Source of the DNA: Capsicum annuum | Taxonomy: Eukaryota > Streptophyta > Magnoliopsida > Solanales > Solanaceae | Length of the DNA: 64,000 nt | Assembly: GCF_002878395.1 (NCBI RefSeq) | Contig: NC_061119.1 | Location: 20,077,830 to 20,141,829 of the forward strand | Direction of reading: 5' to 3' | Part shown: positions 1 through 64,000 of the stretch, piece by piece | How positions within the stretch are numbered: the stretch's first letter is position 1 | Layout: every line of letters begins with the position of its first letter | Notes under the pieces: generated by a model | Databases searched by the model: none | What the model was told of the DNA's origin: nothing | What the model saw: only the letters and a program-made list of their open reading frames with translations | Position numbers and translations under genes: made by a program

Positions 1-737
1 CGACCTCCAACCTAGAAGAAATAATGTCCCATAGTAATCCTATATTCCATATATCAAAGCTCTATGTTATGTTGATCATAATCCATAAGAAAACTTCATG
101 TCTTACAAAATGCTTGGTTCTAAGAAACTAGGCTTCCTAAATATTACTATTTTATTTTATGTTGGGATTACCCAAAATGATAAAGTTGTGCGAACTTATG
201 ACTTTTTCAACTCTAAAAATGAGAAGCAATAGATTCGAGTAGAAGTCCGTGTCTCAATCATTGACTTCATAAATCCCAAACTTATGTTATACGACTCATG
301 ATGTAAGGACTCATACTATGTAGTATTTATGCCAGAGCGACTCTCTATTATGATCCTGACACTTGATATATGGAGCACTTTGTATCTATTGTATTGTACC
401 TTTATATCATATCCCACCTTGAGTAGTTCAAAGAGTATAGGTTATAATCGAATAGTGTTACTCCTTTCCTTGAGGCCTATGCTCAGTTCCCTCCATGTCC
501 CTTCGAATGATAGTATGATAGTTGTTATGAAAGAGTAGTAGTGAGTTAGGGAGGGGGAATAGATGTTCTTGAATGTGAAAATTTTAATTTGATCTGTTTA
601 GCTAAGGTTATTGAAGATAGTGGAAAGAAGGGGGATGGACTTTCATTATGTGAAATAGTTAGGAAGGAGATATATGGCAAAAAAATTTGTGAAAGTGATT
701 GAATTTGCTGGTCTTAGTGGGGGGAATTCAATGAAGT
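1..737. other. Unassigned AT-rich sequence, possibly upstream part of Copia-1
   Basis: No convincing gene is visible. The open frame at 329-538 shows no recognisable domain. The last ~80 bases (about 660-737) lie where the Ty1 polymerase upstream of the RNase H remnant at 16710 should be if Gypsy-1 inserted into it, and a few bases just before 738 can be read as a weak match to that region. This is inference only. Confidence 0.3.
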
Positions 738-750
738 GGGTGTAGTAACA

Positions 751-2712
751 TGTAACGCCCTAAGTCTATACCCTGGATGCTACACGGTGCTAGCGAACCC
801 GAAGGACCACCAGCTAACCCATGACTGGTACCTACTGTAACCACTGTATAATAACACTGTAATAGAAACCTGTTTGAAATAAATGCGAAAGTGAGGATGC
901 AAATGCCATAAGGTTCATAACTAAAAACCAATACTAAATACTAAAACACATATCTGAAATACTTTAGTCTGAAAGCCTCTAACTGTATGAATTATGGAGT
1001 TGATGGGACAAGCCCCCAACTAACTACGACTACTGAAAACTACATTGAAATACTAAAATAATACTCTATCCTTGAACTATGAGGACTCATAACTAAGTCT
1101 GTTGCTGATAGACTGGGCTGCTAAGCACGATCAGGAGCCCATGGGTCTGAACCTATGATATAAGACATCATAGCATAAAAGAAAGGTATGCGTCAGGTCT
1201 TTGAATATACTGGTATGCTAAGTGAGGTAGATTAATATGCATGGGTTCATGTGTATGAACAATAACTGACTGAGTAACATGAACATAACTGAATGAGAGA
1301 ACATATATGAATACATAAACAATAACAGAGACCATGTTAACAATAATTACTAAGTTTTGAATACTAATGAACTGATATCTGAGTTTATTAATAACTGAGT
1401 GACAGTTTTTGACAGTCCTGATTGATAATTCGATGACTATTTCTGACAGTCCTGATTCTATAGAACTGAATTGAGTTCTATACTGAGCTGGGTGAATGTA
1501 TATGATAGTCCTAATTTTGTAGAACTGAACTAATTTCTATACTAAGACTGAAACTAAAACCTAAATTATGGGAGGTAATAATCTAACTACCATGCCCCTC
1601 TCTGAATGGATTGGGGTCCAACCTATAACCCTAGTAGGAAGGGTGTTAGTACCATTCCACGGATAAAGACAAGTTGTGAGTTAACCCTCTCTGACAGGAA
1701 TCTATTTTGTCAACCCTCACTGGCAAGAAAACTCATTTAAGATGTATCAACCCTAGTCTGGCAGGAAGATATGTCATCCTACGCTGGTATATAGTTCGAT
1801 AACGTAGGGATTACTACTAAGGGTCAAACCCTATTCTGGTAGGAATGCCCCTATCCCTGGGTTTGCTCGGTGTTGAATCCTAGTCCCAACTAAATAGACA
1901 TTGAACTGATTTCTAGTCCATACTAGGCTTGACTGAATTGTTACTGATCGTAGTGTCTAACTAAACTGAACTGAGTTCACTAGGTTCCGCTAGCTAATGG
2001 AGTACTGTTGAATCTAGTTAACTGACTAAGTTCTCTGAGTTCTAAACTGAATACTGAACTGAGACTGTGACTGAGACTGATTATTGAGTACTACTATTCG
2101 TAACACTACTGATACTGTTGTATAACTACTGTAAATCTAGGTAAATAGCTAGATTTGCGGGTATTGAATACCCCTAGGACTCGATAGTATGAAAAGTAAA
2201 GAATAGAATAAACATGAAATGCATAACACTATTCACTTGTTCATAACTCATCCATAAAGACATTTTATGAAACACTTATAAGGCATAAGTTTACGCATAT
2301 ACTAACATGTCATGATTTTTCACCATTTAGTTCACATGAGCACTTTAACAAATGCTTGGACAGCACCAATATGCACATCATACTAAACAACATGTAGGCA
2401 TCATAACATCAATTCCCAAATTCACAAATTCAATGGCTTCAACATAAATTCACATGATACTACACACATGATAATTAATTCCACATGAAACTTGTAATAA
2501 ACCATGGATTAGATACCCAATTACCATTATAATGGTGAATACACTTAAATACAATCATGGAAATCATGAAATCAATCTACTTAAAAATTAAAAGAGTTTG
2601 TTGGACTCCAAGGGTGAAACGAACCCTTGGATGATCATATCACCTACCTTAGTACTTGAATTAATGAAGGTTGAGGGTGATTTCTTAAAACTTGAACCTT
2701 GAATTAGAAGCC
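751..2712 (-). repeat. Gypsy-1 left LTR, truncated
   Basis: It begins TGTAACGCCC and carries the conserved terminal block of this LTR group (a cacggtgct core followed by ctaacccatgactgg). That block recurs at 4253, 9995, 14333, 17747 and 49986. The sequence is collinear with 14333 to about 16210, but the part before the other LTR terminus is missing. No reading frame of note occurs; the short open frames here are chance. Confidence 0.75.
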
Positions 2713-3118
2713 CGAGGATTGGTGTTAACACCGCACCATGGGTTAATATAGTAGCTGGATGTATATGGTTACGTCAACCTTCGTCTGACAAGAAGACGAT
2801 TTACCCTATGCTGGCTACATAGTTCTATAACTCAGGGACTGCTACTAAGGGTCAAAACCTCTGCTGGAAGGAATGCCCTATCCCTACTGAATCCTACTCC
2901 CAACTTAATCGATACTAAACTAATCACTAGATTGTACTAGGCTTGACTGAACTCACACTGATTTTGTTGACTACCAATGTTACTATTTGGGATACTACGA
3001 AATCATTCTATTTTGACTATAGACTAGATAAACAGCTAAATTTTAGATATTCAATACCCCTAAGACTCGATAGCATAGATAATAAGGACACATGAGAGAA
3101 TTTGAAACCATAATAAGT
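2713..3118 (-). repeat. Second, partial LTR copy (middle segment)
   Basis: This stretch repeats the middle of the neighbouring LTR: the segment with 'ccctatgctggctacatag', 'gggactgctactaagggtc' and the 'aataccccta...gactcgatag' motif, also at about 1790-2190 and 15330-15690. It joins LTR directly to pol sequence. A recombination or deletion inside Gypsy-1 that removed most of pol explains this best. Confidence 0.65.
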
Positions 3119-3124
3119 AAGCAT

Positions 3125-4252
3125 TATGGTTTATCCAAAGTCTAGGAGATCCTTCAACTGTTCCTTTAACTCTTTGAGTTCATCTGTAGCAATTTTGTAT
3201 GGCGAAATAGAGATGGACTAAGTATCTTGAAGAAGATCTATTCTAAAGTCAATTTCCCTTTTGAGAGGAACTCTGGGAAGATCTTCGAGAAGCACATCTA
3301 GAAATTCACTTGCTACTGGAACTAACTCAATATTAGGAGTCTTGAAACTAGAATATTTAAATCAAACGAGATGATAAACATACCCCTTGGATATTATTTT
3401 TCTCGCTCTAAGGTGTGGAACCAGTTGACCCCTAAGTGCTCAAGTACTACCCCTCCAAACTAGGGCAGGTTCATTTGGGAACTGAAAATAGAACATTTTT
3501 TTTCTACAGTCAACTAAAGCATAACATGAATGAAACCAATTTATTTCGAGAATGACATCAAAATTAATCATCTCTAACTCTACTAAGTCTACTGAAGTAA
3601 CTTTATAAGACACCATGACCGGACAGTTCTTGTGTACCCGTGGCTCTATGATAGATTTACCCACTGGGGTAAAGACTAAGAAGTGCTATGCTAGGATTTT
3701 GGAACTGACTCCAAAGTGAATAGCTATATAAGGAGTTAAAAAGGAAAACGAAGCTCCTATATCTAGCAAATCATAAACTTGAAAATGGTAAACTTGTAAC
3801 GTACCAGTGACCTTATTAGGACAACTTTCCTAATCCTATTAGGATAGAAGTGCATAGAGCCTATTTAGGTGTTTCTAACTGGTGGAACTGTAAGCGGTAC
3901 CCTATTAAGATGGGCGATCGAAAAGATCTGGTGTATATTTATGCTAACTCTACGAACCAACTTGAGGATACTCTCTTATTCTATGACCTATTCTATTACA
4001 CCTGAAACTTAAATAACTGGCAGTCTTGTAGACACCCTGATGGTTTCTGCCACACTTCTAACAAAGAGGATTTGTTTGGGTAGTGATAACGCCACCCTGA
4101 GATTTAGAGACTGGCGCCCTGTCCTTATTACCATTCCTAAATTTGGCCACACGAGCACTAGTTGAGAACGGAATCAAAACTGAAGATTTGTGTGAAACTG
4201 AGGATGATTACCACCCTCTAACTTAGGTTGAGTGAAGTTGAAGCTACCGAAT
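3125..4252 (-). pseudogene. Gypsy-1 gag C-terminus, protease and start of RT (broken)
   Basis: Read on the minus strand, gag downstream of the nested element gives a degenerate cysteine-rich zinc-knuckle region (about 4000-4080). A Ty3-type aspartic protease tail follows: the 3440-3664 frame contains DVILEINWFHSCYALVDCR, matching the end of plant Ty3 proteases. The last piece (about 3130-3260) reads as the start of RT, with the ELKELKEQLKDLLD segment. Stops and frameshifts occur throughout. The upstream half of gag is at 13348-14100, across Gypsy-2. Confidence 0.75.
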
Positions 4253-7200
4253 TTTAATGCCCTAATTTTCTGAACGAAAATGCTACACGGTGCTCATGAC
4301 ATCGAAGGACCACAAGCTAATCCATGACTAATATCTATACTTGTAAACTGCATAATATCTCATAAAATATGCAAAAACATGAACTGTAAGGCCATAAGGT
4401 TCAATACTGATACATATCTAAAAAACATGGTATAATAATACAAAAAAAGAAACATAAATACTGAAGAAAGAACATCTAATCTAATATCTAGTCTGAAGGC
4501 CTTTAACTGAACTGAATAAGGAGTTGAAGGAACAGCCTCCAACTAACTCCATGATCTGAAAAAACTAATCTGAAATACTGTAATAAAGTAATAATAATTT
4601 GTCCTCGAATGAAGAGGAGCACTGACTACTGAAATCTGCAATGCTACTACTGCTCTGAAACTCGTTCCTCTATACCTATGGCGTCAAATTAAACGCCATA
4701 GCATGAATACATCAGTACGACTGAATATACTGAGTATACGAGTGAGGTAGGTTAAATGCAAAGGATTTTATACGCATGAACAATGTTGACTGATATGAAC
4801 GTGACAATACATACATACGTACATACGTAACTGTAACTAAACTCGTGGTGATACTGACTACTGAGTCAGAATACTAACAACATGATTTTACTGCTGCTGA
4901 GATACTAAATGACTGAGTTTACTGATATTGAGGTACTGAATGACTAAGTTTACTGATATTGATATATAATTCACTAATAAGTGAGGAACTGATACTGTAT
5001 TACTGAATACTGAGAGACTGATACTATATTACTGATAAAGGAATGATTATTTCTGATAGTTTTGATTATGAAGAACTAATTTGATTAATCGTATATAATA
5101 GTCCTGAAACTGATATAGTGATAACATGATTGCTAAGTATGAACACTGATGACATGCATTTACTGATAACATATCATAAATGATAACTGAATTCTGATAA
5201 CTAATATATCAGATAACATGAGTTCTGATAACTGATAGCATGAATGACGGTATCTGACAGTCCTAAATTTGGTGGAACTAGCTGAGTTCCGTACTGTATC
5301 TGAGTTGACTATATTTGACAGTCCTGATATCCTGAAGAACTATCTGAGTTCTTTTACTGAGATTGATACTAAAACTATGGGAAATAGTTATCTAACCGAC
5401 ATGCCCAAAATATGCTATAATAGCGAAGCTGGGGTTCAACCTCTGCCCTAATTGGAAGGGTGTTAATTTTGTGCCACTGGAAAGGGCAAGCTGTGAGTGA
5501 CCCTCATCTGGTAGGTACTCTAATGAGAACGGTGGGAATCTTTATCTGATAGGTTAAGCCATCTCATCTACCCTCAACTGACAGATATGTATGTCTCAAC
5601 CTATGCTGGCTACATAGTTCTGGAATGCAAGGACTGCTTCTAAGAATCACGCCCTCTACTGGTAGGTGAGTTCCCATCCTTGGGTTTGCTTAGTGTTGAA
5701 TCCTACTCCCAATTGAATGACACTGAACTAATTATACTGAACTGATTTCCTAGTTCATACTAGAATTAACTGAACTATTACTGATTGTTCTATTTAACTG
5801 AACTCAACATGGACTAAGTTTATTGAGTTTTGATGACTAGCGGAGCACTACTGAATTCTATTAACTGACTAAATGTTACTGAGTTCTGTTAGCTGACAAA
5901 AGTCTACTGAACATGGAGTGACTAAGAGTATTATGAAAACATAACATGGCTCTAGGCCTACAGCTATATTTTCGAGTATGAATACCCCCAGGTCTCGATG
6001 GAAGGAAACTGACATGACTTGACATACAATAGTACTTGACCAACATTAACAATCCATAATATAGCATCTATGGGGAACTCATAAATCATGTGGTTTTCAT
6101 AACCTTTTCATATAGCTAACATCATGGTCAATTCTAATATCATGACAAGCCAACAATATATTCATAGCACATTAATAGCATAGAAATCATCTTGATCAAG
6201 TAGACATGGCATAACATAAGAGACATGACAAAATCTTGGAGCATGAAGACTAGGTACTTGATCATTATTTATTCGTTGAGGCGCATTATCAAACACATGG
6301 TAGGCATAGCTTTAGCATGGGAGTCAACTTAAGCACATGGATATGGCATGAAATCATCATTTAGATCACATATAGGTTAAACTGCTCAATTCTTTATTAC
6401 TTAGGCAGTTTAACAAACACCTTGCATGCACTATTTAGGGCATAGGCCTAATGATCAATTTTATACACCATAACACCATAATTTAACTCAATTCCACCAA
6501 TTGAATCCATAAAATATCATGGTATCATGAACAACATGTAAAGATTCAAACATTATTCACACAACATGGAATTCACGTGAAATCATAAAACATGGAGTAA
6601 GGACTTGTTAATTGAGCACTCTTAAATCATGAAAACATAATTATGCCTATCCTAGGCATTTCGTCGAACACCTTGCATGCAAACTTTATGGCATATGTGT
6701 TCTTAATAATTTAGTCATTTTAAACCACCCAATTTCATAGGTTTTAACTACAAGCACACATACTTCATGAGAATCACCCTAAATTAACATCTTGAAGAAT
6801 AACCAACAACCATCAACATGTACATGATCATATCTCAACAAGACAATCATAATATAGTATTTAAAACATGGTTCTTGGACTCCTACGGATGAAAGGAATC
6901 CGTGGATGAACACTATGCATACCTTTGGTGGAAGATTCTTGAAGAAATTCTTCAACATGTTCTTGATTCCTTGACTAGGGTTCTTGTTCCTTTGAGAGAA
7001 AATAAATTGGCTCTTGAGTTTGAAAAACTTGAATATCATATATTCTTGAAAAAAGATTTGATTCTTGTTATAGGTTATGACCTTGAGAGAAACCCTTCTT
7101 TTGATGTTGAAGATAAATGAGTAGTTATGTTCTTCAATTGATGGGATATGAGTCTTCAAATTAAAACCCTAGCTTGAGTTCTTGAGAGGATTTTGGGAAG

Positions 7201-7813
7201 AGGAGTATATTTTGCTGCAAATAAGCCTTAATCCCGCGTTTGGGGTATATATAGGGGTGGAAGTTGACCAAAATACCCCTAAGGAACAATTAAGCTCAAA
7301 TTTGTCGCTAATTGACTATTTGATAGGCTGAAGTAAATTGATCATAACCTTTTATTTAGATGTACAAATGGGATGAAACTAATTTCATTGGAAAGGAGAC
7401 TCAAAGATCTTTCCATTGATATATAGAATCTCTCACAGTTCATTATATATTGGGAGTTATCATCGTTTGAAGTTGACTCTGAAATGCTGAAAAAATTGGG
7501 CAAGCACTGGAGTTAGTAGGCTGCGCGGGCTAATCACCCGGGGCTTCTATTTTGGGCACCTAAACATGCCTTTACACTACTCCAAAAATTCTGAAACCCA
7601 CCTGGGATATACTACGATCTTTCCCTATCGTAACTCTACTTGAAAATGGAAAAATGAACATCGGGAAGGTCGCCAAATAAATCCCCAAAGTTTGGAGGTC
7701 TAAAATAAGACTAAGTGCTGAATCTTGAACACTTAGCAGAATTTTCTAAGTCTTGGGATCTTTCATAGAGCTTTACGATCTGAATTTGACACGTGATTTT
7801 GTGGGGTATTACA
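4253..7813 (-). repeat. Gypsy-2 3' LTR (left)
   Basis: The sequence is collinear with 9995-13347, including the 6902-7120 / 12434-12652 segment that happens to stay open in several frames. The terminus is worn (tttaatgccc instead of tgtaatgccc). The other end is ggggtattaca at 7803-7813. It is longer than its partner because the right LTR lost about 200 bases. Confidence 0.85.
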
Positions 7814-9980
7814 ATATCTCCCCATTGGGAACATTCGTCCTTGAATGAGACTGACTGAGAGGGGAAAAATGATAAACTGGAGTACGTACAAGACATTCAC
7901 TACTGATACATGGGTTCATGACTGACATGACTGAAAACTAAGAATATTATATTGAACATTCATATCTGATGCATGGGTAACTGGTTTATGAATGAAGGAC
8001 TGAGTGTTCTGATGAACTGAGTTTCTCAAATGGGAATGCATATCTGATGCATAACTGATAAAATGAATCCATGCATATCTGATGTATGGTTATATGGCTG
8101 AGCTGATACATGAATACATGACTAAAAGTATGGATAAGCTGATCACGCATAATTCATGCATGAATACATGACTGAACAGGCTCGGGAACATGCAATGGTA
8201 AAAGATACTAAGTTTTGAACTAAAAACTGGGCATGGAACTAAATACCATGTTTGGTACTGAAATCTTAACATGAGAATGAGTAAATTCAAGGAAGACTGT
8301 TACGTTGAACTGGAAACAACAATGACTCTGAGATTAATTACTCAATAGGCATGAGCGGGAATGTGAGGACGTAACTAAGCCTAGAACATGATACATGAAC
8401 TGAACTAAGCTTGCATCCGCTAAAAACTTATGGTCAACTGAAACCTTTCTTTAACACTCTTTTTATAGAGTTCTAGTGGCTCTAGATAGCAAGGAAATCT
8501 CGGTGCGGTCTGTATAAGACATCTGAGTAGGAAAATCATGACCAGATTAGGATTTGGCAAGATGTAACTAAACATAGATTTACAAAAAGATGTAACTAAG
8601 TGGCAGTAACTAAGCGTCACGCAAAGAAATTGGTACTAGTAAAAAGATTCATATAGGTGCTGAGCATAAATAGATAGACATATTGACTTATCTAATTAAC
8701 TGAATAACTTAGAGCTGAATACTGGATCGGTAAAACTGAACTGTACTTAGTCTGAGTAGTTGGGCTGAGGCCATAGAGTATTATGTATATGAGAAGGGAA
8801 TGACTACTAACATAATGTAACTAAACATAGATTTACAAAAAAGGTTTGAACTGAGGATATAGATGATGTGGTATGAATTTATATGATCTGTAGGGGCATA
8901 ACATGAGTCATGAAAATTGAGTATACTGTAAAGCATGATTTGTGTACATGAGTCATGAACTGCATGACCTGAGTCTGAAATTTTTGTATTTGTGAGACAT
9001 GATTCTTAACACTAAGGAAGCTGGAACTGAACCCTTTATGCTGGGAATTGAAGGCGCACATGATCCCATGGAAAGTGCGTGCAAGTAGATTGTGCTCATG
9101 GAACATGATTTGTACTGTGGAGTAAAAGGGACTCCTTATGCTAGAATTTGAATTCATACATGATTATGGAAAAAGAGATACATGAGCATGGTTTGTGACC
9201 ATAGAGTTGGTATGCAATGCCTGAGTTGGTTTTGTGATAGCTGAAGTGAAAAACTCCGCACTGAGATGAGAATGGGTCTGGAATTGTCTTTCCTTACTGC
9301 TTTCTATAAATACTAGCTCTACTACTAAAACCTGAGGGCTTGGCGTAGGTACTTGATCTACCATCACATACATACATTCTGTTCAACACCTGCCTGTCTT
9401 ACTAAACACATCATCTGATTTTCTTTCCTCATATATTGCTAATATCACATTCACACCTTCATGCTCAATTTCGAGTCAGTAAACTTAAGTTTTTAGGTTG
9501 TACTGTTCAAGCCTACTGATCTAATCCCCATAAATACATAATCTGAACAAATAAAATAATACTATCCCAACTCTACTACTGCTAAACTTCTGGGTTCAAG
9601 AATGAGTTCTCTTAATCATGAATAAAATCTGTACGACCTTGGAACAATAATGAACTGATGGGATACTGTTTGAGTCTGTGGCTAATCCTATAACTGACTG
9701 TAGGGACTGTCAAAGAAAGCCCTAGCTTTAGGACTTTGAACTTCACTATTTTTGTTACCTTGAAAGTAAGGTAAAATGAACATGAGGGGTGCATGATATG
9801 AATCTACATGGGTTCCTTAGAGAAACTTGCTATAGAACGATCTTGAGACATGAAAGAAAGGAAAATATTCCTAAAACATCTCATAGCCTCCTGCACATAA
9901 GTTTGGTGCACAACACGCCCATGTACAAGACTCTACTTGATGCAACTTTCAAACTTCTTAGCACACTGTTGAACCTTGGC
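7814..9980 (-). other. Gypsy-2 internal region without recognisable coding sequence
   Basis: The stretch has a polypurine-tract complement at its left edge and the primer binding site at its right. Between them I see only short frames with no gag, protease, RT or integrase motif. It is rich in repeated 'gatgcatg/acatgactga'-like words (7900-8200). Confidence 0.6.
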
Positions 9981-9990
9981 GCTGATACCA
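9981..9990 (-). promoter_or_regulatory. tRNA-Met primer binding site of Gypsy-2
   Basis: On the minus strand the bases read TGGTATCAGC, matching the first nine bases of the standard plant retroelement site TGGTATCAGAGC. It lies four bases from the LTR end, where minus-strand DNA synthesis would start. Confidence 0.75.
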
Positions 9991-9994
9991 AGTT

Positions 9995-12900
9995 TGTAAT
10001 GCCCCGATTTTCTGAACCGAAATGCTACACGGTGCTTATGACCTCGATGGACCACAAGCTAACCCATGACTGATATCTGTACTTGTAAACTGCATAATAT
10101 CTCATAAAATATGTAGAAACATAAACTGTAAGACCATAAGGTTAAATACTGATACATATTTGAAAAACATGGTATAACAATACCAAAAAGAAACATAAAT
10201 ATTAAAGTCTGAACATCTAATCTGACATCTAGTCTGAAAGCCTCTAACTAAACTAAATAAGGAGATGAAGGAACATGACTCCAACTAACTCCATGAACTG
10301 AAAAAACTAATTTGAAATACTGTAATAAAGTAATAATAATATTGTCCTTGAATGAAGAAGAGCACTGATAGTTGAAATCTGCAATGCTACTGCTGCTTTG
10401 AAACTCATGCCTCAGTACCTATGGCATCAAATAAAACACCATAGCACGAATGCGTCAGTACAACTGAATATACTGAGTATATGAGTGAGATAGGCTAAAT
10501 GCAAAGGGTTTTATATGCATGACCAATGCTGACAGATATGAATGTGACAATACATACATACATATGTAATTGCAACTAAACTCGTGGTGATAGTGACTAC
10601 TGAGTCTGAATACTGACAAACATGAGTTTACTGTTATTGAGATACTGAATGACTGAGTTTACTGATATTGAGATACTGAATGACTGAGTTTACTGATATT
10701 CAAATGTAATTCACTAATATGTGAGGAACTGATACTGTATTACTGAATACTAGGAGACTGATACTATATTACTGATAAAGGAATAATTATTTCTGAAAGT
10801 TCTAATTATGAAGAACTTATTTGATTGACCGTATATAACAGTCCTGGAACTGATCTCGTGATAACATAGTTACTGAGTATGAATACTGATGACATATATT
10901 TACTTATAACATATCATGAATGATAACTAATGTGATAACTGATATATCTTATAACATGAGTTCTGATAACTGATAGTATGAATGGCTATATCTGATAGTC
11001 CTAAATCTAATAGAACTAGCTGAGTTTCGTACTGTATCTGAGTTGACTGTATCTTACAGTCTTGATATCCTGAAGAACTATCAGAGTTCTTTTACTGAGA
11101 CTGATACTGAAATTGTGGGAAGTAGTTATCTAACTGACATGCCCTAAATATGCTATAATAGCTAAGCTGGGGTCCAATCTCTACCATGATTAACCCTCAA
11201 CTGACATATATTGATGTCTCAACCTATGCTGGCTACATAGTTCAGAAATGCGAGGACTGCTTCTAAGAATCATGCCCTCTGCTGGCAGGTGAGTTACCAT
11301 CCTTGGGTTTGCACGGTGCTGAATCCTACTCCCAACTGAATGACACTGAACTGATTATACTAAAATAATTTCCTAGTTCATACTAGAATTAACTGAACTG
11401 TTACTGATTGTTTTGTGTAACTAAACTGAACATGGACTGAGTTTATTGAGTTTCGATGACTAGAGGAACACTACTAAATTCTATTAACTTACTAAATTCG
11501 AGTTTGGGTACGAATACCCCCAGAACTCGATGGACGGAAACTGACATGACTTGACATACAAGAGTACTTGACCAACATTAACAATCCATAATATATCATC
11601 TACGGGGAATTCATAAATCATATGGTTTTCATAACCATTTCATATAGCTATTATCATGGTCAATTCTAATATCATGACAAGCCAACAATATATTCATAAC
11701 GCATTAATAGCATAGATATCCTCGTGATCAAGTAGACATGGCATAACTTAAGAGACATGGCAAAATCTTGGAGTATGAAGACTAGGTACGTGATCATCAT
11801 TTATTCGTTGAGGCATATTATAAAACACATGGTAAGTATAGCTTTAGCATGGGAGTCAACTTAAGCACATGGATATGGCATAGAATCATCATTTAGATCA
11901 CAAATAGGTCAAAGTGCTTAATTCTTCTTCACTTAGGCATTTTAACAAACACCTTGCATGCACTATTTAGGGCATAGGCCTAATGATCAATTTTATACAC
12001 CATAACACCATAATTCAACTCAATTCCACCAATCGAATCCATAAAATATCATGCTATCATGAACAACATGTAAAGATTCAAACATTATTCACACAACATG
12101 GAATTCACGTGAAATCATAAAACATGGAGTAAGGACTCGTTAATTAAGCACTCTTAAATCATGAAAACATGATTATGCCTATCCTAGTCATTTCGTCGAA
12201 CACATTTCCTGCACACATTATGGCATAGGTGTTCTTAATAATTTAATCATCTTAAACCACCCAATTTCATGGGTTTTAACTACAGGCACACATACTTCAT
12301 GAGAATCATCCTAAATTAACATCTTGAAGCATAAACAACAACCGTCAACATGTACATGATCATATCTCAACAAGACAATCATAATATAGTATTTAAAGCA
12401 TGGTTCTTAGACTCCTACGGATGAAAGGAATCTGTGGATGAACACTACGCATACCTTAGGTGGAAGATTCTTGAAGAAATTCTTAGACATGTTCTTGATT
12501 CCTTGACTAGGGCTCTTGTTCCTTTGAGAGAAAATAAATTGACTCTTGAGTTTGAAAAACTTGAATATCATATATTCTTGAAGAAGGATTTGATTCTTGT
12601 TATAGGTTCTGATCTTGAGAGAAACCCTTCTTTTAATGTTGAAGATAAATGAGGAGTTATGTTCTTCAATTGATTGGATTTGGGTCATCAAATTGAAACC
12701 CTAGTTTGAGTTCTTCAGAGGATTTTATGAAGAGGAGTATATTTTGCTGCAAATAAGCCTTAATCCCATGTTTAGGGTATATATATAGGGGTAGAAGATG
12801 ACTAAAATACCCCTATGGAACAATTAAGGTCAAATCTGTCCCTAATTGACTGTCTGATAGGCTGAAGTAAATTGATCATAATTTTTCATTTATTTGTTCA

Positions 12901-13347
12901 AATGGGATAAAACTAATTTCATTGGAAATAAGACTCAAAGATCTTTCCATTGATATATAGAAGCTCTCACAGTTCATTATATATTGGGAATTATTATCGT
13001 TTGAAGTTGACCCTGAAATGTTGAAAAAACTAGGCAAGCACTGGAGTTAGCAGGCTGCGCGGTATAATCGCACGGGGCTTCTATTTTGGCACCCAAACAT
13101 TTCTTTACACTACTCCAAAAATTTCAAAACTCACCTGGGATATACTAAGAGCTTTCCCAATCGTAACTCAACTTGAAAATTGCAAAACAGACGTCGAGAA
13201 AGTTTCCAAATAAATCTCCCAAAGTTTGGAGGTCTAAAATAAGAATAAGTTTTGAATCTTGAACACTTAGCAATATTTTATAAGTCTTGGGATCTTTCAT
13301 GAAGCTTTATGAGATGAATTTGACACATGATTTTGTGGGGTATTACA
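9995..13347 (-). repeat. Gypsy-2 5' LTR (right)
   Basis: It starts TGTAATGCCCCG and ends GGGGTATTACA. Compared with the left LTR it lacks a piece in the region around 11170. In both copies the segment near 6902/12434 encodes by chance similar peptides on both strands; I regard these as non-genic. Confidence 0.85.
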
Positions 13348-14100
13348 CTATTCTAGCCTTCTTGCTCTCCCTCTCTTTCTCGTTAGTTTTCTGCTCCTCT
13401 ATCTGTTGAACATGGACCATCAATCTAGCCAAGTCCATCTTCTTAGTTAGAATTGTGGTCCTACACTCCTTGACCATACTGTCAGACACACCAGACACAA
13501 ACTTACTCATCTTAGATCTATTATCAGCTACCACATAAGGAGCATACTTGGATAACTAAGTAAACTTGAGGGAATACTCCTTCACTGTCATGATGCCCTG
13601 CTTTTGGTTAATAAACTCTTAACACATTAGCCTCTCTCAATTCCAAGAAGAAAAACCTATCTAGAATTGCAATAGAAAACTCTTCCCATTGTATGGGCCC
13701 GGAATATGCGGCCCTATGTGCCTTCCATTACTTAAACCATGCATGAACCATATCCTGCAACTGGCAGGCAGATAACTCAGCACTCTCATTAGAAGTTACC
13801 CCCATAATATATGTTACCTTTTGCACCATGTCAAGGAATTTCTGTGTGTCCTTTGAAGACTTAGACCCTGGAAATGAAGGAGGATTCATTCGGGTAAAGT
13901 CCCAAATTCTAGATGCAGTAGTATTGGCCACTGCATTTGGCCTGTACAGTAGTTGGGCATTAACTCTGGGCTACTACAGAATGAGCTAGAGTGGTGAAAC
14001 CTGCTCCAAATTCTGCGTGAGAAACATGCTCATTAATGGGGTCTTCCTGAATATGTGGAGGTGCTGGATAGTTTCCAGTTCTTCTTCCATTAATCTTTTT
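13348..14100 (-). pseudogene. Gypsy-1 gag, N-terminal half (broken)
   Basis: On the minus strand the frame at 13728-13931 contains FTRMNPPSFPGSKSSKDTQ and LSACQLQDM, and that at 13343-13534 contains SKFVSGVSDSMVKEC and MDLARLMVHVQQIEE. These are the characteristic capsid segments of plant Ty3 (chromovirus-type) gag. The frames are interrupted by stops. The piece stops exactly at the Gypsy-2 boundary and continues on the other side at 4252. Confidence 0.8.
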
Positions 14101-14316
14101 GGGAGGTATGTTCTGTAAGTGGAAGGGAAAAATGGATTAGACAGTGAGTTTAACATCAGATCATTCTCACTCGCACGACATAAATACTGAAAGAAGGGAA
14201 ACTTCTCCTAAAGTGTCTCATAGCCTCTTGTCCGTAAGTGTGGTGTGCTACACCCCCATGCACAAGACTCTACTTGATGCAGATTTTAGGCTTTCTAAGA
14301 CTCTTTAGAACCATAG

Positions 14317-14328
14317 TCTCTAATACCA
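14317..14328 (-). promoter_or_regulatory. Degenerate tRNA-Met primer binding site of Gypsy-1
   Basis: The plus strand reads tctaatacca where tctgatacca is expected, a few bases inside the 14333 LTR. Position and similarity give the call and fix the 5' LTR as the right-hand copy. Confidence 0.55.
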
Positions 14329-14332
14329 TATT

Positions 14333-16709
14333 TTTAACACACCGAGTCTACACCCAGAATATCACACGGTGCTTACAACCCTGGAGGATCACAAGCTAAC
14401 CTATGACTGGTGCCTGCTGTGAGCACTAATAATAATACAAAAAATATATACGAAAGTATAATTGAAAATGACTTAAGGTTCTCAAAAATACTAAAATAAA
14501 TATAGAGTGTACTGATAATAACATCTGAAAAACTACATATCTGGTTGTGCTGTCCGGAAGCCTCTAACTTTCTGAACATAGAGTTGATGGGACAAACCCC
14601 CACCTAACTCCGACTGAAATAACTATTGAGCTAACTAAAATACTGATATAGATAAACTCTGTACTTGAAATATAAGGACTCACCACTAAATCTGTTGCTG
14701 ATGGCCTAAGCTACTAAGTATGGTAAGGACCCTAAGTATCTGAACCTATCATATCAGACATCATAACAGAAAAATAGAATATTCATCAGTATATGTAATA
14801 TAATGGTATGATAAGTAAGGTAGGCCGATATACATGGGATCATATGCATGATATGATAACTGAATGAATAAACATCATGAAGTAATTGAATGAGAGTATG
14901 TGCAAAACTGTAACTATGGAACACGCTGAAGATGCAATACTGCACATATAACGTCTATCTGAATTAGACTAAAACTGAAGTACTGAGTTCTGATAACTAA
15001 ATACCGATAACTAAGTTTATACTGATATTGAGGTACTAGTTTTTGATAAGCCTATAACTGATAATTGATAGTCATGGTTTTGTAGAACTATCTGAGTTCT
15101 TTACTGAATTCTGTGACTAAAACTGTAACTGTAGGAGTTATCATCTAACGGACATACCCTAATTTATAAAATGAGTTTGGGTCCAACCTGTGAACCCTGT
15201 TGGAAGCGTGTTAGCACTTTTCCATGGGATACTAACAATGTTGGGTCAACCCTAATCTAGCAGGAAGATTTCAATGTTGGGTCAACCCTAATCTGGCAGA
15301 AAGAGTCTTGAAATATATATATGATTACGTCGACCCTAGTATGGTAGGAGGACGACTTACCCTATGCTAGCTAAGTAGTTTTGTAATGTAGGGACTACTA
15401 CTAAGGGTCACCCTCTGCTGGAAGGAATGCCCTCATCCCTTGGTTTATTCGATGCTAAATCCTACTCACAACTGAATCGACACTGAACTGATTACTAGAC
15501 TGTACAAGGCTTGACTGAACTAACACTGATCGTGTTGGCTGACTGAACTTGACTAATTTCACTGTGTTCTGCTAACAGACTGAGTATTACTATTCTTGAC
15601 CTTTACTAGAGTGATTTTATAACTACCGTAACTAAGTAAACAACAAGATTTTGGGTAATAAATACCCCCAAGACTTGATAACATCATGGATATAACATAG
15701 AAAATCTTGAAATCATAGCAATAGGCATTTGTTCACAATTCATTCATTAAGTCATTTAGTCAAACACTTGGAGGTCATGAACTTTCACATGAATGAGAAC
15801 ACATGATAATATGTCTTGAATACACTATTAAATTAAAATGGACATTCTATCAAACACTTGGGGAGCATCATTAATGTACATGGTAATGAAAAACACATAA
15901 GCATCATGAATACAACGTGAACTTGCAATTTAAAGGGTTTTAACATAGGAGATCCATAATTCAACACAAATGCTAACATAATTGCATGGAACTAATAAAA
16001 CATATTAATTTGAAATTCATACAAGTACACAATCATGAACATAATTCAATTCATAACACGAGAATCATAATTGAAGTTTTTAAAAAGTGTTCTTGAACTC
16101 TAAGGGTGGAAGAAAATCCAAGGATGAACACCTAACATACCTGAGTGGTGGAATTTGTGAAGATTATTAGGGATTTCTTGGAACTTTATCTTCAGCTTGA
16201 CAAACTAGGGTTTCTTTATTGAGAGCATTTTGTGAATAAAGAATGAATTACCCTAAAGGATATCAAATTTCATGTTAAGGCTGAATAATAAAAGGGTAAA
16301 AAAACCTATTTGCCCCCACAAACCCGGATAAAATAATGTCGGACGGGGTCCCATTGTTGCTACCTTTGCTCGGGTTAAGCATCCCTCATAGAGCTACCTT
16401 GAGCCTCAATCAACTAGCCCTCGCCGCCCTGCCCTATCGCGACCCCTTGCTATTTTGGACATCGAAACTCACCCTTACGCTAGTCTAAAGAATCCAAAAC
16501 TCTCCTGATATGACCTACAAGTGACCTTGATCATGAATCAACTTGAAAATCAAAATACTAAGGTCAGAAAGATCGAAAATAAGATCCTCCAAGTTTGAAG
16601 GTTAAAAATTATTCTAAGTCTTGACACTTAGCTGAAATTTTCTAAGTCTGGGATATCGTTTGGCATGCTATGTATAATGGAAATGACTCTGATTTTGTGG
16701 GGTCTTACA
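14333..16709 (-). repeat. Gypsy-1 5' LTR (right)
   Basis: About 2.38 kb, with the conserved terminal block near 14350-14420 and ending gggtcttaca. It contains a GC-rich stretch at about 16320-16450, like the palindromic modules in related LTRs. Directly after it the Copia-1 frame begins. Confidence 0.8.
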
Positions 16710-17212
16710 GGGTGGCACTAAACCAGATATTGCACATGATGTTGGTACTATTAGTAGATTTCTTTCTAATCTTGAAAAGGATCATTGGGATGTTGTAAAA
16801 TGGATACTAAGGTATTTGAAGGATACTGCGGGTATAAAGTTGTACTTTGGTAGTGACACGCCTAAACTTGTTTGATCCAGAGACTCTAATTTAGGAGGTA
16901 ATCTTGACAACTCAAGATCTACTTTCAATTATTTTAACACTTTTGTAGGGGGTGCTATTTCATGGCAATCAATACTGTAGAAATGTATAGCTCTAGCCAC
17001 CATAGAAGCCAAATATATTGCTATCACTAAAGATTTTAAATAAATGATTTTGGTGAAGAAAATTATGAAAGATCTTGACTATGAAGAATCAAGGTTCATC
17101 TCATTTTGTGATAATCAGAGTGCTATTCAAACCAAGCACTCCATTTTTCATTCAAAGTCCAAGCATATTAGTAGAAAGTATCATTGGATTGGAATGGTTG
17201 TGGAAGATAAAT
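16710..17212 (+). pseudogene. Copia-1 polymerase remnant: end of RT and RNase H
   Basis: The plus-strand translation, read through a few stops, gives KPDIAHDVGTISRFLSN, WILRYLKDTAGIKLYFG, then RNase H segments FVGGAISWQS, CIALATIEAKYIAIT and FCDNQSAIQ. This is the Ty1/copia C-terminal order. Several in-frame stops make it a pseudogene. It begins in mid-protein because Gypsy-1 interrupts it. Confidence 0.85.
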
Positions 17213-17249
17213 GATTTTTGCTTGAAAAGCTATTTGGCCCCTTGGATGG

Positions 17250-17746
17250 AGGAGGACATTGTGGGGTCGCGGTTCATGTTCCAGCCAAAGGCCCATGGCT
17301 TAATCCTATTCTCTGTTGGTTTCCAATCCTATTCAGAAAAGAATTTGAGTTTTAATTCCTATTTTGAGATGGTTTGGCTTTAGGAAAATCACCACCCATT
17401 ATCTATAAATAAGACTATTTGAGAGAGAATTACTCATGTTCATTGGTATTTGTCTTTCAGAGACATTAGCACATAAGAGAGGTTTTTGAGAGAGCTTTCA
17501 CGAGAGAGAGAAGAGAGAAAGATAGTATTGCTCTGTGGTTTTCCTCTCTGACCAACCAACGTGAAATCGCATTTTTTGACGTATTCACTATTGGATCGAG
17601 CTGAAATTTTGACCGAGTGTTCAAAATATCTTGGTTTTTGAATTGAATGGTGAACATTGGATTTGGAAGTTTATGGCATCTATTTTTATTCCCAAAAAGT
17701 AGCTATATTTTGGGTGATTTCATTTAATTTTATTTTGTTGGTGTAG
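17250..17746 (+). repeat. Copia-1 LTR, left part
   Basis: After the RNase H comes a purine-rich tract (ggatggaggagg, about 17245) and an LTR-like region with a TATA box (tctataaataag near 17402). A probable transcribed part rich in gagagag follows. The element is cut at 17746 by Gypsy-A and should resume at 54852. The start is approximate. Confidence 0.6.
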
Positions 17747-20174
17747 TGTAACGCCCCAAGACTACACCCTGGGCATCACACGGTGCTTACGACCACAAAG
17801 GACCACAATCTAACCCATGACTAGTACCCGCTGTGAGCACTTAATAATATTCATGAAACATATACAGAAGTAAAGATTGATAATGCCATCAGGTTCATAA
17901 TACTGAATATAACTATAGAATAACTACTAACTAATAATGTCTTCAAAGCCTCTAAACATCTGAAATAAAAGAGTTGATGGGATAGGCCCCAACTAACTGA
18001 CAAATGCTATCTGAAATAACTAAAATATTGAAATATTATAATTAATAAATAAATATCACATCCTCGATGGATGAGGAATCACTATTGTAGCTGCGACTGA
18101 TAGACTGATCTGTCTAAGTACGGTCAGGAACTCAATCATTCGAACATATAATATGAGACATCATAACGCAAAGAGAGTATGCGTCAATACATTGAATGTA
18201 CTGGTATGCTTCATAAGGTGAGGAAAATATGCATGGGTTCATGTGCATGAGATGGTAACTGACTAAATGAGCATCATAAAGTAACTGGATGAGACTACAT
18301 GCCAAACTGTAACTACTGAACATACTAAACATGCAATACTATGCATATAAGTATACATCGTTTATCTAAGATTATACTAAGACTGAGTATTGAATTCTGA
18401 TGGCTGAGTAACTGATATCTAATAGCCATAGTTTGTAGAACTGATTGAGTTCCTTACTGATTACTGAGACTAAAACTGTAACTATAGGAGTGTTCATCTA
18501 GCCGACATACCCCGATTATAGACTGATTAGGGGTCCAACCTGTGACTCTAGCTGATATGTGTTGGCACCTTGCCACGGGATACTAACAATACTGTGTCAA
18601 CTCTAATTTGGTAGAAGGACTCACGAAATATATATATGATTGCGTCAACTCTAGTCTGGCAGGAGGACGACCTACCCTATGAGGGCTACATAGTTTTGTA
18701 ACTCAGGGATTGATACTAAGGTTCAAACCCTTTACTGGCAGGACTGCACCTATCCTTGGGTTCGCTCAGTGCTGAATCCTACTCTCAACTGAGCTGACAC
18801 TGATCACTCGACTGTACTAAGCTTGACTGAACTCATGTTGATTCTGGTAACTGATCAAATGTGAGAATTTAGAATACTATAGGATCATTCTAATACTACT
18901 TAAAACTAAGTAAGATGCCAAATTTTGGGTATACAATACTCCAATACTTGATAGCATAATTAAAGGAACCATGTCACACGTTTAGAGCATTACAATTAGG
19001 ACGTCATGCACAAATCATTCACATAGGCATTTTCCAAACACTTAGGGCGCATAGTTTTTGAACATGAGGAAAATAACATGGAAATATCATGATTACAACA
19101 TTCAATTAACAATTCATGGGTTATGACATGATTAGTACATAAATTAATGCACATACTAGTTTATTTACTAGAAATTCATAATCTTTTTGGTATAAAACCC
19201 ATAAAATGAACACATGCATGAATACAATTCGATTTAAGAATATAAATCATAATTTAAATCTTGTAAAGGGGTTCTTGAACTCCAAGGGTGGAAGGAAACC
19301 CAAGGATGAACACCTAACATACTTGGGTAATTGAATTCTTGAAGTTTCTTGGTAGTGTTCTTGAGATTTGTTTTTGAATTATGGAGGCTAGGGTTTTTGT
19401 TCTTGAAAGAGAGATATTATAATTTTGAGTCAATTGTGAAATAATAAACAATTAGTGTTATTTTATTGCTTAATTTCGTATTTAGACTAACTAGGGTGAA
19501 GGAAAAGAACTTAAATGCCCTTGGAATTAAAAACTCAAAACTGACAGGAAATCCTAATTTTGACACTTGGCGCGATGCGGTACAATCGCATTGGGCAACT
19601 GGAAAGCTAACAACTGCAAACTGGAAACTTAGCGCTATGCAGCACAATCGCGGTACCCCACTAAAAGCGAATTTGGCACTCGATACAATGCAACGCTATC
19701 GCGATGGTCGACTGGAAAAGGACGAATATGAAATAGCACACTAGAGCGATGTGGAGCTTATCGAAATGGCACACTGGAAAATGACAAACGTGAATATTTC
19801 CATCACCGCGATGCGGCCCTACTGTGTTTGGCTACTATTATGCACTAAAAGGGCCATAACTTCTCATCCCGAGTATCAGATTTGGGTGAAATAAGTATTG
19901 TTGGAAAGCTTGTTAAATTTCCTATAGTTTGGTGGGTCTTGAGCTGGAAAATTCTGAGTAGAGCAAAAGTTATGCTTGTTTTAATTTGACTAAAGCAACA
20001 TTCTTGTCAAAAATACAATCGGTATGGGATATTTTGATTCATTAAATAGCTAGGAGTTATTTGGGACCTTAATAGGCATCAAACTAACTCATAAAGCTAC
20101 CAAAGAATCATAATGTACTACGCGTGATCTTGAAACATGACTCTAGCGTTGGTTTTGATTTTTGAGGTATTACA
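17747..20174 (-). repeat. Gypsy-A 3' LTR (left)
   Basis: Begins TGTAACGCCCC and ends gaggtattaca. It has the same block order as 49986-54851, including the GC-rich array (19560-19835) and the 'ccgagtatcagatttggg' segment. Confidence 0.85.
19560..19835. repeat. GC-rich palindromic array inside Gypsy-A left LTR
   Basis: Five or six diverged units of about 50 bases repeat the theme gcgatgcggnncnatcgcg followed by a ctggaaa spacer. The cgcgat/atcgcg words make each unit an imperfect palindrome. The same array lies in the sister LTR at 54235-54515. Confidence 0.7.
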
Positions 20175-21169
20175 ATATCTCCCCTTTAGGAACATTCATC
20201 CTCAAATGAGACTAGTTGGAAGCACTGAGGGACTAAGATTACATACTTAATATATGTGATTACATGATTGAATCTGAACATGACACATAATTGAACTGGT
20301 TTCATGAATGCATGACTTACATGAGAATGATATGCAGCTGAAATTGAATAGGAAAAAGATTAATTCTAAGAAGATTTTGACCTTAAGCTAAGTCTGAGTT
20401 TGCGGAGAAAAGGTGAGGATACTTGGTCCGCATATCTGCTTCTGCTTCCAAAGTATCTCTCTCAATGGACTAATTTTGCCAAAGAACTTTGACCAAGGGA
20501 GGTTTTTTGTTCCTTATTGACGAACTTGAAGATCAAGAATTTTGATTGGAATTTCCTCATAGGAAAGACTGTTTTGAATATCTAATCTTTCTAAGGGAAC
20601 AACTACAGCTGGGTCGCCAATACACTTCCTCAACAAGGAAATATGGAATAATGGGTGCACTGAGGCTAAGTCTGCAAGAAACTCAAGCTCATAAGCCACC
20701 TTTCAGAAACGGCTCAAAATCCTATAAGGAACAACATATCAGGGACTAAGCTTCCCCTTCTTACCAAACCTCTTCTCTCCCTTCATGGGAGAGATCTTCA
20801 AATACAAAAAATCACCAACATCAAATTCAAGGTCTTTCCTTCTCACATATGCATATGATTTCTGTCGGCTCTAGGCTACCTTGAGCCTCTCCCTGATCAA
20901 CTGAACATTATATAACGCATCAAACACTAGTTCAAGCCCTTCTACTGCAGCCTCACCTATTTTAAACCAACCAATCAGAGATCTACATCTCCTCCAATAT
21001 AGAGCCTCAAACGGAGCCATCTGAATACTGGAATGATAGTTGTTATTATACGCGAACTCAATCAAAAGCAAGTGGTCATCCCAACTACCCTTAAAGTCAA
21101 CTACACAAGCTTTCAACAAATATTCGAAAGTTTGAATGGTCCTGTCTGCCTGACCATCTTTCTGAGGGT
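20175..21169 (-). pseudogene. Gypsy-A integrase C-terminal half
   Basis: Minus-strand frames give GQADRTIQ and LKACVVDFKGSWDDHL (21169-21000), FAYNNNYHSSIQMAPFEAL, then GKKGKLSPRYVVPY and VAYELEFLADLASVHPLFH (20699-20600) and LSYEEIPIKILD. This is the end of the catalytic core and the C-terminal region of Del/Tekay-type Ty3 integrase. Some stops occur. The frame is cut at 21170 by the CACTA terminus. About 200 bases of untranslated sequence and the purine tract separate it from the LTR. Confidence 0.85.
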
Positions 21170-21735
21170 CACTACTAGAAAATACCGCTATCGTAATGAA
21201 TTTCTTTGCAGCAGTTACCCAGGCATTATGATAGAGGGCCTATTGATGCTCTAATAGACCTATTTGGTGGTATAACAATTGCATTTTTCATATAAACGTT
21301 ATATTAGACTACCCTATAGGAACGGTTGGGAAAATCATTGCCATATAGTTAGCTATGGTAACCCTTCATTTTGGAAAAAGAAATATTGCATCAATTTTAT
21401 CTTATATACATTTATGTCCACAAGTGAAAAAAGCGAAAATCATTTCTAAACTTCACATTATTGTACCCTTCTCTCTACAGCAAAAAGCATTGGTGCGAGT
21501 AAAATTGAGCACCATTTCTCCATTTATATAAGAATTGGATATACCTTAAGCCAATGATTTCTCTATTTATGTAAGTATCTCCATTTATGTACGCACCAGT
21601 AGCTCAAATTGACCATGCACCAGTACTGTAACCACCACTTCCATTTCCGATCTAATTTGGGGCTTTCTGTTAATTTGGTGATTTTAATGGTAGTTTATTT
21701 TTCTAATAGATGATTTTGACCTAATTTATGTAGGG
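21170..21735. other. CACTA left end: terminal repeat and subterminal region
   Basis: Terminal repeat CACTACTAGAAAA at 21170-21182, then about 200 bases of subterminal repeats with 'aacggttgggaaaatcattg' and 'gctatggtaaccc'. The remaining ~350 bases up to the viral junction are AT-rich and hold no gene that I can see. Confidence 0.65.
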
Positions 21736-21777
21736 AATCTATTATACCTACAAATCCGCGCACCCCCCTACAAATGG
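21736..21777 (+). repeat. Left copy of 42-bp viral terminal repeat
   Basis: Identical to 29902-29943 by eye. It runs from aatctattatacc to the first three bases (TGG) of the primer binding site. Confidence 0.9.
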
Positions 21778-21786
21778 TATCAGAGC
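21775..21786 (+). promoter_or_regulatory. Viral tRNA-Met primer binding site
   Basis: TGGTATCAGAGC is the exact complement expected for the 3' end of plant initiator tRNA-Met, the standard minus-strand primer of caulimovirids. It overlaps the terminal repeat by three bases, and a small ORF reads straight through it on the circle. Confidence 0.9.
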
Positions 21787-21897
21787 CCAGCAATTTAAAA
21801 AGTACGGAAGAGATGTGTATATTAGAATTAGAATTAGTTATAGAATTAGAATTAGATTTAAAGTTAAAAAATTACCTACGAAAATATTAAATTAATT

Positions 21898-22155
21898 ATG
21901 CGAAGACCATTTAAAAATAGAGAAGCTTTTAGAAAAATTAAAAAATCATTAATTAGTAATTATTCAGAATATATAAGTCTAAATAAAACAAAAGAAAATC
22001 CACAAAAACTAGCCTATTTAATTACATTAATATCTAGTATTGAATCAAAATTAATAACACATTTAAAATCTAGAAGAATGAAATATATACCGCCTAATTA
22101 TAATAAAATTAGATTTAGATATCCACCAAGATATTATAAATATAATTTAAAATGA
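21898..22155 (+). CDS. Small basic viral ORF (85 aa), unknown function
   Basis: A short Lys/Arg/Tyr-rich protein with basic ends (RRPFKNREAFRKIKK near the N-terminus, RFRYPPRYYKY near the C-terminus). No domain recognised. Its start lies two bases after the stop of the preceding circular ORF (21893-21895), and its stop overlaps the next start as ATGA (22152-22155). That arrangement suits termination-reinitiation. Its openness in a very A-rich sequence is mild support for coding; it may bind nucleic acid, which is only a guess. Confidence 0.6.
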   Translation: MRRPFKNREAFRKIKKSLISNYSEYISLNKTKENPQKLAYLITLISSIESKLITHLKSRRMKYIPPNYNKIRFRYPPRYYKYNLK

Positions 22156-22364
22156 ATAAAATACAACAATATAAAGAATTAAAACAAATTATCTCTGAAA
22201 AACGTAAAGAATTAAAAATAAGAATAGAAAGACTAAATTATAATATATTTGCCGGAGTTAGTAAAAATTCAATAAATACACAAAAAGATGAAATATCAAA
22301 ATTAGAATCACAAATAGATAGCTTAGAATATATATATCAACATGAACTATTCACAATAAAATGA
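22152..22364 (+). CDS. Small viral ORF (70 aa), coiled-coil-like
   Basis: Mostly Lys/Glu/Ile with heptad-like spacing (KQIISEKRKELKIRIERL and KDEISKLESQIDSLEYIY), so a coiled coil is likely. It overlaps the previous ORF and the capsid ORF by the tetranucleotide ATGA on both sides. The function is unknown. Small coiled-coil proteins upstream of the capsid gene in other caulimovirids are virion-associated, so that is one possibility. Confidence 0.6.
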   Translation: MNKIQQYKELKQIISEKRKELKIRIERLNYNIFAGVSKNSINTQKDEISKLESQIDSLEYIYQHELFTIK

Positions 22365-24148
22365 ATAAAGAAGAATTTATAATAGATGAAAAAATATATG
22401 AAAATTACGAAGGATCAAAAATAAAAATAGTATTTTCTAATCTAGGACGAAGATATAAGAAAATAGGTGAACATTTATATCTAATGTTAGAAAAAGAAGA
22501 ATTAAAATTAGAAGATAAATTAACAGCAATGGTAAGAATAGAAAAAGAAAATGAAGAGATAGATAGGAAAAAAGAAATAGAAAAAATAAAACAACAAACT
22601 ACGGAAGAAATACGAAAAATAGAAGAAACCAAAAATAGTAGAATTGCTGAACTAGAAAAAGAATTACAAATGTTAAAAGAACTGTATGAACAAAGACAGA
22701 AAGAAAAAGAAGAAAAAGATAGAGAACAAAAATTACTAAATGAGATAAATCAATTTAAGGAAAAATTAGAAATAAAAAATGAAGAGTTAGAAATAAATAA
22801 TATAGATGTCGAAGAAACAGATAATTATGAGTCCGAAGATAGCGAAACATACACAGAAATATTAACAAATACAAAAAATTTAGAAATCAATGAAGAACAA
22901 AATATTAATGAGGAAAACTTAGAAAATACCCAAACAGAAATAAATACTCTTGATACAAAAGAAAATGAAAATATAATACCTAAAACAACAGAAATAAGGA
23001 AACCTATATATTATAAGAATAAGTTTAAAAAATATAATGAATATGATAAATGGATACCAAAACAAATAATAAATAAAAATTATAACTTTTTAGATCTAGA
23101 CTGTGTAATAGATACAGAAAAAACAATACAATTATGGACAGGAAATATGACAAAACAATTATTAGATAATAATATAAATATAATAGATGCACCGGAATAT
23201 ATAGAAAAAACATTAATAGGATCAGTAAAACTATGGTTTGCAAATCTAACCGAAAATAGCAAAAAAGTATTAAGAACTAGTAAACCTATAGAAGGAACAT
23301 CATCGACGACAACTAAACTAACACCTATAGAACTATTAAAAAAATATGAAACAGCTATAAAAGATGAATTTGGTAGTACGACAACAATCGAAGAAGAACA
23401 AAATGAAGAAAAAGATACAAATAGGAATTTAATGTTAAAATTAGCAATATGTAATATGTGTTATATAGATGAATATACTTGCGCATTTAAAGAATATTAT
23501 TACAAAGGAGCATATAGTATAGAAGAAAGTAAAGAAATAAGAAAATTATATTTTAATAAATTACCCGAACCATTTAGTTCGAAAATAATAAAAAGTTGGG
23601 AAGAAGCAAAAATAGTAGATACGTTAGGAGCAAGAATAAAATATTTACAACAATGGTATAGAAACTTATGTGAAAAATATAGAGAAGAATTAAAAATGGA
23701 AAAAACATTAATAAGAAATTTAGCTTGTTGCAAAAATAAAATAGCACCCCAATTTGGATGCGAAGAAAGATATTATAAGAAAAGAAAAAGACATAAGAAA
23801 TATAAGAAATATAAAAAATCAAAATATAAATATAAAAAACCAAGAAAAAGATACTATGTAAAAAATTATAAACATAAAAGACCATATAGAAAAAAGAAAT
23901 CTATAAAAGAATGTACTTGTTATAATTGTGGAAAGTTAGGACATTTAGCTAGAGATTGTAAATTACCTAAAAATCCAAAAAATAAACAAATATCAGAAAT
24001 AAAAATAGAAAATACCGAATACATGCAGATAGATTATATAGATTATGAATTAGAAAGTGAAGATAGTATATATGAAATTTCAGAAAATGAAACAGAAAAC
24101 GAAACAGATAATGAAACAGATAGCGAAATAGATGAATTAAATGACTGA
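22361..24148 (+). CDS. Viral capsid protein (595 aa) with zinc knuckle
   Basis: Order of parts: an N-terminal Glu/Lys-rich, coiled-coil-like region (about residues 35-150), an acidic stretch (about 150-210), the central capsid core (about 220-470), a very basic Lys/Arg/Tyr block (about 470-515), and a CCHC zinc knuckle CYNCGKLGHLARDC with C520, C523, H528 and C533. An acidic tail ends it. This is the caulimovirid coat protein layout: the basic block and knuckle bind the pregenomic RNA. The frame is intact. It starts inside the previous stop (ATGA) and overlaps the movement ORF by eight bases. Confidence 0.9.
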   Translation: MNKEEFIIDEKIYENYEGSKIKIVFSNLGRRYKKIGEHLYLMLEKEELKLEDKLTAMVRIEKENEEIDRKKEIEKIKQQTTEEIRKIEETKNSRIAELEKELQMLKELYEQRQKEKEEKDREQKLLNEINQFKEKLEIKNEELEINNIDVEETDNYESEDSETYTEILTNTKNLEINEEQNINEENLENTQTEINTLDTKENENIIPKTTEIRKPIYYKNKFKKYNEYDKWIPKQIINKNYNFLDLDCVIDTEKTIQLWTGNMTKQLLDNNINIIDAPEYIEKTLIGSVKLWFANLTENSKKVLRTSKPIEGTSSTTTKLTPIELLKKYETAIKDEFGSTTTIEEEQNEEKDTNRNLMLKLAICNMCYIDEYTCAFKEYYYKGAYSIEESKEIRKLYFNKLPEPFSSKIIKSWEEAKIVDTLGARIKYLQQWYRNLCEKYREELKMEKTLIRNLACCKNKIAPQFGCEERYYKKRKRHKKYKKYKKSKYKYKKPRKRYYVKNYKHKRPYRKKKSIKECTCYNCGKLGHLARDCKLPKNPKNKQISEIKIENTEYMQIDYIDYELESEDSIYEISENETENETDNETDSEIDELND

Positions 24149-25373
24149 AGAAGATATAAAAATAATAACAAAAGAAGAATATTTAAATGATGAAGGAACG
24201 GAACAAAAAATAATATTTGACAGTAATATATTTGATGAAATAAAAGGAAAAGAATTAGATTTAAGTGTAGACAAAATATTTAAAATACCAACAATAAAAA
24301 ATATTTTTACTAGGAAAAAAGATGAATATTACGTAGTATGCCAAAAAGAACATGTAATAGACTGCAGATATGCAAAAGGAAAAGCTAGTATACCACTAGT
24401 AACAAAAAGAATAATTAATAAAGAAATAAATGATATAAAAAGTAAAGGAGATCCAATAAAATATGTACACCTTGGAGGTACAGAGATATTAATAAAAGCA
24501 TGTTTTAGAGAAGGAATAGATACACCAATAGAATTATATTTAGCAGACGATAGAATTATAAAACCTATAGAAAAAAGCATAATAACTGCCGTAAAAGGTA
24601 ATCTAATATACCAAAAATTTAAATTTATAATAAGTGCGAATTATTCAGTAGCAGTAACAGATAGGAATATAGATAAATCATTAGTATTATATTGGAAAAT
24701 ATCAGGAATAGAGTTAACCCCAGGAAGTAAAATATTTACAGCAAGATGTAAAAACCTATATGTATTAACAACAAAACATAAAATAACAGGAAAAAATAAG
24801 ATTAACAAAATACAAATAGAAAGCCCATTTGAACAAATAGTAAAAACAATAGATTATAATGATTATACCTATAGAGACATAGATACAGAAGAAAATTTAG
24901 AAATAGTAAATGATAGAATAAGTACAACGAAAAGAATAGCTAATGAAAAGCCAGAGTCATCAAGCTCATCAAAAAGAACAAGTTATGAAACAAACTCAAT
25001 AAGTAATTTAAACCAATATTACATAACAGGAAAAATAAATGAAAAAGAATATCTAATACTTTTGAATACAGGACAAGAAGAAAATTATATAGCAAGATAT
25101 CTAGTAAAAAATGAAGAAATAAAAACCGATAATAATATATGCCCAGATTTACCAAGAAGTTTAATAAATAATAAAAATCTAGCAGAAAAAGAAATAATAT
25201 TAGGAGTTAGAAAAATAAAAATAGAATTCGAAGTAAAGGAAGAAATGCAAAAAGCAGATATAATATTAGGAATAAAATGGTTGGAACAAGTAAAACCATA
25301 TAATATAGAACATACACAATTAACCTTAACATATAACCAAGAAAAGTTATTCTTAAAAAGAGCCTTAACATGA
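24141..25373 (+). CDS. Viral movement protein (410 aa) with retropepsin-like C-terminal domain
   Basis: The N-terminal ~250 residues occupy the place of the 30K-superfamily movement protein, which opens plasmodesmata for cell-to-cell spread; I recognise it by position and general pattern rather than by a catalytic motif. After a Ser-rich linker (about residues 270-285) comes a segment with LNTG at 308-311 and ILGIKWL at about 376-382. That is the spacing of an aspartic protease, but with Asn for the catalytic Asp. The next ORF begins with a second, canonical protease. The frame is intact and ends one base before the polymerase start. Confidence 0.75.
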   Translation: MTEEDIKIITKEEYLNDEGTEQKIIFDSNIFDEIKGKELDLSVDKIFKIPTIKNIFTRKKDEYYVVCQKEHVIDCRYAKGKASIPLVTKRIINKEINDIKSKGDPIKYVHLGGTEILIKACFREGIDTPIELYLADDRIIKPIEKSIITAVKGNLIYQKFKFIISANYSVAVTDRNIDKSLVLYWKISGIELTPGSKIFTARCKNLYVLTTKHKITGKNKINKIQIESPFEQIVKTIDYNDYTYRDIDTEENLEIVNDRISTTKRIANEKPESSSSSKRTSYETNSISNLNQYYITGKINEKEYLILLNTGQEENYIARYLVKNEEIKTDNNICPDLPRSLINNKNLAEKEIILGVRKIKIEFEVKEEMQKADIILGIKWLEQVKPYNIEHTQLTLTYNQEKLFLKRALT

Positions 25374-25374
25374 A

Positions 25375-26904
25375 ATGAAGATACATGTATTAATGAAGAT
25401 AGTAGTAGAAGGATATTACAGTAGATATTATACGCCTATGATAGATACAGGAGCAGAAGCTAATTTATGTAGATATAATTGCTTACCAGAAAGCAAATGG
25501 GATAAACTAAAAACACCAATAATAGTCAAAGGATTTAATAATGAAGGAAGCTTAATTACTTATAAAGCTAGGAATGTAAAAATACAAGTATGGGATAAGA
25601 TATTAACAATAGAAGAAATTTATAACTATGAATTAACATCAAAAGATATACTTTTAGGAATGCCATTTTTAGATAAATTATACCCACATATAATAACTAA
25701 AACAGACTGGTGGTTTACAACACCATGCAAACAAAAAGTAAGAGCAAAAAGAGTTAATAATAAAATAAGAAAGAAAACTGATTGGATAAAAGGAAGTGAA
25801 AAAATTACACAAAAGTTAGAAAATATAAACAATACTGAAGATACTGTAGAACTAGTAGTATTTTCGATAAATAAAACAGAAATAACTATATTTTCAATTA
25901 ATAAAATAGAAATAATCCAGAAAAAATTAGAACAATTATATAGTGAAGATCCATTAAAAGGATGGGAAAAACACAAAACTACTATAAAAATTGAATTAAT
26001 AGATAAGAATAGCATAATAACACAAAAACCATTAACATATAATTTTGATGATTTAAAAGAATTTAAAATGCACACAGATGATATATTATTATATACAAAA
26101 ACTAAAGAAGAACATTTAAAATTATTAGAACAGTTCACAGATATAATAGAAAAATCAGGAATAAGTCTAAGCAAAAAGAAAGCTGAAATTATGAAAAACC
26201 AGATAGAATTCTTAGGAATACAAATAGATAAAAGTGGAGTAAAAATGCAACAACATATAGTACAAAAAATAATAAATTCGAAAGAAGAATTAGATACAAA
26301 AAAGAAATTACAATCATTTTTAGGATTAGTAAACCAAGTAAGAGAATATATTCCAAAATTAGCAGAAACCTTAAAACCACTGCAGAAAAAATTAAAAAAG
26401 GATATAGAATATAATTATGATGAAAAAGATAAAAAACAAGTTCAAAAAATAAAATTACTTTGTAGAGAATTACCTAAATTACAATTTCCAGACGAAAATA
26501 GAAAATTTATATATATAGTAGAAGCAGATGCAAGTGAATATAGCTACGGAGGAGTACTTAAATATCGATATGAAGCAGAAAAAATAGAACATCATTGTAG
26601 ATATTACTCAGGTACGTTCAACGAAACAGAAATAAAATGGGAAATAAATAGAAAAGAGTTATGTTCATTATATAAGTGTTTATTATCATTTGAGCCATAT
26701 ATTGTATATAACAAATTTATTGTACGAACAGATAATACACAGGTACGTTGGTGGCTAACAAAGAAAATACAAAATTCAGTTACAACGAAAGAGATTCGAA
26801 GACTAGTTTTAAATATATTAAATTTCACATTTACAATTGAAGTGATCAGTACTAACAAAAATGTTATTGCAGATTACGTATCAAGACAAAGCTACACAGA
26901 CTGA
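25375..26904 (+). pseudogene. Viral protease-RT-RNase H polyprotein with RT core deleted in frame
   Basis: Aspartic protease with DTGA at residues 24-27 and a downstream LLGMPF (93 on). The RT N-terminal approach reaches about residue 232. The text then jumps to the two catalytic aspartates (D235, D236, in HTDDILLYT), losing the fingers and most of the palm. RT thumb and connection follow, then a full RNase H (E383-A-D385 start, the EINRKELCSLY helix, RTDNTQ and the final ADYVSRQ). Missing length is roughly 130 residues, judged by family spacing. The deletion kept the frame. Without the palm the product cannot polymerise DNA. Confidence 0.88.
26850..26872 (+). promoter_or_regulatory. Candidate splice branch point and acceptor upstream of the transactivator
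   Basis: TACTAAC at 26850-26856 is a perfect branch-point consensus, followed after a short spacer by ttattgcag with AG at 26871-26872. The acceptor lies 12 bases inside the last ORF, at codon phase 0. It matches in phase the donor at 28592/28593 in the leader small ORF. Confidence 0.6.
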
Positions 26905-28102
26905 AATAGTAGAGGAAGATACTCTAGAAAAAATACTTAACACCCTAACTACGCTTTCAATGAAAGTGGACAGTATGGGTAATGAGATAGAAAAGCTAAA
27001 GACTAATGAAGGTAAACTGAAGTCTATAGCTACAAATCAGCTAACTCAGCAGTGTGCAGAGCTATGTCGATCGGAAGACATTAAAAATCCAGAGCTAGAA
27101 GGAGACGTTGGGACACTCCATAAAACCCATAACATTTATCAATCTACTTCTGCAGGTACAAGCAAAGGAGTTAATAGACCAAGATACCAAAATGCAAATA
27201 TGAATAAAATATTCGAAAAACCATTTACCCCTAAAACACAAAAAGACCATTTATTCATACCCCCACAAGTTAATACATACCGAGACAGCCTAAACCAAGA
27301 CAAGAAAATATACAACTACACAGCCCAAAAATACATAGAAAATATATACAGAGTCCAAACCTTTCTAAACCATAACCCCAGAGCTACAGATATCAAAGAA
27401 CCAAATACCAATTATATAACCCAAAAATTACAAGGATACAACAAACTGATAGCACTACCTAAAACTAACCCAAGCCTAGTTAAAACTTGTTTTGACTATG
27501 GACTACTAAATACCATATACACCCAAGACGGAGAAGAGTTAACACCTATGGAGGAATTATACAAGATATTTACTACCTATAAAAGAATAACAAAAGGAAC
27601 TTTATTTTATATAAAATGTTATACTGCACCAGCAGAGATATTATATGATGAGATAAAACCAGTAATACAAGTTGTAAAGATAGGACTGACAAGAGACATG
27701 ATTATACCGGAAGATATATCGCGACAACCGGAGATACCTAGAATAGAGATACCAGATTTTTACGCAAATAAAAGACTTATTGGACTAGCTACGATCATAC
27801 AAGAACTAGCAAATAACTACGCTAACGGAAATCCAATATGGAGCTACTATTCAAGAGACCACCAAATGATATATTCAAATTCGAAAGAACTAAGACAAGC
27901 AGATATGGAAGATGTAAGACAGTGGATATTGACACTACTCAACCCAGAAAAACAATCTACCGCACGAGCAATAAAAAAGGGATTTATTTCAGACGGACTA
28001 CTAACGAGATACTGTAAGATAATTGGACATAAATATCCAGACCACCAATGTTCGAGGTGCAATGGAGAAGATAATATTATTCCAGAGGTACATCTAGAAT
28101 AA
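26861..28102 (+). CDS. Viral transactivator / inclusion-body-like protein (413 aa)
   Basis: This is the last large ORF, in the place of the caulimovirid transactivator (translation reinitiation factor and virus-factory matrix). It has an N-terminal heptad-rich helix (LEKILNTLTTLSMKVDSMG), a Thr/Ser/Pro-rich linker, and a folded core from about residue 140 with a Cys/His-rich end (RYCKIIGHKYPDHQCSRC), perhaps metal-binding. It overlaps the RNase H end by 44 bases in another frame. The frame is open. A spliced form could start from the leader ORF. Confidence 0.75.
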   Translation: MLLQITYQDKATQTEIVEEDTLEKILNTLTTLSMKVDSMGNEIEKLKTNEGKLKSIATNQLTQQCAELCRSEDIKNPELEGDVGTLHKTHNIYQSTSAGTSKGVNRPRYQNANMNKIFEKPFTPKTQKDHLFIPPQVNTYRDSLNQDKKIYNYTAQKYIENIYRVQTFLNHNPRATDIKEPNTNYITQKLQGYNKLIALPKTNPSLVKTCFDYGLLNTIYTQDGEELTPMEELYKIFTTYKRITKGTLFYIKCYTAPAEILYDEIKPVIQVVKIGLTRDMIIPEDISRQPEIPRIEIPDFYANKRLIGLATIIQELANNYANGNPIWSYYSRDHQMIYSNSKELRQADMEDVRQWILTLLNPEKQSTARAIKKGFISDGLLTRYCKIIGHKYPDHQCSRCNGEDNIIPEVHLE

Positions 28103-28140
28103 AGAAGATAAAATGCCAGCTGGAAGGATAAAGATAAAGA

Positions 28141-28206
28141 GCAATAATGGAGCAGATACAGGGCAATAATAGAGCAGATACGGAGCAATAATGGAGCAGA
28201 TACGAC
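28141..28206 (+). repeat. Three 22-bp tandem repeats in the viral promoter
   Basis: Units start at 28141, 28163 and 28185 (gcaataatggagcagatac core), with one or two base changes. They lie about 220-290 bases upstream of the TATA box, the place of enhancer elements in caulimovirid promoters. Confidence 0.8.
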
Positions 28207-28429
28207 AAAATCAACGGAGACAAGATACTGTACATTAACTAATTTGTTAGACTTTTACGTAGAAGAAATATATATGTAAGCCACTATTGTTGACTATTTT
28301 TTTTCTTAAGTTTTAGGAATTGTAAGAAACTTTATGTAACTTAGAATTTTAGGAGAAGTTAGATGGGGATAGGCCCCACTGTTTTAATTTTCATTACTTT
28401 TTAGCAACAGCAGACATGTAAATTCATTC

Positions 28430-28437
28430 TATAAATA
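28430..28437 (+). promoter_or_regulatory. Viral TATA box
   Basis: TATAAATA, with transcription start expected about 25-35 bases later (about 28460), before a CT-rich start region (ctttctctctcc). It would drive the terminally redundant pregenomic RNA. Confidence 0.8.
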
Positions 28438-28538
28438 CAAAGGTCGAGGGTATTGCGAAAGGCAAGCCTTCTTTTGAAGCAAACCTTTCTCTCTCCATTC
28501 CACAAAAATTACTCAGTTAATTAGATAAATATACTCCA

Positions 28539-28622
28539 ATGGAAAAAGCTATGGAACAACAAAACTCAGAAACATCAAAGCTACCGGAACAGGTATATCT
28601 ATTTATAATTATGAATAGCTAA
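28539..28622 (+). CDS. Leader small ORF (27 aa) ending in a splice donor
   Basis: First ATG after the expected start site. After 18 codons the text reads gaacag|gtatat, a good donor (28592/28593) at phase 0; unspliced, it runs nine more codons to TAA. The ORF stops 41 bases before a long hairpin, the arrangement that promotes ribosome shunting in caulimovirid leaders. A dual role (shunt ORF, or first exon) is inferred. Confidence 0.6.
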   Translation: MEKAMEQQNSETSKLPEQVYLFIIMNS

Positions 28623-28654
28623 TTTCATAATTCCCAACAATCATGATATGATAA

Positions 28655-28660
28655 AATAAA
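28655..28660 (+). terminator. Viral poly(A) signal
   Basis: AATAAA about 200 bases downstream of the expected transcription start, as in other caulimovirids whose RNA passes the signal once and stops the second time. A few bases later the hairpin begins. Confidence 0.6.
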
Positions 28661-28662
28661 TT

Positions 28663-28913
28663 CATATTAGTTACTTTATAGTAGAATTATTCGAAGAATA
28701 ATATGTTAAGAAGTTTATTAACAAAGAGGAAACGGAGAAATATCCCTAAGGACTATGCCATCCTAAAGGTGAAACCATTGAGGCAAGAAGCCGTGGCGGG
28801 GAGTAACCAGAGTAGAGGCGCTGTTTAAGGGAAAAAGTATCCAGATTACCATGTTAATAGTGACGGAAGAACATATTATTTAAGAATAATCTAGTATATA
28901 GTAAGCCAATATG
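28663..28913 (+). ncRNA. Long leader hairpin of the pregenomic RNA
   Basis: The arm 28663-28707 is the near-complement of 28870-28913: starting words catatt and aatatg pair, and the inner aataatatgtt pairs with aacatattatt, with few mismatches over about 45 bases. The ~160-base loop is less AT-rich than its surroundings (28708-28869). Such leader stems direct shunting and packaging in caulimovirids. Confidence 0.75.
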
Positions 28914-28974
28914 ACCATATTTTGTTGTGTACGTGATTGAAGGGAATATTTTGAAAAAAGCAAATTTATGAAAA

Positions 28975-29160
28975 ATGAATGATAATATATCTGATGTGAT
29001 GGTAGATAAATTCAAGATACTTATTTTGTATGCACTTAGAAATATAAAAGTAGCAGATATAAGAAAAATAATATTAGAAAAAGCTTTTGGTAAAAATTAT
29101 ATGTCTAGAATAAGCTATATACCACAAATACCTAACTACTCTTATAAATACTTAAGGTGA
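28975..29160 (+). CDS. Small viral ORF (61 aa), diverged duplicate of the next ORF
   Basis: First ATG ORF of size after the hairpin. Residues about 11-37 (KFKILILYALRNIKVADIR) match LKVLILYILKNIEIIDIK in the ORF at 29238-29501, and IILEK follows in both. The protein is hydrophobic/basic and possibly helical. Function unknown. Confidence 0.5.
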   Translation: MNDNISDVMVDKFKILILYALRNIKVADIRKIILEKAFGKNYMSRISYIPQIPNYSYKYLR

Positions 29161-29237
29161 TAAGTTACATAAAAAAAAAAAAAGAGATAAAAAAAAAAAA
29201 AACTTTTGCAGTTACTAGAAAAAATAAAAATAAACAC

Positions 29238-29501
29238 ATGGAAAACAAAGATATAAAATTTCTTAATAAAAATATGCAAAAACTACTAAGACTAAAACAA
29301 ACAGCTACAAAACAATTTAAAAAAAAAATAGATCATTTAGATTATCTTAAAGTTTTAATATTGTATATACTTAAAAACATAGAAATTATAGATATTAAGA
29401 AAATAATATTAGAAAAAGTAATAGATTACGAAACTGAAACTATAAATTACTTAGAACAGTTATACGAAGAAATTTACCCAGAAGGATATTATTCAGATTA
29501 A
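29238..29501 (+). CDS. Small viral ORF (87 aa)
   Basis: The ATG at 29238 is the first in the frame; the frame is open further upstream through poly(A) tracts (29169-29201) but lacks an ATG there. A Lys-rich start is followed by the helix shared with the preceding ORF and an acidic, Tyr-rich end. Its stop is three bases before the next ATG. Confidence 0.55.
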   Translation: MENKDIKFLNKNMQKLLRLKQTATKQFKKKIDHLDYLKVLILYILKNIEIIDIKKIILEKVIDYETETINYLEQLYEEIYPEGYYSD

Positions 29502-29504
29502 AAA

Positions 29505-29807
29505 ATGTTAGAATATATTAGACAAACTAGAGAAAATCAAGAAAATCTAAATAATGAAATTAATTATAGAAACCGAATTAGACAAATAATGAAAGACCTA
29601 AAAGAAAAATTAATATGGATAGAAAAAACCTTAGAAAATTTAGATAAAAGTACATGTGATAGTTTATATAATTTAAAAAACTCACTACGAGAAGAACAAC
29701 ACAAAATAATAAATAACATTGAAAATCTAGAATTAGATATATATTATAGCACAGATAGGATAAATTATTATACAAGAATTTGTAACTCTGTAATTACTAC
29801 AGGATAA
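29505..29807 (+). CDS. Small viral ORF (100 aa), coiled-coil-like
   Basis: Helical, with charged heptads (IMKDLKEKLIWIEKTLENL and LREEQHKIINNIENLELDI), resembling in style the 70-aa ORF at 22152. It starts three bases after the previous stop. It is a candidate virion-associated or structural helper; function unknown. Confidence 0.55.
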   Translation: MLEYIRQTRENQENLNNEINYRNRIRQIMKDLKEKLIWIEKTLENLDKSTCDSLYNLKNSLREEQHKIINNIENLELDIYYSTDRINYYTRICNSVITTG

Positions 29808-29815
29808 AATAATTA

Positions 29816-29956
29816 ATGAATATATCTTACGAAAAAAGTAAATTATTAAAAGATAACATCCACGCACTAAATAAAAATAGATTCCCTACAAATATGTACA
29901 AAATCTATTATACCTACAAATCCGCGCACCCCCCTACAAATGGATTTAAATTTTGA
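29816..29956 (+). pseudogene. Circular viral ORF cut by the integration ends
   Basis: The frame opens at ATG 29816 and enters the terminal repeat; here it runs into flanking DNA and stops at 29954-29956. From the equivalent point in the left copy (21775) the same frame stays open through the primer binding site to TAA at 21893-21895, two bases before the next ATG. On the circle it would be about 81 codons. No domain is seen. Confidence 0.6.
29902..29943 (+). repeat. Right copy of 42-bp viral terminal repeat
   Basis: Same bases as 21736-21777, offset 8166. It ends at TGG, the first three bases of the primer site; the flanking DNA then differs. Confidence 0.9.
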
Positions 29957-30610
29957 CATGCACAGTATAAATGCTTAGTATTTACTTATATAAATGCTTA
30001 GTATTATTCCGTTGTTTCCAAAATAGTTGTTTGTTAATGTTTTGTTTTTTGTTTGTTTGTTAATGTTCGATGTATCATAGACCACTTAGTGAGGATGAAG
30101 TGTGGAAATTAGACTTCCTTCTTTTATTGGATAGGTGATAGAAACCTGTATAACAAATGCGAGATAAGACTATGTCCTAACACCATATGCCTAATATCTT
30201 CCTATAGTTAGGAAACTTGCAATTTCGTTATTAAATGTCCGTCAATATCAATTTTGCCATTTTATAGACCATTCAGTTTGGACATATTAGTAACAGTGGA
30301 ATATAGATCTTAAATGTTGAAAAAATTTAGAGTTTAGGAGAAAATGCACCAAAGGAAAATAATGCCTGCTGCTTTGCTACACTGGAAGCATGTATAGCAA
30401 GCTTTTGTCCACCTTCTGAGAGAGGAAGGACCACTCCTTTTGCTACATCCACTCACCATGTACACCCTGATTCTTTCTAATGTATCAATTTCCAATATAT
30501 AGTATATTACATAAAGAGAAAAGAACAGGTATGACTTCTTAGACCTCACACTTCTGTTTTCTTGGGTTTGCTTTGACTATTTAGATTCTTTCATTGATTT
30601 TCTTTGATAA
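29944..30610. other. CACTA interior or captured intron, no gene recognised
   Basis: AT-rich sequence with T-runs typical of plant introns. A 200-base less AT-rich island at about 30350-30480 has open frames on both strands but no domain I recognise; it may be another captured exon. Confidence 0.4.
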
Positions 30611-30723
30611 AGGATTCTGAGGGACTTTCAGAAATAGAAAGGGAATTAAGGAATTTAAAAGAACAATTGATTGAAGACTTTCTTGTCGTTCCTCTTATTC
30701 GTGAATGTTATATTTTAGATCAG
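30611..30723 (+). pseudogene. NAT10: NAT10-like RNA cytidine acetyltransferase, exon a
   Basis: The frame reads KDSEGLSEIERELRNLKEQ followed by ...PLIRECYILDQ, the segment just before the helicase domain in plant NAT10/Kre33 proteins, which acetylate cytidine in rRNA and tRNA. It ends at a good donor (cag|gttact) at phase 0, matching exon b at 44681 on the far side of Copia-2. The 5' limit is approximate. No stop is present. Confidence 0.75.
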
Positions 30724-31440
30724 GTTACTTACTTTGCCTGAACTGTGAGAATTGTCATTTTATTCTTAATTGTTCTCCGAATATGTCATTCGTAGCCTTT
30801 TACTAGACTTTGTGAAACTGATCCCAAGATAAAGAGTCACTTGCATGCAAGGTAGATATTTTTAACTGAGTTATTGTGTAGAACATAGGATTAACCGGAG
30901 ATAAATGACTTAATAACAACAACATACCTAGTGAAAGAATTCCCCCCTGTGCATAGAGGAATATTTAATGCACTAGGCTGCCCTTTGAGTAAAGTTTTTT
31001 TTTTCAAAAATAGAAAGCATAAGAGGGTGTTGTAGTAAGTACAATCACACATAAAAACTTTTCCTAAACATAGAGCTTGTTGATTTAAATTTCAATCATT
31101 ATTGGTGCTTTTATCATCTTTTTTCCCCTTTGTTTTAATAATTCTTTTCCTGCTTTTTGATGGAAAATTAATGTCCATAAGTCAAAATTATGAGAGTTGT
31201 TAGCACATAAAAGTTTTAATGTTACTTTTTTCTTAATTGTTATGAAATCCTAAAAATAGATTTCTACGTCCAAAGTGTTGATAATGAATATAGATAAAGA
31301 AGCCAATCATCGAATTTTGCAATCGTATTGCTGTAGAATCATACAGTTCGGTTGGACCAACCACTCATAAATAGAACTAGGCTTCATGTACTTGTGATCA
31401 ATAGAACAAAGCTTCATGTACTTGTGTTAAATGAGCAGAG
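30724..31440. other. NAT10-like intron sequence
   Basis: T-rich, no coding sequence. It lies between exon a and the Copia-2 insertion and continues at 44334 after it. Confidence 0.55.
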
Positions 31441-31445
31441 ATTCA

Positions 31446-31760
31446 TGTTATCTTATATGTATTTGGGTACAAGAATCTGTAAATAAGAAACACAAACTTC
31501 AACACTAGTTCAAGTCTAATACAAGAACACTTATGAAGTTTTGTAACGCCTTCAACACTAGATTATGAATAATCTATCTAAGAAGTGTGTTAAGATTTAG
31601 AAAAGAGATGAAACACAATTTAAGACCAAGTCTTTCAAATTCACAGAGTGTCCTTAAGGAATAATTCCCCTCATTGTACTCGAGGTTTTGGAATCTTCCT
31701 CCTAGGATAAAATGGCCTTCATTTTTCATTCATATTTTTTCATATTCTTTGAACCCAACA
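31446..31760 (-). repeat. Copia-2 3' LTR
   Basis: On the minus strand it starts TGTTGGGTTC and ends GATAACA. The purine tract lies immediately outside at 31761-31770. Confidence 0.9.
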
Positions 31761-32155
31761 ATCCCCCACATGAATGGGAAATGGCTATTTTTCTTAAAAC
31801 TTTTAACGGACAAGTATGTGATCATCAAGCAAAGACTGATTGCATTTGGATAAGTGGGTTTCCCTTTGAACTTTCCGTAGTGAACATGTATCGGATGCAC
31901 TCGGTCAACCAGTAGATTTGATATCTTTGAACCATCGAGCTCTAGTGTACACCTAGACAACACATGTCAGAAAATAATCCTTTTACCATTTATGATTCTC
32001 ATGGTTTTGTTCTTTTCAACCATGAACACGTCCCAGTTTCATGAGATCTTAGAGAATAGGCCTTTGCTAACATTCTCCTTGAAGCAGTTTCCACTTTACC
32101 CTCACATAGGTGATTTCTAAATGTTCAATACTATGGATTAAATTATTTGGTCAAT
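31761..32155 (-). other. Copia-2 3' untranslated region, left part
   Basis: Non-coding remainder between the RNase H end and the 3' LTR, interrupted by the Athila-like element; ends with its target site gtcaa (32151-32155). Confidence 0.7.
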
Positions 32156-33358
32156 GATGTTGGGAGTATTATATGTCTAAGCACCATAACTAACCCATGT
32201 GTTAGCTAAGTTTTGAGGATAAAATACATAATTCTTGCACTTTGTCTATTTTTAGTTAAGTGAGTTGACCTATGTGATTAGAATGCTTTTCAGGTACTAA
32301 TGAGGAAGATTACAACACTTTGGAGACCTGTGGATAGCAAAGGAAACTTCACATAAAAGGAAAGTAGCTTTTGGACTGAATGTGATATATGGGAACTTTT
32401 TCCCGGGCAAACTCAATATTTTTAAATAGTTAAGGATGCAGTAGCAATTTATTAGAGAAGGATGTTATTAAAAGCCTTATGGCTGAATTTTTAGGGATTA
32501 TTCATTATTTGGTATTATTTTGAAAACAAGAGAAAGCGGCTTAGCTTGAGGAGAAAGAGAGAAATGTTTTACTCTCTTATTTTCCCTATTCATCTTCTCC
32601 ACCAAGATCTTTCTAAGTTTTGGTATGATGAATATTTCTATTGTGATTTCCATTTTATTCATGAGTGGCTAAGTTTATTTGTCAGGGTTATGGAAATCTT
32701 GTAGTATACTCTCTATTGCTATGGGTTTTTTGAATTTATGATGTGTTAATTCACTTATATTATTAGTCTCTTCGTTATGATTGAATTCTTGTGGTTGCAA
32801 ACATAGGGAATGTGCCATTATAGCAATAACTTGTTTGATAGAAAATTTACTATTTGGAAAATAGATTAGTGACAAGAAAATAGGGTTTCCAACCTCTATT
32901 TTATACGTTAATGCCTTAGCAGGATTAACTACTTCGAGAGTTCGTATGATTGGTTGTACACTTTGAATTCGAGAGAACTAAGGTGAATAAATCCTTGATG
33001 GTTGAGAAACACTTGGATTTAGAATTAGAATACATCTCTCTATAAGTTCATGTATGTATAAATCCTTATTACTCATAGTTAATAGAGAAGTAAAAGCTAC
33101 AAGGTGGACATAACCCTAACTTGTCATTCTCTATGATCAAATATTAATACACATATTGCTTCATTGTTATATTGTAACTATCATTTTAAATTTAAACCAA
33201 AACCCCCATTCAGGAACCTCTGACCAACAGTCCAGTAACAACTGCAATACTTAGTAACATAGTATTCCCTTTAGGATTCGACACCCAACATGGTTGGGTT
33301 CTATATTTGACAGCGACCGCTTACTCTCTCGTAAGAGAGGTGTAATTTGGGTGTATCA
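32156..33358 (+). repeat. Athila-like 5' LTR
   Basis: Starts TGATGTTGGG and ends gtgtatca. Confidence 0.9.
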
Positions 33359-33364
33359 AATTTT

Positions 33365-33382
33365 TGCACCGTTGTCGGAGAA
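33365..33382 (+). promoter_or_regulatory. Degenerate tRNA-Asp primer binding site
   Basis: tgcaccgttgtcggaga resembles the tRNA-Asp complement (tggcgccgttgccgggga) used by plant Athila/Tat elements, with several changes. Confidence 0.6.
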
Positions 33383-33480
33383 TACGATTGTCAACTAAGT
33401 TGTGTTTGTTAGTCGACCTTTTGGTCAAAGATTTCCAAAATTTTACTTTTTGTCTGTTGTTTTTGTTTTGATCAGGTTGA

Positions 33481-35924
33481 GTGTATTGCACGCCAAATAT
33501 GCGGAGATCGGGCCACCTATTATTGCCTATAAATCCTGAGCCACATCTCATTGGCAGAATGGATGCTCAACGAGACCTTGAAAGAATAGCTGCTCAACAG
33601 GAGCAGGCTAGATTAGCTGCATTGGCAGCTGAGCAAGTAAATCAACAGAATTCTGATAACCCAGGTCGGGTACCAAATATTGATGATGAGGACCTGGGTG
33701 ATGATAAGTTATTAAATTCAAGGCGTGCAGATGATGTGGTTGCACCCTTGAACAAGAATGTCAACAGAGATCGTCAAGCTAGGATGAGACCCAAACACCG
33801 AGCTGTGTAAGTTGCTTTTAAGGTTAATGATGATGACTTGGATGGGGCTGGTGCCACAGGGGCTATTATTCCTCCGCCCTTGGCACCTGGATCCAAGTTC
33901 AATATTACTAGCACTATGATCCAGCTACTGTAACTCAAAGGGTTATTTGGTGGACTTGTAGGCGATGATACGAATATGCATCTGATTAATTTTATCTCAA
34001 TATACAAATCGTTTGAAAATCCAGGGGTTGGACAGAATGTGATCCAACTGCGTTTATTTCCATTGTCTCTATCTAAAGAGGCAACTCTATGTTTAAATGG
34101 GCTAACTCCTGACTTTATTACCAATTGGAGGCAACTGAAAGACGTTTTCCTAGAAAAATTCTTTCCGCTGTCCCAGAGAGTATAATTGAGAGATGAGATA
34201 AGCAATTTCAGACAGCTTCCAACTAAAGCTCTCCATGAGACTTGGGAGAGGTTCAATAAGAAGCTAATGTGGTGCCCAAATCATCAGATAACCAATGTCC
34301 ACTTGATGGAGATATTATATAGGGCTTTGAATTTGATGACTAAGCCAGTGGTAGATAATGTTGCGGGTAGGTCATTCATAGACCTTACTTTTCTTGAGAC
34401 ATCTAACATGTTAGATCGTATGACAAAGCAAAGTAGATCTTGGCATACCAGGGATTCTGAGGTAGCAAGCTCTACTGTATCTATTGGCATAACTGCAGAA
34501 CAGAGGCGAAGAGAAGAAGAGCTTGACCAGGATATAGCTCACATAAAAACACAAATGGACCTTCTCACTAAGTATTTATTATCAAGAAAGATAGAGAAGG
34601 TTAAAGATATAGCATCATATGGAAGGGCTGACTCTGATCCTGAGGAAGAAGCTAATTACTTAAACAATCCGATGGGTTTCTGAGGTGGTGGCCAAGGAAA
34701 CCAAGGCTGGAACCATCAAGGAGATTGGAAGAATAAAAGTGAAAGGAGTGGACTGTATGTACCTCCTAGAAGCTGTGATAATGCTACAACTAGTTCAGGC
34801 AAAATGTTTATGGAGGACATGATAGAGAAAGTATTAAAGAGAGTTGAGGCGGCAAATTCTAGGGTGAATATAATAAAGAGTGACTATCTTCCATAAGTGA
34901 ACTTGTAAATTCGCACTCAGTTTCTATTAAACAATTAGAGCAGCAGATGATCCAATTATCTACAACATTCAACCAAAGAAAGAATGGAACTCTACCAAGT
35001 GATACAATTTAGAATTCGAGGACTGATGGATCGTGTATGGCCATTACCACTAGGAGCGGTAAGATGTTATCTAGTCTAGGTTTGGGAGCTTTCTCTTATA
35101 CTAATGAGGTTGAAATGGATTGGGAGATGGTTGATAAATCTCTAGTGGTGCCTGTGGAGTTGAGAGGTTTGAAAAAGAAGAGTGCAGAAGTTGAACAACC
35201 AACTAAGATGAAGCATGTTAGTGATGTGGAGCAAGGCATAATAAAGAAGGTAAAAGTTACTCCAACTAAAATTCCAAGGGCGCCACCTCCATTTCTATAA
35301 TGATTAAAGAAGAAAGAAAATAATGGTAAGTTTAGCAAATTCATGGCTATGTTGAAGCAGTTGACAATGAATGTGCCCTTAGTTGAAGCACTGGAACAGA
35401 TTCCTGGATATGCTAAGTTTATGAAAGACCTGTTGACAAAGAAAAGGACTGTGAGCTATAAAACGATAGAAAATCTTCATCATTGTAGTGCTGTTCCTAC
35501 AAGATCTATTATCCATAAGAAATCTGATCTGAGAGAATATACTGTTCCATGTATGATTGGATTGCTAAAGTTTGAAAAGGCCCTTTGTTATCTTGGGGCA
35601 AGTATCAATCTTATGCCATTGAAGGTTTTCAAGAAATTGAGTCTGGGAGATCCTACGCCCACTAATATACGGCTTCTAATGGAGGATAGATCAGTAAAAA
35701 GGCCGATTGGGATTCTACATGATGTACTTGTAAAAGTTGTTGATTTTATATTTTCGGTCGATTTTATAATTCTTGATTGTGAAGTAGATTTTGAAGTACC
35801 CATAATTTTGGGTAGGCCATTCTTAGCAACTGGAAGGGTGTTAGTTGACATGGAGATGAATGAGCTGAAATTTAGGATCAATGAGAAAGAAGTTAGCTTT
35901 GAAGTATGTCGGTCTAGGAAATAA
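33481..35924 (+). pseudogene. Athila-like gag and protease, broken
   Basis: Gag pieces: 33481-33810 (an Ala/Gln-rich helix, AQRDLERIAAQQEQARL), 33976-34185 (LFPLSLSKEATLCLNGL) and 34186-34683 (LPTKALHETWERFNKKLMWCP), joined across stops. The protease region 35343-35924 has FEKALCYLGASINLMPLKVF, where the catalytic Asp of the usual DLGAS-type motif is Tyr (YLGAS), and IILGRPFLATGR. All parts match the plant Athila gag-protease order. Confidence 0.85.
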
Positions 35925-38378
35925 CAAAAGGAGATGAGTATCTTCTCGATTTTTGATATATTCTAGTAAGATAAGCGAGATGTACCAGTTATGGATATGT
36001 CTTTTGTGGAGACCATAGCTGGTTTGGTTGAACTTGCAAGCAAGGATGTGAGTGACTTCAAAGTGGTTGGACTAAGAATAAAGCATTTTCTTGATCCAAC
36101 AAATGAGGTACAAATGGTATCATCGATGTATCTTGATGAAGTCTGAGTAGTCAAGATAATCGAGTCATACCGCAACGTTAAATTAGGCGCTACATGGGAG
36201 GCAACCTATGATTTTATTTTCACTTTATCATGTTAAACTAAAATGCAAAAAGAAGAGTCGAGCCACGACCGAAACTACGGCGCTTGGTGGGAGGCAACCC
36301 ATCTTTCTAATCATTTTTGTTGTTTTTGATTACTTGTAGGTGCATGAAGTACTAAGGAGGAGATTAGTACCAATTTTGATTTGGAAGTGAGCCATGTCAA
36401 TGGTGGTAAGTTTAGGAGTGATGGGAATATTACAGGTAAGTTGGATTGGTCAAATGTCTAAGGCTTAAGTATGATTCGCATTAGAGTCACACATCGAATT
36501 ATGTTAATTCGACCCAAAAAATTTCGCGGTGCGACTTTATTTTGTGACTTTCAATTGCCTATGCTCATGCCTCACTTAGGCGATAGGTTAGGCGTCGCCT
36601 ATGTCAACATAGGCTATAGCTTAGGCGCCGCCTATGTTATTGCCTATGCCCACTGGCTGGTTACTTTGCTACTTGTTTTGTAAGAAAAATAGTACCAAAT
36701 AACTTTGCTATTTGCTGCAATGATGATCTCCACGCAGGTGGCATGACTCCTAATATAGATGAGAAGTACTACTATCCAGGTTCTTTATCTTGTAATTTAC
36801 ACTGGGGACAGTGCTGAGCTTAAGTGTGGGGTGGATGGTTACTTTGCTACTTGTTTCGTAAGAAAATAGGACCTTCTCCTTAGTATACTTCGGGATAGGA
36901 TTAGTTATTTTGTTCATTTTGTTAGTTATTTAGTCATAATTAGGTATTTTTCTAGATGATGGATAGATGACGACAGTCTTAAGAGAAAAGTAGTCTTTTA
37001 ATTATATGTAACTGCTCTTGTGGATCATATGACATTATAACCTAAGTATATGATGGATCATTATGTTTGAAACACCTAGGCTCTAGTTGTGATTCTTGTT
37101 GTGATTGTTGGTTTTAATTGAATTCATGTAATTGTTTGGTCGAGAATCTATAATGCTCCTAATTTAGTTGACCATGTGCCATGAGTGTGTAAGACTGTTG
37201 TATATTCCTTATTGCAACTGATGCTAGAACATTCCTGGTGTGGATGCAAAGAGAAATAAACATTGCAAGTTTAGGAGATGATTTAGGCATTTCTTTGATA
37301 GCCATTGTTCATACCTTCTTTTGACCTACCTTTGTACATTATCTTAGATAGCCCCGTCGAGCCTTTAGCTTTTTCTTTTGTTAGCCTCATATGTAGCCTA
37401 ATCTATTCTTTAATAGACCGTTATTTGATCCAAAAAGTTCCTAAATGCTTTAATGTAAAATCAATGTGAGTTAGGAGTTTGAGAATAAGAGAAAAAAGGT
37501 GAAATTGATGCCCGAAAGTCTAGTTATTGGCGTGAGCAATTGATGTGGTTGGGAGTAGCTAAAATTGTTGAAAAAAGTTCAAAATTTTATCCCGGACATG
37601 TTACAATGAACCTGTTTTGGCCCTGGTCCTTCTTGGACATTGTGCACCTCAACTAAGGCAAATTTCTTAAGTTAAGGGTGGTTATTATAGGGGTGCGTAA
37701 CGTGAAAAGGGTGCAAAAAAAATATTTGAAAGGGTTGCATACTCCCGCCATAGTGTTATTAATCAAGCTTAACGAGTTGAGGTGAAAATCAAATCTGTGA
37801 AGATAGAAGAAGTGGAAATTGGTTGTTTGAGATTAATCTTAATTGCATAATGTAGTGTATTGAAGCGCTTAGGGAAGATAGTCACTATTTCTGGCCAAAA
37901 TAGCTCCAACCCATCTTTTAGCCGGCATTACAACCCGTAAAAGACCTATTTGATTTTAATCTTAGCATTCTGATATTAGTGGAGTATTACACTAAGGGAA
38001 AGCATATGGTCATTAGTTGTAATTTGAGAATTCTTTGTGAGAGTGAGCACAACTTGATTCTTGTACCCATTTTGTTAGAAATTGCATGATTGTGAGTGAT
38101 TATGGGTAACTCTCTTGTTATGAAGGCACATGGTTGATGAAGGTTGGGTAATTTATATGATTTTTTTTCTTGAACGATATGTATGAAATTGCCAAGTTAA
38201 TGAGTCTATTCTTGAGGGTAGGTTGTATCTAGGATTGATTCCTGAAGCTACTTCTTGTTCATAATTGTGTGTGAGCCTATTTGAGCATCTTGTCTTCCAT
38301 TGTGGGTGCTAACGCTTGTGTAGTATGAATAAATAGATATGTTGTTTGAGGACGAACACAGCTTTAAGTGTGAGGTGG
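35925..38378 (+). other. Athila-like remainder: pol tail scars and long 3' region
   Basis: At 36180-36305 two copies of the 'tgggaggcaaccc' tail typical of the end of Athila pol appear, with no RT, RNase H or integrase before them. At 36500-36640 a cluster of taggcg/gcctatg words forms short palindromes. At 36660-36692 and 36837-36868 a ~30-base direct repeat (ggttactttgctacttgttt) flanks a second purine tract (cttaagtgtggggtgg). The rest is untranslated sequence up to the PPT. Confidence 0.65.
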
Positions 38379-39585
38379 TGATGTTGGGCATATTTATATG
38401 TCTAAGCACCATAACTTACCCATGTTTTAGCTAAGTTTTGCGGATAAAATACATAATTCTTGCACTTTGTCTATTTTTAGTTAAGTGAGATGACCTATGT
38501 GATTAGCATGCTTTTCAGGTACTAATGAGGAAGATTACGACACTTTGGGGACCTGTAGATAGCAAAGAAAACTTCACATAAAAGGAAAGCAGCTTTTGGA
38601 TTGAATGTGATATATGGGAACTTTTTCCCGGGAAAACTTAATATTTTTACATAGATAAGGATGCAGTAGCAATTTATTAGAGAAGGATGTTATTAAAAGC
38701 CTTATGGCTGAATGTTTAGGGATTATTCATTATTCGATATTATTTTGAAAACAAGAGAAAGCGGCTTAGCTTGAGGAGAAAGAGAGAGAAATGTTTTTCT
38801 CTCTTATTTTCGCTATTCATCTTCTCCACCAAGATCGTTCAAAGTTTTGGTATGATGAATATTTTTATTGTGATTTTCATTTTATTCATGAGTAGCTAAG
38901 TTTATTTGTTAGGGTTATGGAAACCTTGTAGTATACTCTCTATTGCTCTGGGTATTTTGAATTTATGATGTGTTGATTCACTTATATCATTGCTCTCTTC
39001 GTTATGATTGAATTCTTGTGGTTGCAATATAGGGAATGTGCCATTATAGCAATTAACTTGTTCGATAGAAAAGTTACTATTTGGAAAAGAGAGTAGTGAC
39101 AAGAAAATAGGGTTTCCAACCTCTATTTTACACGTTAATGCCTTAGCAGGATTAAATATTTGGAGAGTTCGTATGATTAGTTGTACACTTTGGATTCGAG
39201 AGAACTAAGGTGAATAAATCCTTGATGGTTGAGAAACACTTGGATTTAGAATTATAATACATCTCTCTATAAGTGCATGCATGTATAAATCCTTATTACT
39301 CATAGTTAATAGAGAAGTAAAAGCTACAAGGTGGACATAACCATAACTTGTCATTCTCTATGATCAAATATTAATAAACATATTGCTTCATTGTTATATT
39401 GTAACTATTATTCAACTTTAAACTAAAACCCCCAATTCAGGATCCTCTACCCAACAGTCCTGTAACAACTACAATACTTAGTAACACAGTATTCCCTGTG
39501 GGATTAAACACCCAACCTAGTTGGGTTCTATATTTAACAGCGACTGCTTACTCTCTCGTAAGAGAGGTGTAATTTAGGCGTATTA
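38379..39585 (+). repeat. Athila-like 3' LTR
   Basis: Starts TGATGTTGGG after the purine tract; ends gcgtatta (TA for CA). Confidence 0.9.
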
Positions 39586-39699
39586 GTCAAATCTGCCAAA
39601 TTTAGATAATCATTAAATGACTTTTCACCTTAAGTCTTATCCTTGTTTACTGAACATTGTCTACATCATGAGAATGGGTTAGGTAATTGACAATGTTGA

Positions 39700-40290
39700 A
39701 CCTATTAGACACAACTTTTTTTGATATCCTTGAACCTAGCTCTTGGGATCTCCAGTCTGCTAGGTAGAGTTACCGCTATGCTGACTTATCCTACGCCTTA
39801 ATCCCATTCCCTTGGATGTTCTTTCCACTTCTTCTCTTGATAGGCCTTTTATAAGTGGATCCAACATATTATCCTTTGACTTTACATAGTCAATAGTGAT
39901 AATTCCACTAGAGACAAGTTCCTTAATGGTATTATGTCTCCGTTGTATGTGACAAGATTTACCATTGTACATCATGCTCCCTACCCTACTTATTGCTGCT
40001 TAGCTATCACAATGTATACTTACTGGTGCCACTGTTTTGGGCCAATAAGAAATATCTTCCAAGAAATCCCAAAGCCATTCTACTTTTTCACTGTCTTTAT
40101 CCAATGCGATAAATTCAGATTCCATTGTAGAGCAAGTAATACAAGTTTGTTTGGATGATTTCCAAGAGACTGCACCTCCACTGATAGTAAATACATATCC
40201 ACTTGTGGAATTTACTTCATTCGATCCGGTGATCCAATTTGCATCACTATATCTTTCAAGTACCGCAGGATATTTATCATAATGCAAGGA
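39700..40290 (-). pseudogene. Copia-2 RNase H
   Basis: Minus-strand frames 40000-40287 ([45 protein letters not shown]) and 39760-39975 (the IKELVSSGIITIDYVKSKDN end) are the Ty1 RNase H. A stop separates them. The catalytic SD-A start and the E of MESE are present. Confidence 0.85.
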
Positions 40291-40404
40291 ATAGTCTTAA
40301 ATGTATTTAAGATACCCCAAAACTCTTTTCATTGCTATCTAATGAGTTTTATTTGAATTACTTATGTACCAACTCAATTTACCAATAGTGCATGCTATAT
40401 CTGG

Positions 40405-41220
40405 TCATGTACAGTTCATTATATACATTAAACATCCCAATACTCTTGTGTACTCTAATAGTGAGTCACTTTCACCTTCATTCTTTTGAAGTGTAAAGCT
40501 CACATCCAAAGGAGTCTTGGCAATACCGAATTCTATATACTTAAATTTGTCAAGTACTTTTTCGATATAATGAGACTGTGACAATGCCAACCCTTGTAAA
40601 GTTCTATGGATTCTTATACCTAAGATCATATCCGTAACTCCAAGGTCTTTCGTATCAAACTTGCTTTCAAGCATTCGTTTCATTGCATTTATGTCTGAAA
40701 TATCTCTACTGATGATAAACATTTCATCCACATATAAACAAAAAATGATTTGATGACTCGGAGTGTCTTTAATGTAAACAAATTTATCACATTCATTTAT
40801 CTTGAACCCGTTTACCAACATAGTTTGGTCAAACATCGCATGCCATTATTTAGGTGCTTGTTTTAGTCCATACAACAACTTAATAAGTTTACACACCTTA
40901 TTCTCATTTCCTGGAACCACAAAATCCTCAGGTTGTTCCATGTAAATTTCTTCCTCCGATTCTCTATTTAGGAATGGGGTTTTCACATCCATTTGATGGA
41001 TTTCAAGACCATATACTGCCGTTAAGGCAATTAACATTTGAATCGATGTTATCCTTGTTACTGACGAGTATGTATCAAAGTAATCAAGGCCTTCTTTTTT
41101 CTTGAAGCCTTTTACTACAAGTCTTGCCTTGTATTTGTTAATAGTACCATCCGCTTTCATTTTCCTTTTGAAGATCCATTTAGAACCTAAAGGTTTATTT
41201 ACTGGAGGAAGATCGACCAA
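40405..41220 (-). pseudogene. Copia-2 reverse transcriptase
   Basis: Frames 40846-41220 (GSKWIFKRKMKADGTINKYK, ARLVVKGFKKKEGLDYFDTY, MDVKTPFLN) and 40405-40836 hold the RT core. The catalytic YVDD box reads YVDE (LYVDEMFII), so the second Asp is lost. A stop lies between the frames at about 40840. Confidence 0.88.
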
Positions 41221-41537
41221 TTTCCATGTATGGTTGCTTAAGATTAAATCAATCTCACTATTGACTACCTCTTTCCAAAAGGATGAGTCTGATGACGATA
41301 TCGCTTCTTTAAATGTTCGAGGCTCAGTTTCTAAGAGAAATATTTCAAAATCTAATCCAAATGTAGTAGAAGTTCTTTGATGTGTACTACATCATGGATT
41401 CTTTTCATTATGTACATTCTCACTTGATTTATCTCGAGGTTGTTGAGACCCTCCACTAGACTATTCATGTCTAGTTTTATACGGGTAAATGTTTTCAAAG
41501 AATTCAACATTATCTGATTCAATTACCGTATTTTCAT

Positions 41538-42930
41538 TTATATCCGATGTTCAGATTTATGAACCAAAAACCAACATGCTTTACTGCTTTTAGCATATCC
41601 TATGAACACGCAATCTACAGTCATAGGTCCTATCTTAACCCTCTTAGGCATAGAAACTTGGACCTTGGCTAGACACCCCCACACTTTGAAATATTTCAAG
41701 TTAGGTTTCCTTTCTTTCCATTTTTCATAAGAAATTAATTGTCTCTTACTATGGGGAACTCTATTGAGTATACGATTGGTTGTAAGGATAGCCTCCTCCC
41801 ACAAGTTTTGCGGTAAACTGGAACTTATAAGCAAGACATTCATAATTTCTTTCGAAGTTTGTTTTTTCCTTTCTGAATATGGGGCCGTAGTTTGATTGAA
41901 AAATTCCATTCTCTACACATATTTCAGCGAAGGGAGATTCATATTCTCCACCCCTATCACTTCTTATCATTTTTATCTTTTTTTCTAACTGGTTTTCTAC
42001 TTCAATTTTGTATTCCCTAAATGCATATAATGCTTCATCCTTACTATTTATCAAGTAGACATAATAATATCTAGTGCAATCGTCAATAATAGTTATGAAA
42101 TACTTTTTCCCACCATGTGATAGTGCTGACTTCATATCACGAATGTCAGTGTGTACTAAGTCTAAAGCATTGGAATTCCTTTCAATGGACATATAAGGGT
42201 ACTTTGCATAATTTGATACCACACAAGTTTGACACTTTGATTTATTGCACTCAAAATTTGGCAAAACTTCTAAGTTAATCAATTTTCGTAATATTTTGTA
42301 ATTAACATGGCCTAAATGTTCATGCCATAAAATATAAGACTCAAGCATGTAAGAAGAATTTGAACTTTTATTTATTTCAATATTTATTACATTCATTTTA
42401 TAAAGGCCCTCGTTGAGATAACCTTTTCCTACATACACTTCTCCTTTGCTAATTATAATTTTTTCCAGAAGCGTTACATATTTGAATCCGTTCTTGTCTA
42501 GAAGTGAAACAAAAATCAAGTTCCTACGTAATTTTGGAACATACAAGACATTATTAAGTGTCAAGACCTTTCCTAAAGTCATTTTCAAGCCTATTTTTCC
42601 TATTCCTTCTACCTTAGCCGTAGCGGAGTTAGCGATGTAGAGTATTTCTTCCACTTGAGCCGGAACGAATGACGAAAACAACTCTTTGTTGGAACAAACA
42701 TGGCGGGTGACACTAGAATCTATCCACCACTCGCTAGGATTCCCCACTAAGTTGCATTCGAAAAAAATAGCACACAGATCATCACATTCTTTATTGGAAT
42801 CAATCATATTTGCTTGGTACTTTTCCTTCTTAGGGGAACGACAATCCGTGGACTTATGGACAGTCTTGCCACAGTTGAAGCACTTTCCCTTTAATTTCTT
42901 CTTGGGTTGATGGCTTCCTTGTTCAGCTTT
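41538..42930 (-). pseudogene. Copia-2 gag zinc knuckle, protease and integrase
   Basis: The region reads, from 42900 down: zinc knuckle (CGKTVHKSTDC, in a frame carrying a stop), protease with WWIDSSVTRHVCSN (Gly of DSG replaced by Ser), integrase zinc finger (HEHLGHVNYKILRK then CQTC), and catalytic D in LVHTDI with a second D in IRSDRGGEYES. A frameshift near 41900 leads to the frame 41538-41909, with LPQNLWEEAILTTNRILNR and GCLAKV. The order protease-integrase-RT proves Ty1/copia. Confidence 0.9.
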
Positions 42931-42962
42931 CGTCCTTTTCTTCTAATTGTTTTGGTCATCTT

Positions 42963-43670
42963 CTACAATATGTGCTCCATTAATTGTAGAATTCCCTTTT
43001 GACCTTCTCTCGGCAGCCTAATTATCCCCTTCAATACATAGTCGACAATAAGATCTTCGACAGTCATCTCCTTGCATTTTTGCTTCAAGTAGTTTTTGAA
43101 GTCTTTCCACATAGGTGGTAGCTTCTCAATGATCACTGCTACTTGAAATACTTCATTCATAATCAAACCTACAAAATAGTTTATGTGAGTACTAAAAACA
43201 TTTTCAATTTGTTCAACTAAGGTATTTTTCAAAGATATACCTTCTGCTAGGAGATAATGAATGATTACTTGCAATTCCTGCACTTGAGAGACAACCGATT
43301 TGTTATCTATTATTTTAAAGTCCAAGAACCTTACAACAAAGAATTTCTTAATTCCCGCATCTTCTGTCTTGTATTTTCGTTCTAGTGCCCCCCACAATTC
43401 CTTTGATGTCTTGGTTCCACCGTAAACATTGTAGAGGTCGTCTTGGAGACCACTCAATATATAATTCCTGCAAATGAAGTCCGAGTGTTTCCAAGTTTCT
43501 ACAATTATGAAATGCTCTTTGTCCGAGGTGCCCGAGGGAACCTCAGGAGCATCCTCAGTAGTGAACCTTTGAAGGCATAGAGTGGTGAGGTAAAAGAATA
43601 TTTTTTGCTGCCATCGCTTAAGGTCAATGCCCACAAATTTCCTAGGCTTTTATGCAGGTGCCATTGGTTG
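42963..43670 (-). pseudogene. Copia-2 gag (UBN2 type)
   Basis: Minus-strand frame with LSGLQDDLYNVYGGTKTSKE and LWGALERKYKTEDAG, then VVIIEKLPP-like text (AVIIEKLPPMWKDFKNYLKQ); this is the UBN2 capsid segment of Ty1 gag in plants. The likely start codon lies above 43634. Confidence 0.85.
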
Positions 43671-44013
43671 CGGAGCATTTGCTCGACTTGTTAAGGCAAT
43701 ACTAGTTTCCCCTACTGTTGTAGCTGCATCTTGCATTTGACTTTCGTTAGTCATTTTTTCTGTCACCACAAGACAATAAAATTTAGTATTTTCAGAATAC
43801 TACTTATAAAGTTAATAACCTTTAAACTCTTCTTCTTGTTTCTAGTTAACGATGAAGTTTTTATGACTTCCAATCATCAACTGAGTGATCTTTAACTTGT
43901 GATGAAGATTTTATGTCTTTGAATCACTAGTTAAGTTCAAACGGAGTAGAAATCTTAAAGCTTTAATCTCCAAAAACAAGCAATACAGATTCTGCAAGGT
44001 TATTCCTTAAGAT
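43671..44013 (-). other. Copia-2 gag start and leader
   Basis: Short leader and gag N-terminus, broken. I do not see the common tRNA-Met primer site next to the LTR at 44014; the element may use another primer. Confidence 0.5.
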
Positions 44014-44328
44014 TGTTATCTTATATGTATTCAGGTACAAGAATCTATAAATAAGAAACATAAACTTTAACACTAGTTCAAGTCCAAGACAAGAACATTT
44101 ATGAAGTTCTGTAACACCTTCAACACTAGATTACGAATAATCTATCTAAGAAGTGTATTAAGATTCAAAAAAGAGATGAAACAGAATTTAAGACTAAGTC
44201 CTCGAAATTCATGGAGTGTCCTTAAGGATTAATTCCCCTCACTGTACCCGAGGTTTTGAAATCTTCCTCCCAGGATAAAATGGCCTTCATTTTTCATTCA
44301 CATTTTTTCATATACTTTGAACCAAACC
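44014..44328 (-). repeat. Copia-2 5' LTR
   Basis: 315 bases, same length as its partner; outer end worn (accaaacc). The target duplication ATTCA follows at 44329. Confidence 0.9.
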
Positions 44329-44333
44329 ATTCA

Positions 44334-44680
44334 CTTACTAAGTAAAAGAATAGGACTTGCTAATGATGTTAGACTTGCTGCTGATGTTAGGAATTTTATT
44401 AGTATGTTAAGTACTCATTGCATCAGTTATTGTCTAAGTTCTAGCATTTCCATTTTATAAAGGCGAGTTCTTGTTCTTTCATGCTTTCATAAAATAAATC
44501 TGAAGTCTTTTCTAAGTGCTTCATAAATTTTTGAGACCTAATTTTACTAGCTAAAAGGATGGATTCAATATTTAACTTCATAAGACCGAGTTCACCATAT
44601 TTAGCAGTATTCTGACTTCCACAATTTAAATTTTTTTCATGTTACTGTAAGGTGCCATTAATCCAACAAATATTAAATAG
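44334..44680. other. NAT10-like intron, right part
   Basis: T-rich non-coding sequence continuing the intron cut by Copia-2. It ends with the acceptor attaaatag at 44671-44680. Confidence 0.55.
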
Positions 44681-45508
44681 GAAAAAGCAATGGTCACATT
44701 TCTTGATGCTATCCTGGATAAGACACTCAGGAGCACTGTTGCGCTGCTTTCTGGTCGTGGCAGGGGGGAGTCAACTGCTCTTGGGTTGGCAATTGTGGGG
44801 ACTGTTGCTGCAGGGTAAATCTATTTTTGGTTCCAATATTCATTTTTTTTTTTTTTTGACAAAGGTGGTGTCCGGACAAGCTTGCGCGCACCTTTACTAA
44901 ATGCAGCCATATACCTTCTACCTCCCACCGGTATTCTCTACCCATTTCATTTACCAATAGGCTGCACCATTGGGTTCGTTTGTGATCTTACATTGTGCTT
45001 TACTAACCTCTATAGTTTGCTATTACAGGTATTCCAAATTTTATATAACAGTGCCTAGTCCTAAAAATCTTAAAACTCTGTTGGACTTTGTCTGCAAAGG
45101 TTTCACTATGCTTTTGTACAAGGTAAGATGCAGAATATCCATTTGGGCATGGTCGATTGGCATAATCTCTATGAAATCTATCATTTCCCGGAATGTTATT
45201 ATTTCTCTTTAAGTCAGCCATTTCCTTTTACATGAGAAAATGCTTCCCCTTCTGAAATATCCATATAAACATAAGCATAGTGTAAGATTTTCATAAAGTT
45301 CTTGTGTAAAGGATTTTCCCTCTCACATGTAGTTCGTACCTAAGATTGATTTCACGTTCTGTTTACAGTTTATAGTGATATTGGAACCCACTGTATGCTT
45401 CTTTTATAGGAACACCTTGATTATGATATTGTGAAAAGCAGTAATCCGAAGTTTAAAAAATCTACCGTGAGGATCAACATCTCTAAGCATCAAAGACAAA
45501 CAATTCAG
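44681..45508 (+). pseudogene. NAT10: NAT10-like RNA cytidine acetyltransferase, exons b, c and d
   Basis: Exon b (44681-44814) gives MVTFLDAILDKTLRSTVALL and the P-loop GRGRGESTALG, exon c (45029-45122) FYITVPSPKNLKTLLDFVCK, and exon d (45410-45508) EHLDYDIVKSSNPKFKK. All borders are AG/GT, phases fit, and there is no stop. This is the start of the helicase (Walker A) module of NAT10/Kre33. The P-loop Lys expected in GxGKS is Glu, so ATP binding would fail. Exons before a and after d are missing: only about 150 of about 1000 residues are here. I infer capture by the CACTA element. Confidence 0.85.
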
Positions 45509-46265
45509 GTCAGTAATATGGGGGAGGAGTTGTATCACGATAATGAATCTTCCACAAACTCATTCTTTCAGTGAATAATCTGATTTCCCTCTTTCTCCTT
45601 CACTTTGTGCATCTTCTGTTATCCCTGAACATTAGATGGCAATTTGATAACTTGGTCTAATCTAGTTCCTCTTGGTGGTGATTTCTGTATGTCGGCTAGA
45701 TTTCTTGTATTTCTCTCTTGGCTTCTGTGTTCTCTGAAGGTTGTCAGTATAGTTCCAACACAATGGTTTATGTTCTTGTTCTCCTATCTGTGAATCTTGA
45801 ATACTTAGCCTGTATTTTGCATTCACCAAATATTTCAATGTCTTGGTATTCATTTGCTGTTTGTGAAAAAGATGCTTGTTACTATTTTTGGAATGGGATA
45901 TTGTGGTTAATTGATAGTGAATTATTGATAGTGAAGAGAAGAGAATTATTGATAGCTATAAACTTGGTATGCTGTTATGGTTGAGTTCCTTGAGAATAAG
46001 ATAAATTGTACTTCTGCTTCTTCTCGACTGCTAGAGGGCAATTAATTGCTCAATTTTACATTTTTTTTATACTTTCAAAATTATAATCTTTCGGAGTTTG
46101 TTGGGTTCTAAGTAACGTGTGAATGGAAAATAGAGTAGGGAACAAATTGGTATGTGATTCTGACAATCAATTCGTGATTTTCTTGAAGATATCTTTTACT
46201 TATTTACGATCTACATTAATTGAGTGTTCCTTGGCTAATTGAGATTATTTATTCTCTTTTTATAG
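45509..46265. other. Non-coding, intron-like
   Basis: T-rich sequence between the last NAT10-like exon and a possible terminal exon at 46266. The open frame 45718-45984 shows no domain and is probably chance. Confidence 0.45.
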
Positions 46266-46331
46266 ATGTCCAAAATGAAGGAGACCATGAAGAAAGATCA
46301 AGTGATGAAGACATTGACCTTATATAAATGA
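46266..46331 (+). other. Possible terminal exon of a CACTA transcript
   Basis: A good acceptor (ttttatag, to 46265) precedes a short open stretch. Read in the frame that would need one base from the upstream exon, it gives the acidic tail GDHEERSSDEDIDLI and a stop at about 46325. The phase-0 frame, which would fit exon d, gives a Lys/Met-rich tail of 21 residues. Either is weak. Confidence 0.3.
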
Positions 46332-46429
46332 AAGATATTATTTTGTAATGTGTGTATATATGTATAATTGTATATTATAATTTATTATGTATAGGTAAAT
46401 ACTAAATTACAACAGTGTTGACTATTTCA

Positions 46430-46828
46430 TCTAAACCATTAATGGATATTTGAAAAAGTTGAAATAATAGGTGAAAACATCATTGCAATGGCTAAATAAA
46501 ATCGTTGCAATTGCTAGCAAAAAAACGTTGCAACAGATTAAAAACGTCATTGCAAAAGGACTCCAAAAATTTGAAATAGAACATGAAAATCGTTGCAAAA
46601 TACAAATAGGAGTTGCAATAGATTTCTGCAACTGGTGCAATAGAATAGTAAAATTGTTTCAATAGGGTTATTGCAATGTTATAAGTCATTGCAATAGGGT
46701 CTAATGCAACGGTTATCAACAATTGCTATAGCTAAATGGATCCGTCCCAACAGAAGGTGTACAAAACCATTGGCATAGGTGGGTCTATGGAAACGGTTGA
46801 CACAACCATCGCATAAACCATTGCCATA
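46430..46828. repeat. CACTA right subterminal repeat array
   Basis: At least ten copies of a ttgcaa core (cattgcaatgg, cgttgcaattg, cgttgcaacag, agttgcaatag and others) lie between 46480 and 46710, followed by aaccattggcatag / aaccattgccatag words. Such arrays bind transposase-associated proteins in CACTA elements. The terminal TAGTG is absent. Confidence 0.7.
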
Positions 46829-47739
46829 GATCTAAGTACTGCTTTCCACCCTCAGACTGATGGGCAAGCTGAATGCACCATTCAGACCCTTGAGGATATG
46901 TTAAGGGCCTGTGTAATTGACTTCAAAGGTAGTTGCGTAGATTATTTTCCATTGATAGAGTTTTCGTACAACTACAGCTACCATGCCAGTATTCAGATGG
47001 CTCCTTTTTAAGCACTATATGGGAGGAGATGTCGATCGCCAATTGGGTAGGATGAAGTGGGTGAAACCCGGTTGTTTGGGCCTGACCTTGTTCATTAGGA
47101 GATAGAAAAAGTCAAGATCATTAGAGAATGACTTAAGACATCTCTGAGTCATCAGAAATGCTATGCCTATGTTAGGAGAAGGGAGTTGGAATTTGAGGTT
47201 AATGATAGGGTGTTTCTCAAATTCTCCCCTATGAAGGGAGTCATACATTTCGAAAGAAAAAGCAAGCTTAGTCCTTATTATATAGGACCGTATTTGATTG
47301 TGAAGAGGATCAGTGGGGTTGCCTATGAGTTAGATTTTCCCGCAAGCCTGGCTTCTATTCATCCAGTATTCCATATGTCCATGTTGAAGAAGTGCCTTGG
47401 AGATCATTCCCTAGTATTTCCTGTAGAAGAGGTCAAAGTGAAAGACTCCTAGTCGTATGAAGAAGAACCCATTGCCATTTTGGATTTCCAAGTTTGGAAG
47501 TTGAGGAGCAAAGAAATAGCTTTGGTTAAGGTAATGTGCAAGAATCAAAAAGCCGAGGAAGCTACTTGGGAGTCAGAAGATGATATGCATGAGAGGTACC
47601 CAACTCTTTTCAAAGCCATGGATGATGATTTAGAAAATACGAATCCTATACTACTATATTTCTTCCATTTAGTTCTTGAAATTGTGCTTGCTATGTCCCG
47701 AGTCATCATTCGGGGATGAATGATCCCAAGGGAGGGATA
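46829..47739 (+). pseudogene. Gypsy-B integrase C-terminal half, chromodomain-like tail and purine tract
   Basis: The plus strand reads DLSTAFHPQTDGQAECTIQ, LEDMLRACVIDFKG and, after stops, RRRELEFEVNDRVFLK, SKLSPYYIGPYLIVKR, VAYELDFPASLASIHPVFH and a long tail with ATWESEDDMHERYPTLF (47563-47613). This is the end of a Del/Tekay-type Ty3 integrase with a chromodomain-like tail. It begins abruptly at the CACTA junction. The PPT aagggaggg stands just before the LTR. Confidence 0.85.
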
Positions 47740-49955
47740 ACGTAACAACCCACATTTCAGGCTAGAATGTAAACCATCATTCCTACGCGTAATAGTTCAA
47801 AAATCCAATAAATACTAGGAAAATGTAGTGTCGTAATCAATTATGTATTAGGGGAGTCTAATTTAGCATGAATTGATATCATAAGGGTCTCATAACTCAA
47901 AGACGAGTTGAAAGATTTCCTATCGATTGAGTTTTAGTGAGCGTCTAAACTTTAGTAAACATCCATCGACCATAAATTTTTGTATATAACTAATTAGGGG
48001 GCCTCTTATATATCAAATGAAAGATCTTTGAGTCCATTTTCCAATGCCTCTGGTTTTACCTTAATCCGGTATCTGGGTAAAAGGTTATGCCCGTTTTACA
48101 GAGAGGTGTCAATCTGCCGAGGGTGCAACGGTCGACCCGACGGACCGTCAAGCCTTCCGTCCCCCCAAAACTAGTGAGTTCAGTCACTGTACATGACTCG
48201 AAGGTTTAAGGTGACAGTCCTTCACCCCCTTGACAGTCCGTCAACCAAACGGTCAGGCAAAATTCGAAGTTCCGAAGGCAGGATGATTTCAAAGGTGTGT
48301 TTTGGTACTTTTCCTCTTCAGAAAACCTCCCCGCTGGATTTAATCACTCTCTAAAACATTATTAATCAATCCTTATCAGTTATACAAAATCAAAATTCCC
48401 TCTTCATAATCAAAATAAGATCAAACTAGGGTTTTCTCTTATAACAAGAAAAGCAAGGAATCAATCTTTATGTCTAAGATCCCAAGAAAATAGTCAAGAC
48501 TAGAGTTCCATTCTTCGAACTAAATAACTTAAGGTATGTGGGACTATCCTTAAGCCTCATGGGCATAAGTTTTAACATTTTTAGTAAATTTAAATCTAAA
48601 GGGGTTCTTGATGTTGCTTGAATAATATGCATCATGGTTTCATTTTGACAAAAGTATACATTGATTTTAAACTTTTTTAAGTAGAATTGAATTACGACTA
48701 TGAGTACATGTATTGTCAAATGTATATTGAAAGATTTTATTGAGAGCATGAACAACAACTTCCCTCTCTTGGTATGACATTATGATCTAATTGTGTTGTG
48801 GATTATTTCAAATGCATGAACTAGTGTTTTAAAAGTAAATTTCTTATTGTTGTAGTAATTGACATGGTTTATGACATAATGAGAGGGATTCTTCTTGACA
48901 TAAGTTTACTCATTGAATTTAAGTGAAGGATTGCCTATTTTGAATAAGGTGGGCTATGAAGTTGATATGATATGAATGACTTGCAAGTTAGGGTATGACG
49001 ATACCTGATGATGATAGGCCCTTTATAGATTAAATGTTAAGTGATTTGAAAGTATGAATCATGTTTTTTTGAATAACTAAAAAGTGGGCTTAAGAGATCT
49101 AGTCGGTTACCTGAAGAAGGTTTTTGAGTGCAACAGATCATCGCTGAAAACCATAGTTGCCGATACGGGTATTATCCTAAAAAGGGAATAATATAGACGT
49201 CATGTAATGGTGATGCCACGGTATTCTTGTAAGGGGGTGTACCAAACTATTAAGAACTCCAATCCTTGCAATATACTTTGATTGGAGGCTTGGCCACCGA
49301 GTCAAGGGAGGATTCTATATAGCCTATGAATGTACAGATTTGTAGGATAGACCGGTTAGCTCAGAAGAGTAACAAAGTGCCGAGTCATGTTTGCAAAAAA
49401 GCCTTTGAAAATTTTAAATTATGCCCATTTATTTACTTATCTTATATGTAATGTTTTACTAAATGCTCTCATTTATATTGTACATTAAACATGCTATTTT
49501 TTTTATTTTTTTCACATACCAGTAATATGCATTGACCCCTCTATTTCAGAATCTGAGGCACAGTCCCGGGGTTTCATTCAGCAGTAGACTTGTGTGTATC
49601 GGAAGTTGAAGTTAGTGAGCCTTCTTTATTTTGTAAGGCCTAGTATTTACACTTTGTTATCTCATTTTGTGATTATTGTCTAACTTGAGGCCTTGTCCGA
49701 GTTCTAGATAAGATGTTGGTTTTGATGTATTAGAGATTTCGCAGGCAGATGTTAGATAGTATTAGAGGTTTATGGATTTAACTTCAGATTATTCATTTTA
49801 ATTATAATAATGACCATGATTCTGTATTGATATTATTTCCGCATTATTCTTTATAGTGTATGAATATGTGCATGATTTCTAGAGAGTAAATGGAGCTCGG
49901 GCCTTCATGCTTTGGGATGCCCATCGTGGCCAGGTTCTCTGCTCGGGTCGTGACA
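47740..49955 (+). repeat. Gypsy-B 3' LTR
   Basis: Starts cgtaacaaccc after the purine tract (TG worn to CG) and ends gggtcgtgaca. Contains the GC-rich 'gacccgacggaccgtcaagc' stretch at about 48134. A partial relative lies at 62926-64000. Confidence 0.75.
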
Positions 49956-49972
49956 CGTTAGAACCTTAGGAT

Positions 49973-49981
49973 CTGATACCA
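49973..49981 (-). promoter_or_regulatory. tRNA-Met primer binding site of Gypsy-A
   Basis: ctgatacca on the plus strand, i.e. TGGTATCAG on the minus strand, four bases from the LTR at 49986. Only about 30 bases of Gypsy-A interior remain beside it, before Gypsy-B. Confidence 0.75.
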
Positions 49982-50439
49982 AGTTTGTAACACCCTAAGA
50001 CTACTCCCTAGGCATCACACAGTGCTTACAACACCGAAGGACAACAAGCTAACCCATGACTGGTACCTTCTACGAACACTAAATAATATTCATGAAACAT
50101 ATGCAGAAGTAAAAACTAATAATGTCATAAGGTTTATAGTGCTGAATACAACTGTAGAATAACTAATAACTTATAATGTCTGAAAAGCCTCTAAATAGCT
50201 TAAACAAAAGAGTTTATGGCATAGGCCACTAACTCACAACTGTTGTCTGAAATAACTTAATACTAAAATAATATAATGACTAAATAAATATTGTGTCCAC
50301 GATGTATGAGGACTTACTACTTAAGCTACGACTGATAGACTGATCTAGGTAAGTACGGTCAGGAACTCGGGCATTCAAACATATGATATGACACATCATA
50401 TCTCAAAGAGAGAGTATGTGTTAATACGTGGAATGTACT

Positions 50440-52884
50440 TGTAACACCCTAAAATCTGATCCTGAGATGTCACATAGTGCTCAAGACTACGAGTAGACTT
50501 AAGCTAACCCTGTCTACCTTCTACTAGATATAAATCACATAATCAAGGGAATATAGACATGAAAGTGATACTGAATGCGGAAACTGTCTTAAATAACCAA
50601 GAATAGTCTGAATATAATGTTTGACACATCAATACTGAATAATCTGACTGTAAACTAGTAGTCCGACAAGCCTCTACTACTAATACTAAAGAGTCACTGA
50701 GATAAACCCCCAGCTAACTCGAACTGTCTGAAAGAAATGCTAAAATCTCTTAAATTGAGAAACTGCAAAATCTGAGTAATAAGTTCATGAACTATAAGGA
50801 CTCACCAACTGTCGGATGTAGATAGAGATGCTCGGACTATTAGCGCTACTGATACTAAGCACCTTAACCTACATTATGAGACAATATAGCATATAGACAC
50901 ATATGTTGATCAGTACTTTGAGGATTTACTGAGTATATGAGGGTGAAATGCATAAGTAAAATATCATTTCATCATCATGATTTATAAAACAATGCATGCT
51001 AGATGAAAATGACTCACATAAGTTGGAATATCTGAAATATTGAAATCATGAAAAATTAATTTTACTTTATAAATTTAGTGAGTCATAACATTTAGTTCTT
51101 AAAGTTGTACTAGCACAAGTACTCTGTCTTTAAATCATGCTATTTAAGTGTAGAAAGGACTCACTTCTAAGTCTAAAATCTGAAAGCTGAAATCCGTAAC
51201 TCTTATCTTTCTGTAAAGCATAATCTGAACAACATTGTGAGATTTTACCCATGGATTTCTAAAAGCTTTTCTTACTAGTAGGGAAATACTCAAAACTATA
51301 TATTTACTTTTTACTAGTAGGGAGGTTCTCTTTAAAAAAAATTTCTATAAGAGAGTTTCTTCTAACCAAGATAAACCATGTGAGCTACATGGAGTCCAAC
51401 GTCTCATCCTCCTAAGGAAGAAATATCACGTTGGGGAGAGGTGTCATACTCTTGTCAGGGAGTATAACCTCCGCTAAATGATCACTATCTCAGCCCACTA
51501 TGGGCTTTCAAATCTCAATTCTATAGTGGCACGTAGTTCTGGGGTATGAGACCTTAGAATCATACCCAACTTGGTGCTAAAAACTACTTCCTTTAACTTG
51601 TTGTGCTCATCTTGTTGTAAATCCACTTTAAAACTAGAATAAGGGTTTATTATGAAACTAGTTATGGATTTATCTGAATCAATCTATAAATGAAGCTATT
51701 TTGCTTTCTGTAATCTGTAGTAAATGCTTAAAGCATCATCTTTCTCAAAATTTCAACATATAAACTTCGGGCTTAGTAACCCATGCTTCAAACTCATGTC
51801 AAAACATCAAAATAATCATGCTTAATAATGAAATCAATGATAATTAAATTCAAAATCTGGAAACTACTGCCATAAGCATGAAAACAGGAAAATAGACATG
51901 CTATTTATCTTCAAATTCTCTCAAAAATTCATAATCTTGCCAATAACAATAATGGGTATGAACCCTAATGCAAATATCATGTATAATCATTCAAAATCAT
52001 ATGAATTCTAAATAAAAGCTTGGTTTTGGGCACAAGAATGTAAGAAGATCCTTGTTCATAAACCCCACATACCTTGACAGATAATTAGATGGATAAACTT
52101 GAATTATTGATTCCTATTTGAGTTCTTGAAGATGGATTCTTGATTATCTTGCCTTGGGATCCTCAATCTTAAGCTTTCTTGGACAATCAATGGAGGATTT
52201 TGATTTCTTGGAAAAGAGGTTTTAGAGCTCTAGGGTTTTGCATTTGATGAGAAAGATGAATAATGAGCACAAAGTGCTTTGAGTATGATTAATTTTGTGT
52301 TTTAAACTTCTAAACGAAACTGGAAAAGAGCATCATTTTTTCAATTTGGTTGGCACCGCGATGCGCCACTATCGCGGTGGTTTACTGTTAATTGGACGAG
52401 TGGGAACTGGACATTCTCTGTGACACGCCACTATCATGGTACCCCTTTGAAATACCATTTTGCCCACTGGTGCGATGCGCCAATATCGCGTTGGGCTACG
52501 GAAAAGCGACAATGGGGAAATTGCCCCTCTTCGTGATGCGCCAATATTACATCGGTCTACTAGAATGGAATAATTGGAAATTTTGACTTTTCTATGATGC
52601 GAGCTATGGCAGAGGGCCACTAAAATTTGAAAATCATTATTTTATCCCCCTCCGCGACGCACTGAGTGCCCAGGTGGCACACTGTCAACTAAAAAATGCT
52701 CAAACTCCTCAACCGAGTATCGAATTTGGGCGAATTTGGTATCAATGGAAAACTTATTTAATTTTTCACACAACGGAAAATCTAAATATGGAAAATTACA
52801 TATAACATAAATATTATTTATTTTGGAAGTATTTCTTAATATTTTAGGAATGAATTTAAGCTAGGAAAAGTATGGGTTATTACA
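50440..52884 (-). repeat. Solo LTR nested in the Gypsy-A LTR
   Basis: 2445 bases from TGTAACACCC to gggttattaca, without any interior. Perfect target duplications gtact lie at 50435-50439 and 52885-52889, so it is a whole solo LTR made by recombination between two LTRs. It is a different family from its host but shares the 'ctcaaccgagtatcgaatt' stretch near 52710. Confidence 0.9.
52350..52690. repeat. GC-rich palindromic array in the solo LTR
   Basis: Diverged units with cgcgatgcgccactatcgcg-type words (52356, 52418, 52469, 52530, 52590) separated by ~50-60 bases; similar in design to the arrays at 19560 and 54235. Confidence 0.7.
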
Positions 52885-54234
52885 GTACTGGTATGCTAGA
52901 TGAGGTGAGGATAACATGTATGGGCTCATGTGCATGTGATGACAACTGACTAAATGAGCATCATAAAGTAAATGGATGAGTACATGCAAAACTATAACTA
53001 CTGAACATACTAAACATGCAATACTATGCATATAGGTATACACCGTGTATTTAACTTTATATTGAGACTGAGTACTGAATTCTAATGGTGGAATAATAGA
53101 TAACTTAAAGACATGGTCCTATAGAAGTGACTGAGTTCTTTTTTTATTATTGAGAGTGAAACTGTAACTTTTGAAGTGTTCATCTAACTAACATACCTGA
53201 ATTATAGACTGATTTGGGGTCCAACCTGTAACCCCAGTTAGAAGGGTGTTAGCACCTTTCCATGGGATACTAACAATTCTGTGTTAACTCTAATCTGGTA
53301 GGAAAACCCATAAAATATATAAATATATGATTACGTCAACCCTAGTCTGGTAGAAAGATGAATTAGCCTACACTGGCTAGGTAGTTTTGTAACTTAGGAA
53401 TTGATACTAAGGGTCAAACCCTTTACTAGAAGGAATTGCCCCATCCCTGCGTTCGCTCAGTGCTGAAGACTACTCCCAACTTAAGTGACACTGATCACTA
53501 GACTGTACTAAGCTTGACTGAACTCACGCTGATTCTGTTAACTTATCGAATGTTACAATGGGATTATTCTAGTGCGACTTAAAACTAAGTAAGAAGCTAT
53601 CTTTTGGGTATATAATACCTCCAGGACTCGATTGCACAATTAAAGGAACCATATCACAAGTTAGAGCATTATAGTTAGGACGTCATGCACAAATCATTTA
53701 CATAGGCATTTTGTCAAATACTTAGGGAGCATGGTTCTTGAACATGTGGAAAATAACATGGAATTATCATGATTACAACATTTAATTCACAATTCATATG
53801 TTATGACATAAGGAGTACATAAATTAACACACATACTAGTTTATTTAATAGAAATTCATAATCTTCTAGGTCTAAAACCATAAAATCAACACATGCACGA
53901 ACAAAATTTGATTTAAGAATATAAATCATAATTTAAATCTTGCAAAGGGGTTCTTGAACTCCAAGGGTGGAAGAAAACCCAGGATGAACACCTAACATAC
54001 CTGGGTATTTGAATTCTTGAAGTTCCTTGGTAGTGTTCTTGAGATTTGTTCTTGAATTGTGGAGGTTAGGGTTTTTGTTCTTGAAAAAGGGCTATTCTAA
54101 TTTTGAGTAATTTGTGAAATAATGAGCAATTAGTATATTCTAGGGCATAATTCAGTGTTTAGACTGGCTGGGCCGAAGGAAAAAAAACTTAAATTCCCTT
54201 AGAATTTAAAACTCAAAACTGACTAGAAATCTCA

Positions 54235-54515
54235 ATTTTGACACCCGGTACGACTCGGTACAATCATGTCGGGGTACTGGAAAGCGGACAAATGCGGACT
54301 GGAAACTCTGCGAGACACAGCGTAATCACGGTACCCCACTAAATGCGAATTTGGCTCTCGACGCGACGCGGCGCTATCGCGACGGTTCAATGGAAAATAA
54401 CGAACGGGAAGTAGCACATCAACGAGACATGGTGCTTATCATGATGGCACACTGAAAAATGACAAATGTGAGTCTGGCAGTCACCGCGACACGGCCCTAT
54501 CGCGTTGGGATACTG
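54235..54515. repeat. GC-rich palindromic array in Gypsy-A right LTR
   Basis: Sister of 19560-19835, with units around gcgacgcggcgctatcgcg; many CpG have changed to TG or CA in both copies. Confidence 0.7.
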
Positions 54516-54851
54516 TTTTGCACTAAAGGTGTCATAACTTCTAACCCGAGTTTTGGATTTGGACGAAATTCGTATCGTTGGAAATCTTATTCAATTTCAT
54601 AAAGTTTGGTGGGTCTTGAGCTAGAAAATTCTGAGTAGAGCAAAAGTTATGATTGTTTGAAGTTTACCAAAGCAACATTTTTGTCAAAAACTCAATCGGT
54701 ATGAGATATTTTGATTCATCAAATAGCTGGGAGTTATTTGGGACCTTAATAGACATAAAACTATCTCATAAAGATACCAAAGAATCATAATGTACTATGC
54801 GCGAGCTTGAAACATTACTCTAGCATTGGTTTGGATTTTTGGGGTATTACA

Positions 54852-55109
54852 TGTATCTATTGCGCCTCCATGTTTGGCTCTTGTTGTGTTGTCAAATGGA
54901 GAATATTTGTAATACTCTTATTATTAGTGCATTAAATCACAATTATAACTCATTTACTCATTTGATACAAGGTAATATGCACTAAAACTAAGTGCGAATG
55001 AGTGGTAAAATCACCACTCATCATTACCTTCGACTTGAAGGATTTTTCACATTAAACTTGGTCTTCTTTACCTTCTTTGTTTTAATATTTTCCTCTTTCC
55101 GTCATAACA
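54852..55109 (+). repeat. Copia-1 LTR, right part
   Basis: Starts at the duplicated target tgtat and runs into ctctttccgtcataaca, an LTR-end-like text. Ten bases later, TGGTATCAATGC (55119-55130) resembles a tRNA-Met primer site. The end is approximate. Confidence 0.45.
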
Positions 55110-55325
55110 GGTATATTATGGTATCAATGCATATCCTAAAAAAATTTCTAATTTGTTCAATTCTTATCATGGGTTCAACTTTATATACATAGTTCATCCT
55201 TGCCCTAACGTATATACGCTTTTTAATTAGTTGGAGAAAAATCTACATATAGGGCATATAGGGCAAATAGCTAAAGAGACAATAAAAAGTTATTTTATAA
55301 AAAAATATTTACTCAACATAAAAAC

Positions 55326-55353
55326 ACGTGCAAAGCGCGTGCCCTAAACTAGT
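55326..55353 (+). mobile_element. Helitron-like 3' terminus
   Basis: A hairpin (cacgtgc aaa gcgcgtg, one wobble) is followed by ccctaaa and CTAGT, which fits the Helitron rule: stem-loop, then CTRRT at the very end, here before a T (55354). The 5' end was not found, so size is unknown. Confidence 0.5.
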
Positions 55354-55464
55354 TAAACGAGTGATCATACACAAAATAATATAAAAGTTTATATATGAGG
55401 GGAAAATTTATCTCTATCTAATTACAATATAATTTTAATACACCCAAATTATTATATCTTTCTA

Positions 55465-55469
<5 letters not shown>

Positions 55470-55513
<44 letters not shown>
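55470..55513. repeat. (AT)n microsatellite
   Basis: About 22 uninterrupted AT units. Confidence 0.95.
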
Positions 55514-55517
<4 letters not shown>

Positions 55518-55524
55518 CTTTCGT

Positions 55525-55815
55525 ATTGTATAAAATACGAAAGAAAGTAGATTTCCAGTATTTAGAACAATAAGAAATACAAGGACTATCAACTAAAATC
55601 CAAAAAGCCTGTAAGATTATCCCTAATACTATATAAATATTTTTCAAACAATTCATTTAAGTATGTACTAGGCAAAAAGTTTAAGAACCAAACCCTACTA
55701 GAATCTTGAAGCCTCCCATTTGCAGCCATAAAAAGGAGCAAGACAAAATGAGGCAACCCTAGTGGCCACACTCAATTTTTGATGCAAAATTCAAGGTATA
55801 AAATTTCTATTTCAC
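55525..55815. repeat. Direct repeat, copy 1
   Basis: About 290 bases from aatacgaaagaaagtagatt to gatgcaaaattcaag and beyond, present again at 57247-57530 with roughly 15% differences by eye. No terminal inverted repeats seen. Confidence 0.8.
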
Positions 55816-57097
55816 CATTATGAAATTCTCTCATTACCCACAAACAAGATTTGACCTTCATTTGACAAGAAAAAAAGTTGAGATATCAGTTTTTTTTATA
55901 ATGTTGACGATGATCTCTTTCTTCTTTATAATGAATAACAGAATAGAGAATTTCCACTATTGCCAGTTAATTTAATTACAGAAAGAGTGATAAAATTATT
56001 ATAATCACTTGTGATTTTTGTTAGATCTTTTATTTTTGATAACTATTGCACAGGTTTTGAGAATGGAGGCACAATCTCTGTTGGGGCAACATTTGAGTTG
56101 ACGTTTGTTATGGAAATTGGTAAAATTTATTTTTGATTTTTTTAATCAAGTTTTTATTTTTAAATTATTATTTCTGATAATTTTCCGATTAAATGACTGA
56201 GAGAAGAAGATGGTCCGATCTATTGGTTGAATGTTTTTGTAATTTTAATTGTAGAGTATCATTAGGGTTGTTTACATGAAATAAAAAACACGTTGAGATA
56301 ATCTCATTCTCTTTCATCTAACTCAATAATTATTTTTGAAATCTATAGTAGTCAACTCTTCAGATGTAGAATTTTTTGAGTGTTCTTATCCTAACATACA
56401 ATTTTAATAACCAAAAATTTGATTCATAAATTTTTTTTTTTCTAAATTTACTAGCGTGGTACTCATATTTAGTACCACAATATTAATTAAGAATTTACCT
56501 TGGGTAACTTTATTACCAATAATCTATGTAAGTTAACAGTATTTTCCTAATATTACAAACTACAAATAGCATGAGATTTAGGGATTAGTCCCCTCCACTC
56601 TTATTTTATAGTTTTGTATGTGATTCAAGGTTTAGTCCTCTCCGTAGATCAAGTACATCTTATCAAGGATGTAACTCTAGATATGAAGTTGTGGAAGAGG
56701 TGAATAAGGGTAAAAAGATAGTAGGAAGGGTGTGTCATTATTAGTAAGTAGGTGAACTTTATTTTGTTAGCCATTCTTGTAGCTATAGTATTAGTATTAT
56801 TTCAGAGTGTGTTATTATTTGGCATAAACTTGGTGAGTCTTATTTATATTATTCTTCAGTTTTGTTATTCCTTTTTTTGGTCCTGTTACTATTTCTTTTC
56901 TAGACTATTATATCTTGAGGTGTGGGTCTATCAGAAATAACCTCTCTATCTCACATCTGAGGTAGTGGTATGGATCGCGTAAACTTACCTACCCAAACCC
57001 AATTGATGAGAATATACTGGGTATGTTCTTGTTATTATTTCGTTTAGTGTTAAGTCCCCACCACTACTATTTTATCCACAAATCTTAAATAAAAGCA
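55816..57097. other. Non-coding spacer between direct repeats
   Basis: AT-rich, T-runs, no recognised gene. It may be intron sequence of the captured tryptophan synthase fragment. Confidence 0.4.
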
Positions 57098-57110
57098 TTG
57101 AAAAAATCAG

Positions 57111-57223
57111 GTGGGAAACCATATATGCTTGTTGCATGTGTTGATGGAGGCTCAAATGCTATGGGACTGTGTCATGACATTGTTGATGATAAAGTTGTGA
57201 GGTTGATTGGGTTAGAGGCTGCC
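57111..57223 (+). pseudogene. TSB: Tryptophan synthase beta exon fragment
   Basis: After an acceptor (aaaatcag) the frame reads GKPYMLVACVDGGSNAMGL then CHDIVDDKVVRLIGLEAA. This is the part of tryptophan synthase beta (last step of tryptophan synthesis in plastids) with the PLP phosphate-binding loop GGGSNAMG; here the first Gly is Asp. About 38 of ~400 residues remain; the rest of the exon is replaced by the 290-base repeat. A captured or decayed fragment, not a working gene. Confidence 0.8.
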
Positions 57224-57246
57224 GATTCTATCATTTTTTTAATATT

Positions 57247-57530
57247 AAATACGAAAGAAAGTAGATTTGTTAGTATATTAGAACAATAAGAAATACAAGT
57301 ACTATCGACCAAATATACAAAAAAAAATCGTGAAATTATTCCTAATACTATATAAATAATTTTCAAAAAATTCATTTAAGTATGCCACTTGTCAAAAGGC
57401 TTAAGAATCTTACCCTAATGGAATTTTGAAGCCTCCCATCTACCTCCAAAAAGGACAGGCCAAACGAGGCAAACCTAATAGCCACTCTCAATTTTTGATG
57501 CAAAATTCAAGATATTAATTTTCTATTTTG
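57247..57530. repeat. Direct repeat, copy 2
   Basis: Second copy of 55525-55815, directly downstream of the tryptophan synthase fragment. Confidence 0.8.
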
Positions 57531-57645
57531 TCAGTAGTATTAAACATTAGAATCCTTTCATTACCCATAAGCAACATTTCACCTTCATTTGAGATGCAAA
57601 AAAGTAGAGAAAATCTATTAGGATGATCATAAAGGCTATTGATTG

Positions 57646-57718
57646 TATATATATATATATATATGTATGTATATATATATGTATATATATATATATACAC
57701 ACACATACACACACACTC
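57646..57718. repeat. Compound (AT)n/(GTAT)n/(AC)n microsatellite
   Basis: Alternating pyrimidine/purine run: tatata, gtatgt, then acacac. Confidence 0.95.
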
Positions 57719-57739
57719 TCATTCATGGTTTCACCACAA

Positions 57740-57894
57740 AATCATAGTTCATCCATCCAAGATTATTGGCCCATCAACATTCAGACCAAACTATGATCAT
57801 CGCATGCCGAGAACATCAATACCTCGGCATACGATTATCATATTTTGGGTTGAATCTTAATGGGCCAGTAATCTTGGATGAATGAACTATGATT
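57740..57894. repeat. 72/72-base fold-back (MITE- or miRNA-precursor-like)
   Basis: Arm 57740-57811 (aatcatagttcatccatcc...) and arm 57823-57894 pair at about 63 of 72 positions with no gap, across an 11-base loop. No protein-coding potential. It could be a small MITE, or a young hairpin small-RNA locus. Confidence 0.85.
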
Positions 57895-58436
57895 CTTGGC
57901 TTATGAAGTACTGGCCATTCACTCATTCCCTTCATACTATTACTTAGAAAATAGCTAGGCCTAAGTTGGTTCATCCCTTGGGAGTGCAATTTTTTGCCAC
58001 TAGAATGATCATTGCTGCTTGTTCCCAAAAGTTTGACCACTTCTGATATGGAATTCATCTCACAAATATTGATACCTTTATTTCTTCTTTAAGCATAATT
58101 ATCTTCAAAAACATCTGAAAAGTCTTGTTATTTGTTCAAAAATCAATTTTTTTTCCATAATCACGAAACCCCAAAGGCAAAACAACCCTATTCTATAGAA
58201 CAACAACTTAATAGAATTCCAAAGTTGCACTGCCAAATTCATCTGCATGAAGAACTGTCAACTACTCATAAAACCTTTAAACAATAGCTATAACTCAAAA
58301 AAAAAAAGAAAAACAACTTCTTGCACAATCTACAAGTCTATAAAAGAAATATCAATATTTAAGATAATTCACAACATTCGAAAAAGAACTATGATCAAGT
58401 ATCAAGTACCAAGAATTCAATTTTTCGTAATCCCCT

Positions 58437-58755
58437 GATGCAGTACGTAACTACAACACCAAAAAAGACCTCAACTTTTTGCACAAACTAAAACTTCAGA
58501 AAATAAACGTCTATCCATACCACGAATCCAACTTACTATAAACCCTTTGATGCACTAACTACAACACCAAAAAGACTCCAACTTTTTCAACAAACTACAA
58601 ATACTATCAAATACCAAATATTCCAATTTCTATACACCCGTTGATGTAGTAACAACACCAAAATGATTCCAACTTTTTCCACAAACTACAACTACTATCA
58701 AATACAAAGAATCAAAATTCTAAAAACCCTTGACTCAGTAACTACAACACCAAAA
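58437..58755. repeat. Minisatellite, units of 83-113 bases
   Basis: Units start at 58437, 58550, 58633 and 58731 with ga(t/c)nnagtaactacaacacc, continuing with ccaactttttncacaaacta and actatcaaata. It lies 3' of the CACTA transposase and may be its subterminal region. Confidence 0.75.
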
Positions 58756-59829
58756 GTATTTCCCTCTGTCTTTCATTTTATAGATACAGATAAATACCAA
58801 TAAAAAAAATATTGTTATATAAAATAACGTAAACTTAGATTGATGACACTAGATAATAAAGTAATCAACTATGATAAGATCCACTGATGGTAAGATTAAC
58901 AAGATAGAAAGATTAATATTCTATTTATAATAGTAGTCTTAAAATTATCATGAAAGTTGGCTAGAAATAGTAGTTGATACATTAGACTCGCAACTTATTC
59001 TCTTAATCCAAGCATTTAGTAACCAAGATCATGTAACTAAAGAGATTCAAAAGGGTAGGTTACTGGAAGAAGATCATTACTATCAAATATGGAGCTTAAA
59101 ATAGAGATGAAGGAACCAGCAAAGTGTAAGCTAAACATTTCCTACTCGAAAGCGTCGTGAACTAACCATCACCAATTTTAGCCTCTAAACTAAGGTGTAC
59201 ACTTTAATCTAGATTTCTTGATGATTATATCTCTTTGGATTTTCTTTAGACAGGTCCAATTGAGATTTGTTGTTTTCGTAGAGGTCTTTCACTTGGATTA
59301 GATGACTGTTCAGTCTCTAAAGAAGTCCCTATAAATCCTATTAGTAGAATTTGTGGTTGAGAAATTGGGTCAGAACTTACACGTTATGGAAAACTGCTAC
59401 GTTCAAGTCCTACACCCCCTCTTCCACTTTTGCCTCATCCAGTTCCACGTATTTCATGCAATATTAGGCTAAAAAAGAGAAGTGTATCATAACCAGAAAT
59501 TAAAGATGACAAAATATATTTCAACTTTCGAGGAAATTATCAATTTATAAAATAAAATTTTAAATCAAACAATTATAAAATATAAAACAATTTTTGAACT
59601 TTTTACATTTAGTAATTCTACTTAAAACTCTGATTTCATTTATAAGTAAAAGCATCCATCATAAGAGCACAAAATGCAAGGTAGCATAGTATGAACATAA
59701 AATAAAAGATGTCGGTCTATTAAGAACAAAAAACACAAGATACTAACCTAATAATTTCTCAAAACAAGATGTAGCCTAATAAAAGTATAAAATACAAAGA
59801 AATTTCCATCCATCTTTTCTTGTCAATCT
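58756..59829. other. No gene seen
   Basis: AT-rich; probably the 3' part of the second CACTA element. No terminal CACTA repeat was found in it. Confidence 0.4.
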
Positions 59830-62800
59830 TCAGCCAAATATATCATTGTCTTCTACATTATCATCAAGAAATTCTTCTTCACTTTCTTAATTATCCTATA
59901 CATATATATAATTGTCATTAATGAAATCGTCTTCCTCTTTTTCTTGATCATTGGTTCGTAAAACAGTTTCTAGTTTAACATCTTTCCTTTGAAGGAACCT
60001 TAATATCTTAATTATTTGCACACAAAATATCTTCAACTTCATCTTATTGATAAACTTCTTCATTTAATAATATGTCTTCTTCAACTTTAGGAACATTAAA
60101 AAGATAATGAGGATTAGTCTTTACAACCACAAGCCAATATTTATCGACCATATCATTCAAATAGAAGACTTGTTCAGACTGAGATGCCCACACAAATGGA
60201 TCATTTGAATTCAAGAAACAACCAGTATTCACACTTGTAAAACTATATTTGTCAATCTTATATTCTCTTCCTAGGTGAGCCACATCGCACCAATGACACT
60301 TGAACAGATGAACATTTCTATTTTTTTCACAACGTAACTCATAAATATCCTTTAATACATCATAATACTCATTAGGGTCTGAAACATCTTCTTTCACAAG
60401 AACTCCATTGTTGTGTGTTTTTCTCATAAGCTCTTTTGTTTGAAACCTTAATCCATTCACCATTCATGGTGAATATAGATGTATCAATGGTTCTAGACCA
60501 ATAGCTAAGCTTATGAGCTCATCATTTGCATGACCTTTGGAAGATAGTGCAAATATCTATAAAAACAAGAAATACTATTATGACTAGCATAATACCATTG
60601 AATATATGCTAATATTTATTATGTCATTTAATTAAACACCTAAGAGTGTAGAAAACCAATCAATAAATTCATAGTTATGCACCCTATGAGCTCGCATTGA
60701 ACTTTATACTTCAATCAATCTCATATATTCCCTAAAGTTTATGTTAGTTGAGATTAACTGATTATATTAGTGTCTAATTATATTAGAATTAAAAAGAGAC
60801 CACTACCTGTATTGTGAAATCTCTTCACAATTTTGAAGCACATAAATTCATGCTTGATTGAACTCATCATGATGTAGCCATTTCCTCCAATCAAGCCCAT
60901 TTCGTTTGCAATAATACATCATGATCACGACACTTCAATCCATGTATGTTTTTCATATGCACATTAATACACCTAAAAATATTTGATGAAAAGACATCTG
61001 AAACCTTCAAATTAGCTAAGAAATTGCATAACTTTAACTTTTCTTTATGGGACAAAGCATAACATGCCGTCGGTAACAAAATATTATATTCATCCTTAAT
61101 TGGATGCAAGCTTTTCCCAATTCCAAGGTCCACCCAATAATATCTAATTTTTAGTGTGTCTTTTGTCTTTCCAATCATACTGATCATAGTTGATAAAACA
61201 CTTTCAAACATATTTCTTTCTATGTTCAGTGGATCAAGGTTATGTTATAGGGCAAGACCATCCCAGTAAGGCAATTTAAAAAAGGAAGTTTTCTTTTTCC
61301 AATTATAAGCATCATTAGAAACACTACTATGCTTTCTTCTTTGGCCATTACCAAAAGTCATATTTGTACAAGTTCTTCAACACAAGTTGTAGGAATAGGT
61401 GCAGCCCCCATTTTCACTTTTTCATCAAATTAAACTCTATTTCTAGGCCATGGATGGTTAATAGGTAGAAAACAAAGATGGACTATATAAAACATCTTAT
61501 TACGTAAAGAAATTGAATGTGTATCTTTATGACAACAAGGGCATGCAAGTTTGAATTTGGTTGACCATCCTGAAAAGTTACCATATGCAAGAAAGTCATT
61601 AGTCGTCCATATGAGAGAAACACACATAAGAAAATTAAATTTTGAGTCTGCATCATAAGTCTCCAACCAATTTCATAATTCATTCAACTCTTCAGTCATT
61701 GGTTGGAAGTATACATCAATATTATTGCCCAGATACTTAGGGATCTGAATAAGAAGAGTCATTTTGAAATATGGACTTTTCATGCAATTCCATGGTGGTA
61801 AATTATATGTAGCTAGCACGATGGGCCAAATACTATAATTGAAACCCATATTCACATTTGGTTGAAACTTGTCACTTGCTAAATCTAATCAAATATTTTT
61901 TAAATCAACTGAAAAGGTAGGACTATGCTCATCAAAAAAATTTCATTCAATTGATTCAGATGGATGTCGCATGATTCCATCATCAATATATTCCTCCTTG
62001 TACTACCGCATCTTTTTTGCCATCTGTTTTACACTGTATAATCTTTGAAGCCTTGGTTTTATTGAAAAATGTCACAACACTTTATGAGCCACTTTCTTGC
62101 CTATATGTTGTTTTGACTTCCATCTAGACTCACAACACTTTGGACATGAATGGACATAAAAATAATCACGCCAATATAATATACAATCATTCTTACATGC
62201 ATCACTTTTGGTGTACCCCAAGCCAAGATAGGAAAGAAATGTTTTTGCTTCATAGAAAGACTTGGGTACAAATGACCCCTGACGGAGAACAACTTTTAAA
62301 AAGTACAACAACTCATCCATCAATTTGTTTCTCCATTATTTAAGTCACATCAAGTTGAGTAATTTAACAAAAAAAGACAATTTTTAGACATTTGTGCAAC
62401 CGGGATAAAGTTCTATCTGAGCATCTTCTAATAATCTATAAAACTTTGTTGCATGCACATTTGTCTCTTCATTGTCCTCTTGAGAATTAGTAGTACCCTA
62501 TAAATTTGTATATCCACAAGAATCATGAATCATTTCAATAAAATCATTCTCTTAAATATCATCATCTTCTACTTCATCACTATCGACGGGATTAGAATTT
62601 TCACTGCTAATGAACACTTCTGCATGATACTCCCACACTCTATAGGAATCTATGAAGCCCTTATTCAACAAGAGTAGCCTTACATCAGTTCACATCTTAA
62701 ATACGATATTCCTACTCTCCTTACAAGGACATCTAATAATAGTGCTCACCCAAATTGATTAAACACCCAATTAAGAAAGTTATCGAGTCTATTTCTATAT

Positions 62801-62844
62801 CTTTGGTTAACTCTATTCGTGATATCCATCAAAATTTTATCCAT
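59830..62844 (-). pseudogene. CACTA (En/Spm) TNP2-like transposase, degraded
   Basis: Minus strand from the ATG at 62844: MDKILMDITNRVNQRYRNRL (N-terminal domain), DELLYFLKVVLRQGS and KNDCILYWRDYF (62323-62072), then WTTNDFLAYGNFSGWSTKFK and LACPCCHK (61666-61430; plant transposase tnp2 core), LHPIKDEYNILLPTACYALS (61211-60891; DUF4218), and YKIDKYSFTSVNTGCF with DPFVWASQSEQVFYLNDM (60463-60044; DUF4216). Several stops and frameshifts. This lies outside the CACTA at 21170, so it is a second element. Confidence 0.88.
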
Positions 62845-62925
62845 TCTTATCTTTTCAATCATAAAAAAAAATTTATTAATTGAAGATATAAGTATGACAA
62901 CAATAAAAATAAATACAAGATCAAA

Positions 62926-64000
62926 GTTATAAAACCTCAAATTTTTGAGCTAGAAATCGAACTGACATTCCTACATGCGCAAAATCTAATCCCATGATTC
63001 ATATTTTAATTCATGTGTCATGATATTTATACTAATGTGGGAAGTTATTTCGGAGTGAAAAATGTTAGTAGAAACCACCTAGAGCAAAGTTGAGCTAAGA
63101 ATCTTTGATTCGTCCAAAGTATGGTTTTCGATTCTACAAGGGTCTATTTTGGACGTGTATAACTTTTGATATACATGAAATTTTTCAGAACATGACCCAC
63201 CAAGTTGTATATAACTGAGTAAGCTTTTCAATGATACCAACTTTTCCTTAATTTGATTCCCAAGTGAAAGGTTATAGCCATTTTTGTGAGAGGCAGTGAG
63301 GGCGCGCAATAAGCCCACGCCGCAGGGCTTAGAGCACCGGACTGGAGTGGGCATCGCGGGCTCTACTTCCCCAAACTAAGGGAGAACCACCTGGCCCATT
63401 CTTATGATGTTTTCAACTTCTTAAGGGTGAAGGGGCACTTTGGTTCTCTCCCATCAACCCCAAACATCCAAAGGATGATTTATATCACTAAAAGGGCAAT
63501 ATTTGCAAATCTTCTTCAACATCAACTCACCAAAAACCCTATCTTTTCCCCAAGAATAATAAATCAAGAATATAATCCTTCCATGTTCAATATTTTCAAG
63601 AAAAGTGTCAAGATTAGGGTTCTAATCTTCAAATAAAATAACATAGGGTATGTGGTACTATCCTTAAATTCCACGAGCATGGATATTATCATTTTTTTTC
63701 AAGTATAAGGATTTATAACTATGTTGTAAATTATGGCTTTTGAATATTGTTCTGAAAATCTTGTTAATAATTCATTTTGATGAAAATATATGCATTGTGT
63801 CAAACCCTTTTTCATGGTAATCAAATTTTCACCCCTTATGTATATATAATGTTTAATTGAGAGCATGAACAATGAATCCCCTCTTGTTGCTAACCAAAGT
63901 GTATCTTTGCATTGTGAGTGGTTTTGTATGCATGAATTAAGATTTGAAATTAATTTTCTAAACATCATGGTGTTTGACATGTTTTATAATATGATGACAA
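62926..64000 (+). repeat. Partial Gypsy-B-type LTR, running off the window
   Basis: Shares the order of 47740-49955: a gctagaa start, a ggttatagccatttttgtgag segment, a GC-rich module (63300-63365), 'aagattagggttctaatc', 'gtatgtggtactatcctta' and 'gagagcatgaacaa'. The window ends within it. Confidence 0.7.

What the first reader, a model, noticed from the sequence alone, without database searches (positions are those of the whole stretch)
26850..28622. Splice pair that would fuse the viral leader ORF to the transactivator
The leader small ORF (ATG 28539) meets a donor gaacag|gtatat after exactly 18 codons. On the circular genome the RNA later reaches a perfect TACTAAC branch point (26850-26856) and the acceptor ttattgcag (26871-26872), 12 bases inside the transactivator frame, also at phase 0. 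The two open frames would be joined without a shift. Rice tungro bacilliform virus is known to make its last ORF this way; I know of no such description for solendovirus-like endogenous viruses.
Basis: partly seen in the sequence, partly recalled or inferred. Interest (0 to 1): 0.9.

Follow-up and report, generated by a model that had tools for sequence, protein, structure and literature searches.

The report
Spliced leader–transactivator fusion in plant pararetrovirus
A virus copy in a plant genome carries a splice donor in its short leader gene and a splice acceptor at the start of its last gene, in the same reading frame, so a circular copy would likely make its predicted transactivator from a spliced RNA, a route known from rice tungro bacilliform virus but not found for this virus group in the papers searched.

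Summary
The leader sORF (ATG 28539) reaches donor CAG|GTATAT after 18 codons. TACTAAC (26850-26856) and acceptor TTGCAG|AT (26872) lie at the start of the TAV-like ORF, also at phase 0.
The insertion (about 21727-29943) is a TVCV-like solendovirus with CP, MP, Pol and TAV; its Pol is internally deleted.
For splicing:
- The donor is the best-scoring GT of the leader and sits in the uORF before a large hairpin, as described for RTBV.
- Resampling Pol codons gives TACTAAC in 1% of trials; it uses codons the virus avoids.
- The implied intron (6,446 nt) is 76% AT, the exons 65%.
- Three of 120 listed homologous protein models, from three Solanum species, join another first exon at the codon of this acceptor. 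Two of those exons share G[AS]TNLxK.
Against:
- No RNA data, and no DNA of relatives could be fetched.
- The acceptor ranks only 22nd of 558 AGs.
- A TATA box at 26669 with no ATG before the TAV start fits the textbook 19S-type subgenomic RNA.
- Strict TACTAAC is probably not conserved.
In the lone linear insertion the donor lies 3' of the acceptor, so forward splicing needs a circular or tandem template.

The parts
21727..29943 (+). endogenous solendovirus-like pararetrovirus insertion, about one genome length (8166-base unit) with a 51-base, 94% terminal repeat (21727-21777 / 29893-29943)
   Evidence: direct repeat D5; Pfam domains
28430..28437 (+). TATA box of the likely pregenomic RNA promoter (start site predicted near 28463)
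   Evidence: sequence; start site inferred
28539..28622 (+). 5'-proximal leader sORF (27 codons plus stop); first ATG after the predicted start site
28590..28598 (+). splice donor CAG|GTATAT; last exon base 28592, phase 0
28630..28947 (+). large leader hairpin; its long 27-pair helix starts 8 nt after the sORF stop (shunt-like configuration); a further 16-pair helix 28609-28627 / 28952-28971 reaches into the last sORF codons
   Evidence: MFE of 28623-28974 -99.2, z -7.6 against 60 mononucleotide shuffles
28655..28660 (+). AATAAA, predicted poly(A) signal; donor and sORF would therefore lie in the terminal redundancy
   Evidence: role inferred
21775..21786 (+). Met-tRNA primer binding site TGGTATCAGAGC
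   Evidence: motif as quoted in PMC1899175
25375..26904 (+). Pol ORF (protease, RT, RNase H), internally deleted in this copy; its 3' end encodes the branch site and acceptor in another frame
26669..26676 (+). TATATAAG inside Pol, candidate TATA box of a rival 19S-like subgenomic promoter; no ATG from 26662 to 26860
26850..26856 (+). TACTAAC branch-site consensus
26870..26872 (+). splice acceptor CAG|AT; last intron base 26872, phase 0 in the TAV frame
26861..28102 (+). TAV-like ORF, 413 codons (exon 2 would start at 26873)
   Evidence: some homologs carry the name translation transactivator/inclusion body protein

Best explanation
The leader sORF and the start of the TAV-like ORF carry a donor and an acceptor that both cut at phase 0, and pregenomic RNA made from a circular or tandem viral template is predicted to be spliced between them, removing about 6.4 kb and giving a likely monocistronic mRNA in which the sORF's start codon and 18 codons would head the predicted transactivator. 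Shown: the sites, phases, composition difference and ORF order; the hairpin is a computed fold. Inferred: that the RNA is made and spliced, that the fusion protein is translated, and that the TAV-like protein transactivates. Unspliced RNA would use the same sORF for ribosome shunting into the CP-MP-Pol series. A spliced fraction would supply TAV, as RTBV does for P4. The lone linear insertion in this window cannot make the junction by forward splicing, because its donor lies 3' of its acceptor.
For: Sites and phase. The donor is best of the leader, 3rd of 215 GTs in the virus, and the only one of 20 leader GTs inside the sORF. The sORF ends 8 nt before the long helix of a large hairpin; in RTBV the donor also sits in sORF1 (PMC2241666 passages; PMC5902531 passages).

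Avoided codons at the branch site: ACT 19 of 106 Thr, AAC 16 of 107 Asn; resampling gives TACTAAC in 209 of 20000. Intron AT is 0.763-0.764 against exons 0.646 and 0.654. The best AT change-point in 25375-28102 falls after 26868, support 26513-26943.

Of 120 listed homologs (of 313 found), 73 show the junction by a motif search, and the residue before it is Q in 69, K in 2, H in 1 and R in 1. Three models have another first exon ending at the junction: P0017 of S. pennellii, P0040 of S. pinnatisectum, P0088 of S. verrucosum. The P0017 and P0040 exons share G[AS]TNLxK (139 of 20000 shuffles reach that score). The P0017 exon scores higher against the window's sORF (20 and 16 for two nested starts) than against the other ATG..CAG|GT peptides of the window (15 counted, best 6 printed, next 6.0), though the resemblance is weak against shuffles (574 of 20000 interior shuffles; 3092 of 20000 full shuffles).
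Against: No RNA evidence. No relative's DNA could be read (searches confirmed none; the genome search did not complete). The acceptor ranks 22 of 558 AGs, and a far stronger AG at 27155 (15.5 bits) is out of frame with the sORF. CAG is cheap under Pol coding (13320 of 20000). In the fold of 28463-28974 the donor itself is paired (28592-28605 with 28522-28535), which could hinder its use.

The N-termini MKISLQ/MKILLQ of 11 homologs imply AAT, not AAC, at the branch site if read colinearly (my inference), and P0119 and P0058 imply its loss. In 69 of 120 listed homologs an N-terminus of at most 8 residues precedes the junction (68 with a Met; P0027 is a partial model), so direct initiation is possible. 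None of the 11 homologs held only from ena, jgi or lgn sources that show the junction has a leader exon (counted). The exons of P0040 and P0088 do not resemble the window's sORF (11350 and 11076 of 20000 shuffles). Gene models may be ab initio. The lower AT of TAV may only reflect that gene's own codon usage (third position 0.72 against 0.85-0.89), and in the leader the best AT split is at 28944, not at the donor.
Confidence: 0.64

Rival explanations
1. TAV is made from a 19S-like subgenomic RNA. A promoter inside Pol (TATATAAG, 26669) starts a short RNA whose first AUG is the TAV start at 26861, and the splice-like signals are by-products of Pol coding and AT-rich sequence.
For: No ATG from 26662 to 26860, so TAV would have the first AUG. 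A review names this strategy for Solendovirus TAV as likely (PMC5902531 passages). 69 of 120 listed homologs start within 8 residues of the junction (one of them, P0027, is a partial model without a Met).
Against: TATATAAG is encoded by Leu-Tyr-Lys of Pol, which most Pol tails of relatives share, so it too may be a by-product. It does not explain the best leader donor sitting in frame in the sORF, the avoided branch-site codons, or the models P0017 and P0040. It does not exclude splicing in parallel.
Confidence: 0.22
2. Chance or coding by-product: the sORF is only a shunt uORF and the donor is not used, or is used with other acceptors such as the strong AG at 27155. TAV comes by reinitiation or from host-promoted transcripts.
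For: Acceptor rank 22 of 558, and 27155 is much stronger. CAG recurs in 67% of codon resamplings. CaMV uses many donors and acceptors, and its P1P2 fusion proteins are dispensable for infectivity (PMC4498817 passages).
Against: The joint occurrence of donor in the sORF, phase match, TACTAAC and first-AG rule is rare. The same junction codon is chosen in gene models of three species.
Confidence: 0.14

Closest known systems
Rice tungro bacilliform virus (Tungrovirus), ORF IV/P4 mRNA
   Same: Donor inside the 5'-proximal leader sORF; one large intron (6.3 kb there, 6,446 nt here); in-frame fusion of sORF1 to ORF IV (PMC2241666, PMC4498817, passages seen).
   Different: The review finds no recognisable TAV homolog in Tungrovirus; [quoted passage not shown] Splicing is shown for RTBV, only predicted here.
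Tobacco vein clearing virus (Solendovirus) and Solanaceae EPRVs (LycEPRV, NsEPRV)
   Same: Pol 73-77% identical to TVCV over two segments; gene order CP-MP-Pol-TAV as given for TVCV-like EPRVs (PMC1899175, section 5 part 1 read); Met-tRNA site.
   Different: 8,166-base unit against 7,767; several small ORFs between leader and CP; this copy's Pol is deleted. PMC1899175 has no hit for 'splic'.
Cauliflower mosaic virus 19S RNA and 35S splicing
   Same: TAV from a distal ORF; a leader donor is known; alternative splicing of the pregenomic RNA (PMC4498817 passages).
   Different: CaMV TAV comes from the 19S promoter, and the splice acceptors named in the passages seen lie in ORFs I and II, not at TAV.

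Membership tests
Solendovirus (Caulimoviridae) | Pol closest to TVCV/SPVCV | tested here: met
   tblastn TVCV Pol 76.6% and 73.1%, SPVCV 64.2% and 47.1% on two segments; the named hits of the Pol-tail search are TVCV, a N. tabacum entry and SPVCV; no other genus was compared
Solendovirus (Caulimoviridae) | ORF order CP, MP, Pol, TAV and Met-tRNA primer site | tested here: met
Solendovirus (Caulimoviridae) | four ORFs only | tested here: inconclusive
   four large ORFs plus small ORFs of 61-100 codons before CP; whether these are genes is untested
Caulimovirid transactivator (TAV) | sequence kinship with named TAVs | tested here: met
   P0008, named translation transactivator/inclusion body protein of N. 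tabacum, 64% identical; a name, not a tested function
Caulimovirid transactivator (TAV) | recognisable Pfam domain or fold | tested here: inconclusive
RTBV-type leader-sORF splicing | donor within the 5'-proximal sORF ahead of the leader hairpin | tested here: met
RTBV-type leader-sORF splicing | acceptor at the start of a distal ORF, same phase, intron about 6 kb | tested here: met
RTBV-type leader-sORF splicing | spliced RNA observed | not testable with these tools
   no RNA reads available
RTBV-type leader-sORF splicing | sites conserved in relatives at DNA level | tested here: inconclusive
   no relative DNA found; protein-level hints only
CaMV 19S-type TAV RNA | TATA box close upstream and TAV AUG first in the RNA | tested here: met
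   TATATAAG 26669, no ATG 26662-26860; start site itself not testable

The most novel reading that the evidence does not exclude
TVCV-like solendoviruses make their transactivator as a leader-peptide fusion from a spliced RNA that only a circular or tandem template can yield. TAV, and with it translation of the polycistronic RNA and silencing suppression, would then be gated by template topology: single germline insertions, in which the donor lies downstream of the acceptor, stay without spliced TAV, while episomes and tandem arrays switch it on.
Probability: 0.25. Interest if true: 0.8.

Novelty: new variant of a known kind. Interest (0 to 1): 0.6.

Why it matters
A 2015 paper states that splicing had been described in only two genera of the family, Tungrovirus and Caulimovirus (PMC4498817, passage seen). 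A 2018 review expects solendovirus TAV to come from its own promoter (PMC5902531, passages seen). RTBV-type splicing for TAV would show that this expression route is not tied to P4, would make the start of TAV in Solanaceae viruses a testable question, and could explain why some annotated Solanum relatives have first exons ahead of TAV. It would also link TAV expression to template topology, which bears on why single endogenous copies stay quiet.

Tried and rejected
Relatives' DNA: four viral-contig scans and one genome-contig scan confirmed no relative, so donor, branch and acceptor could not be aligned as DNA.

Own-genome search: the genome search was asked 11 times with the same request and did not complete.

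Pfam finds no TAV domain.

A second viral copy in the window: blastn of two pieces of the insertion against the rest of the window printed no match, and tblastn with P0003, P0083, P0127 and P0129 hit only the known insertion.

P0019 as a spliced model: rejected. Its N-terminus can be read colinearly and implies a YTNAC at the branch position (my inference).

The acceptor at 27155: strongest in the virus but not in frame with the sORF (the phase is my arithmetic).

Literature: nine paper searches listed, among the titles and abstract starts shown, no description of solendovirus splicing. 'splic' has no hit in the main texts of PMC12904150, PMC10377300, PMC13308828, PMC1899175 and PMC4411674. 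The library lacks most subscription journals. PMC4411674 places its virus nearer Petuvirus and is not a solendovirus control.

Full report
What is there. The window holds one endogenous pararetrovirus, about 21727-29943, bounded by a 51-base direct repeat 8,166 bases apart. It has CP (22361-24148, Caulimovirus coat domain and zinc knuckle), MP (24141-25373), Pol (25375-26904, protease, RT, RNase H) and a last ORF of 413 codons (26861-28102). The Met-tRNA primer site is at 21775-21786. The search with the Pol tail gave 10 hits, of which the named ones are TVCV, a N. tabacum entry and sweet potato vein clearing virus. The last ORF has 313 homologs, of which 120 were listed; the named ones are Solanaceae (Solanum, Nicotiana, Capsicum) except two under a bird, and some are called translation transactivator/inclusion body protein. 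The Pol ORF of this copy lacks about 120 residues relative to P0122, so the copy is presumably defective.

The observation. The sORF at 28539 is the first ATG after the predicted start site (TATA 28430; no ATG in 28463-28538). It reads 18 codons to CAG|GTATAT and would end at 28622. The acceptor lies 12 bases inside the TAV frame, 17 bases after the branch A of TACTAAC, with no AG between. Both cuts fall between codons. On the 8,166-base unit the intron would be 6,446 bases.

Is it more than chance? The donor is best in the leader and 3rd of 215 GTs in the virus; the acceptor is 22nd of 558 AGs, on approximate weight matrices that I recalled. Because the acceptor region is the end of Pol in another frame, Pol coding must be the null. 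With the virus's own codon usage, CAG recurs in 13320 of 20000 resamplings, TACTAAC in 209, an in-phase acceptor as good in 2307, the same with CTRAY upstream in 43, and with TACTAAC in 3. The branch site uses codons the virus avoids: ACT 19 of 106, AAC 16 of 107. These are post hoc figures.

Architecture. The sORF stops 8 bases before the long helix (28630-28658 with 28918-28947) of a large computed hairpin (28623-28974: -99.2 against -60.6 for 60 mononucleotide shuffles, z -7.6). A further helix (28609-28627 with 28952-28971) reaches into the last sORF codons, and in the fold of 28463-28974 the donor is itself paired. A review predicts shunt configurations for solendoviruses, and in RTBV the donor for P4 lies in the shunt sORF (PMC5902531 passages; PMC2241666 passages). 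AATAAA at 28655 suggests that the donor lies in the terminal redundancy.

Composition. The implied intron is 76.3-76.4% AT; exon 1 is 64.6% and exon 2 65.4%. The best AT change-point in 25375-28102 is after 26868, within a support range of 26513-26943, so it cannot separate acceptor from ORF start. AT rises from 0.63 to 0.80 across the donor in 65-base bins, but later leader bins fall again to 0.57 and 0.51 in the hairpin top, and the best single split of the leader is at 28944. The third codon position is 0.72 AT in TAV against 0.85-0.89 in the other ORFs. Plant introns are known to be AT-rich relative to exons (recalled); other causes are possible.

Relatives, protein level only. Of the 120 listed homologs, 73 show the junction region by a motif search. 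The residue before it is Q in 69, K in 2, H in 1 and R in 1. Read together with Ala-Asp of Pol, Q implies the AG (inference). The start codon is less fixed: MLLQ, MSLQ, MKISLQ, MKILLQ and MQ all occur. 47 of 120 start after the junction or lack it, and 10 of 120 do not begin with Met. P0040 (S. pinnatisectum) reads ...RGSTNLLK before ITSQGKD. P0088 (S. verrucosum) has a different exon ending in Q before ITYHDK. That P0040 and P0088 are spliced rather than colinear is my inference from the Pol residues a colinear reading would require. The local match of GATNLQK and GSTNLLK is reached by 139 of 20000 shuffles. Resemblance of P0017's exon to the window's sORF is weak: 574 of 20000 interior shuffles reach the score, and 3092 of 20000 in a full shuffle. 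P0040 and P0088 exons show none to the window's sORF (11350 and 11076 of 20000). A search with P0017 residues 1-55 found no further model with that exon (9 hits, P0017 itself included). Whether these models rest on RNA reads is not known.

Against strict conservation. If read colinearly, the 11 MKISLQ/MKILLQ homologs imply AAT where the window has AAC, leaving at best CTRAT. P0119 and P0058 imply loss of the site. P0019 implies YTNAC is kept. These are back-inferences from two overlapping frames, not DNA. None of 11 homologs held only from ena, jgi or lgn that show the junction has a leader exon (counted).

Mechanism. I commit to RTBV-type splicing for the TAV-like protein, with unspliced RNA serving shunting and the CP-MP-Pol series. 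The main rival is a 19S-like subgenomic RNA: TATATAAG at 26669 and no ATG until 26861, the strategy the review expects for solendoviruses. Both may operate. In the lone insertion the donor lies 3' of the acceptor, so only circular or tandem templates can give the forward junction. Tandem integrants are a proposed source of episomal copies (PMC1899175 passage).

Novelty. PMC4498817 (passages seen) says splicing had been described in only two genera. Nine searches listed nothing on solendovirus splicing. It is a new variant of a known kind, if real.

Noticed in passing
25375-26904: The Pol ORF stays open but aligns to relative P0122 mainly as residues 1-238 and 359-644: about 120 residues of the RT region are missing, so this copy is presumably replication-defective.
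   Followed up: partly
28975-29160, 29238-29501, 29505-29807, 21898-22155, 22152-22364: Five small ORFs of 61-100 codons lie between leader and CP. The first two share an 81-base 73% direct repeat (D4) and similar peptides, which looks like a duplicated small gene; no Pfam match above cut-off in the four scanned or in 29505-29807.
   Followed up: partly
29893-29943: The 3' copy of the terminal repeat ends with the first three bases of the Met-tRNA primer site, as if a linear form opened at the minus-strand gap had integrated.
   Followed up: no
26611, 26742, 27155: Strong isolated splice-like sites: two CAG|GTACGT donors in Pol (12.4 bits) and the best acceptor of the virus inside TAV (15.5 bits), not in frame with the sORF.
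   Followed up: partly
32169-33126 and 38394-39353: Direct repeats 93-95% alike about 6.2 kb apart, like LTRs of an element; separate Copia-like pol fragments (RVT_2, rve, gag_pre-integrs) on the minus strand at 40405-42807.
   Followed up: no
protein hits P0049, P0060: TAV homologs 52-56% identical annotated in a bird assembly (Cyanistes caeruleus), probably plant material in the sample.
   Followed up: no
protein hit P0083: A TAV with 50% identity stands for 20 sequences on 9 contigs (jgi, lgn, ena), the longest 8,295 bases, possibly an exogenous relative; it keeps MLLQ before the junction.
   Followed up: partly
leader, 28430-29943: Here the order is TATA, AATAAA, hairpin, then a distant primer site; PMC1899175 (section 5 part 1 read) describes the primer site 50-60 bp upstream of a conserved box in some LycEPRV clones. 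The difference is not resolved.
   Followed up: no
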